Below the pieces are notes generated by a model. That model had not been told where the DNA came from, did no database searches, and saw only the letters and a program-made list of their open reading frames with translations. DNA of 64,000 nt from contig NZ_JACGVC010000049.1 of NCBI RefSeq assembly GCF_014077005.1, positions 496,001 to 560,000 on the forward strand, in the 5' to 3' direction. The stretch comes from Colwellia sp. MB3u-45 (GTDB lineage Bacteria > Pseudomonadota > Gammaproteobacteria > Enterobacterales > Alteromonadaceae). The position numbers were made by a program, and so were the translations under genes. This document shows positions 1-64,000 of this stretch, piece after piece (the stretch's first letter is position 1; every line of letters starts with the position of its first letter).

Positions 1-576
1 GTTATCTTGAACCGCAATATCTCAGAAATTAGTGACCATTGCTTTTATTTAGATAACGAACTAGGGGGTTATTTAGCCGCAAAATATCTAATTGAACAAG
101 GGCATAAAGAGATTGCTTATATATCTGGACCTTTAACAAAACAAGATTCTACTGAGCGCTTAACTGGCCATAAAAAAGCATTAGCTGAAGCCAACATTCC
201 CTTTAAAGAAAGTTTACTCTATGAAGGTGATTATTTAACAAAAAGTGGTCGAGATGGTATCAATTACCTCATCAAGCATAAAAGCACATTTACTGCTGTT
301 GCTTGTTCAAATGATGAGATGGCCTCTGGGGCCATGCGAGGAGCCAGAGATCACAAATGGTTAATCCCCGAACAATGTTCATTTATTGGTTTCGATAATG
401 CTTTTTTCACTGAGTATCTCTACCCTCAATTAACGACTATTAATTTTCCAGTTAACGATATGGCGAAAATGTCTACTCAATGGATTCTGAAAAATGTCTA
501 TAAGCAAAAAGAGTTAGACATCACAAACATGTTTATTCCTGAACTTATTGAACGACAATCAGTCAAAAAAAATTAA
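1..576 (+). CDS. LacI-family transcriptional regulator, C-terminal part (cut by window edge)
   Basis: The frame is open from the first base, so the N-terminal helix-turn-helix lies outside the window. What remains is the periplasmic-binding-protein-like effector domain of a LacI/GalR repressor. Typical stretches are GHKEIAYISGP followed by the ERLTGHKKAL helix, ACSNDEMASGAMRGARDH, and the family signature IGFDN...PQLTTINFP near the end. The effector, probably a sugar, and the target operon cannot be told from this part. A downstream target is not obvious, because the next gene starts about 350 bp later and is a glyoxalase. The family call is secure; the regulon is unknown. Confidence 0.88.
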   Translation, partial: VILNRNISEISDHCFYLDNELGGYLAAKYLIEQGHKEIAYISGPLTKQDSTERLTGHKKALAEANIPFKESLLYEGDYLTKSGRDGINYLIKHKSTFTAVACSNDEMASGAMRGARDHKWLIPEQCSFIGFDNAFFTEYLYPQLTTINFPVNDMAKMSTQWILKNVYKQKELDITNMFIPELIERQSVKKN

Positions 577-922
577 CCTGAGATGTAATCATCCACGAAC
601 TTAACTGAAGCGATTTAAATTGATGCAAATATTGAGCTAATTAATCTTCCAGCATCACAATTTCTCTTAAGTAAAAGATAACAAGAGTTAAAATACGATG
701 GTAAATAAAACGCTAATATAGACATGGTGCTTAAACTTGAACTCAATAATTTTCACCTGTTTTAAAAACTAAAAATCCAATACTTTCATTATGGGAAGTC
801 GAAACTGTGAGATATATTTTTACAATAAATAACTTAAAAACCTTCCCAAATAATAATATCAAAGACTAAAAATGATAAGGTTATAAATTTTTATCATTAA
901 ATATAAACTGGATGAGTAAACT
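577..922. other. Intergenic region with an inverted repeat before the glyoxalase gene
   Basis: This is AT-rich non-coding sequence with no convincing reading frame. An 8-bp inverted repeat, AATGATAA (871-878) and TTATCATT (891-898), lies about 25 bp ahead of the glyoxalase start. It could be an operator or part of the promoter region; nothing else stands out. Confidence 0.35.
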
Positions 923-1342
923 ATGAAATTTTTACATACTATGATTCGTATTACGGATTTAGATAAGTCACTAGATTTTTTTATTAAGCATTTAGGTTTA
1001 GTAGAAACCCGCCGTTTTGATGTTCCTGCAGGTAAATTCAGCTTAATATTTTTAGCAACAGAGCCCGGTGCAGCTGAAATAGAACTTACCCACAACTGGC
1101 ATTCTGCAGAAGAATATACTGTGGGTAGAAACTTTGGCCATTTAGCCTTTGAGGTTGACGATATATATGCCTTGTGTGAAAAACTAATGGCTGCAGGCAT
1201 CACTATTAACCGACCACCACGCTGTGGCCACATGGCATTTGTTAAATCACCTGATAATATTTCAATCGAATTATTGCAAAAAGGTGAGCGATTAGCGCCA
1301 CAAGAACCTTGGTTAAGTATGGAAAATTCAGGTAGCTGGTAA
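923..1342 (+). CDS. VOC-superfamily lactoylglutathione lyase-like protein (glyoxalase I)
   Basis: This 139-residue vicinal-oxygen-chelate protein has the length and start of GloA ([20 protein letters not shown]). The four metal-ligand positions of E. coli GloA can be aligned by eye to His5, Glu54 (IELTHNW), His73 ([10 protein letters not shown]) and Glu116 (SIELL). Glyoxalase I isomerises the hemithioacetal of methylglyoxal and glutathione to S-lactoylglutathione in the cytosol. The C-terminal tail ([15 protein letters not shown]) is longer than in E. coli GloA, and the middle is divergent. A related VOC lyase with another substrate is therefore possible. The gene stands alone. Confidence 0.8.
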
Positions 1343-1458
1343 AATAGCACATACTAGCTGAAGATTAATTAATTCACTTGTTATAAGTTGCTATCACAAG
1401 GACTTAATACGCGTTAATATACTGAATTAATTAATCAAAAATAATACTCAGAATCTTC

Positions 1459-1992
1459 ATGGCCTTAAAAGCAACCATCAAAAAAGCGACGATCCATCTC
1501 TCTGATATGGATCGTCACTATTATGACACCATACAATTAACCATAGCACAGCACCCTTCTGAGAATGACCGTCGTATGATGATCAGACTCATTGCCTATG
1601 TCCTCAATGCCAGTGAAAACCTACAATTTGGTAAAGGTGTTAGTGATGAGGACGAAGCAGCCATTTGGCGAGTTAATTACAGTGATGTCATTGAACTATG
1701 GATTGAGCTAGGCCAACTCGATGAAAAAAGGCTGAAAAAAGCCTGTAATCGCGCCCAACAAGTAAAGCTTTATTGTTATGGCAGCAGCGTAGACACCTGG
1801 TGGCAACAATCTAAAAGTAAACTAAATCAACTCAATAAACTATCGGTAGAAAGCTTTAGTGAAGAAACATCACAAGCTTTGGAGCTACTCGCCAATCGCT
1901 CGATGGAGTTTCAAGTGAGTATACAAGATGGCCAGTGCTGGCTTACCTGTGGTGAACAGTCACTATTAATTGAACTCGATAAACTTAAATAA
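1459..1992 (+). CDS. yaeQ: YaeQ family protein
   Basis: The 177-residue protein matches YaeQ in length and pattern: MALKATIKKATIHLSDMDR at the start, HPSENDRRMMIRLIAYVL, and DEAAIWRVNYSDVIELWIELG in the middle. YaeQ proteins have a PD-(D/E)XK nuclease-like fold. E. coli YaeQ was once linked to suppression of the haemolysin defect of RfaH mutants, but its biochemical role is not settled. It lies alone between the glyoxalase and the M28 peptidase, with no operon partner visible. Confidence 0.9.
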   Translation: MALKATIKKATIHLSDMDRHYYDTIQLTIAQHPSENDRRMMIRLIAYVLNASENLQFGKGVSDEDEAAIWRVNYSDVIELWIELGQLDEKRLKKACNRAQQVKLYCYGSSVDTWWQQSKSKLNQLNKLSVESFSEETSQALELLANRSMEFQVSIQDGQCWLTCGEQSLLIELDKLK

Positions 1993-2084
1993 CCTTAGCC
2001 TAATATGCGCTAATTGAATAACGACACTTAGCGTTAACCACTTGATTATCTATGTGAAATTTCAATAAAAAAGCTTTAAATACT

Positions 2085-3500
2085 ATGGCAACACCAATAA
2101 CTATGATGCGCATATTTAACTCTTCACTAGAGAAAAACACTGATTATAAACTCAAAGCATTGTCGGTTGTGTTAGCGATTACCTGCTCATTTTCTAGCGT
2201 TGCAGCAACAATACCCTTAAAACAAGTGGTCAAAGATATTACCTATTTAGCCGCTGACAATTTAAAAGGTCGGGCAAGTTTTAGCCCTGAAATTGACCAA
2301 GCGGCAAATTATATTGCTCAGCGCTTTGCTAATATTGGCCTAAAGCCCCTGCAAAACAATCTCCCGTTAAGTAAAGCAGCCATTAATGCGACTCTTGACG
2401 CCAAAGATAAACCTGCGCTGTTCTTACAAACTTTTACTGTCAATCAAATTCAAGCTCAAACGCTTAACGTGGTGTTAAATAGTAAAAAAATTAGTCCTGA
2501 ATACTTGGCTATAGCGACAACGATGGAACAAGTAAATTGGCAATTCGGTAATGCACAAAGCCATAGGGTTGATAAAACCGATGATTTACGTAAAATCTTA
2601 ACTGAGTTAAACCAAGTAGGTGGTCAACACTTAGTTATTATCAATAGCGCACATGCCAAAAGCTTTAAGGCCTATCAAAACTATTTTAATCGTGGCTTAA
2701 CTAAGCTTTCACTTGAACATCCTGGTGCTATTGTCATGGTATTAAGTGACGAAAATGAAATTGAAAACTATAGCGTTGACGCCAGTGCAATAATAACTAA
2801 ACAATCGCTAACCAATGTAGTGGGTGTCTTACCCGGTATTGAAAGCACTAAAGAAATCGTTTTATACTCATCACATTACGACCACTTGGGTATCACAGAC
2901 GATGGTAAAAAAATCTATAATGGCGCTGATGACAATGCATCTGGTACGACAGCGGTATTAAATTTAGCGCAATATTACGCCCAAAAAGGCGATAACAAAC
3001 GTACTTTAATGTTTAGTGCTTTTACTGCTGAAGAGATTGGCGGCTTTGGTTCTAGCTATTTTTCACAGCAGCTTAACCCTGATAACGTGGTTGCCATGAT
3101 CAATATTGAAATGATTGGCAAACCATCGAAATTTGGTCCAGGAACTGTTTGGATGACGGGTATGGAACGCTCTAATTTAGGCGCATTACTCAATGACAAA
3201 CTCATCGCGCTTAACACACAAATATACCAAGACCCCTACCCAAAACAAGGGCTATTTTATCGCTCAGACAATGCAACTTTGGCGCGTTTAGGTGTACCTG
3301 CACACAGTTTTAGCAGTACACAACTCGATAAGGACCAACATTATCATCAAGTTAGCGACAATATTAGTAGTTTAGACTTATCATCGATGCATAAAGTCAT
3401 TGAATCGTTAGCCACAGCAACACAGTCGCTTGTTGACGGCGCAGTAACACCAACGCGCATTGATAAAGCGCAAGTAGCCACTGAAGGTAAAATTTACTAA
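2085..3500 (+). CDS. Secreted M28-family zinc metallopeptidase
   Basis: This 471-residue protein starts with a signal peptide (hydrophobic core about residues 25-40, ending SSVAA), so it is probably exported. The catalytic domain is M28 (aminopeptidase Y/S type). Visible zinc ligands and catalytic residues are His264 and Asp266 (SSHYDHLG), the DDNASGT bridge Asp at 282-283, Glu316-Glu317 (FTAEEIGG), Glu342 (NIEMIG), and a histidine near 421 (HYHQVSDNIS). It probably trims N-terminal residues from peptides in the periplasm or medium. A second ATG at 2103 is an equally plausible start; neither has a good Shine-Dalgarno. Confidence 0.88.
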   Translation: MATPITMMRIFNSSLEKNTDYKLKALSVVLAITCSFSSVAATIPLKQVVKDITYLAADNLKGRASFSPEIDQAANYIAQRFANIGLKPLQNNLPLSKAAINATLDAKDKPALFLQTFTVNQIQAQTLNVVLNSKKISPEYLAIATTMEQVNWQFGNAQSHRVDKTDDLRKILTELNQVGGQHLVIINSAHAKSFKAYQNYFNRGLTKLSLEHPGAIVMVLSDENEIENYSVDASAIITKQSLTNVVGVLPGIESTKEIVLYSSHYDHLGITDDGKKIYNGADDNASGTTAVLNLAQYYAQKGDNKRTLMFSAFTAEEIGGFGSSYFSQQLNPDNVVAMINIEMIGKPSKFGPGTVWMTGMERSNLGALLNDKLIALNTQIYQDPYPKQGLFYRSDNATLARLGVPAHSFSSTQLDKDQHYHQVSDNISSLDLSSMHKVIESLATATQSLVDGAVTPTRIDKAQVATEGKIY

Positions 3501-3718
3501 ACTGATTATGCTTTTTAGCTTTAAAGTCAGTGTTAGCCTTCAAAATTAATATTGACCTTTACGCCTAACCTTAGGTCTAACTTAAGACTAATTTTAATAG
3601 GCGAGCCTTTAATAAGAGCGCCCTTAATTAGAGAAAAGTTAATCCGGCGTATGATAACCAAAAGCACTAAATTTTTAAGCGGCTATTTTTAAGCGGTTAA
3701 AGCTCAGCTATTTGCTCA

Positions 3719-4153
3719 TTATGGCTGACATTGCCAGCGCATTTGATACTCGAGTTTATTGCTATCCATAACCACAAAATCATGGCGTAAATATAACTGC
3801 TTAGCCGGATTTTTTAACAATACATTTAAGGTAATAGCGAGCTGTTTTTCTTGCGCTTTACGCTTAACTAACTCAAGCACTCTGCTGCCGATTCCTAAAC
3901 CTTGATATTGCGGTAATAACTGTAATTGACGCAGGTGAATTTTATCAGCAAACAAGCCTAATTTTAATAATCCAATCGCTTTATTTTGGTATGAAATAAT
4001 ATACGAATCAGAAAAACACTCATCAATGCGCAGCATATGAGCCGTATCATCAAGATAAAGTCCAGCATATTGTAAATGCTTGTTCATCGTTACTTTTCGT
4101 AAGCTTAACAGAAAAGCTCTATCGTTTATTATTGCCCGTCGAAAGCTAACCAT
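3719..4153 (-). CDS. GNAT family N-acetyltransferase
   Basis: This is a small acetyl-CoA-dependent acyltransferase of the GNAT fold. The acetyl-CoA loop is the segment LLPQYQGLGIGSRVLELVKRKA, with the Q/R-x-x-G-x-G/A motif as QGLGIG. The C-terminal half has the usual LYLRHDFVV strand. I chose the ATG at 4153 (MVSFRRAIINDR), because this is where family members normally begin. The frame stays open to a TTG at 4189, which would add 12 unusual residues. The substrate is unknown. The gene runs convergently towards the M28 peptidase gene. Confidence 0.8.
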   Translation of the reverse strand: MVSFRRAIINDRAFLLSLRKVTMNKHLQYAGLYLDDTAHMLRIDECFSDSYIISYQNKAIGLLKLGLFADKIHLRQLQLLPQYQGLGIGSRVLELVKRKAQEKQLAITLNVLLKNPAKQLYLRHDFVVMDSNKLEYQMRWQCQP

Positions 4154-4404
4154 AGCTGCACGCTTTTGGCTAAGGTTATTACTGGCCAATACTTTATTTA
4201 TTTGTCACCTCGAAGGCGAATAATTTATCCATCAATGACACTACTATAGCAAGTTGATTAATGAGGTAAACCATAAATTTCTTATTTGAACTATGAGAGA
4301 ATAACTGAAAGTCATCGCAAAAAAACCACCATTGGGCGCGGCATGCTTGATCACTAACGAAAGATAACGGCAATATAGCGCATAAACTAAAATAGGACTT
4401 CAAC

Positions 4405-6264
4405 ATGACCTTCAATAAATCACTTCTTGTTATATCTATTACCGCGGTACTATCCTTTGCTTGCAGTAATGAGACTATAACACCCGTTGTTAAAGGCAAT
4501 AATGCGCTTGCAATGCCATCTACATCAGCACAACTTAATAGCACAGCTGAGGCTTCTCAAGCAGCAAATGAGTTATTTGACACTATTTTTATGGAAGGCG
4601 TTAATCGTAATCCTGTTAGACAAACCTATCTTGGTATTAAAACTGACTACGATAAGTGGCAAGATCTATCAGAGGAAAATAGTGCTCAAGAGCTCGAATT
4701 TGCTAAACAAGCGCTGCAACGAATTCAAGTCATTGACATCAATAATGTCGATAAACAAACCCAGTTGAGCTACCAGCTACTTTCACAAAAATTAACACAA
4801 AAAATTGCTGACTATCCTTGGCGTCACCATAACTACCCTGTTAACCAAATGTTTGGGGTTCACTCACAAATACCCGCATTACTGATTAACCAACATAGTA
4901 TTCAAGACACTAAGCAAGCCCATGACTATATTGCCCGTGTAAAAAACTCGAAACTGTTACTGGAGCAATTGGTTGATCAACTTAAAATCAGAGCTGATAA
5001 AGGTATTATTGCCCCCAAATTTGTTTTTTCTCATACCATACGCGATGCAAGCAATTTACTGGTAGGTGCCCCATTTGATAATAAAACTGACAGTACTTTA
5101 TTCGCAGACTTTAATAAAAAAATAGCACAATTAGAGCTCTCTGATGAAGAGCAACAGTCCTTAACTGATGAGCTAGCAAGCGCCTTAACCACAGAGTTTA
5201 AGGCCGGCTATCAAGCATTAGTCAGCTACTTAACTGAACTTGAACAACAAGCTGATGATAACTACGGTGCCTGGAAATTTCCACAAGGCGATAAATTTTA
5301 TAATAATGCCCTAAACCGAACAACCACCACTGAATTAACCGCAGATGAAATTCATAAAATTGGTTTAGATGAAGTTGCACGCATACATGATGAAATGCGC
5401 GTGATCATGAAAAAGGTTAACTTTGAAGGCTCATTAAACGAGTTTTTCCAATTTATGCGCCACGACCCACAATTTTATTATGCTGGCGATGAAGCTGGCC
5501 GTCAGCGTTATTTAACTGAAGCAACTGACATCATTAATACTATGAAAGGTGAACTAGATCAGTTATTTATTACTAAACCAAAAGCAGACTTAAAAGTTAA
5601 ACAAGTTGAAGCGTTTAGAGAGAAATCTGCGGGTAAAGCCTTTTACCAACAACCCGCCCCTGATGGCTCACGCCCTGGTATTTACTACGCTAACCTTTTC
5701 GATATGGCAGCCATGCCAACTTATCAAATGGAAGCACTCGCTTACCATGAAGGCATTCCTGGCCATCATATGCAAATAGCGCTAAAACAAGAACTTGAAG
5801 GTATTCCAAAATTTAGAAAATTTGGTGGTTACACAGCTTATAGTGAAGGTTGGGGTTTATATTCAGAGATGATCCCAAAAGAAATTGGCTTTTATCAAGA
5901 CCCTTACGCTGACTTTGGCCGTTTGGCAATGGAGCTATGGCGCGCCTGCCGTTTAGTGGTCGATACTGGCATGCACAATAAAAAATGGGATCGTACAAAA
6001 AGCCTAGCGTATTACATGAATAATACGCCAAATGCAGAGTCTGATGCGATAAAAATGGTTGAACGTCATGCCGTTATGCCTTCACAAGCGACAGCATATA
6101 AAATTGGCATGTTGAAAATTGTGCAGTTGCGAGCCAAAGCAAAACAACAGTTAGGCGATAAGTTTGATATTCGCGAATTTCATGATGTTGTCTTAACCAA
6201 TGGCGCAGTACCGCTTAACGTATTAGAAGCTATGGTTAATGACTACATCGCATTAAATCGTTAA
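4405..6264 (+). CDS. DUF885 family lipoprotein (putative metallopeptidase)
   Basis: This 619-residue protein begins with a lipoprotein signal; the lipobox LSFAC places the lipidated cysteine at residue 20. The rest is a DUF885 domain. It carries the family's metalloprotease-like motif HEGIPGHHM at about residue 446, then YTAYSEGWGLYSEMIPKEIG and the helical end region LAYYMNNTPNAESDAIKMVER. DUF885 proteins are predicted gluzincin-like peptidases of the cell envelope. The frame ends just before a hairpin terminator near 6405-6438. The gene is monocistronic. The domain call is firm, but the substrate is not known. Confidence 0.88.
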   Translation: MTFNKSLLVISITAVLSFACSNETITPVVKGNNALAMPSTSAQLNSTAEASQAANELFDTIFMEGVNRNPVRQTYLGIKTDYDKWQDLSEENSAQELEFAKQALQRIQVIDINNVDKQTQLSYQLLSQKLTQKIADYPWRHHNYPVNQMFGVHSQIPALLINQHSIQDTKQAHDYIARVKNSKLLLEQLVDQLKIRADKGIIAPKFVFSHTIRDASNLLVGAPFDNKTDSTLFADFNKKIAQLELSDEEQQSLTDELASALTTEFKAGYQALVSYLTELEQQADDNYGAWKFPQGDKFYNNALNRTTTTELTADEIHKIGLDEVARIHDEMRVIMKKVNFEGSLNEFFQFMRHDPQFYYAGDEAGRQRYLTEATDIINTMKGELDQLFITKPKADLKVKQVEAFREKSAGKAFYQQPAPDGSRPGIYYANLFDMAAMPTYQMEALAYHEGIPGHHMQIALKQELEGIPKFRKFGGYTAYSEGWGLYSEMIPKEIGFYQDPYADFGRLAMELWRACRLVVDTGMHNKKWDRTKSLAYYMNNTPNAESDAIKMVERHAVMPSQATAYKIGMLKIVQLRAKAKQQLGDKFDIREFHDVVLTNGAVPLNVLEAMVNDYIALNR

Positions 6265-6333
6265 CGCTATGATGAGTTAAGCTTATAATAGCTTAAATAT
6301 CGCCACTCTTTCACATTCATGTGATCCTAGCAT

Positions 6334-6352
6334 TGCCGACATGGATGTCGGT
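6334..6352. repeat. Short palindrome downstream of the DUF885 gene
   Basis: CCGACAT and ATGTCGG are separated by two bases. It resembles the short intergenic palindromes that are scattered in many marine gammaproteobacteria. No U-tract follows, so it is probably not a terminator. Confidence 0.4.
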
Positions 6353-6400
6353 ACTTAGCTTTTGTCGGAAACATAAAAGCTGAGCATTCATCCTGAATAT

Positions 6401-6440
6401 AAAAAACGCCAAGTGCATAAGCAGTTGGCGTTTTTATTTT
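6401..6440. terminator. Bidirectional rho-independent terminator
   Basis: The stem AACGCCAA (6405-6412) pairs with TTGGCGTT (6425-6432). It is flanked by an A-run on the left and a T-run on the right. It can stop the DUF885 transcript on the plus strand and anything arriving from the decayed transporter on the minus strand. Confidence 0.75.
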
Positions 6441-6466
6441 AGCGGTAATTATGCTTAAGCTAACCA

Positions 6467-6772
6467 TTAAACGGGTTTTATTTTTCGCCACTTATTTTCC
6501 GACGCTTTTTTTTCGCCATTTAGTTTTCCCGCCCCACGACACCATGCTAAACCACACCTAACCAATAATGCCCCAAAAACTAAAAATAAACTTACGGGCT
6601 CATTATTTAACCTTGCCCCTAAATACAAAGCAAAAACAGGTGTCATCATAGTAATCAACGCAACAGTACTCGCCCTTAATCTTTGTAAGATGAAAAAACA
6701 GGCTAAAAACACAACCAATGAGCCAAATATACCTAGATATCAAATCGCCCAAATAGAGCGTGCTTGCCATTG
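6467..6772 (-). pseudogene. Remnant of an EamA/DMT-family transporter (C-terminal end only)
   Basis: The minus-strand frame reads IFGSLVVFLACFFILQRLR, then VALITMMTPVFALYLGARLN and FLVFGALLVRCGLAW. This is the last transmembrane pair of an EamA drug/metabolite transporter. Reading upstream, the same frame continues as QWQARSIWAI, a stop codon (TGA, where a tryptophan or similar residue would be expected), then YLGIFGSL, with a further TAG about 11 codons earlier. The first eight or so helices are absent, and the PhnA-type gene's terminal region follows at once. This is a degraded fragment, not a functional small membrane protein. Confidence 0.7.
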
Positions 6773-6874
6773 CTAATAAGGCAAACTACCATCAATAAAA
6801 AAAGCACTAAGCAGAGATTAGGCTGATAGTGCTTTCGTCGTTATTTATTGACTAATAGTAGCGCTGCTTTAACG

Positions 6875-7444
6875 TTAGGCTTTCTTTAAATAGCTAGCCA
6901 CTAGCACAATACGCGTTCCGTTAACTTTACCTTCGATATGCTCTGGATTATCCGTTAAGCTAATGCCACGCACCATAGTGCCTTGTTTAGCGGTAAAGTT
7001 TGCGCCTTTAACTTTTAGATCTTTAATCAAGGTGACATTATCGCCATCTTGCAATTCAGCGCCATTGCTATCGCGCGTTGGCCCTTCGCGCTCAGCGGCA
7101 GCTATACCCTGCTCTGCCCATGTTTTTACCGCATCCTCTAGATAAATCATATCTAGCGCATCTTGCGCCCAGCTTTCTGCTGACAATTTATGTAGCAGAC
7201 GATAAGCCATGACTTGCACTGCAGGTTCTTGATTCCACATTGCGTCAGTTAAACAACGTAAATGATTAATGTCGAGTTCAGCATTGCCTTCGACTTGTGC
7301 TAAACAAACGCTACACAAATAAATGCTTTGCTGTGCACTTAAATCACTGGTCGGCGGCACAGGAAATACCGTTAAGTTGTCAGTTGAAGTACAAAGTTCA
7401 CAACTTGAGTTACTACGTTGCTTTAATGCCTGTTCGGTTACCAT
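6875..7444 (-). CDS. PhnA/YjdM-type zinc-ribbon protein
   Basis: This 189-residue protein has an N-terminal zinc ribbon built from CELC (about residues 15-18) and CSVC (about 45-48). It ends in the PhnA C-terminal SH3-like domain (DSNGAELQDGDNVTLIKDLKVKG ... VNGTRIVLVASYLKKA). The family name PhnA comes from early annotation of an alkylphosphonate locus. Most members, such as E. coli YjdM, have no proven catalytic role in phosphonate use. No phn genes are nearby. It starts at an ATG and is preceded by the sstT downstream hairpins. Confidence 0.85.
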   Translation of the reverse strand: MVTEQALKQRSNSSCELCTSTDNLTVFPVPPTSDLSAQQSIYLCSVCLAQVEGNAELDINHLRCLTDAMWNQEPAVQVMAYRLLHKLSAESWAQDALDMIYLEDAVKTWAEQGIAAAEREGPTRDSNGAELQDGDNVTLIKDLKVKGANFTAKQGTMVRGISLTDNPEHIEGKVNGTRIVLVASYLKKA

Positions 7445-7551
7445 AATAATATATCCACAAAAATTTTGGCGTTATTATGCTCTTAATTAAGCGATTTAAG
7501 AAGTGCTGATTATTGCCACGGTAGAAATTAAGCCACACAATTTATTTAATG

Positions 7552-7643
7552 ACAATGTTTTACTGTATTTTTCATAAGCAGCTTATGCAGTAAAATTGTA
7601 ATAAAGCCATCGAGCCGAATGTATTTCAGGACGATGGTTTTAT
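7552..7643 (-). terminator. Two stem-loops downstream of sstT
   Basis: The first structure is a nested hairpin: TTTTACTG (7558-7565) with CAGTAAAA (7588-7595), and CATAAG with CTTATG inside. The second pairs ATAAAGCCATCG (7601-7612) with CGATGGTTTTAT (7632-7643), allowing one G-U pair. They lie between the end of sstT and the next minus-strand gene and probably end or protect the sstT transcript. U-tracts are weak. Confidence 0.45.
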
Positions 7644-7697
7644 TCAGTTTATTTCGTATGACAGTAACAAAGCACACTAAAATTTGAGCTAAATGTA

Positions 7698-8933
7698 TTA
7701 TAAATTTTTAGTAATATGATGCGAGGCCGCTGCCGTAAAAACAACATCTGTAGAGCTATTCAGTGCTGTTTCTGCTGAGTCTTGAATAACACCAATAATA
7801 AAACCTATCGCCACCACTTGCATAGCAATGTCATTATCAATACCAAACAAACCACAAGCCAGTGGAATAAGTAATAATGAACCACCCGCAACGCCTGAAG
7901 CACCACAAGCTGATACCGCCGCAATAACACTCAATAAAATAGCAGTAGCAAAATCCACTTCAATATTTAAAGTGTTCGCTGCCGCCAGGGTTAATACGGT
8001 AATCGTGATGGCCGCTCCAGCCATGTTAATAGTGGCACCTAAAGGGATAGAGACCGAATAAGTATCCTCATGTAAATCAAGTTTTTCACATAATTCCATA
8101 TTTACAGGAATATTTGCTGCCGAACTACGCGTGAAAAATGCAGTAATACCTGACTCTTTTAAACACCTAAGCACTAACGGATAAGGATTTTTACGCATAA
8201 CAAAGTAAACAATGACGGGATTAACGATCAATGCCATGATCAGCATTGAGCCTAGAAGTACCAGCACTAAGTGGCTAAATTCACCTAAGGTATCAAAGCC
8301 TGTTGTCGCTACTGTATTGGCGACCAAACCCATGATGCCTAAGGGTGCGAAACGAATAACTAACTTAACAATACTTGAAATAGCTTCGGCAAAATCATGC
8401 ACCATCACCTTGGTTGAATCACTGCCTTTTTTCAACGCGAAGCCTAAACCTAAGCCCCAAGCTAAAATACCAATAAAATTACCAGTAACAACGGCATTGA
8501 AAGGGTTATCAACAATTTTAAAGGCTAATGTTGATAATACTTCACCTAAACCTTGTGGAGGATTAGCGCTGGCGCCAACTAAATCTAAGGTTAATTGCAC
8601 AGGAAAAATAAAACTTAATACCACCGCCACTAATGCCGCACTTATAGTGCCAATTAAATAAAGCCCGACAATAGGCTTCAAATTCGCATCACTATTCGGT
8701 TTTTGATTCGCAATAGATGACGCGACTAAAGCTAAGACCAAAATAGGCGCAACCGCTTTCAATGCACTGACAAATAAACTGCCCAGCATGGAAAATGACT
8801 GAGCAATAGCAGGTGCAACAAGTGCTAAAGCAATGCCCAAAATAATAGCAATAATGATTTGATTAACAATATTAATCGCTTTTAGTTTGCTAAAAAGTGA
8901 CTGACTTTCTAAAGGAGTATTTTCTGTTGTCAT
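7698..8933 (-). CDS. sstT: Serine/threonine:sodium symporter SstT
   Basis: This 411-residue inner-membrane protein of the dicarboxylate/amino acid:cation symporter (DAACS) family is SstT, which imports L-serine and L-threonine with Na+. Family marks are the serine-rich hairpin [20 protein letters not shown], the substrate/Na+ motif [15 protein letters not shown], and the late hairpin [19 protein letters not shown]. There are eight or so hydrophobic helices. Length equals that of E. coli SstT within a few residues. It stands alone; the 5' flank (8945-9000) is a low-complexity run built from TTATTTGAG-like units. Confidence 0.94.
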
Positions 8934-8944
8934 AGTTGCTCTTA

Positions 8945-8997
8945 TTTAAGTTATTATTATTTGAATTATTGTTATTTGAGTTATTTGAGTTATTAAG
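8945..8997. repeat. Degenerate TTATTTGAG-type low-complexity repeat
   Basis: Immediately upstream of sstT there are imperfect copies of a 9-base unit (TTATTTGAG, TTATTTGAA, TTATTTAAG). This looks like slippage-prone sequence in the 5' region of sstT. Confidence 0.5.
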
Positions 8998-9069
8998 ATA
9001 ACGTATTGATGAAATATTTTTTACCACTTATGCACCAGAACTGTCTAGTTTATTCGTTACACGGTAACT

Positions 9070-10446
9070 TTAAAAAGACAGTTCACCACGCCATAAAATA
9101 GCCAACGCTGAATTTTTGTTATCAGCGACATAGGCCTGACAAACAAACTGCCCTGCTACAGCGACTAGTTCATGATCATAATATATAAAAGGTAATCTTT
9201 TTCTCTGCCATGGCGGGATAGCAAGCTCTTGTAATACTTTTTTTACCGGGCGTGAATGCTGTCGGTATTGCGGTAAACAGATAGGATTTTCGTGAGAAAA
9301 ACGTATCGTGACTATTTGATTATTATTTGGTTTTTTGATCAACGCATGCCAATGACTTATATCTTGCTCTTGTGTGAGTAAACTCGAAAAGCTCAACACG
9401 CCTAATTTATCTGGAAGACAAACCTGGAAGGATTTTTCATCGGCTAAAACCGCTACATCTAAACTCTGTTGCCATTTTGAAAGATCCTGATAAATAGGTG
9501 TTAAGTACAGCGCTGTTTTATATCGCCTTATGCAACACGCGGCTAACTGAACAACCGGCGACTTATCAGCTTGTGCATTTAATTGTTGGCATATTTGCAT
9601 TAGTTGTTGACGACTTGGCATCAAAAAATCATGGCTAGATAAAAAATAGCGTAACAGGTTTTTAAGCCTTGGCTCACTCAGTGCATTCAATTTAGCAACA
9701 GATAACTGACAAGACGAATATTGGCAATCCGCTAAGTCTTGCTGCGCTAATTCATCTAGCAGTTGCTGCGCTTCCAAGCAATGCTCAGCACTGCGCGCTA
9801 TCGTCTTATTGATACTTGGCCAACGCGCATCCAATGTTGGTAAAATTTGATGACGCAAAAAATTTCGCTCAAAGCGCTCATCGCTATTAGACTCATCTTC
9901 AATCCAACTCAGTTGCTGCTGATTGGCATAGGCAACAATATCGGTACGAGATATCGATAACAGCGGCCGAGCAAGCGTATGCTGCGCTAACGGTAAGCTT
10001 GCCTGCATAGCCGATAAACCTTTTAATCCCGAGCCACGTTTTAAGGCCAATAAAAATGTTTCTGCTTGATCATTGAGATGATGACCGGTAACAATAAAAG
10101 CAGGTTCAGTGCTTGCTTGCACTAAAACTTTATAGCGTGCATCACGCGCAATCGCTTCTAAGCTTTGCTGTGCTAGCTTTTTTAAATTTAATTTATGACT
10201 GATAAAAGTTAAAGATAGTCTATCGCATTCTTGTTGTGCAAACGTTTGCCACGCATCTGCATCAGGACTTAAACCGTGGTTAACATGACAAACAACAATA
10301 GCATTGGGCAGTTGTTGCTGTTGTTTTAATTTTGCCAAGGCAACCATTAGTACTTGGGAGTCTACACCACCGCTATAGGCAATAATAATAGGTTTTTCTG
10401 GTGTAGGTTTAAAGAAACTCACCAGTGCTAATTCAATTATATTCAC
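9070..10446 (-). CDS. tilS: tRNA(Ile)-lysidine synthase TilS
   Basis: TilS uses ATP and lysine to convert C34 of tRNA-Ile(CAU) to lysidine, which switches decoding to AUA. The PP-loop ATPase motif SGGVDS follows the strand IIIAY close to the N-terminus. The GHHLNDQAETFLLALKRGSGLKGLSAM segment is the family's second signature. The C-terminal part (LPQYRQHSRPVKKVLQELAIPPWQRKRLPFI) is the TilS-C domain. The open frame runs to a TTG at 10500. I prefer the GTG at 10446 (VNIIELALVSFFK), which gives a normal short N-terminus. It is the last gene of the cluster, after the accA terminator. Confidence 0.92.
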   Translation of the reverse strand: MNIIELALVSFFKPTPEKPIIIAYSGGVDSQVLMVALAKLKQQQQLPNAIVVCHVNHGLSPDADAWQTFAQQECDRLSLTFISHKLNLKKLAQQSLEAIARDARYKVLVQASTEPAFIVTGHHLNDQAETFLLALKRGSGLKGLSAMQASLPLAQHTLARPLLSISRTDIVAYANQQQLSWIEDESNSDERFERNFLRHQILPTLDARWPSINKTIARSAEHCLEAQQLLDELAQQDLADCQYSSCQLSVAKLNALSEPRLKNLLRYFLSSHDFLMPSRQQLMQICQQLNAQADKSPVVQLAACCIRRYKTALYLTPIYQDLSKWQQSLDVAVLADEKSFQVCLPDKLGVLSFSSLLTQEQDISHWHALIKKPNNNQIVTIRFSHENPICLPQYRQHSRPVKKVLQELAIPPWQRKRLPFIYYDHELVAVAGQFVCQAYVADNKNSALAILWRGELSF

Positions 10447-10506
10447 AGTTCTAAAACAACATCGCGTATAAAATATGATGACTAAGGGAAGTGTTACCAA
10501 GCATAT

Positions 10507-10535
10507 AAAAAGCGACCCTTTGTAGGTCGCTTTTT
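10507..10535 (-). terminator. accA terminator
   Basis: An 11-bp stem, AAAAAGCGACC (10507-10517) with GGTCGCTTTTT (10525-10535), has a 7-base loop. It lies directly after the accA stop and ends in a U-run on the minus strand, so tilS is probably partly uncoupled from accA. Confidence 0.85.
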
Positions 10536-10541
10536 ATGGTT

Positions 10542-11498
10542 TTAACAGTAGCCGAATGACATTAATTTATCATAACGACTTTCAATTAATTCATCGCTGG
10601 AAAGTTTATCAAGTTCAGCAAGATCAGACTTTAACGCTTGCTTAAGAAATGCCGCCATTTGATCCATATCACGATGAGCGCCACCTAAGGGTTCTTCAAC
10701 AATACTATCGATAAGCCCTAACTCTTTAATACGTTTAGCCGTAATACCCATAGCTTCTGCTGCTGTCGGTGCTTTATCAGCCGTTTTCCACAAAATAGAG
10801 GCACAGCCTTCTGGAGAAATCACTGAGTAAGTTGAATATTGCAGCATATTCACTTTATCACCAACACCAATAGCGAGTGCACCACCTGAGCCACCTTCAC
10901 CGATAACAGTACAAATAATCGGTACATTTAAACGTGACATCGCTTTTAAATTCGTCGCAATCGCTTCACTTTGGCCACGTTCTTCAGCGCCAATACCAGG
11001 ATATGCGCCCGGAGTATCGATAAAAGTGATAATTGGCATTTTAAAGCGCTCTGCCATTTTCATTAAACGCAAGGCTTTACGGTAACCTTCTGGACGTGGC
11101 ATACCAAAATTACGTTTAACTTTTTCATTCGTTGAACGACCTTTTTGATGACCAATAATCATCACAGGTCGACCGTCTAAACGCGCCGTGCCACCAACAA
11201 TAGCTCTATCATCGGCATAGGCTCTATCGCCAGCCAATTCGTCGAATTCAGTAAAAATACGTGGCAGATAATCTAAGGTATATGGGCGCTGAGGATGACG
11301 GGCAACTCGCGCCGTTTGCCAAGGGTCTAAGCCAGAGAAAATCTTTTGAGTGAGTTCGTTATTTTTCTCTCGCAACTGAGAAATTTGATCTTCTAAATCA
11401 AGATCTAATCCTTGGCCATTATTGACCAATTGCAATTCTTCAATTTTTGCTTCAAGTTCCGCAATGGGGAGCTCAAAATCTAAAAAATTTAGTGACAT
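10542..11498 (-). CDS. accA: Acetyl-CoA carboxylase carboxyltransferase subunit alpha
   Basis: At 318 residues this matches E. coli AccA (319). Recognisable segments are [18 protein letters not shown] at the N-terminus, [54 protein letters not shown] and [15 protein letters not shown]. The enzyme subunit, with AccD, moves the carboxyl group from carboxybiotin to acetyl-CoA to make malonyl-CoA, the first committed step of fatty-acid synthesis. It follows dnaE at about 50 bp, the same order as in E. coli. Confidence 0.97.
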
Positions 11499-11550
11499 AT
11501 GATTATTCTTACCTATGTTGGCTTTGAGTACCGTTGTTAATAAACGCTAC

Positions 11551-14500
11551 CTATTTAAATTTTAACTCGACTTGCTCTTCACCCAATAGGGTTTTCAAAT
11601 CGTATAATAGCGTGTCGCTTGGCGATACGCGCCACTGTACTCCCAACTCTAGCATACCTTGCGCTTCATCTCTTTGATAAAAAACACGAACTGGGCAAAT
11701 ACCATCTTTATAAGGCGTTAACACCTCCGTAAACTGATCGATAAATCGTCCTGATAGCTGATTTTTATCGATTTGCAAATCTAATGACGTGACATAGTTT
11801 TCCCGTGCATCAGCAATGGTCATAATATCTCGAGCGGTCATTGTAATACCCCCAGAGTAATCATCAAAGCTGACCTGTCCACTACAGACCAAAATTGCAT
11901 CAGATATGAGTAATTCAGCGAACCTATCGTAGTCATCTGGAAATAATCGGATATCCATACGCGCACTTTTATCGTCAAGCGTGACTAAGGCCCAGCGTCG
12001 ACCACGCTTATTGACTAATACCCGCACCGCTAAAACCAAGCCTACGGCTATGCTAGTTTTATCTTTATTGGTTGGCTGTAAGCTGACTAAACGCCCAGTT
12101 GCATAACGTTTAATTTCATTTAAATAACGATTTATTGGGTGACCGGTTAAATATAAACCTAATGTTTCTTTTTCGCCATCTAACCAGCGCTGTTCAGGCC
12201 ACTTAGCAACGGTTTTAAATGCTTGTCGATTGTCTTCTGGCTCTTCATTAATCAAACCAAATAAGTCGTTTTGCCCAATAGCTTGTGCCTTGGCATGTTG
12301 CTCAGCCGCTTTTAGCGCTTCGGGTAAAGTCTCAAACAAGGCAGCGCGATGTGGCCCGTCTTTGGCATTAGGGCCAAGCGCATCCATGGCACCAGACTTA
12401 ATTAGTTTTTCTAATATGCGTTTATTAATTTTTTTCAAATCAACTCGAGCACAAAAATCAAACAAATCAATAAACTCACCATCACTTTCACGTGCGGCGA
12501 TTATGGCTGCTATCGGGCCCTCACCAACACCTTTGACCGCGCCAATACCATAGATAATTTGGTCGGCGTCATTAACAGTGAACTTATAGTGGCCACGGTT
12601 AACATCTGGTGGTAATAAATCAAGCCCCATGTTGCCGCATTCATCAACTAAGGTAACAATTTTATCTGTGTTATCCATATCGGCTGACATTACTGCCGCC
12701 ATAAAAGGTGCTGGAAAATGGGTTTTCATCCACAGCGTTTGATAAGATACTAAAGCATAGGCGGCAGAATGTGATTTGTTAAAACCATAGCCGGCAAATT
12801 TTTCAACTAAATCAAAAATCTTTATCGCCAGCTCACCATCAACGCCACGGCCAACAGCACCGGCTTCAAAACCCTCACGCTGTTTGGCCATTTCTTCTGG
12901 CTTTTTCTTACCCATTGCACGACGTAACATATCTGCGCCACCCAGCGAGTAACCCGCTAGCACCTGGGCAATTTGCATAACCTGTTCTTGGTAAAGAATA
13001 ATGCCGTAAGTGGGCTCAAGGATAGGTTTTAAGTCAAGGTGTTGCCAAGTTGCATCAGGATAACTTATCGCTTCACGGCCATGTTTACGTTCAATAAAGT
13101 TATCAACCATGCCTGATTGCAAAGGCCCGGGTCTAAACAGTGCTACCAAGGCAATGATATCTTCAAAGCAATCTGGCTTAAGTTTGGCGATAAGTGACTT
13201 CATACCGCTGGATTCAAGTTGAAAAACAGCCGTTGTTTCCGATCTTAATAACACTTTAAAACTGGCTTTATCTTCGAGATTGATAGTCGCTAAATCAATC
13301 CGCTCTTTACCCTGTTTTAACAGTTTTTCATCAGCCATTTCTATGGCCCACTGCAAAATGGTTAAGGTACGTAAACCAAGAAAATCAAATTTAACTAAAC
13401 CGGCGTCCTCAACATCGTTTTTGTCAAATTGGGTGACTGGATTTTTACCGTCTTCATCACAATAAAGGGGTGCAAAGTCAGTAATCGTGGTGGGCGAAAT
13501 AACCACACCACCGGCATGTTTACCGGCATTTCGTGTTGTGCCCTCTAAGATGCGACACATATCAATAAGATCTTTTACGTCACTGTCTTGAGCATACATC
13601 TCTGGCAGTTTTGGCTCTTCTTCAAAGGCTTTTGCTAAGGTCATGCCCGGAGTGGGTGGGATCAACTTTGAAATACGGTCAACAAAACCATAAGGATGAC
13701 CAAGCACTCGACCAACATCACGAATAACCGCTTTTGCGGCCATAGTACCAAAGGTAATAATTTGCGATACCGCATCACGGCCATATAACTCTGCAACGTG
13801 ATCAATCACTTCATCGCGTCTGTCCATGCAAAAATCAATATCGAAATCAGGCATAGAGACACGTTCAGGGTTGAGAAAACGCTCAAAAAGTAAATCATAT
13901 TCAAGCGGATCAAGATCGGTGATTTTTTGGGCATAAGCCACTAACGAACCTGCCCCTGAACCACGTCCAGGTCCGACCGGAATATTATTATCTTTGCTCC
14001 ACTGAATGAACTCCATCACGATCAGGAAATAACCCGGAAACCCCATGTTATTAACCACTTTTAGCTCAATAGCTAAACGTTCGTCATAAGGTTTACGTTT
14101 TTCGGCATAATCAGGGGCGTTTTTATCAAATAAAAATTCTAATCTTTCTTCTAAACCTTCTTCTGATACTTTAACCAAAAAGTCTTCAATCGATAAGCCC
14201 TCAGTAGGAAAGTCAGGTAAAAAATATTCTCCTAAGCGCACGGTAACATTACAGCGTTTTGCAATTTCGACTGAGTTGGCTAGTGCTTCGGGGATATCAG
14301 CAAAAAGGGCTAACATTTCCTCTTCAGTACGAAGATATTGCTCTTTAGAATATTTTTTTGGCCGACGTTTATCGTCTAGGGTGTAACCGTCATGTATAGC
14401 CACACGAATTTCGTGAGCATCAAAGTTATCCGGACTCAAAAACATCACTTCATTGGTGGCAACAACAGGAAGCTCATAACGAGAGGCAAGCTCTACAGCA

Positions 14501-15105
14501 AGATGAAGGTAATTCTCTTCATCGTTACGACCTGTTCTAATCAGCTCAATATAATAACAATCAGGAAAATATTGTTGATAAAAACCGAGCATTTCATCAA
14601 CAAGCTCATTATTACCTTTTAGTAGTGCTTTACCAATGTCGCCTTCTCGGCCACCAGAAAGTAAAATCAAGCCTTCTGCGCGCTCAATTAGCCAATCGCG
14701 GTCTAGTACCGCTTTACCTTGAATATGGCCACGTAAATAGGCTTGAGAAATTAATTCTGTTAAGTTTTTATAGCCTACATTGTTACTTGCTAAAATCACT
14801 AAACGTGATAATTCATCTTCAAGCGCAGCGCTTTTAACCCAAAAGTCACAACCTATAATAGGTTTCATGCCTGCGTTGTGCGCGGCATGGTAGTACTTTA
14901 CTAAACCACATAAATTAGTTTGGTCGGTTAATGCCATAGCTGGCATATTCAACTCGGCTGCTCTGGCAATAATGGGCTTAACTTTTTTTAAACCATCAGA
15001 CAGAGAATAGTCACTATGCACTCTTAGATGAATAAACTTGGGATCATTAGTGCTGACTAATTGACCCGATAGTGCGGCAGATATTGGGAACTCAGATTCA
15101 GACAT
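11551..15105 (-). CDS. dnaE: DNA polymerase III subunit alpha
   Basis: This 1184-residue protein is the replicative C-family polymerase. Domain order is an N-terminal PHP domain ([19 protein letters not shown]), the palm/polymerase core with the catalytic aspartates in PDFDIDF and the preceding [16 protein letters not shown], fingers ([18 protein letters not shown]), a helix-hairpin-helix region ([14 protein letters not shown]), then an OB-fold ([21 protein letters not shown]). Length is slightly above E. coli DnaE (1160). The start lies 8 bp after the rnhB stop, so the two are cotranscribed. Confidence 0.97.
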
Positions 15106-15113
15106 CTAGTGCT

Positions 15114-15764
15114 CTAATTATTGGTAATATGGGCTGCTGTATTAGCAAGTACATTGGCGACAGGTTTAAAACTTCTGCGATAACAATCTAAGACCCCATG
15201 CTCAATGATTTTTTCTAAATGTGCTTTTGTTGGGTAACCCTTGTGTTGTGCAAAACCATAGTAAGGGTATAGCTTGTCTAAGGCGACCATCTCGCCATCT
15301 CTGGCTACTTTCGCTAAAATAGAGGCGGCACTAATTTCTGCTACACGCGCATCGCCTTTAACTACACTTTGCCCGGTAATATGACCATTTTCATGGGCAA
15401 ACGTTGGACAGCGGTTACCATCGACTAAGACGTAATCAGGTGTTACGTTTAATCCTTGCACAGCACGTTGCATTGCCAACATGGTGGCGTGGAGAATATT
15501 AAGGCTGTCAATTTCTTCTGGCGACGCACGGCCTATTGACCAAGCAATAGCACGTTGCTTAATTTCTTCTGACAAATGCTGTCTTTTTTTTTCTGAGAGT
15601 TTTTTTGAGTCCATTAATCCTTCAATAGGATTGTCAGGATCTAATATCACCGCAGCCGTCACGACATCGCCGACCAATGGCCCGCGCCCCACTTCATCAA
15701 CACCGGCAATGCAGTAGGCTAAGGGATATTCAAAAGGTGGAAAAACTTTTTTAACTGCAGGCAT
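15114..15764 (-). CDS. rnhB: Ribonuclease HII
   Basis: This 216-residue protein removes ribonucleotides embedded in DNA and the RNA of RNA-DNA hybrids. The catalytic acidic residues sit in [15 protein letters not shown] (Asp-Glu), [11 protein letters not shown] (Asp), and the [12 protein letters not shown] region (Asp). It is squeezed between lpxB (18 bp upstream) and dnaE (8 bp downstream), as in E. coli and most gammaproteobacteria. Confidence 0.96.
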
Positions 15765-15782
15765 AATTACTCTAGTTCACTA

Positions 15783-16988
15783 TTATAATAAGTCGATAAC
15801 CGCTTTAGCCGCTTGCTTGCTAGCATTTTGCTTAAGCGTTAAGTGGATATCAGTGTAAGCTTGATTCAACGCAGACTGATCTTCAAACAAACGCTCTGTA
15901 ACTAAAGGCAGAATATTTTCTACACTAACCTCTGCTTGCAAAAGCTCAGGCACTAAGCTTTTGTTAGCAAGTAGATTGGGTAATGAAAACCACTTCAATT
16001 TTACAAAACCTTTAAACATATGATAAGTCAACGGGTTAAACTTGTAACATATCACCATTGGGCGTTTTACTAAGGCCGCTTCTAACGTGACCGTACCTGA
16101 TGCGGTTAATAAGCAGTCACTGGCAGCCATGACTTGTTGAGTTTTTCCAACAATAACCTGTACCGAAAGCTCTGGCGCAATTTTATGATGTAGTTGATGA
16201 AATTGTTGCGCCCTTTGCTCACTGATCATAGGCACAACAAAGATGACTTCACCCCTATTTTCTTGCTCAGTACTCAATAGTTTTTTTGCTGTCAATAAAA
16301 ATGGCTCAACCAGTCGTGCTAGCTCTCCTGAACGACTACCTGGCATAAGTGCCAGTATTTTTGCTGACTCAGATAAACCGAGCGCTTGTCGCGCCATGCC
16401 TTTGTCACTCACCAGCGGAATATCATCAGCAAGCGAATGGCCAACAAAGGTACAAGGGATTTGATGTTTGTCGTAAAAAGCTTTTTCAAAAGGTAATAAA
16501 GACAGCACCATATTGGTTGCTTTAGCAATTTTGAAAACGCGCTTTTCCCGCCAAGCCCAAACTGAAGGGCTAACATAATGTACGGTTTTTATCGCTTGTG
16601 TTTTTAGCCGTGCTTCCAAGGTAATATTAAAGTCAGGCGCGTCAATACCGATAAAAACGTTAGGTTTATTGGCAATAAAATAATCGCTTAAAGTTTTTCG
16701 AATATGCAGTAACCGCCGTAAGCGACCAAGCACTTCAAAAACCCCCATTACCGATAATTCTTCCATATCAAATAGGCTTTCAAAGCCCAGCGCCAACATC
16801 TTAGGGCCGCCAATACCGATAAACTTGGCCTTAGGGTAACTCAGTTGCAGTTGTTGCATTAAGCTCGCCCCTAAGGTATCGCCAGAATGCTCACCAACCA
16901 CCATAGCAAAAGTTACTACAGCATCATTCATCGTTTCACTACTCGGTAAGTTATTGTCAGTTAACGGTTTTGAATTCACTTTAATCAC
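15783..16988 (-). CDS. lpxB: Lipid-A-disaccharide synthase
   Basis: LpxB condenses UDP-2,3-diacylglucosamine with lipid X to make the lipid A disaccharide at the inner face of the inner membrane. The N-terminal FAMVVGEHSGDTLGASLM, the FIGIGGPKMLALGFESLFDMEELSVMG segment, SVWAWREKRVFKIAK and LLTASGTVTLEAAL are typical of the GT19 family. The GTG at 16988 leaves only 7 bp after lpxA. An ATG at 16931 (MNDAVVTFAMVVGE) would give a more usual N-terminus, so the first 19 residues are doubtful. Confidence 0.94.
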   Translation of the reverse strand: MIKVNSKPLTDNNLPSSETMNDAVVTFAMVVGEHSGDTLGASLMQQLQLSYPKAKFIGIGGPKMLALGFESLFDMEELSVMGVFEVLGRLRRLLHIRKTLSDYFIANKPNVFIGIDAPDFNITLEARLKTQAIKTVHYVSPSVWAWREKRVFKIAKATNMVLSLLPFEKAFYDKHQIPCTFVGHSLADDIPLVSDKGMARQALGLSESAKILALMPGSRSGELARLVEPFLLTAKKLLSTEQENRGEVIFVVPMISEQRAQQFHQLHHKIAPELSVQVIVGKTQQVMAASDCLLTASGTVTLEAALVKRPMVICYKFNPLTYHMFKGFVKLKWFSLPNLLANKSLVPELLQAEVSVENILPLVTERLFEDQSALNQAYTDIHLTLKQNASKQAAKAVIDLL

Positions 16989-16995
16989 AGGAAAA

Positions 16996-17784
16996 TCAAC
17001 GGATAATACCGCGGCTTGAATTTTTAATAAAGTCAGTGAAGAAGGTTAATTCAGCTAGACTTGCATCCCCTTCAGCAATTTTTTTCATGGCTTCATCAAC
17101 CGTTAAGCCTTGGCGATAAACCGCTTTATAAGCACGTTTAATATGCAAGATAACCTCTTTATCAAAACCACGGCGTTTTAAGCCTTCACTATTTAAACCA
17201 AAAGGTTTTGCCGGTTGGCCTGAGGCCATAACATAAGGAGGAATATCTTTAAGAATTAAAGAATTGGCGCCAACAAAACAATGCGCGCCAATATGACAAA
17301 ACTGATGCACACCGGTCATACCGCCAATAATGGCATGGTCGCCAACATGAACATGGCCTGCAATTGACGCACCGTTTGCCAAAATACAGTGGCTGCCAAC
17401 CATACAGTCATGCGCAACATGGGTGTAAGCCATAAATAAATTGTTGCTACCAATTTGCGTGAGATTATTGTCTTGAATAGTACCGCGATGCACGGTGCAG
17501 TATTCACGAAAAACATTGTTGTCCCCGATCACCAATTCTGTTGGCTCACCGGCATATTTCAAATCTTGGCAATCTTCACCAATCGAAGCAAATTGGAAAA
17601 TACGATTGCCATTACCAATAGTCGTTGGGCCATTAATAACCACGTGTGAACTTATCTGACAATTATCCCCAATAACAACATTCGCTGCGATATGAGTCCA
17701 TGGTCCAATGTTAACATTTTTGCCAATAACAGCCCCAGCTTCAATAATAGCTTGCGGATGGATCAATGACGTTGAATTTATCAT
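16996..17784 (-). CDS. lpxA: UDP-N-acetylglucosamine acyltransferase
   Basis: At 262 residues the protein is exactly the length of E. coli LpxA. It is a left-handed beta-helix of hexapeptide repeats (IHPQAIIEAGAVIGKNVNIGPW and so on). The catalytic His is in the segment NLFMAYTHVAHDCMVGSHC, and IGGMTGVHQFCHIGAHCFVG follows. It attaches a 3-hydroxyacyl chain from ACP to UDP-GlcNAc, the first step of lipid A synthesis. Its ATG lies one base after the fabZ stop, so translation is coupled. Confidence 0.97.
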   Translation of the reverse strand: MINSTSLIHPQAIIEAGAVIGKNVNIGPWTHIAANVVIGDNCQISSHVVINGPTTIGNGNRIFQFASIGEDCQDLKYAGEPTELVIGDNNVFREYCTVHRGTIQDNNLTQIGSNNLFMAYTHVAHDCMVGSHCILANGASIAGHVHVGDHAIIGGMTGVHQFCHIGAHCFVGANSLILKDIPPYVMASGQPAKPFGLNSEGLKRRGFDKEVILHIKRAYKAVYRQGLTVDEAMKKIAEGDASLAELTFFTDFIKNSSRGIIR

Positions 17785-17785
17785 A

Positions 17786-18238
17786 TTATATTGCTCTTCT
17801 TGCGCACATTAAATCCGCAGAACATACCACTTTGCCATCAACTTTAGCTTCGCCGTAAAACTTCCACATGCCACGGCGCTCTTTAATAAGTTCTAAATGC
17901 AAATGCATGGTATCTCCAGGATGAACGGGCTTTTTAAATTTTGCTTTATCAATTGAGGCAAATAAAAACAATTCACCATCGACTTTATCTGCAACTGATT
18001 TAAAGCCTAGAATACCGCTAGCCTGCGCCAGCGCCTCAAGAATAAGTACGCCTGGAAAGATAGAATAGCTTGGAAAATGTCCCATAAATGCAGGCTCATT
18101 GACTGTGACGTTTTTTATCGCATGGATTGACTTTCCAGGCGTATAATCAAGTACACGATCAACTAATAAAAACGGGTAACGATGTGGAATGATCTGTTTA
18201 ATTCCTTCAACATCGATAATATTATTTTGCGATTCCAA
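17786..18238 (-). CDS. fabZ: 3-hydroxyacyl-[ACP] dehydratase FabZ
   Basis: This 150-residue hot-dog fold dehydratase carries the motif [20 protein letters not shown], holding the catalytic His and Glu. It dehydrates 3-hydroxyacyl-ACP in fatty-acid elongation and competes with LpxA for the 3-hydroxyacyl-ACP pool. The start is a TTG with a good Shine-Dalgarno (AAGGA about 8 bases upstream). It lies between lpxD and lpxA, the conserved order. Confidence 0.96.
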
Positions 18239-18329
18239 AATTTATTCCTTTATGTATTTAATTATGACGTTTAAGTGCAAGTTTTTTACTCATCGTCATT
18301 AACTTAATGAATTCTTTCGTTAGCGAGAA

Positions 18330-19352
18330 TTATTTCAATTGAGATAATTCTTTTTCTACTGTACTTAAGCGTTTAGTTAACGATTCAAGTTTTTTAATTC
18401 TTGCGTTATTTTTATGCCATTCTTTATTGGGTTGACATGGCATGCCAGATGAATAAACCCCTGGCTCAGATATCGCTTTTGTTACCATGGTCATACCGGT
18501 AAATACACAGTTATCAGCGATGCTAATATGACCATTTATACCAACAAGGCCAGCAATAACGCAATTTTTTCCAACCTCAGTACTGCCAGCAATAACACTA
18601 CAAGCCGCCATGGCGGTATTCTCACCGATTACCACATTATGAGCAATCTGTATTTGATTATCTAAAATAACGCCATTATTAATAATAGTGTTACCTAAAG
18701 CGCCACGATCTATTGTTGTGCTCGCCCCTATTTCGACATTATCGCCAATAATAACTGTGCCTAATTGCGGTATCTTCACCCAACTGCCATTATTATTTGC
18801 ATAACCAAAACCGTCGGAACCAATAACGGTATTAGCATGCACTGAGCAATTTTTACCGATAACCACGCCATGATAAATACTAACGTTAGACCAAATACTA
18901 GAGTTAGCACCTATTTGAGCGCCAATACCAATAAAAGTCCCGGCACCTATACTAACGCCTTTTGCAATATTCACACCGGCTTCAATCACCGCATTAGCAC
19001 CAATAGTCACGCCTTCACCAATAATAGCGCCATCATCGATAGCAGCACTGGCGTGAATGCTGTGGGCAGGTTTTGGTGTTGTATCAAGTAACTGCGCAAC
19101 TAAAGCATAGCCCATGTAAGGGTTACCCATGACCAAGGCATTAGTTTGACATTTTTCCGCGTCAGCTTCGGTAACAATAACAGCACTGGCATGAGTTGTT
19201 GCTAATTGCTCACTGTATTTACTGTTCGCTAAAAAAGCGATTTGTCCGGATGATGCCCCAGCTAAGGTGGCAATACTCAATATTTCACATTGTCCATCGC
19301 CTTGAACAACAGCCCCTATTTTTTCTGCAATGTCTGCAAGAATATAACTCAT
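18330..19352 (-). CDS. lpxD: UDP-3-O-(3-hydroxymyristoyl)glucosamine N-acyltransferase
   Basis: LpxD adds the N-linked hydroxyacyl chain to UDP-3-O-acyl-glucosamine. The protein has an N-terminal uridine-binding domain (LADIAEKIGAVVQGDG ... IAFLANSKYSEQL), then a long run of hexapeptide repeats. The catalytic His lies in the LDNQIQIAHNVVIGENTA segment, and the C-terminal extension contains YSSGMPCQPNKEWHKNNARIKKL. Two start codons slightly upstream (TTG 19361, ATG 19358) are in frame. I chose the ATG at 19352 (MSYILADIAEKIG), the usual beginning. Confidence 0.95.
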   Translation of the reverse strand: MSYILADIAEKIGAVVQGDGQCEILSIATLAGASSGQIAFLANSKYSEQLATTHASAVIVTEADAEKCQTNALVMGNPYMGYALVAQLLDTTPKPAHSIHASAAIDDGAIIGEGVTIGANAVIEAGVNIAKGVSIGAGTFIGIGAQIGANSSIWSNVSIYHGVVIGKNCSVHANTVIGSDGFGYANNNGSWVKIPQLGTVIIGDNVEIGASTTIDRGALGNTIINNGVILDNQIQIAHNVVIGENTAMAACSVIAGSTEVGKNCVIAGLVGINGHISIADNCVFTGMTMVTKAISEPGVYSSGMPCQPNKEWHKNNARIKKLESLTKRLSTVEKELSQLK

Positions 19353-19802
19353 AAGCATCAACTTTTTATATGTTGTCTAAGGTAAAGTTTAAAGTAGCCG
19401 TTATAACAGGCAGGTAAATTAATTGTTCAGCTTCAAATCGTCTAAGTAGCACACTGTTTCGTTGTGCACTATCACATCCGTTAACTATTTCAACAATGTG
19501 CTGCGACTTTGTTCTATTGGCTTACATCGACGTACAAGTATTGACTTATACTCTAGAGCCATCTTCTTACATGGGTGTAAGTCATCAGCGTATGTAGCAG
19601 CAATTATCCGTATTGAACATGACTCTTTGTCTCATTGAATGTAGTCAATTATTTAATCCATTTCGACTTAAAGAAAAGTGCTAGCCATCTTAGGGCTAAA
19701 CGCAATATTCCGAATCAACTTGATTCGGAATATTAAATAGGCGAGAAAGCAAAGAATAAAGAACTGTATTAGTTTTTATTCAAACTGCCTGACAATAAAT
19801 TA
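19353..19802. other. skp-lpxD intergenic region (about 450 bp, unusually long)
   Basis: In many relatives skp and lpxD are only a few bases apart, but here about 450 bp separate them and no coding frame is convincing. The interval holds several small inverted repeats, such as GCACA/TGTGC near 19450-19475 and CTTACA-TGGG-TGTAAG near 19570. It also holds a 31-bp near-perfect palindrome at 19704-19734. It could host a second promoter for lpxD-fabZ-lpxA-lpxB or an inserted repeat element. Confidence 0.5.
19704..19734. repeat. 31-bp palindrome between skp and lpxD
   Basis: AATATTCCGAATCAA (19704-19718) and its exact reverse complement (19720-19734) flank a single central base. No U-run follows on either strand, so it is not a standard terminator. 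It could be an operator, an RNA processing stem or a mobile-repeat end. Confidence 0.75.
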
Positions 19803-20321
19803 TTACTTCAGTACACTAACTTGCTTAACCACTTCTGCTGTGATGGCAGAGTCTGGTTTTGAATAAACTACGGCACTTTGCTCAAGTACTAAATCATAAT
19901 CACCTTTTGCAGCAATATTGTCTATTGCTTGGCGAACCAATGCGATGATTTTATTAGTTTCTTCGTTTTTACGCGCACCAGTTTTTTCCTGAAACTCTTT
20001 GCCTTTCGCTTGATAATCTTGATAAAGCGTACCAATTTGAGCTTCTAAATCTGCAATATCTTTAGCACTCATCAAAGAACTATCGCGTTTGCGCTTTTCT
20101 TGAAGGTACTTAATATCTGTCTCAAGTTTTGATAACACAGCTTGTTCGTCTTTAAACTCTTCGCCTAGACTTTTCATTATTGCTGCAGTTTGTGGAATTT
20201 TACCCATAACTTCTTGAAAGTTAACTACACCAATTTTTTGCTCTGCTGCCATAGCTGAACTTGCTAATAAAAACCCTGATGCTGCAGTAGCCATAGCGAT
20301 AGATTTAATCAAATTTTTCAA
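19803..20321 (-). CDS. skp: Periplasmic chaperone Skp (OmpH family)
   Basis: This 172-residue precursor has a signal peptide ending at AMA before AEQKIGVVNFQEVM. The mature part is mostly long charged helices (FKDEQAVLSKLETDIKYLQEKRKRD and following), the tentacles of the Skp trimer that hold unfolded outer-membrane proteins. It ends with a short strand region, YDLVLEQSAVVYSKPDSAIT. It follows bamA, which inserts the same clients, so gene order mirrors pathway order. Confidence 0.95.
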   Translation of the reverse strand: MKNLIKSIAMATAASGFLLASSAMAAEQKIGVVNFQEVMGKIPQTAAIMKSLGEEFKDEQAVLSKLETDIKYLQEKRKRDSSLMSAKDIADLEAQIGTLYQDYQAKGKEFQEKTGARKNEETNKIIALVRQAIDNIAAKGDYDLVLEQSAVVYSKPDSAITAEVVKQVSVLK

Positions 20322-20462
20322 TTTTTACTCCTAAAATATTGTTCAATATTTTTATTTAATTTTGTTATGCGGTAGTTATACCGCCTCAGTTAATTTGGTT
20401 CAAGCCTATTTATTTAAAGGAAGCTAAATTATGTCAATTAACAGCCTTTATTTAAGTAAAAC

Positions 20463-22937
20463 TTAAAACGTTTGGCCGATATTAAAGCTAAAGAATTCGG
20501 TATCATCGCTTTCAATTTCTTTCAATGTTTTAGCAAAACTAAAAATCATTGGCCCCATGGGTGATAACCACTGTACAGATAATCCTGCCGACGCGCGATA
20601 GCGACCTGCATCTGAGTAGTCATCAATTTTTTCACGCTCAATGCTATTCAAGTCTTTGTAGCTGTTTAAATCAAATTCGGTATCCCAAACATTACCGGCA
20701 TCAATAAATATACTTGTGCGAACACTGTTACTAAAGCCTTCATCTAAAAATGGCGTTGGTACGATAAGTTCAAGACCTGCAATAGCAATAGCATTACCAC
20801 CAACAGAACGTCTAGAGGTTTGAATGAAATCGTGATCAGGCCCTAAACAACAGCCACCATTAGAGCCAACTGAATCCGGTGTTCCTGGAATTGAAGTTGG
20901 TCGGCGATATATGGCACGTGGTCCAACAATATTTGACTCAAAGCCTCTTAAAGTGCCAGAGCCACCCGCTCTAAAGTTTTCCCAAAATGGTAAAACTTGA
21001 TCGTTGCCTTCGACAGAACCATAACCATTACCATAACCTAGCTGAAACTTAGCTAAAACAGTCCAGCGTTGGTCCTGGGTTAACGGAAAATACCATTTAG
21101 TATCTAAGTTAATTTTAAAATAATTCACGTCTGAGTTCGGCGTGGTCATCTTATAAGATAAACTTTGTTGCGAGCCGGCAGTAGGAAATGTTCCGCGATT
21201 CAGCGTTGAACGTGATATGGCGGCATTAATATCAAAGTTCTCAAAATTTAACCCACCATCAGGATCATCAGGATCTGAATATAATTCATAAAACTTCTGA
21301 ATTTGTTCGTAAGATTCTAAGCGAGTAATACCATTATTCTTATAACCTGCACCAAAACTTAAGCGCACATACTCGTTAATAGGAAAACCTAAGGTGATAC
21401 CTGCACCGTAAGTTTTATTATTATACTCAACTAAGTTGGCATTACCGGCGTCAAACTCTTGATAGAAAAGATTACCGCCTAACGAAACACCGTCAACCGT
21501 AAAATAAGGGTCGGTGTAAGAAACATTGGCACTTTTTGAGTAGCTTGAGGTATTAATACTAAAACCTAAGCGATTACCCGTACCTAAAAAGTTATTTTGC
21601 TGGATACCCGCGTTTAAACTTAACTGTGTCGTTGAGCCATAACCAATACCGGCGGTAAATGAACCCGATGGTTGTTCTTTCACTTCAAAGTCAATATCAA
21701 CGAGGTCGTCTTCACCAGGTAATTGGTTAGTTTGAAATTCAACCGTTTCCATATAAGGCAAACGTTGTAACCAAGCTTTTGAGCCTTCAACCAGGTTGTT
21801 AGATAACCAAGCACCTTCCATTTGACGCATTTCACGGCGTAAAACGCTCTCAGAGGTGACATTATTGCCTTTAAAGTTAATACGATTAACATAAACTCGT
21901 TTACCCGGATCGACAGACAACACCAGTTTCACGGTTTTGTTTTCTTCATCAATTTCAGGAATAGTCACCACTTTTGGATAGGCATAACCATAACGACCTA
22001 AAAACTTGCTGACTAACTCTTCTGAGTAAGTCACCAGCGCACCATTATAAAGTTCTTCCGTTTTAATCGGGGTAATGGCACGAATAGTTTTTTCAAAGCC
22101 GGCCATATCACCAATAAAGTCAACTTCACTAACGGTATACATCTCGCCCTCAGTAACATTAAGCGTGATGTATACCGCTTCTTTATTCGGTGTCATTGAT
22201 ACTTGCGTTGAATCAACTTTATATTGCAAATAACCTCGGTCGAGGTAGTAGCTTTTAATGGTTTCCATATCACCTTGCAAGGTTTGCTTTTGATAGCGAT
22301 CTTGCGCCATAAAGTCCCACCAAGGTGAATCATAAGTTAATTCAATGCGCTCGAGCAACTCGGTATCTGAAAACTTTTCATTACCAACAATATTGATTTG
22401 CTCTATTGCAGCAGCATCACCTTCTTTAAAAACAAAGTCGATGTTAACGCGGTTACGCGGCAAGTGAGTGACATTGGCTTTAACATCAGCGTTGTATTTA
22501 CCCACACTGTGATAAAAATCTTCTAAACCGACTTCAAGACCTGAAATAACGGTCATATCTAGCGTTTCACCAACACGAATATCACTGCCGTCAAGGCTTT
22601 CGGTTAATTGCTCTTCTTTGAGATCTTTATTACCATCAAAAGTAATAGCACTAATCGTTGCTCTTTCTCGGACCCGATAAATAACAGCATTAGCATCTCT
22701 TGAGACCACAACGTCACTGAAGTGGCCAGACTTATAAAGTGCCTTAATTGATTGTGATACACGAAACTCGTTTAAGTTATCACCAACATTGAATGGGATA
22801 TGAGTTAAGGCCGCTCCTAGCGCAACACGCTGTAGGCCTTTAACTTGAATATCTTCTACTTGAAAATCGTCAGCCGCTTGCACTGATGTTCCCAAACTAC
22901 CTAATAATACCGCCAGGGTAAGTTTTTTAATAATCAT
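20463..22937 (-). CDS. bamA: Outer membrane protein assembly factor BamA
   Basis: This 824-residue outer-membrane protein has a signal peptide ending TSVQA, five POTRA repeats over about residues 25-430, and a 16-strand Omp85 barrel. Visible barrel marks are GSFTAGIGYGS at its start, the conserved loop-6 motif as GGSGTLRGFESNIVGPR (the VRGF/Y-type element), and a C-terminal strand ending in Phe (FFSFNIGQTF). It is the central insertase of the BAM complex. An apparently family-specific loop holds a double cysteine (NGGCCLG). Confidence 0.97.
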   Translation of the reverse strand: MIIKKLTLAVLLGSLGTSVQAADDFQVEDIQVKGLQRVALGAALTHIPFNVGDNLNEFRVSQSIKALYKSGHFSDVVVSRDANAVIYRVRERATISAITFDGNKDLKEEQLTESLDGSDIRVGETLDMTVISGLEVGLEDFYHSVGKYNADVKANVTHLPRNRVNIDFVFKEGDAAAIEQINIVGNEKFSDTELLERIELTYDSPWWDFMAQDRYQKQTLQGDMETIKSYYLDRGYLQYKVDSTQVSMTPNKEAVYITLNVTEGEMYTVSEVDFIGDMAGFEKTIRAITPIKTEELYNGALVTYSEELVSKFLGRYGYAYPKVVTIPEIDEENKTVKLVLSVDPGKRVYVNRINFKGNNVTSESVLRREMRQMEGAWLSNNLVEGSKAWLQRLPYMETVEFQTNQLPGEDDLVDIDFEVKEQPSGSFTAGIGYGSTTQLSLNAGIQQNNFLGTGNRLGFSINTSSYSKSANVSYTDPYFTVDGVSLGGNLFYQEFDAGNANLVEYNNKTYGAGITLGFPINEYVRLSFGAGYKNNGITRLESYEQIQKFYELYSDPDDPDGGLNFENFDINAAISRSTLNRGTFPTAGSQQSLSYKMTTPNSDVNYFKINLDTKWYFPLTQDQRWTVLAKFQLGYGNGYGSVEGNDQVLPFWENFRAGGSGTLRGFESNIVGPRAIYRRPTSIPGTPDSVGSNGGCCLGPDHDFIQTSRRSVGGNAIAIAGLELIVPTPFLDEGFSNSVRTSIFIDAGNVWDTEFDLNSYKDLNSIEREKIDDYSDAGRYRASAGLSVQWLSPMGPMIFSFAKTLKEIESDDTEFFSFNIGQTF

Positions 22938-22966
22938 AAAATATTAACTTTATATACTTCTTTTAG

Positions 22967-24322
22967 TTATAATCGCGATAAATCGTTAAATATGGCGATA
23001 CTCATTAAGCTTAGTAACGCTATAGTACCAAATTTAAAACCTATTTCTTGTATTTTTTCTGGCACGGGTTTCCCCGTTAAAAGCTCGATAAAATAGTAAA
23101 ACAAATGTCCTCCATCTAAAACAGGTAAAGGTAAAAGATTAATTATGCCAAGGTTGATACTAATAAGCGCTAAAAAGCCCAGAAAGTAGACAAAGCCATA
23201 ACTAGCGCTATTACCTGCACCTTGTGCAATTGATATTGGGCCACTTAAATTTTTAACTGATACGTCACCGGTAATTAGCTTACCAATCATATCAAAACTT
23301 AATGTTACTAAATTCCATGTTTTTACCACACTTTGTTCAAGTGCAGATATTGGACCATAAGCTTGTTCAAATAAATATTCTTTTGGATAGGGATCCGATA
23401 TCGGCTGCACGCCTAAATAACCAATCACCTTACCTTGCTGCGTTTTTGCCTCAGGTTGAACGTTAAGCGTTAATTCTTTACCATCTCGTAATACCCTAAC
23501 CGGAATATTTTTGTCTGGATAGAGTTTAATTTGATCAGAAAACTTCTGCCATTGACCATTAATGTTTTCATCCGCAATCGAAATTAATTCATCACCCACT
23601 ACTAATCCTGCTTTTGCTGCTGGGCTACCTGCTGCAACAACAGCTAACTTTGCTTGCACATTAGCACGATATGGCATAAAACCTAAGCTGGCTATCGAGG
23701 ATTCTTTTTCCGGAGCAAATGTCCAGTTTTTGGTATTTAAGTTAAAGTCTTGACTTGATGTTCTATCCGCGGTCTTTACCGTAAAGATAATATTGTTGTC
23801 GCCTATTGCACTGACTAACGCCAAATTAACCGCTTGCCAGTCTAAGGTTTCCTGCCCTGAAATAGCAATTATTTCACTATTTCTCGGTAAGTTAGCCTCA
23901 CTAGCAATTGAACCCGCAGTTACCTCACCAATAATAGGCTTTACGCTTGGCACACCAATTAAAAACATTAAATAGAAAGCAACAATAGCAAAGCCAAAAT
24001 TAGCAAAAGGCCCAGCGGCTATAATGGCAATGCGTTGATACACTGACTTGGCATTAAAGGTGCGACTTATTTGTGCTTCGCTTACGTCATCGACTCGACT
24101 ATCGAGCATTTTTACGTATCCGCCCAGTGGTATCATGGCGATAACAAACTCAGTGCCGTGACGGTCGACTTTACGCCAAATGGCTTTACCAAAACCGATA
24201 GAAAAGCGGTCTACTTGCACACCGTTTTTACGTGCGACCCAAAAATGACCGTATTCGTGAACGGTAATTAAAATACCCAGTGCAACAACAAAAGACACAA
24301 GATTCCATATAAACTCTAACAT
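22967..24322 (-). CDS. rseP: Site-2 protease RseP
   Basis: This 451-residue inner-membrane zinc protease cleaves anti-sigma RseA in the sigma-E envelope stress response. The active-site HEYGH lies at about residues 22-26 in the first membrane helix. The second ligand is in the LLPLPVLDGGH motif near the C-terminus. Two PDZ domains lie between (GSIASEANLPRNSEI and GSPAAKAGLVVGDELISI). It lies directly upstream of bamA, as in E. coli, so envelope stress sensing and outer-membrane assembly are encoded together. Confidence 0.97.
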   Translation of the reverse strand: MLEFIWNLVSFVVALGILITVHEYGHFWVARKNGVQVDRFSIGFGKAIWRKVDRHGTEFVIAMIPLGGYVKMLDSRVDDVSEAQISRTFNAKSVYQRIAIIAAGPFANFGFAIVAFYLMFLIGVPSVKPIIGEVTAGSIASEANLPRNSEIIAISGQETLDWQAVNLALVSAIGDNNIIFTVKTADRTSSQDFNLNTKNWTFAPEKESSIASLGFMPYRANVQAKLAVVAAGSPAAKAGLVVGDELISIADENINGQWQKFSDQIKLYPDKNIPVRVLRDGKELTLNVQPEAKTQQGKVIGYLGVQPISDPYPKEYLFEQAYGPISALEQSVVKTWNLVTLSFDMIGKLITGDVSVKNLSGPISIAQGAGNSASYGFVYFLGFLALISINLGIINLLPLPVLDGGHLFYYFIELLTGKPVPEKIQEIGFKFGTIALLSLMSIAIFNDLSRL

Positions 24323-24342
24323 GCTACTACTCTTTAATTACG

Positions 24343-25542
24343 CTAATGCTTGGCTTGAGTTATCAGTGATTGTGCGAAGACTCTAACATTTTTATCCAAA
24401 GCAACAACCTCTTCAATTGAAGTCACCTTTTCTGAGACAAATTTATTGACAGAAGTTTCATTTATTTTCGCAATATCAGTAAATTTTATTTTTTCGTTTA
24501 AAAAAGCATCAACGGCTATTTCATTGGCGGCATTCAGTGCCGTACATGCACCTTGGCCACTTTTACAGGCATCAATGGCTAACTTTAAATTCGGATACTT
24601 GATGAGGTCTACGGCTTGAAATTCTAATGATTTTGCGGCGAAAAAATCAAAGGGTGCGACGCCAGATTCAATGCGTTGTGGAAAACTTAATGCATGCGCA
24701 ATCGGTGTACGCATATCAGGATTACCCATTTGAGCAATAACAGAGCCATCTTTATATTGCACCATAGAGTGAATAGTACTTTGCGGGTGCAGCACAACTT
24801 GAATATCATCAGGGTCAAGATTAAACAGCCATTTGGCCTCAATAAACTCTAGGCCTTTATTCATCATAGTAGCTGAATCAACCGATATTTTACGGCCCAT
24901 ATCCCAATTAGGATGTGCACAAGCCTGTGCAGGAGTCACATGTTCTAACTCATGACTCTCCCAGGTTCTAAACGGCCCACCTGAGCCTGTTAATAAGACT
25001 TTACTCACCCCGTTATCAGCTAGGTCACAATAACCTGGTTGTTGTTGTGCCCTTAAGGGTAAACACTGAAATATTGCATTGTGTTCGCTATCAATCGGCA
25101 AAAGCTGGGCGCCAAATTCTTTTACTGCCGCAATAAATATGGCGCCAGAAGTCACTAAAGCTTCCTTATTAGCGAGCAACACTTTTTTACCGGCTTTTAC
25201 TGCCGCTAATGTCGGCAACAGGCCTGAAGCACCGACAATAGCGGCCATCACCGTATCAGTAATCGGGTCTTGTGCGATGGTTTCAAGCGCAGAAGTACCT
25301 GAGGTCACCTCAATGTGAGCAAGTTTTGCGACAATCAATTTTTTAACCAGCAGTTCGGCATGTATTTCAGAGACCATAACGACTTTATTAGGTTGAAACT
25401 CTAGGCATTGATTGAACATATCATCAACGCTTGAATAAGCCGACAAACTCACAATATCAAATTTTTCAGGATGCAATCGCACAACATCTAAGGTGCTTTT
25501 GCCAATGGATCCGGTAGAGCCTAGAATACACAATTTTTGCAT
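24343..25542 (-). CDS. ispC: 1-deoxy-D-xylulose 5-phosphate reductoisomerase
   Basis: This 399-residue enzyme of the MEP isoprenoid pathway converts DXP to 2-C-methylerythritol 4-phosphate with NADPH. The N-terminal nucleotide motif is LGSTGSIGKSTLDVV. The metal-site segment is LLPIDSEHNAIFQCL, the catalytic loop contains GSGGPFR, and NWDMGRKISVDSATMMNKGLEFIEA is the signature. Its product feeds UppS, encoded upstream, for undecaprenyl phosphate. It is also called dxr. Confidence 0.97.
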   Translation of the reverse strand: MQKLCILGSTGSIGKSTLDVVRLHPEKFDIVSLSAYSSVDDMFNQCLEFQPNKVVMVSEIHAELLVKKLIVAKLAHIEVTSGTSALETIAQDPITDTVMAAIVGASGLLPTLAAVKAGKKVLLANKEALVTSGAIFIAAVKEFGAQLLPIDSEHNAIFQCLPLRAQQQPGYCDLADNGVSKVLLTGSGGPFRTWESHELEHVTPAQACAHPNWDMGRKISVDSATMMNKGLEFIEAKWLFNLDPDDIQVVLHPQSTIHSMVQYKDGSVIAQMGNPDMRTPIAHALSFPQRIESGVAPFDFFAAKSLEFQAVDLIKYPNLKLAIDACKSGQGACTALNAANEIAVDAFLNEKIKFTDIAKINETSVNKFVSEKVTSIEEVVALDKNVRVFAQSLITQAKH

Positions 25543-25547
25543 TTATG

Positions 25548-26414
25548 CTACCAACCCAAATATACGTAACATAACGCATAGATAGGTGCTGTTGCGGTTA
25601 AACTGTCAATACGGTCAAGTACCCCACCGTGCCCTGGCAATATGGTACCACTGTCTTTTACACCCGCTTGACGTTTAAACATACTTTCATTTAAATCACC
25701 CAAGACAGAAATAGTGGTAATTAAAATCGTTACGGGTATTACAACGCGATACTGCGCTATAGACCAATCAATAATATAACCGGCAACTGCCACCATAACA
25801 CAGGCAAAAATAACCCCGCCTAAGAAACCTTCTAAGGTTTTACCTGGGCTGACATTAGGTAACAGTTTGCGCTTGCCAATAGACTTGCCGACAAAGTAAG
25901 CACCAACGTCAGCACTCCACACCATGAGAAGCAGGAACATCAACAATTGCGCGCCATGGTAACTGTCTACTTGATAATCGCTACTTCTAAGCACCATAAA
26001 AGCCAACCACGTAGGAATTAACGTTAAACAGCCAAAAATTCCGCGCACCGAGCGATGACTTGACCAAAATGCGCTATAGCGTGGGTATAAAAAGGTTAAG
26101 CCTGCAGACAACAACCACCAAGCAACAGCTAACCATAACACTATATTGGCTTGTTCAAGTAAAAGCTTTGGCGCATGCCACAATTGCTCAAGCGGTAAAA
26201 AATGCCATAATGTTGCTATTAATATACTGGTGATCGCCACAAAAGCTAATCGGCGACGCTTGTTGGCAAAACCCATTAAGGGTCCCCATTCCCAAGCACC
26301 AATAGCCATAACAACTAGCATTACTGCTGCAAAGTTAATTAGAGATAAATAAAAAATCGCCCAAATCGCAGCGGGTGCGAGTATTAATGCAGTTATAATG
26401 CGTTGTTTTAACAA
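25548..26414 (-). CDS. cdsA: Phosphatidate cytidylyltransferase
   Basis: This 288-residue multi-spanning membrane enzyme makes CDP-diacylglycerol from phosphatidic acid and CTP. The C-terminal signature is intact: DLNESMFKRQAGVKDSGT, then ILPGHGGVLDRIDSL. A second conserved stretch is SADVGAYFVGKSIGKRKL ... SPGKTLEGFLGG. It begins at a TTG. It lies 5 bp upstream of ispC, so the two are in one operon. Confidence 0.96.
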   Translation of the reverse strand: MLKQRIITALILAPAAIWAIFYLSLINFAAVMLVVMAIGAWEWGPLMGFANKRRRLAFVAITSILIATLWHFLPLEQLWHAPKLLLEQANIVLWLAVAWWLLSAGLTFLYPRYSAFWSSHRSVRGIFGCLTLIPTWLAFMVLRSSDYQVDSYHGAQLLMFLLLMVWSADVGAYFVGKSIGKRKLLPNVSPGKTLEGFLGGVIFACVMVAVAGYIIDWSIAQYRVVIPVTILITTISVLGDLNESMFKRQAGVKDSGTILPGHGGVLDRIDSLTATAPIYALCYVYLGW

Positions 26415-26607
26415 ACGATATTCCTTAAATTGTGTTATAGCAACTTGATTAATGACCGGTTAATTTTTACTGGTTAAAATGAAAAAACACGGCGTTATAA
26501 AACTTATAAGTAGAATAACTACTGACTAAATTTTATGCCTGGTATTTATCCATTTTTCCTCATTAAAAAGTAGATCATTTGGTTAATCAAATTGTTATTA
26601 AGTATTT

Positions 26608-27375
26608 TTAGTTTTTATTAGTTACTTGTTCACCCGTTTGACCAAAACGTCGTTCTCGTTGGTCAAACACAGTAATCGCTTTTATAAACTCTTTTTCATT
26701 GAAGTCTGGCCATAAGACATCGGTAAAATATAACTCTGCATAGGCTGCTTGCCAAAGCAAAAAATTACTTATGCGATAATCGCCACCTGTTCTGATCAAT
26801 AAATCTAATTCAGGTAACTGCGCCAAACTTGTTTGTTCGTGCAGTGCGGCTTCGGTAATCTCATCAGCGGTGATTTCTTGACGTGCTACTTTTTCTGCCA
26901 ATTTTTTTGCTGCGTGAGTGATATCCCAACGACCGCCATAGTTAGCGGCGATTGATAATACCATACCAGTATTTTCAGCCGTTAAAGCTTCTGAGTCTTG
27001 GATCATTTTCTGCAATTTGCTGGAAAACTTACTCAAGTCACCAATCACATTAAATTTAATACCATTTTTATGCAATCGTTTAACTTCTCGAGTTAACACA
27101 AACATAAACAGATCCATCAAAACGCCAACTTCACTTTCGGGCCGTTGCCAGTTTTCGCTACTAAAGGCGAATAAGGTCAACGCTTTAACACCACTTTTTG
27201 CTGCCGTAGCGACTGAAGATCTCACTGACTCAACACCAGACTTATGCCCTGCTGCGCGTTTTTTCCCTCTTAACTGCGCCCAACGGCCATTACCATCCAT
27301 AATAATAGCAATATGCTGAGGTATTTTTGCCTCTACTGCTAGCAAGGGGTTAATTTGGTTATCTGTTTTACTCAC
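26608..27375 (-). CDS. uppS: Undecaprenyl diphosphate synthase
   Basis: This 255-residue cis-prenyltransferase makes the C55 lipid carrier precursor for peptidoglycan and O-antigen. Catalytic Asp is in [30 protein letters not shown] and the substrate-binding [21 protein letters not shown] segment are complete. The GTG start has a good Shine-Dalgarno (GGAGAG, 3 bases upstream). A gap of about 190 bp to cdsA contains no gene. Confidence 0.96.
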
Positions 27376-27424
27376 ATACTCTCCATAGTAAGCTTAACGC
27401 TGAGTATTAAATTGGTCTATGCAA

Positions 27425-27452
27425 AAACGCCGTAGTCATTATCTACGGCGTT
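27425..27452 (-). terminator. frr terminator
   Basis: AACGCCGTAG (27426-27435) pairs with CTACGGCGTT (27443-27452) across a 7-base loop, and a U-run follows on the minus strand. It lies directly after frr, so uppS onwards probably has its own promoter or relies on readthrough. Confidence 0.8.
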
Positions 27453-27473
27453 ATGGATTAAGCAATGAAAATT

Positions 27474-28031
27474 TTAAATTTCCATTAATTCCTTCTCTTT
27501 AACGGTCAAAATATCATCAACTTGTTTAATAAACGTGTCAGTAATTTTTTGTATGTCATCTTCCGCTTGATGCATTTCGTCTTCACTGACTTCTTTTTCT
27601 TTATTCAATGATTTAATGTCAGTATTTGCATCACGACGGATATTACGTACCGCAACTTTACCGCCTTCTGCCTCAGCACGAACGACTTTAACTAAGTCTT
27701 TACGTCGCTCCTCGGTTAGCGCCGGTAAAGGAATACGAATTAACGTACCTTGTGATGACGGGTTAAGCCCTAAGTCAGACTTTAAAATGGCTTTTTCAAC
27801 TGCACCAATCATACCTTTGTCAAATACGGTAATAGCTAGAGTACGTGCGTCTGGCACAGCGATATTACCCACTTGGTTAAGCGGTGTGTCCATACCGTAA
27901 TATGAGACAACAATATTATCGAGTAATGAACGATGTGCTCGCCCAGTACGTACTTTGTTCAAACTAATTTTTAATGACTCGATACTTTTCGCCATTCTTT
28001 CTTGAGCGTCTTGTTTTATTTCGTTTATCAC
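27474..28031 (-). CDS. frr: Ribosome recycling factor
   Basis: This 185-residue protein matches RRF in length and sequence: KTLKI-like [43 protein letters not shown], and [21 protein letters not shown]. With EF-G it splits the post-termination ribosome. It lies 19 bp after pyrH, the usual order tsf-pyrH-frr. Confidence 0.97.
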
Positions 28032-28050
28032 TATTTTATTCCTGCACTAA

Positions 28051-28791
28051 TTAATTTAAATTTTTGGCGTGATCTATCGTTGTACCTTCATCACCACCCA
28101 TAATGACGGACTTTAATGCGCCAGGTTTATTCATATTAAACACACGTAGCGTCATACTGTGATCACGCGCTAGCGTAAAAGCAGCTAAATCCATCACTTG
28201 TAATTCTTTTTCTAAAACGTCTTGATAGGTTAAATGGCTATATAAGGTTGCATCTGGATTGGCCACAGGATCTTCTGAGTAAATGCCGTCAACCTTGGTC
28301 GCTTTTAACACCACGTCCGCTTCAATTTCAATACCACGTAAACACGCTGCTGAATCAGTGGTAAAAAATGGGTTGCCTGTGCCAGCACTAAAAATAACTA
28401 CACGGCCAGATTTTAATAAGCTAATAGCTTCAGCCCAATTATAGCGGTCACAAACACCAGCTAAATCGATTGCTGACATTAAACGCGTATTAACAAAAGC
28501 ACGATGTAAAGCGTCACGCATGGCTAAGCCATTCATCACGGTTGCCAACATGCCCATTTGGTCACCCACAACACGATTCATGCCGGCTTCAGCCAGGCCT
28601 TTACCACGGAACAGATTACCACCGCCAATAACTAAGCCAACCTGAATGCCCATTTCGATTAATTCTTTTATTTCTTGTGCCATGCGATCCAATACTTTCG
28701 GATCTATGCCAAAACCTTCTTCGCCCATTAGGGCTTCACCACTAAGTTTTAAAAGAATTCGACGATACATTGGTTTGGGGTTGATGCTCAT
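28051..28791 (-). CDS. pyrH: UMP kinase
   Basis: This 246-residue hexameric kinase of the amino-acid kinase fold makes UDP from UMP. Visible motifs are [25 protein letters not shown], the [21 protein letters not shown] nucleotide-binding stretch, and [14 protein letters not shown]. It uses an ATG with AAGGA upstream and is separated from tsf by about 295 bp that includes the tsf terminator. Confidence 0.97.
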
Positions 28792-29022
28792 GTAATAAAC
28801 ATTCCTTAAGAATTTTTAAATTAAAATAGACTAGGTCTGATCGACCGCGACTATTTTAATACGTTTAGCCACGGTTCGAAAGTCAAATATGAAAAAAGTC
28901 TACCCTAGAAGCTATTTATCGTTTTTCACTGATAAAATAGTATGATATTTGAACAATAACTACACATTATCCAAAGTAGCTGACTTATTGTCGCCTGGAT
29001 TACCTGCAAAATTTTGCCATAA

Positions 29023-29046
29023 AAAAAGCGCCAATTGGCGCTTTTT
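29023..29046 (-). terminator. tsf terminator
   Basis: A perfect 24-bp palindrome (AAAAAGCGCCAA and its complement) gives a GC-rich stem with an A-run and a T-run on its two sides. It lies 42 bp after tsf and ends the rpsB-tsf operon. Confidence 0.85.
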
Positions 29047-29087
29047 CAAGAAATTTGCTTTAACTCATATCAATTCACCAAGGTGAA

Positions 29088-29960
29088 TTAAGCTTTAGCC
29101 GCAGCGATTTGTGCTTCAACTTCAGCAGCGAAATCTTCTTGTTTCTTCTCAATACCTTCACCAACTTCTAAACGAACAAAGTTAGCAACTGAAATGCCTT
29201 TCTCTTTTAAGATAACGCCGACAGTTTTCTTAGGTTCCATGATGAAAGGTTGACCGGTTAAAGATACTTCACCAGTGAATTTTTTCATACGACCAATAAT
29301 TATTTTTTCAAGCAATTCTACAGGCTTTTTCTTGTTTTCTTCAAGCTTGTCATTTTCAATTTTTAAGATATCTAATTGAATCGCTTTTTCTTTTTCAACA
29401 ACATCAGCAGGAACATCTTCAGGATTGATGTAATCAGGCTTGCTTGCAGCAACGTGCATAGCGATGTGCTTAAGTGCTTCTGCATCACCTTCACCAGCAA
29501 CAACAACACCGATAGTAGCGCCGTGACTGTATGTCGCTAATGTAGTACCTTCAATGTATTCTACGCGACGAACATTGATGTTTTCACCAATTTTTGTCAC
29601 TAGCGTAATGCGCTTTTCTTCGAATTGAGCTTGTAACTCTTCGATAGTTGCTTTAGCAGCAAGAGCGGCATCAGCAACTTCATTAGCAAAAGCTAGGAAG
29701 TTATTATCTTTTGCTACGAAATCAGTTTGGCAGTTAACTTCAACTAAAGCAGCAATGCCACCTTCAGTTTTAATTAAGATTGTACCTTCAGCAGCGATAT
29801 TACCCGCTTTTTTAGCCGCTTTCGCTTGGCCAGACTTACGCATATTTTCAATCGCAAGTTCCATATCGCCGTTAGCTTCTTGTAAAGCTTTTTTACAATC
29901 CATCATGCCCGCAGCTGTGCGCTGACGTAATTCTTTAACTTGTGCAGCAGTAATTGTCAT
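29088..29960 (-). CDS. tsf: Translation elongation factor Ts
   Basis: This 290-residue protein is the nucleotide exchange factor of EF-Tu. It has the N-terminal UBA-like domain ([19 protein letters not shown]), the core motif [13 protein letters not shown], and [10 protein letters not shown]. The start has a GAGGA Shine-Dalgarno. It is cotranscribed with rpsB, with a stem-loop in the gap between them. Confidence 0.97.
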
Positions 29961-29993
29961 GAAATTTTCCTCAATATAAAAAGTTATCAGTAA

Positions 29994-30023
29994 TTACCAC
30001 AACAACCAAAATTGTTGTGGTAA
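29994..30023 (-). promoter_or_regulatory. Stem-loop between rpsB and tsf
   Basis: A perfect 12-bp stem, TTACCACAACAA (29994-30005) with TTGTTGTGGTAA (30012-30023), has a 6-base loop. There is no U-run directly after it on the minus strand. An attenuator or RNA processing site that sets the S2:EF-Ts ratio is the simplest reading. Confidence 0.6.
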
Positions 30024-30054
30024 TAACAGCATAAAACGTTACTTAAAACTGGAT

Positions 30055-30783
30055 TTATTCAGTTTCAACAAAACCGTCTTTTTCAGCTTGTACTGCGATG
30101 TTTTGCTCGCGACCTGAAAGTACAGCGTTAGCTGCAGAATCTAAGTATAAGGTCACAGCGCGAATCGCATCATCGTTACCTGGAACGATGTAGTCAACGC
30201 CATCTGGATTTGAGTTTGTATCAACAACAGAAATTACTGGAATGCCTAAGTTGTTAGCTTCTTTAATAGAAATGTGCTCATGATCCGCATCAATAATAAA
30301 TAAAACATCAGGTAAACCACCCATGTTTTTGATACCACCAAGGCTTTTCTCAAGTTTTTCCATTTCACGAGTACGCATTAAAGCTTCTTTTTTAGTAAGT
30401 GCTTCAAATGTACCGTCAGAACTTTGAGCTTCAAGATCTTTTAAACGTTTGATTGATTGACGTACTGTTTTCCAGTTAGTCAACATACCACCTAACCAAC
30501 GGTGATTTACGTAAAATTGATCACATTTTATCGCTGCATCTTTTATAGCATCGCTTGCTGCGCGTTTAGTACCAACAAATAAAACTTTACCTTTCTTCGA
30601 AGAAACATTGCTTAATACAGCAAGAGCGTCGTTGAACATTGGTACAGTTTGTTCAAGGTTGATGATATGAACTTTATCACGAGCACCAAAAATGTATGAT
30701 TTCATTTTTGGGTTCCAATAACGGGTTTTGTGACCGAAATGAACACCTGCTTTAAGCATATCGCGCATAGAAACGTTTGGCAT
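30055..30783 (-). CDS. rpsB: 30S ribosomal protein S2
   Basis: This 242-residue ribosomal protein begins [25 protein letters not shown] and contains [36 protein letters not shown] and [25 protein letters not shown], all typical of S2. AAAGGA precedes the ATG. It is the first gene of the minus-strand supercluster and is preceded by a structured leader. Confidence 0.98.
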
Positions 30784-30900
30784 GTTTTTTCCTTTGTGGG
30801 GTTAAGCGTTCATACATCCAATATACACGACCCTTATTGCGTTTTACTTATTGTAAATTCGCTGAGCACCCCGGTATATCTTTGCTAGATGTATGTGAGT
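30784..30900 (-). promoter_or_regulatory. Structured rpsB 5' leader (candidate S2 autoregulatory element)
   Basis: Two nested long-range helices can be drawn. The outer pairs CATACATC (30811-30818) with GATGTATG (30888-30895). The inner pairs ATATAC (30821-30826) with GTATAT (30874-30879). Reading on the minus strand, a GGGGT element lies inside the inner helix, and its complement ACCCC lies just before the rpsB Shine-Dalgarno, which suggests a pseudoknot that could mask the start. In E. coli S2 represses rpsB-tsf through its leader, in the region of the t44 RNA family, so the position fits. Membership in that Rfam family was not tested. Confidence 0.55.
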
Positions 30901-31156
30901 TTAGTTTTAATGTACTGAATTTTTTCAATACCCTTTTTAGTGCTAAATATATTTGAAAAAATCAGCGAAGATTTAGACAAGCATCATCGACGACTCAGAC
31001 AAACAATTTAACGGCGCACTTTATAACATATTCAAGAGCAATTAACTAGTTTTTAACTTGAAATTAAGCTTAATAATATTTTATTTTACTAAGGGCTAGG
31101 ATCTTTAATAGCAGCAAGTTAAAATTAGGCCACTTTTTTATCAGGCTCGTTAACTT

Positions 31157-31783
31157 ATGTCATTGAACACACCAAATGCAGAACTTTTTTATATTTATGA
31201 TAGTCATTGTCCTTGGAGCTATGCCTCTGCAGTATTAGTTGAAAAAGTGTTAAGTGCTTTTCCAAACATTACGCTTAGAGCTATGCACATAGGTTATTAC
31301 GATGGCGACAACAAAGTGTCAGCCACTACCCTTGCTGATGTAGGCGAATTTAGTCAAGTAGTGTTTGGTGCTAACTACCTTGATACACTCAATTACACAA
31401 AAGACTCAACTTTAGCCGCTAACTTAATGGCCTGGGTGCAAAACAAATCAGCAAAGTCTGCCTTTGAATTGTTGAAGAAATTGCAGCATGCACATTTTGT
31501 TTTGGGTAATGAATTAACTGACCAAGAAAGCGTTAGTGAAATTATTGACGAGCTCAAACTGTCACCACCAGCAAAGTGCCTGCAATCTAACAAGCTAACC
31601 AAAGATGCTGAATTTGCTATTCATGACATTATAGAAATTCAGGAAATTATTGGCACACAAGCCATTCCAGCGATGTTATTGGCATGCAATGAGAGTTTGG
31701 TATTGTTAAATCACAACCTTTATTTAGAGAATCCTGAAGCCATAATAGAAGCAGTTAACATTGAATTAGAGAATTTATCTTAA
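31157..31783 (+). CDS. DsbA-family (FrnE-like) thioredoxin-fold protein
   Basis: This 208-residue protein begins with a thioredoxin-fold strand (LFYIYDSHCPWSYA). The active-site position is Cys18-Pro-Trp-Ser21, so only the first cysteine of the usual CXXC is present. The cis-proline loop is GTQAIPAMLL near residue 175. An inserted helical domain (residues about 60-150) is normal for DsbA/FrnE proteins. No signal peptide is visible, which suggests a cytosolic enzyme, as for FrnE or related isomerases and GSH-dependent proteins. It is divergent from rpsB and ends at a strong terminator. Confidence 0.78.
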   Translation: MSLNTPNAELFYIYDSHCPWSYASAVLVEKVLSAFPNITLRAMHIGYYDGDNKVSATTLADVGEFSQVVFGANYLDTLNYTKDSTLAANLMAWVQNKSAKSAFELLKKLQHAHFVLGNELTDQESVSEIIDELKLSPPAKCLQSNKLTKDAEFAIHDIIEIQEIIGTQAIPAMLLACNESLVLLNHNLYLENPEAIIEAVNIELENLS

Positions 31784-31788
31784 TGCTA

Positions 31789-31824
31789 AGTAATGACAAC
31801 TTTGCGTTGTCATTACTCTTTTTT
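31789..31824 (+). terminator. Terminator of the DsbA-like gene
   Basis: A 12-bp perfect stem, AGTAATGACAAC (31789-31800) with GTTGTCATTACT (31806-31817), has a 5-base loop and is followed by CTTTTTT. Confidence 0.9.
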
Positions 31825-32162
31825 AAAGGACATTACCCTATAAAAATAGCTCAAGAGAAATAGCTCAATAAACATCGTTTAATAAACAGAAAAAAGAGAG
31901 TCGAAATTATTTTTAACTGCTGCACGATGCTTTTTTCATCGTTAATATTTACACGCTATACCCAGCAAACATCTGCTATTTGTTATTTAACTATTCACTC
32001 TAGCGTTTTACGATTGGGAAAAAGTAACAAAAGCAGGTAAAATCACCAATAATTATTATTTACCTACGACTAACTGTATTGCGATACAGTTTACTAACAT
32101 ACAATAAGTAGCTAATTAATTTATCCTAATCACATTATTTACAGAGTCACGTTTGAGGTTTT
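31825..32162. other. Upstream region of map
   Basis: No coding frame is convincing here. The interval presumably carries the promoter of the map-glnD-dapD genes. A GAGG Shine-Dalgarno precedes the map ATG. No strong hairpin was seen. Confidence 0.4.
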
Positions 32163-32951
32163 ATGACAATAACGATTAAAGATCAGCAAGAAATTCAAAA
32201 AATGAAAATTGCGGGAAAACTTGCTTCAGATGTATTGGAAATGATCGAACCTCACGTACAGGCTGGTGTAACAACCGATCAGCTTAATACCTTATGTGCT
32301 GAATTTACTGACAAAGTACAAAATGCCATTTCGGCACCTTTAAATTACCATCATTTTCCAAAGTCCATTTGTACTTCGGTTAACCACGTGGTTTGCCACG
32401 GCATTCCCAATGACACGCCTTTAGTTGATGGCGATATTATCAACATTGATATTACTGTGATAAAAGATGGCTACCACGGTGACACCAGTAAAATGTTTTT
32501 AATTGGCGAAACTTCTGCTGAAGATAATCGTCTTTGTCGTATTACCCAAGAAGCACTTTATATCGGCATTAAAAAAGTTAAGCCTGGCAATAGCTTTGGT
32601 GAAATAGGCACAGCTATTCAAAAATTCATCAAAAAATCGGGGCGTTATTCGATAGTCAAAGAATATTGTGGCCATGGTATAGGCACGGAATTCCATGAAG
32701 AACCACAAATTGTTCATTATAAAAATAATGACAACGAAAAGATGCAAGAAGGCATGTGCTTTACCATCGAACCTATGATCAATTTAGGTCGTGCTAATAC
32801 CTTGCTCGACAAAGAAGATAAATGGACGGTATATACCTTAGATGGTAAAAAATCAGCACAATGGGAACACACCCTTTTAGTGACCAAAACGGGTTGCGAA
32901 ATATTAACCTTACGCAAAGATGACACCATTGCCCGAATATTACATAATTAA
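32163..32951 (+). CDS. map: Type I methionine aminopeptidase
   Basis: This 262-residue enzyme removes the initiator methionine. The five metal ligands can be assigned from motifs: Asp in IINIDITVIKDG, Asp in YHGDTSKMF, His in YCGHGIGTEFHEEP, Glu in FTIEPMI, and Glu in WEHTLLVT. The gene is divergent from rpsB, the conserved arrangement in gammaproteobacteria, and heads map-glnD-dapD. It is followed by an 8-bp tandem repeat. Confidence 0.96.
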   Translation: MTITIKDQQEIQKMKIAGKLASDVLEMIEPHVQAGVTTDQLNTLCAEFTDKVQNAISAPLNYHHFPKSICTSVNHVVCHGIPNDTPLVDGDIINIDITVIKDGYHGDTSKMFLIGETSAEDNRLCRITQEALYIGIKKVKPGNSFGEIGTAIQKFIKKSGRYSIVKEYCGHGIGTEFHEEPQIVHYKNNDNEKMQEGMCFTIEPMINLGRANTLLDKEDKWTVYTLDGKKSAQWEHTLLVTKTGCEILTLRKDDTIARILHN

Positions 32952-32954
32952 ATC

Positions 32955-32991
32955 GTTAAATGGTTAAATGGTTAAATGGTTAAATGGTTAA
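32955..32991. repeat. 8-bp tandem repeat GTTAAATG, four copies plus a partial fifth
   Basis: Four exact copies of GTTAAATG run head to tail from 32955 to 32986, then GTTAA. The array lies 4 bp after the map stop and about 90 bp before glnD. An 8-mer array could vary in length by slippage. Confidence 0.85.
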
Positions 32992-33049
32992 TAACTCAGT
33001 AACCATTAGTAATATTATAAATTAAAAGCTAATGGCAATATTAATAAAA

Positions 33050-33076
33050 AATATGAGAGCTAAATATGAGAGCTAA
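33050..33076. repeat. Short direct duplication before glnD
   Basis: ATATGAGAGCTAA occurs twice in succession (33052-33076 region). The second copy places GAGAG next to the TTG start of glnD, so the duplication may have duplicated the ribosome binding site. Confidence 0.6.
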
Positions 33077-35704
33077 TTGTTGAATACATCATCATTAATT
33101 CCAGATAAGTACATTGAGGCTCTCTCCGTTAGTGCCCCTTCATTAAATAGTTCACAAATATGTTTACTGAGTAATGAATTTCTTCAGTGGCAAAAAGAGC
33201 AGTTTCCCATAAGTGAAGTTACCTCGCTTGTTGCTGCTAGGGCCTTTTATGTTGATCTGATTTTAACCAAACTTTGGTGTCAGCACCATTTGGATGAATT
33301 TCAAATCAGTTTGGTTGCTGTTGGCGGTTATGGTCGCAAAGAGCTTCATCCCTATTCAGATGTTGATATTTTATTAATTACCCAAAATGTCGTAGCCGAT
33401 GACTTAGCCGAAAAAATATCCGCTTTTATTACCCAACTTTGGGATGTAAAACTGGATATAGGCCATAGCGTTCGCAACATAAAAGAATGTCTAAATCAAG
33501 CAATTGACGATGTTACCATCGCGACAAACTTGATGGAATTGCGACAAATTTGCGGTAATAATGCCTTAGTGTCTCAATTACAACCCTTGTTGATTGAAGA
33601 CATCTTTTGGACCTCTGAAAAGTTTTTTCTTGCCAAGCGTAATGAACAGTATCAACGTCATCAACAATACCATGGCGCATCTTATACCCTCGAACCTAAC
33701 TTGAAAGCTAACCCTGGTGGTTTACGCGACATTCAAACTATTGGCTGGGTCGCCAAACGTCATTTTATGGCAGATACGCTTGAGCAATTGATTGACCATA
33801 ACTACCTCACCACTAATGAATTTTTTGAACTGCTTGAGTGTCAAGATTATTTATGGCGCATGCGCTGTGCATTGCACTTTATCGCTGGACGTAATGAAAA
33901 CCGCTTACTGTTTGACTACCAGGCTGATGTTGCTGAGTTAATGGGTTTTGGCGATGGTGGCAAGCTTGCTATCGAACGGATGATGAAACGATTTTTCCGT
34001 ATTATATCGCGTGTTTCAGAGTTAAATAGAATGCTATTGCAGCATTTTGAATACGCGATATTAAACGAAAAAAAACACAGTAAGAAAATAGTGCTTAATG
34101 ATGACTTTGTCATTATTGATGGTCAAATCAAGGTCTGTGATAAACGAGTTTTTACCCGTTCAACCATGATCATGGAAATGTTTTTACTGATTGCCCAACA
34201 TAAAGAGATTACTGACTTACATCCAGAGACTTTACGCTTAATGCGTAATGCGCGCCGGCGATTAGTATCAGGTATGATTGACTATGCTCGCTGCCGGGAA
34301 ATCTTTATCGCCTTAATTAAACACCCTCGTGGTTTAGGCCTAGCGTTTACACTTATGCACCGCCATTCTATTATTGGTGCTTACTTACCGCTATGGCGAA
34401 ATATAGTTGGCCAAATGCAGTTTGATTTATTTCATGCCTATTCTGTCGACGAGCACAGTTATCGTTTATTAAAAAACTTGTACCGTTTTAGCCAAGTAAA
34501 ACATAATAATGAATACCCTTTGTGCAGCAAAATTGTTCAACGTGTTCGTAAACCTGAGCTATTATATCTTGCCGGTATATTTCATGATATTGCTAAAGGT
34601 CGTGGTGGTGATCATGCAAAACTTGGCGCGATTGACGCGTTAAATTTTGCTAAAATCCATAAATTAGGTGATCACGACGGTCGAATGATCGCTTGGCTAG
34701 TAGAAAAACATTTATTAATGTCAGTTACCGCTCAGCGCAGAGATATTTCTGACCCTGAAGTCATTAAAACTTTTGGCACGATTGTACGAGACGAAGCTCA
34801 CTTAGACTACTTATACTGTTTAACTGTCGCTGACATGCGTGCCACCAACGAAAGTTTATGGAATAGTTGGAAAGCTAATCTACTGGAAGATTTATATTAT
34901 AGTACTAAACGAGCCTTTAGACGTGGTCTTGAAAAGCCAGTTGATTTAAGAGCAAAAATTAGAGAAAATCAACAACAAGCTATTGAAATTTTAAAAGTAG
35001 AATCACTTGATCAAGAGCGCTTAAAACAATTATGGAAAGAGTTTAAAGCCGACTACTTTTTACGTTATTCTCCTGAACAAATTGCTTGGCACTCTAAGCA
35101 TATTTTGTCGCACAACAAAGTTAAGCCCTTGGTCATTATTAGTCCAAAACCTTATCGTGGTGGCACAGAAGTATTTGTTTATACAAAGGATAAACCTAAT
35201 ATATTTTTCAATATTGTTTCATTACTTGGCGCAAAAAAACTGTCCATACATGATGCAAAAATAACTACTAATAAGTCTGGCTTCACTGCTAACACCTTTG
35301 TGGTCTTAGATAACCGTAATAAAGCCATTAATGATAGTGCTAGAGCCCTGACCATAGCGCGTTCGTTAAGCGTTAAATTAGCGTCAAAAGAAATCCGTAT
35401 CAAGCCTAAGCCTTTAGCGAAACGCTTTCGCCAATTTAAAGTACCAACACATGTCAGTTTTATCGACGGTACAGCAAAAAACCGGACGATATTAGATATA
35501 GTGGCTTTAGATCATCCCGGTTTATTGGCTAATATTGCTACTATTTTTCAAAAATGTAACATACAAATACATTCAGCTAAAATCACCACATTCGGCGAAA
35601 AAGCTGAGGATGTTTTTACCATTTCAAATAATGACAATAAAATACTAACCACAGAGCAAAAAAACGTATTAGAAGCGATGCTTTGCGCTGATAGTCACCG
35701 ATAA
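33077..35704 (+). CDS. glnD: Bifunctional uridylyltransferase/uridylyl-removing enzyme GlnD
   Basis: This 875-residue sensor of glutamine status uridylylates PII when nitrogen is short and removes UMP when glutamine is high. The nucleotidyltransferase motif is [18 protein letters not shown] at about residues 84-101. The HD hydrolase domain has [20 protein letters not shown]. Two ACT domains close the protein (about 705-780 and 800-875, the last with [17 protein letters not shown]). Length is near E. coli GlnD (890). The start is one of two adjacent TTG codons (33077 or 33080). It is followed by dapD, as in relatives. Confidence 0.96.
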
Positions 35705-35731
35705 ACTTTAGCAAATTAATCTTAGGAATTT

Positions 35732-36565
35732 TTGATGTTAGCATTACAAACAATTATTGAACAAGCGTTTGAAGAGCGTATGAACATTACGCCTGCCACT
35801 GTCTCTACTGAAGTAAAACAAGCGGTATTAGATGCATTAGCGGCATTAAACAATGGCTCAGCGCGCGTTGCAGAAAAAATTGCGGGTGAATGGGTTGTAC
35901 ACCAGTGGCTTAAAAAAGCTGTGTTACTCTCATTTAGAATTTGGGATAACGAAGTTATCGACGGCGCAGAAAGCACATTTTTCGATAAAGTGCCGATGAA
36001 ATATACTGATTATAGCCATGCCGATTTTGTTGCTGATGGTGTCAGAGTTGTACCGGGTGCGTCAGTGCGTACCGGTAGTTTTATTGGTAAAAATGTTGTG
36101 GTAATGCCAAGTTTCGTTAACATTGGTGCCTATGTAGATGAAGGCTGTATGGTAGACGCTTGGGCAACGGTTGGCTCTTGTGCACAAATTGGTAAAAACG
36201 TGCATCTATCAGGTGGCGTTGGCATTGGCGGCGTACTTGAACCGCTACAAGCCGGACCAACCATCATTGAAGACAATTGCTTTATTGGCGCTCGTTCAGA
36301 AATTGTTGAAGGCGTTGTGGTTGAAGAAGGTGCCGTAATTTCAATGGGCGTTTATATCGGTCAAAGTACGCGTATTTATGACCGAGAAACTGGTGAAGTG
36401 CATTACGGTCGAGTACCAGCAGGTTCAGTTGTTGTGCCAGGTAACCTTCCCTCTAAATGTGGTACCTATAGCTTATATGCAGCGATAATCGTTAAAAAAG
36501 TTGATGCAAAAACACGTGCTAAAGTAGGTATTAATGCCCTACTTCGCTCGGTATCTGAAGAGTAA
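35732..36565 (+). CDS. dapD: Tetrahydrodipicolinate N-succinyltransferase
   Basis: This 277-residue trimeric hexapeptide-repeat enzyme acts in the succinylase branch of lysine/diaminopimelate synthesis. Typical segments are [59 protein letters not shown] and [21 protein letters not shown]. It starts 27 bp after glnD and is followed by a long imperfect hairpin. Confidence 0.97.
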
Positions 36566-36589
36566 TTTTCTGCTTTAACTGTTAACCTT

Positions 36590-36627
36590 AACTTGTGTAG
36601 TGTTGTTAAGTACACTGCACAAGTTTA
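36590..36627 (+). terminator. Probable dapD terminator
   Basis: AACTTGTGTAGTGT (36590-36603) pairs with ACACTGCACAAGTT (36612-36625), with one G-U pair and an 8-base loop. Only a short T-run follows, so termination may be partial. Confidence 0.6.
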
Positions 36628-37237
36628 ATTAAAACATTATACCTCTTAAATAAAACCCTGTTTGTTAACACCTTGCTTCTCATCTAGATTGACTAAATAA
36701 ATTTTCTAAATATCTGCTCATCACCATGCTCAGCACCATAAACCCAATGCTTAAAAAGCGCTTTAAATCAAAAGTTCATCAACAAGTCAAAGCACTATAA
36801 TATTAAGCGAGAAGGTCAAATAATCTAACTTAGTCAAATTTATAATTGCTCTAAGCTTTGCCGCTATAACGCTTACCACTATCACCTTTGCAATCATCAA
36901 GCTAAGTACACTTTATTATCAAAAAAAACATTATAATTTACTGCTACAAATAGAGATAAAAACGCCATTAAGTAACCTATCTATTAAACTGCTCTCTGTT
37001 AATGCCTAGCGGCTTGTAGGCAGTTAATCAGCCTAATTAGCGGTAGACAAAAAATAATAGATTTTTGCTGGTGCTAATTAGATAAAGATTGTTTTTTTAA
37101 TGGTGAGAATACAAGCATATGTTAAACTAGAAAAAATTTATAGCGAACACTTGTTATACCCCCGTTATAACAGAGTTTTATTGTCAAATCGCCGTAACAG
37201 CAAAGTCTACAGAAAACTTACCCATAGGAACTCTTTG
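36628..37237. other. Long upstream region of the first chemoreceptor gene
   Basis: About 600 bp without a gene. The frame of the chemoreceptor stays open back to 37100, but that stretch codes for an atypical basic N-terminus and lacks a ribosome site. I treat it as leader. No strong terminator or repeat was found. Confidence 0.4.
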
Positions 37238-39148
37238 ATGAGATTTTTCACCACCCTTTCTATCCGATCTAAACTAGTGATTGCCATGTTAATGGCCGTC
37301 GTAATATCTACTAGCATCGTCGGATTTGTCGGTCACTCAAAAGCTAAAGAGCTACTTATTTCTCGACTGCAGCATTCCGACTTACCTAACCTTTTGCTGC
37401 GCGTTCGCAATGCTGTGGATGGAGAGATTTCAGAAATGAAAGTGCTGACAAAATCCATTGCAACAAACCCCTTTTTGCTTGATTGGATAAAGTCTGGTGC
37501 AAGTGCAGACAATGACGCTAACGTTATAAAAATGTTAGATAAAATAGCTAAAGATAACAACTTGAGTAATGCATCCTTTGCCGATCGTAAAACAGCTAAA
37601 TATTGGAACCAAGATGGTTTTCTTCGTGTACTTAAAGATGACAATATTGACGGTTGGTTTTTTGCGTTCACCAATGGAAACAAAGAAGAGTCCGCAAGTA
37701 CCTACGAATACCCTAATGGTAATGTCGATGTGTTTATCAACTATCAGCAGCTGAACGGAAGAGGTATATCCGGATTGTCAAAGTCATTTAATGACATGGT
37801 GAGTTATTTAAATAGCTTTAAAATTGAAGAGTCTGGCTTTGTTTATCTTGTGAATGATTCAGGGTTAGTGAAAATTCATAAAGATAAGGAAAAAAGTGAC
37901 AAAACAAAACTCACTGATCTTTACAGTAATATAAACGCTCAAATTCTTTTATCCCAAAAAGAATTTGCCTTCCAAGAAACCGAAAATTTAATTATTGCGA
38001 CTAGCTATATCTCAAGCCTTGGCTGGTATGTGGTTGCAGAAGTTCCAAAAGCTGAGCTTTACTTAGCATTGAACGAATCTCGAAATTATATGCTTATATG
38101 GTTTGGTATTATTGTTGTTGTGTTTATCTTTATCAGTATCATCTTAGCAAAAAGTTTAACCAAACCTATTAACGATCTTGCACGAGTATTCAGTGAATTA
38201 GGTGATGGAGAAGGCGATCTTAGTTACCGACTAAGTGAAAGCGGTAGTGATGAGGTATCGCGTTTAGCTCATGGTTTTAATACCTTTATCAATAAAATAC
38301 ATGCTGTGGTTAATGATGTGTCCACCACATCGAAAAGTGTTCGCCAAGCCGCTATTAAAGTTTCTCAAGATGCAGAACAATCAAGATTAGATGCCGAAAG
38401 TCAGCGTGATATTGCAACGCAAGTTGCAACAGCCATTAGTCAAATGGGTTCAACCATCAGCGAAATTGCCGAAAATGCCGCCCATGCAGCAGACTCGACA
38501 AATGAAGCAACAACTCAAGCTAAGCATGCGCAAATTGTTGTTAAAGATTCCACTGAAAATATTGACCAGATGGCTCAGAAGATGGAGTCAGTATCGACTA
38601 CCATTGCGTCGTTAGCCGATAAGAGCAATGCAATTGGTAGTGTTCTCGATGTTATTCGTGGCATTTCAGAGCAAACAAACTTGCTGGCCTTAAATGCCGC
38701 TATTGAGGCAGCTCGAGCTGGCGAACAGGGTCGTGGTTTTGCTGTTGTCGCTGATGAAGTACGCAACTTGGCGAAGCGCACCAGCGAGGCAACAGATGAA
38801 ATTAATAAGATGATCAACCTGTTACAGACGGAATCTAAGCGAGCGGTAGAGGGTATAAGAGAAAGTAAAGAGACTGCCGAAATTGGGGTGACTGATGCTC
38901 AGCAAACCACAGAAGCACTCAATGAAATTGTTGCAAATATTCAACAAATTTCAGATTTAAACACTCAGGTCGCCACGGCAACAGAAGAGCAAGCCGCGGT
39001 CGTTGGTGAAATTAATACTCATGTGCATGCGATTAGTGATAGTACAGAAAATAGTGCACAAATATCAACCCGCATAGCCTCTTCAAGTGAATCGTTAACC
39101 GCAATGGCAATGAACTTAGATAGCTTAGTAGAACGATTTAAAATATAA
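37238..39148 (+). CDS. Methyl-accepting chemotaxis protein with periplasmic Cache-type sensor
   Basis: I start this protein at the ATG at 37238 ([20 protein letters not shown]), which has TAGGAA upstream and gives 636 residues. Layout: membrane helix about 9-30, a periplasmic sensor of about 260 residues with a Cache-like core ([56 protein letters not shown]), a second helix about 285-305, HAMP ([21 protein letters not shown]), and the cytoplasmic coiled coil. The signalling tip [20 protein letters not shown] is perfect. It reports ligand binding to CheA/CheW; the ligand is unknown. No che genes are in the window. Confidence 0.93.
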
Positions 39149-39228
39149 AAAAAAGTTTTAGCAAGTGCTAATAGCAACATCTAAGCAGTTGTAGAAGCTA
39201 AATAAAAATCGACACAAACATCCCATGC

Positions 39229-39266
39229 AAGCCCATTTATGCCGTTGGGCATAAATGGGCTTTTGT
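39229..39266 (+). terminator. Terminator of the first chemoreceptor gene
   Basis: AAGCCCATTTATGCC (39229-39243) pairs exactly with GGCATAAATGGGCTT (39248-39262) around a 4-base loop, and TT-rich sequence follows. Confidence 0.8.
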
Positions 39267-39629
39267 GAATAAAGATAGAAAAATTTGGCAATAAGCTTTA
39301 TTGATTAAAAAAGCATCAAAAATATTCCACATAAAGTTGCAGCCTGGCTTCTTAATACGCAAGAGTGGAAGAAAAAATTTGAAATTTTTTGTATAGGTAA
39401 AGTCGACTGTACACCCTTTAGTTGACTTAAGCAGGTCGAAAGTCAATTTGATAATCATTGGCATAGTCACCGTTCCAAAAATTTATTTTGAGACTAATAT
39501 CATGATTGAAAAATCAAATATAGTTGTAGAACGAACATAATTTATCTGACTGCTGCAAACATTACTGCCGGTGACGACTCCTATCTGAACATTCACTTTT
39601 ACCACTTTGCTGACATTGTGTCACACATC

Positions 39630-39924
39630 CATAACGACAACTTTGAACAACAAAGCGGTCATCAGCGATAGGCAAGTAGAGGCTATAAAATCAAACTGGT
39701 GCTCAGCTAAAATATCCATGCATAATATTTTTTGTCCTTCGTCGGTATCAAAACACATTGAGGTGGTAATGCAGAGCCCATCTCCTGTAATAGATTGGTA
39801 GGGTGGTGAAATATGTATTTGATGGGGCTGTCTGATGGTGTGTTGAGCGTTTGATTTCCTTTAGTGTTAATGAAGGTGAAATCAATGTAGTTTGAGCTAC
39901 AGAAGCGACTGTTGTTATTGTCAT
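39630..39924 (-). pseudogene. Probable decayed Cache-domain sensor gene
   Basis: An ATG at 39924 with a good GAGGAA Shine-Dalgarno opens a frame of 58 codons (MTITTVASVAQTTLISPSL...) that stops at 39748. In an overlapping frame the sequence continues ISPPYQSITGDGLCITTSMC, then FDTDEGQKILCMDILAEHQF. That is the pattern of a Cache/PDC sensor (S-P-P-Y ... GD-x-C-I-T ... x-x-C-x-D). A frameshift between the two parts, and the absence of any HAMP, GGDEF or MCP domain after it, suggest a remnant of a chemoreceptor or cyclase. The rest of the region 39267-39629 shows nothing I recognise. Confidence 0.4.
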
Positions 39925-40008
39925 TTGTTATTCCTCGTAGCTAAAGAGCTACATAAGCTATTGATGGCATTTTTTAAGTAGGAGGTACTAGTTAATCAGT
40001 AACTGTCT

Positions 40009-40851
40009 CTAAGCTATATCCAAAGAGTTACTGATTTGCGTTAACTGATGTTCAAATACATCATCAATAGACTGAATAACCAAACTAGCTTGTTCAAAAT
40101 ATACTTGTTGATCTAACGTAATTTTATCGGCATTAAGAAAAGCTTGGTCAACGGTAGACAAGAACATTTCGGTTTGCTCTTGTGTGATTTTAATTAACTT
40201 ATTATGTTCTTCTAAATATTGTGGCAAACAATGAAGTTGATGCAATACAGTTTTAATTACTTCACTAATTTGTTGTTGTAAGAAACTTAGACGAATATTG
40301 TCGGTACTAGAACAAGTTTTTTGTGTTGCGACGCTCACGCCAATGGCTCTTGCCTGACCAATCATTTCTGTAGCACCGATCACTTCACGCCAAACATAAC
40401 CAGCTTCAGGAAACTGTAGTAAAAATTGAGAAAATAACAGACCTTTTTCGGCTTCGTCTTCAAGTAAATATAATATGTTGCTAATGAGTAGTGTATGTTG
40501 ATCAAAACTATTGTCTGCGCTTGTACTACCTGTACTAAGTCTTTGCCAGTGATCCAAAAAGCTGTGCCAACGCTCATTATCTTTAGCAAAAGTTAGCTCA
40601 TTTTCTCTAATATTTTCTTGAATGCGCTGTCTGATGGTCTTCATTTTAGGTAACATCTCTTTTTTGCCATTTAAATATGCCGCGGTCATTCCTCTGTGTT
40701 GTTGAATAAAATAAATAAGTTCTTTTAAAGCTCTTACATTCAGCAAACCTTGATGCTGTATTTTAAAGCGATTTTTTTTAGAAAGTCTTAGTTTTAAATA
40801 AAAGATAACTAGGATAAATATTAGCAGTACAATTATTTGATAAAGATTCAT
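40009..40851 (-). CDS. Membrane-anchored all-helical protein with NIT-like domain
   Basis: This 280-residue protein has one N-terminal membrane helix (residues about 4-22), then a long cytoplasmic or periplasmic helical domain. The stretch ALKELIYFIQQHRGMTAAYLNG resembles the opening helix of nitrate/nitrite-sensing (NIT) domains (pattern L-x-x-x-x-Q-x-x-R-G-x-S/T-A-x-x-L). A second helical segment around AGYVWREVIGATEMIGQARAIG is also NIT-like. It follows the sensorless chemoreceptor by 39 bp on the same strand, so they are cotranscribed. It is probably the sensory or adaptor partner of that receptor. The domain call rests on pattern only. Confidence 0.5.
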   Translation of the reverse strand: MNLYQIIVLLIFILVIFYLKLRLSKKNRFKIQHQGLLNVRALKELIYFIQQHRGMTAAYLNGKKEMLPKMKTIRQRIQENIRENELTFAKDNERWHSFLDHWQRLSTGSTSADNSFDQHTLLISNILYLLEDEAEKGLLFSQFLLQFPEAGYVWREVIGATEMIGQARAIGVSVATQKTCSSTDNIRLSFLQQQISEVIKTVLHQLHCLPQYLEEHNKLIKITQEQTEMFLSTVDQAFLNADKITLDQQVYFEQASLVIQSIDDVFEHQLTQISNSLDIA

Positions 40852-40890
40852 TTGTTAGTAACCCTCTTTTTAAGTTAATTCTTTGCACAG

Positions 40891-42021
40891 CTAATGGGTA
40901 AGTTTTCTCAAGTGTTCTGCCACAAGTTCAGTTTGTTTAGCAATGTCAGCATTGGCTTCTGAACTTTGAACAATTTGCTCGACATGTCGTGATATTTCTT
41001 CCGTAGCTAAGACTTGTTGCTCGGCATTTACTGAAACGACTTCTGTTTCCTGTTGCACTGAGTCTGTTGCCGAGGCTATTTTTTCCAGCATTTTGTTAAC
41101 ATTTTTTGCTTTTTCACCACAAGCATTTGTTTTGTCGAAGACAAGTTTCATACTTTCAACAGTATTACTGCTTTGGCTTAATACCTGATTGATTATATTG
41201 GCTATGTGATCGCTAGAACTATTTGTGCTTATTGCTAGGTTTCTAACTTCTTCTGCCACAACAGCAAAGCCTCGACCAAAACTACCAGCGCGCGCAGCTT
41301 CAATAGATGCGTTCAATCCTAATAAATTGATTTGTGATGATATCTTTCGAATAGATTCAGTGATCAAAGTGACTTCCTGTGCCAAATCGTCTAAATCTTG
41401 CATGCCTTGTTGTGTTTGAGACACTTCTTTGCTTACCTCTAATATCGCGCCTGTTAACAAAGTAATATGATTTTGTCCACTCTGTACTATTTCATCCGCA
41501 TGCTTAGCAGAGCTGTGTACTGCGGAAATTTTACTGCTGACTTCACTAATTGATTGGCTCATTTCTAAAATTGCAGCTGCGGTCGACGATGTTGCATTAA
41601 ATTGCTTTTCCACATTGTTCGATAAACTTATCGTGGTTTCTATTACTTGGCTTGCAGAGTAAGTTACTTCCTTTAACTTATTTTTTTGCTGCTGATTAAT
41701 ACGCGATAACTCTCGAAAAGATTGTAATAGTGCAATTGACGTGTTTTTGGATAATAACGTATCGAACTTCAGGCTTCGGTAGTCAAAACTTACCGGGTCA
41801 ATATTATTTATGATTGAATTGAACTGATGTTCTTGGCGTGAAAAGGTTAATGTTAGCCCGAAAAAAAAATAAAGAATGACAGCAGAAAATAGTGCAGCCT
41901 CTGTACTTCCAAAAAAAGGAACAGTATTAATTAAGGTAAGCATTAATGTAATAAAACAGATTAAAGTTAGCTTAAGGCCTAATAATCTTATTAAATATTC
42001 AACTGGTAGAAAAATGACCAT
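40891..42021 (-). CDS. Methyl-accepting chemotaxis protein without a periplasmic sensor domain
   Basis: This 376-residue protein has two or three closely spaced N-terminal membrane helices (residues about 8-62) with no room for a sensor. A short linker follows, then a cytoplasmic MCP signalling domain. The tip is [20 protein letters not shown], two substitutions from the common [20 protein letters not shown], and [22 protein letters not shown] follows. No HAMP domain is evident. It must get its input from another protein, and the downstream NIT-like gene is the obvious candidate. Confidence 0.88.
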
Positions 42022-42469
42022 AATAATTCATATACACTCAATTTAATTGCATTTTTCCTAAAGCAAGATATACGCCAAAACATAATCAACTGTTTTTAAA
42101 GTATTATTTTAAAATATACCCATTTAAAAACCGCTTTCTGGTAATAAAATGGTGCAATTGCACTAAAAAAAGGGGTTTCAAACTTAATTATCGAACTCCT
42201 GTCAATTATGAAGTGAGTTGCTGCCAGTGGTAGAGTAATCAGTTAATATTAAAAAAGCTTAACTAAGTGTTACAAAATAGGATCAAAGATTTTATAACGC
42301 CTCGTGCCCCTTTGCACCAGAGGAGTACGAAAAATATGTCAGCTATATAATCGGAAAGTTGACCTTTTTGTTTAACCTATTTATGTCAACACTACGCACA
42401 AAGTTAGCATTAGCAGTTTTATGATGAACGACGGCTGTGGCCTAGTTGTCTGTCAGCCTAGATGACTCA
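42022..42469. other. Upstream region of the sensorless chemoreceptor
   Basis: About 450 bp with no convincing gene. A short plus-strand frame near 42172-42234 (LNYRTPVNYEV) recalls the end of IS3-type transposases but is too short to call. A promoter for the minus-strand chemoreceptor pair presumably lies near 42030-42120. Confidence 0.3.
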
Positions 42470-42625
42470 ATGACAAAACTTCCATCAAAAAAATATATAT
42501 TTCAATCAATGGGCAACGTCGGCGATCAGGAGACTGTTAACTTAAATTTTTTGAAAGATATTTTGGTATCTAAACCTAATAATTTCAGTTTCCAACTTTA
42601 TCTAGAACCCACAGCAAGTGTGTAA
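42470..42625 (+). CDS. Hypothetical 51-residue protein or gene fragment
   Basis: The frame begins ATG ACA AAA CTT and encodes MTKLPSKKYIFQSMGNVGDQ, then ETVNLNFLKDILVSKPNNFS, ending LYLEPTASV. The composition looks protein-like, with alternating polar and hydrophobic residues. However, there is no clear Shine-Dalgarno and no family I recognise. It may be a real small protein or the end of a decayed gene. Confidence 0.25.
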   Translation: MTKLPSKKYIFQSMGNVGDQETVNLNFLKDILVSKPNNFSFQLYLEPTASV

Positions 42626-42688
42626 ATTCAGAGCACCTTAGCCTTCTATATTGTTATGCAAGCGTTAACGCCATAGAATATATAGGCT

Positions 42689-42720
42689 GATACCCACTAT
42701 CATTTAAGGTAGTGGGTATC
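42689..42720. repeat. 11-bp hairpin downstream of truC
   Basis: GATACCCACTA (42689-42699) pairs with TAGTGGGTATC (42710-42720) around a 10-base loop. There is no U-run on either side. It lies about 110 bp beyond the truC stop. Confidence 0.55.
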
Positions 42721-42832
42721 AAGCTAACGTAGTTAGGTTAAATCCTGCAACAAAAAATGAGGATGTAAATTAACAGCCCCGTGATTCGTTAGATTGAGAC
42801 AAATAATACACCACGACTGTAAAAGCCGAGTA

Positions 42833-43585
42833 TTACCATTTAAAGACATTAAATATCTGCTGCCATTGTTCATCAAACTCAGCTTCAATTAACATTTCTA
42901 GCCCTGTTACGGGGTGAATAAACTCCACCTGTTTAGCCATTAACATTAAACGTTTAAAACCAAAGTGTTCACCAAAAAATGGATTTTGCTTATTGTCACC
43001 ATAATTTATATCACCAATGATAGGGTGGCGTAAGTGAGCAAGATGTCGACGAATTTGGTGACGGCGTCCCGTATGAGGTTGACATTTAATTAACGAATAT
43101 CGCACGCTTGTATAATTACCTAAGGGCACCGGCAATGACGCAATAGCGACTGACTTGTAAAATGTTTCTGCACTTTGCGCGTCTTTATCACGGCTAACAT
43201 TTTTATCTCCTAAATCATCAAGCTTTTCTTTTAATGGGTGATCAATAACCCCTTCATTTAGCAAATGTCCCCGCGTTAAGGCAAAATAAGTTTTTTTTAT
43301 CTTCCTCTCGCTAAACGCTTGCCCCATTAAGCGAGCTACATCCTGGGTTAAGGCAAATAACAACACACCTGATGTGGGTCTATCAAGCCGATGTAATGGG
43401 TAAACATATTGGCCAATTTGATCACGAATAAGTTGTAAAGCAAAGTAAATTTCATCTTTGTCCATAAAGCTTCGGTGGACAAAAAGCCCTGGGGGTTTAT
43501 CAACAGCCACAAGATATTCATCTTGATATAAAATTTTCAATAGTGGTTTTTCAACAATTACCGTACCCGCATTTTTAATTGTCAT
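42833..43585 (-). CDS. truC: tRNA pseudouridine(65) synthase TruC
   Basis: This 250-residue RluA-family enzyme closely follows E. coli TruC: ILYQDEYLVAVDKPPGLFVH, the catalytic loop HRLDRPTSGVLLFAL with its Asp, HTGRRHQIRRHLAHLRHPII, and FGFKRLMLMAKQ. It isomerises U65 in some tRNAs. It is divergent from the DUF3549-DUF3301 pair, the arrangement seen in other marine gammaproteobacteria. Confidence 0.93.
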   Translation of the reverse strand: MTIKNAGTVIVEKPLLKILYQDEYLVAVDKPPGLFVHRSFMDKDEIYFALQLIRDQIGQYVYPLHRLDRPTSGVLLFALTQDVARLMGQAFSERKIKKTYFALTRGHLLNEGVIDHPLKEKLDDLGDKNVSRDKDAQSAETFYKSVAIASLPVPLGNYTSVRYSLIKCQPHTGRRHQIRRHLAHLRHPIIGDINYGDNKQNPFFGEHFGFKRLMLMAKQVEFIHPVTGLEMLIEAEFDEQWQQIFNVFKW

Positions 43586-43672
43586 GTTAATTTATTTTTC
43601 TCTCTGATATTAACTTTTATTGCTCAAAATAATCTGGTTAATACCTCACAGGCCAAATGGTCAATATTCGTT

Positions 43673-43704
43673 ATTGTTGTATTGTTGTATTGTTGTATTG
43701 TTGT
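43673..43704. repeat. 8-bp tandem repeat ATTGTTGT, four exact copies
   Basis: Four head-to-tail copies of ATTGTTGT lie in the truC-DUF3549 intergenic region (43586-43992), about 90 bp upstream of truC. The rest of that interval is AT-rich and should contain the two divergent promoters. The unit length equals that of the array behind map, though the sequence differs. Confidence 0.88.
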
Positions 43705-43992
43705 TATTAATCGTTCGATAAAAATAGTACTTAGCCAATTTAGCGGTCAAAAATAGATTTTTACCTTCTCAGATTTAGTGCTGGATCTATTAACGTCACA
43801 GCAGTGCTACTTTAAGTGCTAAATAGAAATTGTGCAGTATAAATTTTATAGATAGAAGATAATAATCATTGCCGTTACCTAAAATCACAGGATAAAGATT
43901 AACGGTGGAGTTAAAGCAGCGTTATCTCTATAATGTTGTGTCATAACAACACCTAGCCACTTATTAAACTTTTAATAGCGACAGTAGATTCT

Positions 43993-45033
43993 ATGAGTAT
44001 AACTTCGGACACTATTTCTTCAATTTCAGCATTACTGAACTTATCAGATTCTCAATATTGTATTTACGACATCGGTCGTCGAGTAGATAAAATATCAATA
44101 GAGCAATTTGAACAAATTGAAGCAGCTCAACTGCCTTACCCCTTTCCAATTCAAGGTCATGCAATGCTTGCCATTGCATTTTGGCAAAAGCAATCTACTA
44201 GCCCTTACTTATGGTTTGTCAAACTACCGTTAGATGAACGAGGTCTATTAAATCAAGGAGCTAGGAATCATTTTATTGCCATTATTGTTGAAGCCTTAGG
44301 TGAAAACCTTACGGTAAATCCAACCGAGCAACAAGAAGCGTTACTGAAGAAAAATCCTTATCACTTTACACCGGCCCAGTATAAATTAGCCGCGATAAAT
44401 AGTGTTTTGTCAACGTCGCTTAAACAAGCGGCCAGCAAGTTTTATGCACCTGCACAACGTTACTTATCGGGTGTCAACGGATGGGAAGCTTGGCAAGACC
44501 TTGGGGTACAAGGTTTATCTGACTTTGCCTTTCGACTCAACGAAGCTAACAACAGTGAGGTTTTAACCAACGCTTTAAGTTACTTGCCTGAACAAGTACT
44601 TGTTCCCTTATCTTCTGCACTTGAAAACGTTAGCTTACCTGTTGACGTTATTGAGCAAATAACACTACGTTTTCAACAAGCACAAGCCAGTAACAATACC
44701 GTCATTACCATCGCGTTGTTACGTGCACTTGCATCGAGTACAGAGCACACTTATAGTCAAAGCCTGCTGAATAATTTAATCATTAATCAAAGGTTAGATG
44801 AAGATATACTGATTATTATTGCGGGTCGTTTATGGCCAATATTAAGTACGGAAAAAATGCTTTTTGTCTACTTAGAGCATTTAATAAAAGATAAAAACAA
44901 GGCCTTATTTTCAGCAATATTTAAAGATTTAGTTGCAATACCGATGATACGCCCCGTACTATTGCAAGCCATTCGTTCACCAAAACGCAGCCCTGATTTG
45001 GCCCAAGCCATTGGCACGCTTTTTAAACCATAG
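43993..45033 (+). CDS. DUF3549 family protein
   Basis: This 346-residue protein begins with ISALLNLSDSQYCIYDIGRRVDKISIEQF and has PYPFPIQGHAMLAIAFW, which I recognise as DUF3549. The C-terminal half looks like HEAT-type helical repeats (LSDFAFRLNEANNSEVLTNALS and later units). It is probably cytosolic, since no signal or membrane helix is seen. DUF3549 genes typically lie next to a DUF3301 gene and near truC, as here. The function is unknown. Confidence 0.8.
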   Translation: MSITSDTISSISALLNLSDSQYCIYDIGRRVDKISIEQFEQIEAAQLPYPFPIQGHAMLAIAFWQKQSTSPYLWFVKLPLDERGLLNQGARNHFIAIIVEALGENLTVNPTEQQEALLKKNPYHFTPAQYKLAAINSVLSTSLKQAASKFYAPAQRYLSGVNGWEAWQDLGVQGLSDFAFRLNEANNSEVLTNALSYLPEQVLVPLSSALENVSLPVDVIEQITLRFQQAQASNNTVITIALLRALASSTEHTYSQSLLNNLIINQRLDEDILIIIAGRLWPILSTEKMLFVYLEHLIKDKNKALFSAIFKDLVAIPMIRPVLLQAIRSPKRSPDLAQAIGTLFKP

Positions 45034-45041
45034 GCATTCTC

Positions 45042-45344
45042 ATGGAAAATATTTACTATCTACTTTTTATCGGCTTACTCTTTTGGTATTTTGTATATTT
45101 ACGAAAAGTATCTGAGTATGCTCGCTCCCATGTTGATAAATATTGTAAAGATGAAAATTTGCAATTTATAGCGATAGCGCGTTTATCGAGTCGATTTAGG
45201 TTCTCTAAACGCTTAGGACCACATTGGTTAAGTCATTTTGATTTTGAATTTAGTGGTGATGGTGAATCTACATACCATGGCACAATGATATTACGCGGTT
45301 ACAAACTTGACAATATCGACACGCCCCCTTACCGAGTTAACTAA
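45042..45344 (+). CDS. DUF3301 family small membrane protein
   Basis: This 100-residue protein has one N-terminal membrane helix (YYLLFIGLLFWYFVYLRKV) and a short cytoplasmic domain with LQFIAIARLSSRFRFSKRLG and FEFSGDGESTYHGTMILRG, the DUF3301 pattern. It starts 8 bp after the DUF3549 gene and ends just before a strong terminator, so the two form a bicistron. The function is unknown. Confidence 0.82.
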   Translation: MENIYYLLFIGLLFWYFVYLRKVSEYARSHVDKYCKDENLQFIAIARLSSRFRFSKRLGPHWLSHFDFEFSGDGESTYHGTMILRGYKLDNIDTPPYRVN

Positions 45345-45374
45345 CACAACGCTGAATAAATAAGCAGGTAAAGG

Positions 45375-45401
45375 AAAAGCGACCTTAAGTCGCTTTTTTT
45401 T
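45375..45401 (+). terminator. Terminator of the DUF3549-DUF3301 operon
   Basis: AAAAGCGAC (45375-45383) pairs with GTCGCTTTT (45389-45397), loop of 5, followed by a run of T. Confidence 0.88.
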
Positions 45402-45818
45402 GATTTCGCTAATTATGCCCTTAACATATCGTTCCAAAAGGGTCTGTTCACTCCATGAATAACCTAAACGTCCTGCAAAGTATCCATATTAACCTAAATA
45501 TATAACCTAATACTCTCTGAGCAATAAATTGATTAACGCTATAAATACAACGCTATTTTTTCTCTGTACTTAATCGTCTCCCTAGCTCTGTGCCTACTTA
45601 ACAGTATGGAGTCTACTTTAATTGATGTGCTAAAATAGCTAGATAAACTTTTATTTTTATTAGTTTGATAAATGCCTATAAATGCACAAACAAATATCTC
45701 AGATAAACTGACTTCGCAGGCTAAATTAGTTACCCTTGATAACTCTCATTGAGTTTTATTTTAGTAATTTTCAAGTTAGCGTATACCGCCATATAGCTAA
45801 CTTATTTTTGGAGGTCTT
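45402..45818. other. Intergenic region before the DUF805 gene
   Basis: About 415 bp with no gene I can support. A small hairpin (AACTC-TCATT-GAGTT then TTATTTT, about 45740-45762) could act as a weak terminator or attenuator. A perfect GGAGG at 45810-45814 sets the start of the next gene. Confidence 0.4.
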
Positions 45819-46937
45819 TTGCAACTTATTAAGTCGCTATTTTGCTGGCACGGTTTTGATAACCGACAACGTTTTATCTTTATTAGTCTTACATGTTTTC
45901 TTGCTTTTATCATACTAAATGAAAGCTTGAGTGATCATAAATTCAGCGCCATTTTTATACTGTTATTATGTTCATCAACATACTTAGCGGCTACTCGGCG
46001 CCGACTCAATGATGCGCACCTACATAACACTTGGATTCTAGCGCCTGCGGGCAGTTTTTTGGTAACAGGTTTTTTCATTGTTTTTACTGGCTACAACAGC
46101 AGCTATTGGTTGCTATTAATACCTTTACTTATGATGGTAGTACTTTTAACTTACCCAAGTAAAAGTCAAAAGCGCTATATACTTGGTTATAATGGTCCAG
46201 TTAATTTATCTGATTTTCAACAACTAAAAAAAACTAACTCTCGTAACAGCCAACGTATTGAACCTACTATGAATAGTGTCAATATCAGTCAATCTTCAAT
46301 TAATAAAAATGATTATTCGCCACTTGCAGATAACAATCAAAATACCTCTTCAACCACCCATGCCAATCACTTCAGTGATAGTTCGCAAGATAAAGTCGAA
46401 CTTGCTGAGTCAATTCGCTTAGCGCTTTTTAGCAAAAAAAATAGCCAACTCACTATAGCCTTGATTAGCTTTTTATTAGTAATAGCATTCATTATATCAA
46501 TGCTATTTGCTAAACCAACACCGGCTGATAATCCTGTGGAACACACAAGTGAAATTCAAAAAACAGCAAAAGAATTTCAACATCAAATAACATTACCAGA
46601 CAACTTCTCTATCATGATCGCTGCTGATAACGCTATTGTCATCCAGTGGCAAGCTAGTGTTAAAGATAACCTTAACGTTTGGTCCCTAGGCACTGCTGCA
46701 GGTGATAAAAGTTGTAAAAGCATCGAGTTTACGAAAGAAGAAGTGATCAGAACCTATAGTGTCAGCACAATAGATAACAAGTATTATGCCTATTTTTCGC
46801 CATTAGACACCAAAGCGTTAATTAAAAATATCGCTTTTAAAAACAAATTTTTACTCTGCGGTTACAGTTTCTCATTAAAAGGTAGTCAAGCTAGGTTAGG
46901 GAAATCGCCTTTTTATGCCAATTTAATTGAATATTAA
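45819..46937 (+). CDS. DUF805-type membrane protein with a C-terminal globular domain
   Basis: The start is a TTG placed four bases after a perfect GGAGG, which is decisive because no ATG lies near. The first 115 residues are a DUF805-like membrane domain: FDNRQRFIFISLTCF and the typical RRRLNDAHLHNTW, then three more helices. A polar, Ser/Asn-rich linker follows (about 130-205), then another helix (LTIALISFLLVIAFIISMLFA, about 213-233). The C-terminal domain of about 130 residues has no family I recognise and two cysteines (KSCKS, FLLCGYS) that may pair. The gene is monocistronic. Confidence 0.6.
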   Translation: MQLIKSLFCWHGFDNRQRFIFISLTCFLAFIILNESLSDHKFSAIFILLLCSSTYLAATRRRLNDAHLHNTWILAPAGSFLVTGFFIVFTGYNSSYWLLLIPLLMMVVLLTYPSKSQKRYILGYNGPVNLSDFQQLKKTNSRNSQRIEPTMNSVNISQSSINKNDYSPLADNNQNTSSTTHANHFSDSSQDKVELAESIRLALFSKKNSQLTIALISFLLVIAFIISMLFAKPTPADNPVEHTSEIQKTAKEFQHQITLPDNFSIMIAADNAIVIQWQASVKDNLNVWSLGTAAGDKSCKSIEFTKEEVIRTYSVSTIDNKYYAYFSPLDTKALIKNIAFKNKFLLCGYSFSLKGSQARLGKSPFYANLIEY

Positions 46938-47091
46938 TTTGACCTAAAAATAAAAAAACCAGCATTGAATTAATTGATGATTGGATTTAAAGAGGGGTTA
47001 ATGGCCTTGTTTAAAATAAGCTTTAACAAAATTTCTTGTTAGATTGGCTTAAAATTAGACTGGCATTAGTACGTTGAGTGAATTTTAGACG
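46938..47091. other. Intergenic stretch between the DUF805 gene and the CsrB-like RNA
   Basis: Plain AT-rich sequence. It separates the convergent DUF805 gene from the 3' end of the CsrB-like RNA. Confidence 0.4.
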
Positions 47092-47116
47092 AAAAAAAAG
47101 CGGTTCAATGAACCGC
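47092..47116 (-). terminator. Terminator of the CsrB-like RNA
   Basis: On the minus strand GCGGTTC and GAACCGC (47110-47116 and 47100-47106) form a 7-bp stem with a 3-base loop, followed by eight T. Confidence 0.9.
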
Positions 47117-47220
47117 ATTTCTATAACTAGCTTATATGCATCCTGCATAAATATATAATGTTCCCTCTTCATCCATAAAGAGCTATCCCTAGCCTTTCCT
47201 AGCAAACCTTTTGCTGTCCA

Positions 47221-47325
47221 TATTGTCCTTAATAATAACTATCCTAGTTACATCATATTGTCCTTAATAGTAACTATCCTAGTTACATCCTATTATCCTT
47301 AATAATAACTATCCTAGTTACATCA
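47221..47325 (-). repeat. Three 35-bp tandem repeats inside the CsrB-like RNA
   Basis: Units at 47221-47255, 47256-47290 and 47291-47325 are nearly identical, with one to three differences. On the minus strand each unit supplies an AACTA-GGA-TAGTT hairpin and an AAGGA element, that is, two potential CsrA sites. Confidence 0.93.
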
Positions 47326-47469
47326 ATTGTCTATATTCATCTTCCTGATGATTATTCCGTGACAACTATTCAATCTATCCTTGTGAGACATCCTATCTCT
47401 TTGCTAATCTAAGCATCCTAGTGGTAAACCATTACCGTTATTCGTAATCCCTTTGTCTTCCTGACAGGT

Positions 47470-47499
47470 ATAATAGTAGACTAAATGCTAGCTTTTCAA
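47470..47499 (-). promoter_or_regulatory. Sigma70-type promoter of the CsrB-like RNA
   Basis: On the minus strand TTGAAA (47499-47494) and TATTAT (47475-47470) are separated by 18 bp. They place the start of transcription near 47465-47462, just at the 5' GTCAGGAAGAC hairpin. Confidence 0.7.
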
Positions 47500-47632
47500 A
47501 GTAGGTGATTTAAAAAAAACATCAAAAAATCAATCGCAGCATTGAAAAATAAAAAATAAACCTATAAAAACAACAGCTTAAAATAAATAAAAATATGTAC
47601 ATGCCTATCAAAAGTATTATATCTTACAGTAA

Positions 47633-47650
47633 TGTGAGACATGTCTTACA
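47633..47650. promoter_or_regulatory. GacA/UvrY-type upstream activating palindrome
   Basis: TGTGAG-ACATGT-CTTACA is one base from the consensus TGTAAG-N6-CTTACA bound by GacA/UvrY/VarA response regulators. Its centre lies about 177 bp upstream of the predicted RNA start, close to the distance known for csrB in E. coli and rsmZ-type genes in Pseudomonas. Confidence 0.75.
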
Positions 47651-47862
47651 TTGAGTTAGCGCATTCAGGTGTACGAAAAACAAACTACTAGTATTGTGCC
47701 CCTTGCATTTTAAGATGCAGACTTGTGCAAGCTGAGAAAGGGTTCGCTACCAGACATAATTTAAGGCAGCACAATATAGGGTGAAAGTAACAGAAAGTTG
47801 GTTACCAGAGCCAAAAGCGTTTATTCTCGGCAACTGCGTGTGTGTCACCTTAGTAACTCAGA

Positions 47863-47944
47863 TTTAGGTGGGAGCGTCTATATTGGAGTCTCTATGTGGG
47901 AGCGTTTATATAAAAGCCTTTAGGTAAGAGTCTCTATATAAAAG
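47863..47944. repeat. Imperfect direct repeats
   Basis: Degenerate copies of a motif close to TTTAGGTGGGAG-TCTCTATATAAAAG follow one another (units from about 47863, 47886, 47897 and 47919). They lie in the otherwise featureless 47651-48242 region between the GacA-type box and the GNAT gene. No function can be assigned. Confidence 0.5.
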
Positions 47945-48242
47945 TATTGCCAAAATCGATAACACCAAAGGTGACGCTTTCTTGGCTTGCTCGTTGGGAG
48001 TTAAGTTAGAAATGATAAGGGTCTATAACAAAAAGCCTACTAGAAATGTTATGAGAAAATCTTTTAGTTAGTTAAGTGCTAATGTCGCTATAACATCACA
48101 GCCAATAACTAAATGCCAGTCGCCCATAATCAATGAAAACCATAACCCTAGTGACGAGTTGATGATTTAGCTAGCGAGCTAAAGTAAAGCTTTTGGTTGT
48201 ATCACTTTACTTATATAAAATTGACAGCTAAATGCTTAAGAA

Positions 48243-48893
48243 TTAACTTTCCGCTGCTTCTCGATAATAAACCATCAAAGAACCAGAGACATTACCAACA
48301 GCAACTTCTTTAATGAACTGATAGTTTACGTCTTTAAAAAATGCTTTATATTTTTTACTGGTAGCGTAAACAGCAACGCCTTCACTGTCTTTGTGCTCTG
48401 CTAAAATGGTATTTACCGCTGCCATTAAATAATGACCAAAGCCATGGTGTTGATGTAATGGATGTATAGCAATAAAAGACAACATGTGAAATTTTTTCAA
48501 CGGAACTGTCGCTAAAACAATATTTTCTTTTTCAATCATTTGTTTGGTACTAAAATAACCGGCACCCAGCATCATTTTCAAGCGCCAATGCCAAAATCGC
48601 TCAGATGACACACCTTCTTCAGGGTTATTTAAGCAGGCAACACCCACCATGGTTTCACCTAAATACAAACCGATCATTGGCTGCTTTGCTTGCCAAAAAA
48701 CATTCAGTTCTTCGCGTATCGCTGCCCGTAAGCGTTGTTCATAATCGCTTTTATCCGCAGAGAATATTTCAAGAAACACCGGGTCATCATGATACGCTTG
48801 GTATAATAATGATGCGGCTAATTTTAAATCTTCAGCCGAAAGGTATGCAGCTTTTATATCGACATTGGTTTTTTCAATGACTTCTGGTGACAT
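48243..48893 (-). CDS. GNAT family N-acetyltransferase
   Basis: This 216-residue protein has the GNAT acetyl-CoA loop as FIAIHPLHQHHGFGHYLMAAV, with H-H-G-F-G as a variant of the Q/R-x-x-G-x-G/A motif. The N-terminal DLKLAASLLYQAYHDDPVFLEIF and the PMIGLYLGETMVGVACL strand pair are also typical. The C-terminal GVAVYATSKKYKAFFKDVNYQFI is the usual closing strand. The substrate is unknown. It has no operon partner. Confidence 0.8.
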   Translation of the reverse strand: MSPEVIEKTNVDIKAAYLSAEDLKLAASLLYQAYHDDPVFLEIFSADKSDYEQRLRAAIREELNVFWQAKQPMIGLYLGETMVGVACLNNPEEGVSSERFWHWRLKMMLGAGYFSTKQMIEKENIVLATVPLKKFHMLSFIAIHPLHQHHGFGHYLMAAVNTILAEHKDSEGVAVYATSKKYKAFFKDVNYQFIKEVAVGNVSGSLMVYYREAAES

Positions 48894-49075
48894 CTAGAGT
48901 CCCTCATAAATAGTACGATTTTTATTGTTTTTTTATCTATCAACCATATCAGGATATTAGAAATCAGGTCAAACTTTATTACTATACATAAGCGACAAGC
49001 CACGCTATTTTCGCTAATAGTCGCTTTATTACTGCGAAATAACATAACCTTGTCAGTTTAATTTATTTTTTAATA

Positions 49076-49930
49076 TCACCCGAATTTAACTAAACAATAA
49101 CGGTAAACTAAGGCCAATAATGCGCCGAACAACAACCAACTGCTGCCTCCTGAGTGTTCATCGTAGTATTCAACCGCTATATACTCAGGATCATAGTCGC
49201 TACTTTCTAATGGCAGTGCATAAAGCGCATTAGTATTGTTGGCACTGTAAGTCGCCACCACAGGACTAAAGCCCACTTCATATAAATCAATTAGCACATC
49301 ATAATGATCTGCTACATAACCTGAATCTAACTGAGTAACTACTTCAAACTCATCTTCACTATCTTCGCCAGTAATAACAAAGTCATCACTAGAAAAGTAC
49401 AAAACCCAAGGCCCACCGTTTTGACTCAGGTATAAATCAGCATAAACAACGGCTTGTTCATTCGCCATTGACGATAATATATCGGCATCGAATGTGACGC
49501 TAAAACTCTGATAATAGCCGTCTTCATCAATATCCAGAATAAGCTCACTGTAACCGCTGTAAATTGAAAAACTATGATACGAGCCGGCATCATATTCAGT
49601 ATCTTGACTTAGCGCTGATGTGAGTAAATTTGATGTTGCTTTTTGCTGGCGGGCATAGCTTACCTCAGGTCGACTCATGCCTTTAAATGCTAAGGTTCTC
49701 TGGGAAATCTTGACTTGCCCTTTAGGGTTAAGGTTAGTTTTTTCACGCTCGACGACATTATTTTTTAATCCGCTAACAGAGCGACTTGCCTGTTCAACTT
49801 CTAGCTGCGTTTGTGCAACAGACACTTGGCTGACCAACAACAATGTTGCCGTTAACTTGATAGTAAATTTCTGATTAAATAGCTTATTAAGTCGTTTGTT
49901 AAACAGTTTATAAAAAATTTTATTAAACAT
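49076..49930 (-). CDS. Secreted protein, choice-of-anchor H type, with a GlyGly-like C-terminal sorting signal
   Basis: This 284-residue protein starts with a basic stretch and a signal peptide ending SVAQT. The middle (DTEYDAGSYHSFSIYSGYS ... DGYYQSFSVTFDADILS ... VYADLYLSQNGGPWVLYFSSDDF) is a beta-rich domain that I associate with choice-of-anchor H proteins of Alteromonadales. The end is SGGSSWLLFGALLALVYRY, that is Gly-Gly, a membrane helix and a short basic tail, the layout of GlyGly-CTERM rhombosortase substrates. It is probably cleaved and exposed or released at the cell surface. Function is unknown, and family assignment is from memory. Confidence 0.62.
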   Translation of the reverse strand: MFNKIFYKLFNKRLNKLFNQKFTIKLTATLLLVSQVSVAQTQLEVEQASRSVSGLKNNVVEREKTNLNPKGQVKISQRTLAFKGMSRPEVSYARQQKATSNLLTSALSQDTEYDAGSYHSFSIYSGYSELILDIDEDGYYQSFSVTFDADILSSMANEQAVVYADLYLSQNGGPWVLYFSSDDFVITGEDSEDEFEVVTQLDSGYVADHYDVLIDLYEVGFSPVVATYSANNTNALYALPLESSDYDPEYIAVEYYDEHSGGSSWLLFGALLALVYRYCLVKFG

Positions 49931-50183
49931 AATGATAGCCTTGATAAAGTATGGCTGTCATTTAACCTGAGGTATTCTGAACCCTAGCTGAACACTGTTT
50001 TTAACTTTTAAATACTACCGTCATTAAACACCATGAGATGCAGACGAATAAAACAGTAAGCTTATATTCAGAAAGCATTCAGTTTAGTTATTTTAAAATA
50101 ACCCCTACTTGGATTCTATCCATCATTATTTTACACTGTTTGACAATCTCGTTTTGATCAAGTCGTTTTAATAAGGTTTCACA

Positions 50184-50495
50184 ATGAAAAAACAATTATT
50201 TATCTTAAGCGTAGTAACGTCATTAATAGCAGCCCCAGTGTTTGCTAGTATTGAGGCTACGCCTAATAGCTTGATGATTGTAAAAGCTAACTATGGTCAA
50301 TCTAACAGTGCTAAATCACTTAGTCCTCAACAAGCGGCCCGAATTGTTCAAAATAAATTTGGCGGTAAAATATTAAAAGTTAATAACAATGGTTCTAAAA
50401 AAAATCCAAGCTACCGGGTAAAGTTACTTAAAGACAACGGTCATGTAATTTCAGTTAACGTTGACGCCCAATCAGGCCGTGTATCAGGAAACTAA
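50184..50495 (+). CDS. PepSY-domain periplasmic protein
   Basis: This 103-residue protein has a clear signal peptide (KKQLFILSVVTSLIAAPVFAS) and one PepSY domain: LSPQQAARIVQNKFGGKILKVN, then YRVKLLKDNGHVISVNVDAQSGRV. PepSY domains often inhibit or modulate proteases or sensor proteins outside the membrane. The response-regulator gene starts 3 bp after its stop, so this is the first gene of a three-gene operon with the response regulator and sensor kinase. It may act as the periplasmic input for the kinase. TAAGG lies upstream of its ATG. Confidence 0.85.
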   Translation: MKKQLFILSVVTSLIAAPVFASIEATPNSLMIVKANYGQSNSAKSLSPQQAARIVQNKFGGKILKVNNNGSKKNPSYRVKLLKDNGHVISVNVDAQSGRVSGN

Positions 50496-50498
50496 TTA

Positions 50499-51188
50499 AT
50501 GCGAATTTTGCTCATCGAAGACGATAAAAATCTGCAACAACACGTGAAAGATCATTTAATCACGGCAAAATACTGTGTCGATGTGGCAAGTGATGGTGAG
50601 CATGGTTTATTTCAAGGCCAAGAGTTTCCATACGATGCGGCTATTATTGATTTAGGCTTACCAAAAATTGACGGCGTGAGCGTTGTTAAATCTTTGCGCG
50701 AACAAGGTTTTAGCTTTCCTATATTAATACTCACGGCGCGTGGTAGTTGGCAAGATAAAGTCGCTGGATTAGACGCTGGCGCTGATGATTATTTAACTAA
50801 ACCTTTTCATATTGAAGAACTTTTAGCACGGTTAAATGCCTTAATTAGACGCAGTGCCGGTCAAGCAAGTCCGTTAATCGCAAATGGCCCCTTTGCGATT
50901 AACACCGCAAGTAGGCAGGTTAGCGTTAATCAACAGGCTATTTCGCTCAGTAGTTATGAATACAAATTATTTGAATATTTGATGCACCATTTAGGTGAAG
51001 TCAAATCAAAAACACAGCTCACCGAACATATTTATGATCAAGACTTTGACTTGGACTCCAACGTGATAGAAGTTTTTATCCGCCGCCTACGAAAGAAACT
51101 TGACCCTGAAAACCAATACCAATTTATTGAAACGTTACGTGGCCAAGGCTATTTATTAAAAGACTTAACACATCTAACCTCTGGTTAA
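50499..51188 (+). CDS. OmpR/PhoP-family response regulator
   Basis: This 229-residue protein has a receiver domain (acidic pocket IEDD at 7-10, phospho-acceptor in AAIIDLGLPKIDG at Asp51, switch Thr in ILTARG, Lys in LTKPF). It is followed by a winged-helix DNA-binding domain (LSSYEYKLFEYLMHHLGEVKSK ... SNVIEVFIRRLRKKLDP). The sequence is close to PhoP-type regulators. It is coupled to PepSY upstream and a PhoQ-like kinase downstream. Confidence 0.93.
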   Translation: MRILLIEDDKNLQQHVKDHLITAKYCVDVASDGEHGLFQGQEFPYDAAIIDLGLPKIDGVSVVKSLREQGFSFPILILTARGSWQDKVAGLDAGADDYLTKPFHIEELLARLNALIRRSAGQASPLIANGPFAINTASRQVSVNQQAISLSSYEYKLFEYLMHHLGEVKSKTQLTEHIYDQDFDLDSNVIEVFIRRLRKKLDPENQYQFIETLRGQGYLLKDLTHLTSG

Positions 51189-51236
51189 TCAAACTAACAT
51201 AGCATTGGGCTTTTATTTTACAAAAGGTAAATTTAG

Positions 51237-52619
51237 TTGTTAAATTCGCTAAAAAAGTCACTTAAATCATTAAAAACCAGAGTGCTGCTTAGTGCCTTAT
51301 TAATGATTTTCATCTTATTGCCCATTGTTGGGTTGATTATCAGTAATGCCTATGAAAAACATATGCTTGCTAGTTTAAAAAATGAACTCTCTGCTTATTC
51401 CTACTCAATTTTAGCCATTATTGAAGTTGAAAATAACAGCTTGCTGATGCCTGAGCAGTTATTGGAAACGCAATTTAATGTTAGCCAGTCAGGCTTATAT
51501 GCGGTGCTCACTAGTAGCTCAGCAACCATGCAAGAAAATACGGCGCATCAACTACCCAGCTCACCTGAAAAGCTTTGGAGTTCTCAGTCATTACTGTCGC
51601 CATGGACGGCAGAAAACTTTCAACAACCTCACTTAGGAGAAAGTGCATTTTATCAAGCTCAGATAGCAGCGCAGCCACACTTTGTTTATAGCTTAAGTGT
51701 CAGTTATGGCAGTGAACAACAACCTTTGCCCATGACCCTACATATTATTAAACAACAAAACGACTTAACTCAGATGATGGCCGAATTTCATCGCCAATTA
51801 ATGCTAGGGTTAGCCGGTTTAATGCTAGTACTTTTATTGATTCAATACCTTTGGTCGTTATGGACGTTAAAGCCGTTAAAAACCTTACAAACAGAGCTTA
51901 GTGATGTCGAACAAGGCAAAAGTGAGCGTCTTATCGGCACTTACCCAACCGAGCTACATCAAGTGACTGAGCAATTGAATTTATTATTAAATGCCGAACA
52001 AAAACAGCGCCAGCGCTATCGTAATGCCTTATCAGATCTCGCTCATAGTTTAAAAACACCCCTGGCCGTTATGCAAACTCAGGCCGCGCTATCGCCACTA
52101 ACTCAAGAGCAGCTCAATATTATTAATGCCATCATTGAATATCAGTTACGCAAAGCACAAAGCGCTGGCCAATCCTCCTGGTACTTGGGTACAGCGGTAG
52201 CACCAATAGCCAATAAATTAATCAAAAGTTTAGAAAAAATATACCGCGATAAATCCTTATTATTTGTGGTCAATATCACCGATGAATGCAACTTTAAAGG
52301 TGATGAAGCCGATCTATTAGAAATACTAGGTAACCTATTAGATAACGCCTGCAAAGCCGCTAAGCAAGAAATACAACTTGAGATCCGTCACAGTAGCAAA
52401 AACATGATGATCATTATTGAAGATGACGGGGCTGGCATAGCGCCCGACTTAAGAGAAGAGATATTACAACGTGGTACTCGAGCCGACACTTATCAGCATG
52501 GTCATGGCATTGGTTTGGCGATAGTGCGAGATTTAGTCAATAGTTACCAAGGTAGCATATGCATTGAGTCGTCAGCGCGACTAAAAGGTGCCAAGTTTAC
52601 ACTTAATTTCCCACTATAA
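51237..52619 (+). CDS. PhoQ-like sensor histidine kinase
   Basis: This 460-residue kinase has two membrane helices (about 17-37 and 190-212) flanking a periplasmic sensor of about 150 residues. The dimerisation box is LSDLAHSLKTPLAVMQTQ with the phospho-acceptor His, which is PhoQ-type (H-S-L-K-T-P). The ATPase domain has N-box GNLLDNACKAA and G-boxes EDDGAGIAP and GHGIGLAIVRD. It starts at a TTG with AAAGG about 10 bases upstream. Its partner is the adjacent response regulator. The signal is unknown; Mg2+ or peptide sensing, as in PhoQ, is only a guess. Confidence 0.9.
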   Translation: MLNSLKKSLKSLKTRVLLSALLMIFILLPIVGLIISNAYEKHMLASLKNELSAYSYSILAIIEVENNSLLMPEQLLETQFNVSQSGLYAVLTSSSATMQENTAHQLPSSPEKLWSSQSLLSPWTAENFQQPHLGESAFYQAQIAAQPHFVYSLSVSYGSEQQPLPMTLHIIKQQNDLTQMMAEFHRQLMLGLAGLMLVLLLIQYLWSLWTLKPLKTLQTELSDVEQGKSERLIGTYPTELHQVTEQLNLLLNAEQKQRQRYRNALSDLAHSLKTPLAVMQTQAALSPLTQEQLNIINAIIEYQLRKAQSAGQSSWYLGTAVAPIANKLIKSLEKIYRDKSLLFVVNITDECNFKGDEADLLEILGNLLDNACKAAKQEIQLEIRHSSKNMMIIIEDDGAGIAPDLREEILQRGTRADTYQHGHGIGLAIVRDLVNSYQGSICIESSARLKGAKFTLNFPL

Positions 52620-52702
52620 AATTTAACTCACCTGATAAGTACTCGATTCAGCTAACGTTCAGTTTACAGCAGTTAATATTGCTAGCATAACTTAAAAAGC
52701 TT

Positions 52703-52783
52703 AAAAAGCCACTTCAGCTGTTTTACACTAACTATTTACCGTTAGGCTATGTAAATAGCTAGTGTGAATAGGCGGCTTTTTAA
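52703..52783 (+). terminator. Long hairpin ending the PepSY-regulator-kinase operon
   Basis: AAAAAGCC (52703-52710) pairs with GGCTTTTT (52774-52781). Inside, ACACTAACTATTTAC pairs with GTAAATAGCTAGTGT with one mismatch. A long stem with a final T-run lies just before the DUF3300 gene's AAGGAG. Confidence 0.7.
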
Positions 52784-52807
52784 TCATACGTATTAAGGAG
52801 TAGCAAG

Positions 52808-54274
52808 ATGCAAAAAATTAACTTTAAAAACTCACTGATTTATTTAATGCTATTTTTATCAAGCGCCTTGGTGTTTTCACCCCTAGGTTTTGCCGCTGAC
52901 AACACCAGTGTAACTTTCGATGAGTCAAACATTGAACCTAGCTTAACAGACCAAGCCAGTCACTTTACTGATGCTGAGTTAGCACAAATGCTAGCGCCCA
53001 TCGCATTATATCCAGACGCTTTGCTTAGCCACATTCTTATTGCCACAACCTATCCTATTGAAGTTGTTGACGCCGAGCGATGGTTAAATAAAAATAACCG
53101 GCTAAGTACTCAAGCACTTGCTGATGCCGCAGAAGACAAAGATTGGGATCCTAGCGTTAAAGCCCTATTACCTTTTCCAAACATACTTAAAAAATTAAGT
53201 GAAGATTTACATTGGATGACTAATTTAGGTGATGCTTTTTTACAAGATGAAGCACAGGTGCTTGCCAGTTTACAAAGATTACGCCAACAAGCAGATCAAG
53301 CAGGTAACCTTGAAAATATGAGTAACGTCAAGGTTGTTCGAGAAAGCCAAACAATCATCATAGAGTCAAGACAACCTGATATTATTTATGTGCCTTATTA
53401 CGATACTCGAGTCGTTTATGGCGATTGGCGCTGGTCACATTATCCGCCCATTTTTTGGCACCACCCTGTGCACTATGCTTCGAATCATGGCCCCTATTAT
53501 TGGCATAACCCTGTCCACCTGACTGTTGGACTATTTTTTGGTGCCGTGCACTGGAGTAATCGTCATGTGGTTGTTAATCATCACAAGTCTCGATATTACA
53601 AACACCATAGTAATAAAAAATCGTCTACCAGTTATCAATCAAAACCTTGGCAGCATAACCCTCGCCATAGAAAAGGCGTAGCGTATCGCACATCCAACAT
53701 ACAGAAGAAATATCGCAGTCACACACCTAATGTGCAAAAGCATAAGGCTTTGCGTACAAAACAAAAGTCTTTTGTGAATAAAAATAAACGCCTTACTGAA
53801 CATACCGGAAATAAATATACCCACAGTAAAAACCAAAACCAAAGCCTGAAGCATAAGCTGCAGGTTAATCGAGCGCTGAAAATTGACAAGCATCCGCTTA
53901 AGAAAAATTCATTAACTCAACAAAAAGCCTATAAAAATAAGCCTTGGCAACAAACTAAGGGCAGTAAAAAACCCTATAACGATAAAATCGAAACAGCTAA
54001 GCCGCAGGTAAATATGAATAGGAATAGGAATAATGAGGTTAAAAAATATATAAAAAAAGACAGTTATAGCCAAAATGATCAAGGCATCACTAATAGAGCC
54101 CGTACTGAGAAAAGTTATCTTAAAGCTGTAAAAAAACCTAAAAAAACTTACCAAAACCACCCAACTTCAACAAGTGAAAAAAGCGTGCATAAGCGCTCAA
54201 ACGCCAAGGTAACTCGCAGCCAAAAAAACAGGGGTAGCAGAACACATCAAAACAGAGCAAAGCGGCATAACTAA
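52808..54274 (+). CDS. DUF3300 family secreted protein with a long basic tail
   Basis: The signal peptide ends LGFAADNT. Residues about 50-240 form the DUF3300 domain (FTDAELAQMLAPIALYPDAL, ILIATTYPIEVVDAERWL, WDPSVKALLPFPNIL, PDIIYVPYYDTRVVYGDWRW). The remaining 240 or so residues are a low-complexity tail rich in Lys, Asn, Gln, His and Arg, with no hydrophobic core (KNRGSRTHQNRAKRHN at the end). Such a tail could bind acidic polymers such as DNA or polysaccharide in the periplasm or outside. AAGGAG precedes the ATG. Confidence 0.82.
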   Translation: MQKINFKNSLIYLMLFLSSALVFSPLGFAADNTSVTFDESNIEPSLTDQASHFTDAELAQMLAPIALYPDALLSHILIATTYPIEVVDAERWLNKNNRLSTQALADAAEDKDWDPSVKALLPFPNILKKLSEDLHWMTNLGDAFLQDEAQVLASLQRLRQQADQAGNLENMSNVKVVRESQTIIIESRQPDIIYVPYYDTRVVYGDWRWSHYPPIFWHHPVHYASNHGPYYWHNPVHLTVGLFFGAVHWSNRHVVVNHHKSRYYKHHSNKKSSTSYQSKPWQHNPRHRKGVAYRTSNIQKKYRSHTPNVQKHKALRTKQKSFVNKNKRLTEHTGNKYTHSKNQNQSLKHKLQVNRALKIDKHPLKKNSLTQQKAYKNKPWQQTKGSKKPYNDKIETAKPQVNMNRNRNNEVKKYIKKDSYSQNDQGITNRARTEKSYLKAVKKPKKTYQNHPTSTSEKSVHKRSNAKVTRSQKNRGSRTHQNRAKRHN

Positions 54275-54352
54275 TTTATCCCCGCTGTTTATTCCCAGCG
54301 GGTCGTTAATAACATAGTTAGTCGATGCTGAAAATGTTACGTTTGTAAAACT

Positions 54353-54385
54353 AAAAAGGGCGATATCAATTGATATCACCCTTTT
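54353..54385 (+). terminator. Terminator after the DUF3300 gene
   Basis: AAAAGGG-C-GATATCAA and TTGATATC-A-CCCTTTT form a long stem, interrupted by one mismatch, with T-rich sequence at the end. Confidence 0.8.
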
Positions 54386-54405
54386 CTCATGCCTTTAAGA
54401 TACTC

Positions 54406-54567
54406 ATACCAATTTCATTAATTAGGTGGTCTACTTTATACGCAGGGAAAATGGCCAAATATAAGGCATTTATTTTAATCACTAGTTGTGCTAATTATTA
54501 AATAAATAACGCAGTAGTGGATTATTTTAACCAGTAAAAATGATCAGATAATGAGTGAGATTGGTAT
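54406..54567. repeat. MITE-like element with terminal inverted repeats
   Basis: A 162-bp AT-rich block starts ATACCAATTTCA and ends with the near-complement TGAGATTGGTAT (11 of 12 positions). It has no coding frame and lies alone between two terminators and a lipoprotein gene. The ATACCAAT end recalls an intergenic repeat that I have seen in Colwellia-type genomes. Copy number was not checked. Confidence 0.45.
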
Positions 54568-54599
54568 AAGCCCGATCAACACACCACTGATTATCACCC

Positions 54600-54947
54600 T
54601 TACTCTATGGCAGTTAATTCATCGTTAACAAAAACTAACTTTGTACACTCATCTTTCGTTGTTAAGCCATCTTTGTGCAAACGATGTGTACGAAAATAAA
54701 CTACATTAACCGTTTTGCCGTCATCGAAATAAGTTTCATTAAAATCAGCTACGCCCATTACACGAGAAACATCAGCAAACGTGGTGTTTAATTGTATACC
54801 GGCGATTTTTTTTCTATTTTGATATTCTCTATCGTCAAAATCGCCAGAAATAGAGTGACCATCTTCGCCGCCAACGGCAATAACGCAACCGGTTAAAGTC
54901 AAGGTTAATGGCGCAATAACAATGAGTGCTAATAACGTTTGTTTCAT
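54600..54947 (-). CDS. DUF3192 family lipoprotein
   Basis: This 115-residue protein has a lipoprotein signal with lipobox LTGC (Cys21). The domain holds NRKKIAGIQLNTTFADVSRVMG and ends DGLTTKDECTKLVFVNDELTAI, the DUF3192 pattern. A second DUF3192 protein is encoded at 60005-60382. The domain resembles the SmpA/BamE-like fold in its G-D-x-x-x-V-x-x-x-G motif, which would suit an outer-membrane-linked role, but function is unproven. Confidence 0.8.
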   Translation of the reverse strand: MKQTLLALIVIAPLTLTLTGCVIAVGGEDGHSISGDFDDREYQNRKKIAGIQLNTTFADVSRVMGVADFNETYFDDGKTVNVVYFRTHRLHKDGLTTKDECTKLVFVNDELTAIE

Positions 54948-55120
54948 TTTATTTTTCTCTTATCAAAAGTAATGGGTTTGATAAGGCTAATTGCAAATAC
55001 TAAACCACTTTCATAACCAACTGATTGTATTGAATATAAATAAAAAAACTAAAAACAAAGCGAGACAGCGTTAGTGTTTTTCGCTAAAATATTGCTTCTT
55101 TAACACCTGAGTTATGCGTT

Positions 55121-55444
55121 ATGACTATATCTGATGAAATTTCCATCATCGCCAACAAGCTAGCCAATGAAGGTAAAGTGCCCAGTGTGGCACTGATTAA
55201 AAGTCAGCTGAATCAAGCCGTACCTTTGCCAAAAATAATTTCGGCTTTAAAAAACTGGCACCACGAGCCAAAATTTATACAGGCTCAAGATCAAGAAATC
55301 ACCACCAAAACCTCAACTGAAGCAAAACCTAACAACACAGAAATAAGTTTACTGATAGCAAATGCTTTAGCGCCACTGCAGCGAGATATAACTGAATTAA
55401 AGCAACAGCTAAAACAATTATTAGACCAGCATAAAAATAGCTAG
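55121..55444 (+). CDS. Small protein with KfrA-like N-terminal DNA-binding motif
   Basis: This 107-residue protein starts ISIIANKLANEGKVPSVALI, then KSQLNQAVPLPKIISALKNW. The pattern (A-x-x-L-x-x-E-G-x-x-P-S/T-x-x-x-I/V-x-x-x-L) is that of the KfrA/DNA-binding N-terminal helix-turn-helix. The end is a short coiled coil (LAPLQRDITELKQQLKQLL). It may be a chromosomal DNA-binding protein. It lies convergent to syd. I would not give it a specific role. Confidence 0.5.
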   Translation: MTISDEISIIANKLANEGKVPSVALIKSQLNQAVPLPKIISALKNWHHEPKFIQAQDQEITTKTSTEAKPNNTEISLLIANALAPLQRDITELKQQLKQLLDQHKNS

Positions 55445-55497
55445 CTTTATGCTCAGCACGGCCAAAAAGTCGTTATAATGTTTGAGAAATTTATCGC

Positions 55498-56082
55498 TTA
55501 CTGGGCATTTTCAATACTGGTTGGCGGTATCCGTGGCGTAAGTTGCGACATAAATTCAGCCAGTGTCTCTGCTATTTTTTTATGTGGCTCTCGGCCCACT
55601 TTTTCCACCCACACTGAGCCTGTGTCATTGTCTAATGAAATAATATGGTCGTCATCATCAGTCAGCGCAAAAAATATCGTTAGCTTTTGTTTTAATTTTG
55701 TTTTCATTAAAATATGGCCAATAATATTTTCTTGTAGACGCGCAAAGTCTTTTTCGCTCCATACAAATAACAATGACAAGTCTCCTTCTATGCAACTGGC
55801 ATCTAAGCTGTCACTATAAATAGTGGTAAAATAGTCTTTAATGTCAGCATGAAGTTTGACTTCCAAGGCCGCTTCAACATTATCAAACGTTAACACTTGG
55901 GCCATTTTTATTGGCTGCCATAAAGAAAAATCTTCTTCATGCACACCCTGCTCACAAGGCGATGACCAGTCTTCATCTTTTTGGGTAATAGGTAAATGTT
56001 GAAACCTATCTTGGTATGCTTGTAAGTAATCTTGAGAAAATTGCCATACGAGTTCATTAAGAGAGTGATTTGATATTTTCAT
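55498..56082 (-). CDS. syd: SecY-interacting protein Syd
   Basis: This 194-residue protein matches Syd in length and sequence: LNELVWQFSQDYLQAYQDRFQHLP, DEDWSSPCEQG, FSLWQPIKM, and the C-terminal ISLDNDTGSVWVEKVGREP. Syd binds the cytoplasmic loops of SecY and can proofread the SecYEG complex. It is divergent from queF, as in E. coli. Confidence 0.93.
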   Translation of the reverse strand: MKISNHSLNELVWQFSQDYLQAYQDRFQHLPITQKDEDWSSPCEQGVHEEDFSLWQPIKMAQVLTFDNVEAALEVKLHADIKDYFTTIYSDSLDASCIEGDLSLLFVWSEKDFARLQENIIGHILMKTKLKQKLTIFFALTDDDDHIISLDNDTGSVWVEKVGREPHKKIAETLAEFMSQLTPRIPPTSIENAQ

Positions 56083-56153
56083 CTAGCAGTTAATTCCTAT
56101 AAAATAGAGAAAGATTTCAACCTTGTTACAATCAGAGAAGAAGTTACGCAAAA

Positions 56154-57005
56154 ATGAGCACTTATACAAACGCAAAAGCGTTAAGCAAGTTAACGCTTGG
56201 AAAAGTAACAAGCTATTGCAGCCAATATACCCCAGAATTACTACAAGCGGTACCTAGGAGCTTAAATAGAGACAGTTTAGGTTTAACAACAAACAAGCTG
56301 CCGTTTAAAGGTGAAGATGTTTGGTATGGCTATGAGCTGTCATGGCTAAATGACAAGGGTAAGCCCGTTGTTGCGGTGGCTGAATTTAGTTTTCCATGTA
56401 CCAGCCCAAACATTGTAGAGTCAAAGTCTTTTAAGCTGTATTTAAACAGTTTTAATCAGACTAGATTCTCCTCGTGGCAAAGTGTAGAGTCTGCATTAAT
56501 AAAAGACTTATCCGCTACCGCTGGCGCCAGTGCAGAAGTAAAACTTTTTCCTGTCAATAACTGCCCTGCACTCGCTATAGCCCTTGATAACGCATTATGT
56601 ATAGATGAGTTAGACATTGAAGTGAGTCATTACCAACTTGCTCCACAAATACTAAAAAGTATCAACCATGACCAAGCAGATGTTGTGACTGAATATTTAG
56701 TTTGCCATTTATTAAAGTCAAATTGCTTAATCACTAATCAACCTGACTGGGCGAGTGTTTATATTGAATATAGCGGTCAACAAATTTGTCATGAAACCCT
56801 ATTGAAATATTTAATTTCGTTTCGCCAACATAATGAATTTCATGAGCAATGTGTTGAGCGAATTTTTTGTGATCTCAAGCGTTTTTGTCAGATTGAACAC
56901 CTAACAGTTTTTGCTCGATATACCCGCAGAGGCGGCTTAGACATTAATCCATTTCGCTCAACAAGCAAAACAAAAGCGCCTAAATTAAGAACACTACGAC
57001 AATAA
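56154..57005 (+). CDS. queF: NADPH-dependent 7-cyano-7-deazaguanine reductase
   Basis: This 283-residue enzyme is the long, duplicated (type II, E. coli-like) QueF. It reduces preQ0 to preQ1 in queuosine synthesis. Motifs are AEFSFPCTSPNIVESKSFKL with the QueF signature ESKSFKLYLNS, the active-site Cys and Asp in LLKSNCLITNQPDWAS, and FARYTRRGGLDINPFRS at the end. Length equals that of E. coli QueF (282). Confidence 0.96.
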   Translation: MSTYTNAKALSKLTLGKVTSYCSQYTPELLQAVPRSLNRDSLGLTTNKLPFKGEDVWYGYELSWLNDKGKPVVAVAEFSFPCTSPNIVESKSFKLYLNSFNQTRFSSWQSVESALIKDLSATAGASAEVKLFPVNNCPALAIALDNALCIDELDIEVSHYQLAPQILKSINHDQADVVTEYLVCHLLKSNCLITNQPDWASVYIEYSGQQICHETLLKYLISFRQHNEFHEQCVERIFCDLKRFCQIEHLTVFARYTRRGGLDINPFRSTSKTKAPKLRTLRQ

Positions 57006-57099
57006 GCCAACACAACGTGTAGTTTTTAAGCAGTCAGTTATTAGATATACGCTTATACTGGCTTTTTATATGGTTGTGTTTATTATTATCATATAACAA

Positions 57100-57139
57100 G
57101 AAACTATTGCTTTAGCCTTGATGTAAAAGCAATAGTTTC
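57100..57139. repeat. 14-bp perfect inverted repeat downstream of queF
   Basis: GAAACTATTGCTTT (57100-57113) is complemented by AAAGCAATAGTTTC (57126-57139), loop of 12. There is no T-run on the plus strand, so it may be a terminator of another kind or a bidirectional stem. Confidence 0.6.
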
Positions 57140-57199
57140 AAAACATACCTAGTGCTATTGTTTCCATTCAATGAGTATATTTTGGAGCGATTTTTTTTT

Positions 57200-57636
57200 A
57201 TGGCTGAAAGTTTAAGAGTGAAAGTTTTATCGCGAACATCACTATTAACCGTTTATAATCTTTATTTGATACCGCGATTCACGCTCAGCGCACTAGCAGC
57301 ATTATTGAACAACTTGATGATAAATTGTCACTCGCTTGCAAAGACAATGACATATTATTGAATAACAAATTAATCAACTTAAAATATATGCTAAAAAACT
57401 CAGTAGTTTAGCAAAAAATTAACACCCTTTATCTTAACAAGTGTTATGGCCAAAGAGGCTTTTATTAGCCGTTATGGTGACGAAGAATTTGTTGAGTAAT
57501 ATCGATAAATCCACTGTAGTAAACAAGCTCAATATATTACGTAAAAAGGTGGCAAGTCTACCGTTTATTTTTACAAATTACCGCATTTGAACATGCTAAC
57601 GCTGCATGGTATCAAGCTAGAAAGACGGAAATATAG
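57200..57636 (+). pseudogene. Decayed diguanylate cyclase (GGDEF) gene
   Basis: The remnant starts MAESLRVKVLSRTSLLTVYN, shifts frame to DTAIHAQRTSSIIEQLDDKL and following residues, then stops. Further on, a frame reads AFISRYGDEEFVE, which is the R-Y-G-G-E-E-F active-site motif with a change of the second Gly. KLNILRKKVASLPFIFTNYR and EHANAAWYQARK follow, all in the right order for a GGDEF domain. At least three frame changes or stops break it. It should be inactive. Confidence 0.6.
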
Positions 57637-57676
57637 CGTTATTTACGGATAATAATCAGCACGAGGAAGTACCGTT

Positions 57677-59017
57677 ATGCATACTCAAATTAATCCTGTT
57701 GGCAAAATGAATTTACTGTCTCAAGCAGAAGTTGACCGTTTACAACAATCCGCCACCAGTGAACTCTATAATCTCTATCGTAATTGCTCGTTAGCCGTAC
57801 TCAATGCCGGCAGTCATACCGATAATGCTGAAGATATATATCAACAATTTTTAGACTTTCAAATTAAAGTATTAAGGCGTGAGCGTGGTGTTAAGTTAGC
57901 CTTAGATAACCCGCCCAAACATGCTTTTGTCGACGGTATTATTATCAAGGGTATTCAAGAGCACCTTTCGGCAGTGTTACGCGACATATTATTTATTGGT
58001 GATTGTTACAGCACTAAAGATGTCGACAGTGTCACTAATGTTATTTTTGATATGTTACGCAATGCCAACGCGATAATTCCTGACAGTTCACCTAATTTGA
58101 TCACCTGCTGGGGTGGACATTCGATTAATAGTACCGAGTATAAATATACCAAACAAGTAGGTTATCATCTGGGTTTGCGGAGTTTTAATATTTGTACCGG
58201 TTGTGGGCCTGGCGCGATGAAAGGCCCAATGAAAGGAGCAACCTTTGGTCATGCCAAGCAACGCAACACAACTGGCCGCTATATAGGGTTAACTGAGCCT
58301 AGTATTATTGCAGCCGAGCCACCAAACCCTATCGTTAATGAATTAGTCATTATGCCCGATATTGAAAAGCGCTTAGAAGCATTTGTGCGTATGTCGCATG
58401 GTATTATTATATTTCCCGGCGGTGCAGGTACAGCAGAAGAGTTACTTTATATTTTAGGTATTATGCTACATCCAAAAAACCAGTTACAAAAATTGCCTAT
58501 TATTTTAACTGGGCCCATTGAAAGTGCAGAGTATTTTCAGCAAATTGACACTTTTATTGCCAACACGCTTGGTGAATCAGCACAGCAACTCTATAAAATT
58601 ATTATTGATGACCCTGAACAAGTCGCAAAAACCTTTAAATTAAGCACAGAAGAAGTGGTCGCACATCGAAAATTGACCGGTGACTCTTATCATTTTAATT
58701 GGTCATTAGTGATTGAAACTGAATTTCAACAGCCGTTCGAGCCTGATCATAAAAACATGGCCTCATTAAATTTGCATTATGACCAAAGCATAGCGTCATT
58801 AGCCGCCAATTTACGCCGGGCTTTTTCTGGTATTGTTGCCGGTAATGTCAAAGCCAGTGGCATAAAAGCCATCCGAGAAAACGGGCCGTTTAAAATAAGT
58901 GGTGATAGTAAGATGATGGCATTAATGGATACGCTATTGAATTCTTTCGTCAAACAACAAAGAATGAAACTACCTGGTAGTGAATACATTCCTTGTTATA
59001 CAGTCATTGAAGGTTAA
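57677..59017 (+). CDS. ppnN: Nucleotide 5'-monophosphate nucleosidase PpnN
   Basis: This 446-residue protein is the YgdH/PpnN type, a LOG-like nucleosidase with extra N- and C-terminal domains. It splits purine and pyrimidine 5'-monophosphates to base and ribose 5-phosphate and binds (p)ppGpp in E. coli. The core motifs are [20 protein letters not shown] and [18 protein letters not shown]. The N-terminal [12 protein letters not shown] and C-terminal [21 protein letters not shown] are typical. GAGGAAG lies 8 bases upstream of the ATG. Confidence 0.95.
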
Positions 59018-59022
59018 TTTTT

Positions 59023-59823
59023 ATGACGGTCCATTTGGTATTAATTGATGCATTAAATTTAATCAGAAGAATTTATGCTGTGCAAGAACGGCCATTTTTG
59101 TTGAACAATGAATTGGCTGAAAATACCAAGCAACAAGTGCTATTTAATACCGCCAAAGCATGTGAACAAGCCTTACAAAAAATTATTGAACAGTTAAAGC
59201 CTAGCCATGCGCTTGCGGTGTTTGACTCTCAAGCGCCATGTTGGCGCTATGACATTTATCCAGACTATAAAAAAGGCCGTAAAAAAATGCCCGAGCATTT
59301 GGCTGACAAGTTAACTGATATCCAAGACCGCTTTATGCAACACCACGTTGACTCTTTAGTTTCAGAAGCAGACGAGGCTGATGATTTAATTGCAACCTTG
59401 GCAATAAAGGTTGCATTGCGTGGTAGAAATGTAACTGTGGTATCTACAGACAAGTGTTTTTTATCACTACTCAATCCCAATATCCAAGTCTATGACTATT
59501 TTAATCGTCGTTATTTAGACGAAGAATATGTACTTAACAAGTTCACGGTAAAACCAGATAAGTTAATGGACTTATGGACTTTAACGGGTGATAACACTAA
59601 TAAAATTCCTGGCGTAGCCGGCATAGGTCAAGTAACCGCAGCAAAATTATTAAATCAGTATGGCTCGATTAAAAGTATACTGAATGCTAAAGACTTAAAA
59701 AATAGCATCAGTGAAAAACTATTGCAACATGATGAACAAATTACGTTAAGTCGCAAGCTACTGACATTAAAAATTGATATCCCTTTAGGGTTTAATTTAA
59801 AAGACATAAGACTACCCTTTTAA
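59023..59823 (+). CDS. xni: Flap endonuclease Xni (ExoIX)
   Basis: This 266-residue protein has the 5'-3' exonuclease fold of Xni/YgdG. It shows LVLIDALNLIRRIYAVQ at the start, AVFDSQAPCWRYDIYPDYKKGR, the acidic cluster VSEADEADDLIATLA, and the H3TH motif WTLTGDNTNKIPGVAGIGQVTA. Full Xni lacks one of the metal-binding acidic clusters of Pol I domains. It starts 5 bp after ppnN, the same pairing as in E. coli (ygdH-ygdG). Confidence 0.93.
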   Translation: MTVHLVLIDALNLIRRIYAVQERPFLLNNELAENTKQQVLFNTAKACEQALQKIIEQLKPSHALAVFDSQAPCWRYDIYPDYKKGRKKMPEHLADKLTDIQDRFMQHHVDSLVSEADEADDLIATLAIKVALRGRNVTVVSTDKCFLSLLNPNIQVYDYFNRRYLDEEYVLNKFTVKPDKLMDLWTLTGDNTNKIPGVAGIGQVTAAKLLNQYGSIKSILNAKDLKNSISEKLLQHDEQITLSRKLLTLKIDIPLGFNLKDIRLPF

Positions 59824-59905
59824 AATGCACTTGCCAGCAGTTAACAATCTGGTAACATTGAAAGTTGTTACTGGTATTTTCACTCTAGCCATTAAAACGC
59901 ACTAA

Positions 59906-59951
59906 AACGTCATTACTCATTATTTAGAGCTTAATAATGAGTAATGACGTT
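59906..59951. repeat. 19-bp perfect inverted repeat downstream of xni
   Basis: The arms at 59906-59924 and 59933-59951 are exact complements around an 8-base loop. There is no T-run, so it is a strong hairpin or palindromic site, not a standard terminator. Confidence 0.8.
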
Positions 59952-60004
59952 AACAATAAATAATGACTCAAAAATAATGACCAAGAAAGCTTCAAGGATT
60001 AAAA

Positions 60005-60382
60005 GTGAATAAAAAAATAATTGCTATCATATTAGTCGCCTTAGCAGCATACGGTATATTTGTCACCTTAGTGGTCAACTTTTACGATGACAGCCCTGCA
60101 AACATGCAATGGGAAGACCGAGAAGCTTACAATCAACAATTTATTGCTAAACTTGAATTGAAAAAATTTAATTTTAATAGTGCCATCGAACAGCTAGGTA
60201 GTCCTGATATTACCGAAGCAAAAATAGTTAACGAAAGCAGGTATCAAGTCAGCTTTTACCGCACCCAACATGTAAAGTCTGACGGCATCACTACACAAGA
60301 TGAATGCACCGCATTATTGTTTACTAATGGTATTTTAACCGCTATTGGTAAAACAGCTTATCAGCAGTTTAAAGCGTTTTAA
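60005..60382 (+). CDS. DUF3192 family membrane-anchored protein
   Basis: This 125-residue protein has an N-terminal membrane helix (IIAIILVALAAYGIFVTLVV), not a lipobox. It then has the DUF3192 domain (NFNSAIEQLGSPDITEAK ... DGITTQDECTALLFTNGILTAI). The C-terminal motif matches the lipoprotein paralogue at 54600-54947 almost residue for residue. It is probably in the inner membrane, facing the periplasm. Confidence 0.8.
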   Translation: MNKKIIAIILVALAAYGIFVTLVVNFYDDSPANMQWEDREAYNQQFIAKLELKKFNFNSAIEQLGSPDITEAKIVNESRYQVSFYRTQHVKSDGITTQDECTALLFTNGILTAIGKTAYQQFKAF

Positions 60383-60865
60383 ACTGCACATCTCAGTAAT
60401 ATTTAAACAGCTATACTTAACATCAAGTGATGACATATTAGCTGTCTGATAAGTCATTTTTTTATATTTAATCGACGCCTATCACTCATATCGCGTGTAT
60501 TGCTGAAAAAAAATATTTATTCTTAAAACTCCACACTAAATATAACACTAGCTACCCATGCCACTTAGTTATTACCCATATGTGCTAATTAAAATAGCCC
60601 AAGTTTAGTTGAGAAGAATAAACATCAGCCTTGATTTTTTCTCCTACCAACAACTAGAAACCTAGTAGCACAGGAATTAGACTAAAGTTTTACAGTAAAA
60701 CTTACTAACTGCTACGGTTAGTTGCTATAATTGCAGGCATTAACTCGGTTGAATCAATAAGCGTAGTGTCAGGTCAAATATATTGGCTGGTAAGTGTTTT
60801 ATATTTAAACAAAAACTCACGATTCTCGTAATTCAAAAAAGCAATACTCAAAAGGCAATTAAACA
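60383..60865. other. Upstream region of the isocitrate dehydrogenase gene
   Basis: About 480 bp, AT-rich, with no gene or strong repeat. It should hold the isocitrate dehydrogenase promoter, but I cannot point to it with confidence. Confidence 0.35.
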
Positions 60866-61873
60866 ATGGCAAAACAAACCATAACAGTGATCCCAGGTGA
60901 CGGCATAGGTCCAGACATTATCGACGCAACTATCAAAATATTAGATAAAGCCGGCTGTAATTTTGAATATGAGTATGCTGACGCTGGTCTAACCGCATTG
61001 GAGAATCATGGCGACTTAGTGCCAGAATCAACCTTGGCACTAATTGAAAAAAATAAAATCAGCCTAAAAGGTCCGTTAACGACACCTGTAGGTGAAGGTT
61101 TTACTTCAATTAACGTCACCTTACGTAAGCATTTTCAACTATATGCTAATGTTCGTCCTGTGTTGTCATTTAAAGGCACGAAGGCACGTTATGAAAATAT
61201 TGATATCATTACCATTCGTGAAAATACTGAAGGTATGTACTCAGGCCTAGGACAAACAGTTTCAGAAGACGGAAATCAAGCGGAAGCGAAAAGTCTTGTC
61301 ACTCGTGAAGGTGCTGAACGCATTGTAACTTTCGCTTATGAAACAGCGATAAAAGAAGGTCGTAAAAAGGTAACTGCTGTTCATAAAGCTAACATCCTAA
61401 AGTCAACATCTGGCCTATTTCTTAAAGTAGCCCGTGAAGTAGCCGCACGTTACCCACAAATTGAATCAACAGAAATGATTGTAGATAACTGTTGTATGCA
61501 GTTAGTTATGAATCCTGAGCAGTTCGATGTAATTGTGACTACAAATTTATTTGGCGATATACTGTCAGATTTATGTGCAGGTTTAGTGGGTGGCTTAGGC
61601 ATGGCACCTGGCGCTAATATTGGTAATGGCTGTGCAATATTTGAAGCGGTTCATGGCAGTGCGCCTGATATTGCCGGCAAAAACTTGGCAAACCCTACCT
61701 CAGTTATTTTAGCCGCTATTCAAATGCTAGAATACTTGGGTATGGCTGATAAAGCAGATAACATTCGTCGCGCTATAACGGAAGTTATCGAGTCTGGCGA
61801 TCGCACCACACGAGATCTTGGCGGCACACACGGCACCTCAGACTTCACACAAGCTGTATTAGAACGTTTATAA
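60866..61873 (+). CDS. NAD-dependent isocitrate dehydrogenase
   Basis: This 335-residue enzyme of the isocitrate/isopropylmalate dehydrogenase family starts ITVIPGDGIGPDIIDATIKI. It has the substrate site SINVTLRKHFQLYANVRPV, the Arg/Tyr segment IITIRENTEGMYSG, the metal site NLFGDILSDLCAGLVGGLGM and AVHGSAPDIAGKNLANPTS. The short length and S-x-N-V-x-L-R-K pattern are those of NAD-type isocitrate dehydrogenases, not isopropylmalate dehydrogenase or the longer NADP-type Icd. It feeds the TCA cycle. A terminator follows. Confidence 0.88.
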   Translation: MAKQTITVIPGDGIGPDIIDATIKILDKAGCNFEYEYADAGLTALENHGDLVPESTLALIEKNKISLKGPLTTPVGEGFTSINVTLRKHFQLYANVRPVLSFKGTKARYENIDIITIRENTEGMYSGLGQTVSEDGNQAEAKSLVTREGAERIVTFAYETAIKEGRKKVTAVHKANILKSTSGLFLKVAREVAARYPQIESTEMIVDNCCMQLVMNPEQFDVIVTTNLFGDILSDLCAGLVGGLGMAPGANIGNGCAIFEAVHGSAPDIAGKNLANPTSVILAAIQMLEYLGMADKADNIRRAITEVIESGDRTTRDLGGTHGTSDFTQAVLERL

Positions 61874-61896
61874 CACTGCTTATTACCTTATATGAA

Positions 61897-61925
61897 AAAC
61901 CAAGCCACAGTGCTTGGTTTTTTTA
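61897..61925 (+). terminator. Terminator of the isocitrate dehydrogenase gene
   Basis: AAACCAAGC (61897-61905) pairs with GCTTGGTTT (61912-61920) and is followed by a T-run. Confidence 0.88.
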
Positions 61926-62087
61926 TCTTCAGCATTTCTCTTATCTTGCACATGTTATTAATTTATTGATCCTGTCAATAACAAAACCACAAGTTTAATG
62001 GCACGGATATAACAAGCTTAGTATAAATATACTAGAGCAGGAATAACTGGTTATAACTCAAAAAAAAGTTAATTTGTCTGAATAGTG

Positions 62088-62251
62088 ATGAGTAATGAAA
62101 TTACCTCAACAAAAGTGCTAAACGCAGTTACTGTTTCAGAAGTGATAGTTTTTTAGCTAAATCAACTTCTGCATCATCAAGTGAGACTCACTCAGAAATT
62201 GTTCATACTGAAATAAATTCACAATTACTTGGTGCGCTAAACACAAACTAA
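62088..62251 (+). pseudogene. Possible small gene fragment
   Basis: A frame opens MSNEITSTKVLNAVTVSEVI and stops at 62156. In an overlapping frame the sequence goes on as SDSFLAKSTSASSSETHSEI and ends INSQLLGALNTN. A single frameshift would join the two into a protein of about 54 residues. I do not recognise it. The rest of 61926-62337 shows no other feature. Confidence 0.25.
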
Positions 62252-62337
62252 AATAGAGGTTCACAAACCTTCCTCATCTCGCTAAAATCTGAACCTTTTA
62301 TCCATGTTGGAATACAGTAATAAAGCGACTTTAGCTT

Positions 62338-62363
62338 CTAAAAAGCAGTCCCTAAAGGACTGC
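62338..62363 (-). terminator. Terminator of the yellow/MRJP-family gene
   Basis: On the minus strand GCAGTCC-TTTAG-GGACTGC (62363-62345) is followed by TTTTT. It lies about 45 bp after the gene's stop. Confidence 0.85.
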
Positions 62364-62408
62364 TCAATGCTAATAGTGACGGTTAGTTATTGCTGAATTA
62401 GGGGGCAC

Positions 62409-63497
62409 TTACCGACCTACTTTACCTTTAACGAGCGGCTCAAAAGAAAGCACGCTAAATTGGCCTTGGCTACCGTCTTTACCGTCATTAAGTGGCGGTG
62501 AACGGTGAAGTTCATTCACAGTGAAGTAAATTTTATCATCAGCACCATAACTGAAGCCATCAGGCCACACGAGCCGCTCATCTTTAAATAACACTTCGTA
62601 ACCGCCACTGGGCTTAACCACACCGATAGCGCCGTTAGTAATATCCGTTACATAAACGTTGCCGCCACCATCTACAATAATGCCATCAGAAATTGGCTTA
62701 GTACCATAGCGTTCTACTTTTTGTTCAAGCGCTTTACTTGATAGACCTTCATCTATCATTGCGCTGGTAGCAATACGATATATCGATGTACCCGACATAG
62801 AGCCAAAGTATAACCAATTTTCATTTGGCTCAAGGGTAATTGGGTTTACACCTAAACGTGCCGCTTGTCCCCCAATTTTCATAGTGCGACCTTCAATAAC
62901 TATGTCGATGTTTTCGGCAGTAGTATAATGGCTGTTTTGCAGTACTCTTCGCGCTGCACCTGTTTTAATATTTACAGTAATAATCGCGGCTTGGCTGCCT
63001 TGTGCTGTATCTGCTATATAGATATATCCATTTTTGTTATCAACCGCTAGGTCGTTTAAAAACGAGGTCTCTGTAATTGTTGGCTTTGCTAAATAAATGA
63101 TTTTATGAAGCTGCTCGTTAATAGTATCCCAACCGACTAATCGTCCAGCGTGATCAGGGCCTGACGTATCTAGCATCCATAAAATACCATCGGCTGATAC
63201 GTTAATACCTAATACATCATAAAAACCTTTACCGTTATTGTAAGTGTAAGCCCACGCTTCATTAGGATAAGGTTTTGTTGTACCGTCTTTGAACAACTCC
63301 ATAATTTTTTGCTTTTGCCCGTAAAATCCGTGTATTGACAAAAATTTTCTGCCCGACGGCGTAATAGCAATATTGCCTGGAGGGTGTTGTGCATCAAATA
63401 TAGCTACCGTGTTTAGCTTGTTATTATTAGCCGATGTCGTCGCTGCACTGAGTAATGCTATGCTATAAATTGCGGCTAAAAGTAGTTTTCTCATCAT
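62409..63497 (-). CDS. Secreted yellow/major-royal-jelly-family protein
   Basis: This 362-residue protein has a signal peptide (LLLAAIYSIALLSAATTSA). The body is a six-bladed beta-propeller of the MRJP/yellow type: FLSIHGFYGQKQKIMELFKDG, VLGINVSADGILWMLDTSGP, FLNDLAVDNKNGYIYIADTA, LYFGSMSGTSIYRIAT and SDGIIVDGGGNVYVTDITNGA are the repeated blade patterns. Bacterial members are often labelled L-dopachrome tautomerase-related, but activity is unproven. It is probably periplasmic or secreted. AAAGGAAA precedes the ATG. Confidence 0.85.
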   Translation of the reverse strand: MMRKLLLAAIYSIALLSAATTSANNNKLNTVAIFDAQHPPGNIAITPSGRKFLSIHGFYGQKQKIMELFKDGTTKPYPNEAWAYTYNNGKGFYDVLGINVSADGILWMLDTSGPDHAGRLVGWDTINEQLHKIIYLAKPTITETSFLNDLAVDNKNGYIYIADTAQGSQAAIITVNIKTGAARRVLQNSHYTTAENIDIVIEGRTMKIGGQAARLGVNPITLEPNENWLYFGSMSGTSIYRIATSAMIDEGLSSKALEQKVERYGTKPISDGIIVDGGGNVYVTDITNGAIGVVKPSGGYEVLFKDERLVWPDGFSYGADDKIYFTVNELHRSPPLNDGKDGSQGQFSVLSFEPLVKGKVGR

Positions 63498-63977
63498 TGT
63501 TTTCCTTTATATGAAGATGTAAATATTAGAATTATTCATAATATTTTTTGTTTTTTACTTAAGGGAACGTCTTTACTTTTTATTTAAAATAGAGTTTTTA
63601 ACATCTTTTGACCAAATAACGAGTCCCACACTTATATATTTTTAACCTTAGCAACCAAATCTAAGTGATCATCAAGTAAGGTTATTTCTGATAACAATCA
63701 CTCAGTGCTTTCTGGCCTTAGTGTAAATTGACCTAATAGTATTTAATGTTCAATAATTTCAATTACTAGGTCGATTCACATTGTTGGCTTGGGTAAATTC
63801 GCATTTATTAACACTAGCGCTATACTGTTTAAGGTTTTATAGGCTATTTATTAACATTCGTCCTATAAACTACTGTAATACTAACCTGCTCCAAGGATGA
63901 AGCTAATTGTATTTAAAGCGGTTAATTACCTGCTTTTTCAAATAAAGCGAATACTTCTTAGAGGAACTTATAGCAAA
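63498..63977. other. Intergenic region at the right edge
   Basis: AT-rich sequence with no gene I can support. It probably holds divergent promoters for the yellow-family gene and the gene starting at the edge. No strong hairpin was seen. Confidence 0.35.
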
Positions 63978-64000
63978 ATGTTAAAGACAAAAAGGACTTT
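63978..64000 (+). CDS. Possible start of a gene running off the window
   Basis: An ATG at 63978 follows GAGGAAC by about 10 bases and opens MLKTKRT up to the window end. Only seven codons are visible, so this is just a flag. Confidence 0.3.

Follow-up and report, generated by a model that had tools for sequence, protein, structure and literature searches.

Anatomy of a GGA-rich RNA locus

Gene content, RNA anatomy, conservation, covariation, gene order and the presence of CsrA, UvrY and BarA were determined computationally for the window, i.e. the whole 64-kb stretch of DNA analysed, and for related genomes. Between positions 46938 and 48242 the ORF list of the window holds no frame of 80 aa or more, in line with the original prediction of a region without protein genes. 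The longest frame in this interval is 60 aa; it begins within the RNA termed csrB1 here and reads across its terminator. The region lies among the following genes and features:

42833..43585, minus strand: orthologue of truC, which codes for a tRNA pseudouridine synthase (match at 43543-42836 with 52% identity to the E. coli protein, the best in the genome)
45373..45640, minus strand: probable csrB2 relic (approximately 5 GGA, terminator stem kept at 45401-45373, box segment missing)
45819..46937, plus strand: DUF805-like gene that separates csrB1 from the probable relic (PF05656, below the Pfam cut-off)
47092..47466, minus strand: csrB1, predicted CsrB-type CsrA-sponge RNA of approximately 375 nt with 20 GGA (GGA density, Rfam CsrB match, genus alignment, covariation)
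48243..48893, minus strand: GNAT-like acetyltransferase gene upstream of csrB1 (FR47-like PF08445, below the Pfam cut-off)
55534..56040, minus strand: syd orthologue (32% identity to E. coli, E 1e-26)
56154..56807, plus strand: queF orthologue (52% identity to E. coli, E 8e-69), transcribed divergently from syd, the E. coli arrangement

The minus strand of 47092-47465 contains 20 GGA in 374 nt, 14 of which are AGGA. This confirmed the count originally given and makes csrB1 the densest place of the window, as the next-densest separate 374-nt stretch on either strand holds 7. Dinucleotide shuffles of the csrB1 stretch (n=2000), in which GG and GA content is kept, gave 11.3 +/- 2.1 GGA and never more than 19. 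When the RNA is folded at minimum energy, 9 of the 20 GGA are entirely inside hairpin loops, where at least eight had been proposed to be displayed. Placement of the 5' end relied on the promoter and on the conserved start sequence TGTCAGGAAGACA. Elements of the RNA and of the DNA upstream of it are:

47633..47650, minus strand: GacA/UvrY-type upstream activating box TGTAAG-N6-CTCACA
47470..47499, minus strand: sigma-70-like promoter TTGAAA-18-TATTAT (sequence scan; largely conserved across the 16 aligned genomes)
47454..47466, minus strand: conserved 5' element TGTC-AGGAA-GACA, a weak hairpin (genus alignment)
47385..47399, minus strand: GGA hairpin GAGATA-GGA-TGTCTC (covariation helix 3)
47337..47351, minus strand: GGA hairpin TCATC-AGGAA-GATGA (helix 5, double changes at two pairs)
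47182..47193, minus strand: GGA hairpin GCTA-GGGA-TAGC (covariation helix 8)
47135..47149, minus strand: GGA hairpin TATGCA-GGA-TGCATA (covariation helix 10)
47092..47116, minus strand: intrinsic terminator GCGGTTC-ATT-GAACCGC-T8 (covariation helix 11)

Judged by its sequence, csrB1 has its own promoter and intrinsic terminator within an intergenic region. The sigma70-like promoter with 18-bp spacing that had been proposed is present and is the top promoter match in 45300-48300, agreeing at 10 of 12 positions, but the scan of this interval as a whole returned 8 sites compared to 12.4 in shuffles, i.e. no excess. The promoter call is accordingly based on position and conservation. At the 3' end the proposed GC-rich stem with eight U was recovered as a 7-bp stem at 47116-47100, of which five pairs are G-C, followed by eight T.

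The activating box has one mismatch to TGTAAG-N6-CTTACA, which we take to be the GacA/UvrY box consensus. Genome-wide, four sites come within one mismatch of this consensus, the csrB1 box included. A box with at most two mismatches was found in all 16 aligned genus genomes (own included), 189-192 nt ahead of the first counted GGA, where a GGA was counted only if more than 150 nt after the box. This distance is 189 nt in csrB1 itself, and one of the 16 genomes (L048) has an additional GGA nearer the box. Family-wide, 89 sponge RNAs carry a box within 115-235 nt, and in 75 of them the distance was 188-205 nt. Among the 16 aligned genomes the RNA is conserved, whereas the interval from box to promoter drifts.

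Two other elements were observed upstream of the RNA. A partly conserved TTTAAG...TTGTTTT block, at 47560-47590 on the minus strand and at the equivalent position in the other 15 genomes of the alignment, lies between box and promoter and is perhaps, as a guess only, a candidate IHF site. Five imperfect 28-nt copies with 14-nt spacing occur at 47865-47948, between the GNAT gene and the activating box of csrB1.

Conservation, the CsrB model and the chromosomal slot

Among named organisms, those closest to the window are species of Colwellia and Cognaticolwellia. DNA matching csrB1 was found in 17 of 17 genus genomes, own included, although in one of them (G204, 66% complete) over 40 nt only; the alignment comprises the other 16. 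The structure examined has 11 helices with 58 pairs, and 98.1% of its pair cells form in these genomes, a percentage that leans towards the structure because the structure was derived from the same alignment, with long-range pairs and weak terminator-flanking pairs omitted. Double changes are stronger evidence than the percentage paired. Changes on both sides were observed at 10 of the 58 pairs, in 20 cells, and 0 of 500 shuffles attained these numbers or the percentage paired. Sliding the structures by 1 to 3 columns left 0 to 4 double-change pairs as opposed to 10 in the true register. The number of further pair types, one of five covariation measures, showed no excess over shuffles (455 of 500 reach its value). 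Conservation of the GGA hairpins in relatives had been named as a check on the original prediction, and the hairpins are kept with compensatory changes across the 16 aligned genomes.

Rfam at the gathering threshold returned nothing in the window. With the threshold lifted, positions 1-356 of the CsrB model RF00018 aligned to csrB1 at 25.3 bits (E 5.7e-5), and this was the sole match of the model at E <= 0.001 in the 4.17-Mb genome. The Rfam CsrB model, proposed as a check, thus has a match that is unique in the genome at this E value and whose score is about one third of the curated cut-off of 71 bits. A search at the cut-off would have seemed to speak against the CsrB claim, because the score is far below 71 bits. 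Only the best of overlapping matches per clan was kept in the Rfam search, and a weaker Rsm match would be masked.

The same model was applied to the family, where E <= 0.001 was reached in at least 54 of 196 genomes, a lower bound given that the stricter filters of the family run missed the window's own genome. The curated cut-off was reached in 0 of 196. Among 14 control genomes RF00018 matched E. coli alone, above the cut-off. As no genome of the family reaches the cut-off while E. coli passes, the cut-off probably reflects the training set of the model. A second model, R1, consisting of the 3' 128 positions, was built from the 16 aligned genus genomes and gave E <= 0.001 in 53 of 196 family genomes, 8 of which are genus genomes that built R1; its matches were taken without one-by-one inspection and some are weak, with E near 1e-3. 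RF00018 or R1 matched in 93 of the 196 genomes when the two lists were compared by hand. Two further R1 matches in the own genome were at chance level (E 0.1 and above), and the RF00018 and R1 searches found no second csrB elsewhere in it.

Membership of csrB1 in the CsrB/RsmB family is claimed by descent, i.e. by synteny and structure, and not by the Rfam cut-off. Gene order in E. coli K-12 is queF(+), syd(-), csrB(-), yqcC(-), truC(-). The window has queF, syd, csrB and truC in this order and orientation; yqcC, which lies between csrB and truC in E. coli, was not found in the window. The complete series queF, syd, GGA cluster, yqcC, truC was observed at one locus each of Shewanella (L123), Paraferrimonas (L126) and Alteromonas (L121). 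The shared order of queF, syd, csrB and truC makes csrB1 the positional orthologue of E. coli csrB. Other genes came in between syd and csrB1, with approximately 6.6 kb of them separating syd from the GNAT gene, and also between csrB1 and truC. Sequence similarity thus fades at the csrB1 locus and the slot persists. In many relatives a GGA-dense cluster with a box is found downstream of the GNAT gene.

The circuit in which CsrB acts in E. coli was looked for in the genome. A single CsrA was found (91.4 bits against a cut-off of 27), which settled in the affirmative whether a csrA gene exists in this organism, along with UvrY at 68% identity to E. coli UvrY and BarA at 42% identity over nearly the full length. 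The parts of the circuit are therefore present.

Tandem copying of a 35-nt unit and probable decay of a second copy

Two features of the locus are new beyond the original prediction, a 35-nt repeat within csrB1 and the probable relic of a second copy. The repeat comprises:

47219..47331, minus strand: tandem array of 3.3 copies of a 35-nt unit (TRF, 91% matches; genus alignment)
47306..47320, minus strand: repeat hairpin copy 1, TAACT-AGGAT-AGTTA (helix 6, double changes at three pairs)
47271..47285, minus strand: repeat hairpin copy 2
47236..47250, minus strand: repeat hairpin copy 3

Each unit holds two GGA sites, one displayed in the loop of a hairpin and the other lacking a stable hairpin of its own. 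By alignment boundaries the RNA is 373 nt long in the window versus 303 nt in each of the two nearest relatives, and this gap of 70 nt is exactly two extra 35-nt units. The extra units add five GGA, giving 20 in csrB1 versus 15 in the two nearest relatives. They are absent from all 15 other aligned genus genomes and constitute a tandem duplication that, within the alignment, is confined to this genome. The extra units would be expected to raise the capacity of the RNA for CsrA.

At uniform settings, 9 of the 89 sponge RNAs of the family that are supported by a box contain an array of 23-51-nt units holding 4 or more GGA. With these settings no such array was reported in 445 control stretches of equal length taken from the same loci, none in 445 shuffles and none in E. 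coli csrB. The 89 RNAs are those of 106 GGA clusters that have at least 12 GGA and a box with at most three mismatches 115-235 nt upstream, a box that we estimate to be expected by chance in roughly one of ten clusters. They were drawn non-randomly, from RF00018 matches and GNAT-gene neighbourhoods, with some genera represented more than once. Their GGA content ranges from 12, the filter floor, to 47 per RNA. As the nine arrays comprise eight distinct units in six genera, module copying recurred. One array is weak (L138, 1.9 copies), and that of L157 was left out of the nine for want of a box.

Some GGA clusters of the family stood out individually. L157 (G139) has a 56-nt tandem array and 11 GGA in a cluster with no recognisable activating box and may not be a sponge RNA. 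L011, L013 and L019, all of genus g45, are clusters of 526-664 nt with 33-39 GGA that consist largely of 50-51-nt units in 3.8 to 6 copies. The richest cluster seen was L008 (G043), with 47 GGA in 560 nt.

The second copy was sought in the slot which in the genus lies between the DUF805-like and DUF3301 genes. GGA were counted over all DNA between these two genes in 13 genus genomes, own included, with G198, G199 and G200 (DUF3301 not matched in the sequence retrieved around the locus) and the 66% complete G204 left out. The slot held 10-16 GGA in 6 of the 13 genomes and 0-6 in the other 7, among them the window with 5. The window slot is 68% identical to that of G202 over 326 nt (E 7.5e-29, 11 slots compared). 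From its sequence, 45373-45640 on the minus strand is a probable relic of a second csrB that has lost its box and retained its terminator. In the six genomes with a GGA-rich slot the box is imperfect in its right half, and csrB2 may for this reason be weak there too. A further GGA cluster, starting 0.5 to 2.2 kb downstream of the start of the first, was also observed at L061, L062, L064, L069, L074, L075, L076, L078, L082, L087, L093, L100 and L123.

We considered whether module gain in csrB1 offsets loss of csrB2. Where the csrB2 slot has 0-6 GGA, csrB1 has 20 (own), 15 (G201), 17 (G163), 17 (G196), 15 (G007), 17 (G091) and 19 (G197); where the slot has 10-16, it has 15 (G203), 16 (G056), 15 (G119), 15 (G182), 17 (G143) and 17 (G202). 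The difference is small, and these counts do not support the proposal.

Interpretation and relation to known Csr RNAs

Taken at face value, a purine-rich and repeat-rich stretch of non-coding DNA could have no function, or the locus could be a small coding gene. The internal tandem repeat, the overlapping 60-aa frame and a GGA count barely above the shuffle maximum of 19 are in keeping with this, which we nevertheless regard as exceedingly improbable, since the frame runs over the terminator, and 15 other genomes conserve the RNA, in its form without the extra units, and show compensatory changes in it, whereas the interval between box and promoter drifts. It is also very unlikely that the RNA is real and its extra units are an artefact of assembly. 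They do occur in only this genome among the 16 aligned, but assembler duplication is made unlikely by the differences between the copies (91% matches in TRF), unlike copies made by an assembler, and comparable arrays are present in other genera.

An independent origin was also weighed, in which csrB1 would be a working CsrA sponge that shares only the GGA style with E. coli CsrB. The primary sequences are barely alike and, as described above, the Rfam cut-off is reached nowhere in the family; furthermore, emergence de novo has been proposed for Pf1 and Pf2 of Pseudoalteromonas, for which the published account reports no relatives outside the genus (PMC11882849). Such an origin is already weakened by synteny, as the syd-truC slot is common to E. 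coli and to the Shewanella, Paraferrimonas and Alteromonas loci, and csrB1 aligns to the whole RF00018 model. We consider it very improbable. The stretch 47092-47466 is almost certainly the csrB of a Colwellia/Cognaticolwellia species, an RNA that would be switched by BarA/UvrY and sequester CsrA. The RF00018 match, the single csrA, the covarying GGA hairpins, the box at fixed distance and the E. coli gene order all support the CsrB-type sponge originally predicted.

Transcription of csrB1, its control by UvrY, CsrA binding and downstream effects are inferred from what is known of E. coli CsrB and from the published descriptions of the relatives Aln1a-c (PMC5864184) and Pf1-3 (PMC9927453, PMC11882849). 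BarA would drive phosphorylation of UvrY, and phosphorylated UvrY would presumably act at the predicted box at 47633-47650. Transcription would then start at approximately 47466 and end at the terminator at 47092. The resulting RNA of approximately 375 nt would present up to 20 GGA, many of them in hairpin loops, and could hold several CsrA dimers, whereby CsrA would leave its target mRNAs. That these targets include motility, biofilm and carbon flow in this organism, as originally suggested, is a guess.

In size and GGA content csrB1 resembles CsrB of E. coli K-12 (RF00018), with approximately 375 versus 369 nt and 20 versus 22 GGA, and both are flanked by syd and truC, end in an intrinsic terminator and occur with CsrA, UvrY and BarA in the genome. 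Unlike E. coli CsrB, csrB1 scores far below the Rfam cut-off, contains the 35-nt array, and is separated from truC by the DUF805-like gene, the relic second copy and two further genes. RsmY and RsmZ of Pseudomonas are likewise CsrA/RsmA sponges under a GacA box, but are shorter and have fewer GGA than csrB1.

No report of CsrB in Colwellia was found in the open-licence literature. A 2006 paper reportedly predicted Csr RNAs in gamma-proteobacteria and may list Colwellia. Among the sources found, Colwellia psychrerythraea 34H served as comparison genome for Shewanella sRNAs in an article whose two mentions of CsrB are general (PMC5471319), and CsrB/RsmB reads, mostly Vibrio-like, were assigned in a marine metatranscriptome by BLASTN against Rfam (PMC3840354). 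Closer likenesses come from related marine hosts, as judged by published description. Aln1a-c of Alteromonas macleodii Te101 resemble csrB1 in their many A(N)GGA motifs and a genomic CsrA, and differ in being three RNAs, from one 404-nt intergenic region, compared to one here; their expression was reported by differential RNA-seq (PMC5864184). Pf1, Pf2 and Pf3 of Pseudoalteromonas fuliginea, described with 25, 21 and 9 GGA, are GGA-rich like csrB1, and Pf1 shares a GacA-type box in the form of a putative GacA-binding sequence. Regulation of glycogen synthesis by Pf1 has been reported in E. coli, and in the same host Pf2 and Pf3 are described as paralleling CsrB. Relatives by sequence were described for Pf1 and Pf2 from Pseudoalteromonas only, and partial matches to Pf3 from outside it, one in a Thalassotalea (PMC9927453, PMC11882849).

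Whole-gene duplication and loss of csrB copies is described for csrB1-4 of Vibrio tasmaniensis (PMC6262261). This gain and loss of whole copies is comparable to the situation in Colwellia, where, however, a single gene also changes internally as a hairpin unit is copied in tandem; the main text of that article contains neither the word "tandem" nor "GGA". No report of module amplification or repeat expansion in Csr RNAs was found in the open-licence literature. The window shows both types of change, in that two 35-nt modules were added to csrB1 and the second sponge next to it has decayed to a probable relic. Tentatively, CsrA-sponge RNAs may alter their capacity as repeat proteins do, through tandem multiplication of individual CsrA-binding hairpins within the gene, in addition to gain and loss of whole copies.

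The synteny of csrB1 is a caution against taking missing BLAST matches as evidence for de novo birth of Csr RNAs. Furthermore, a search with RF00018 at the cut-off misses a probable global regulator across this family, which constitutes a gap in annotation. The repeat units provide a natural series of sponges with differing module numbers in close relatives, and the effect of valency on CsrA control is therefore directly testable.
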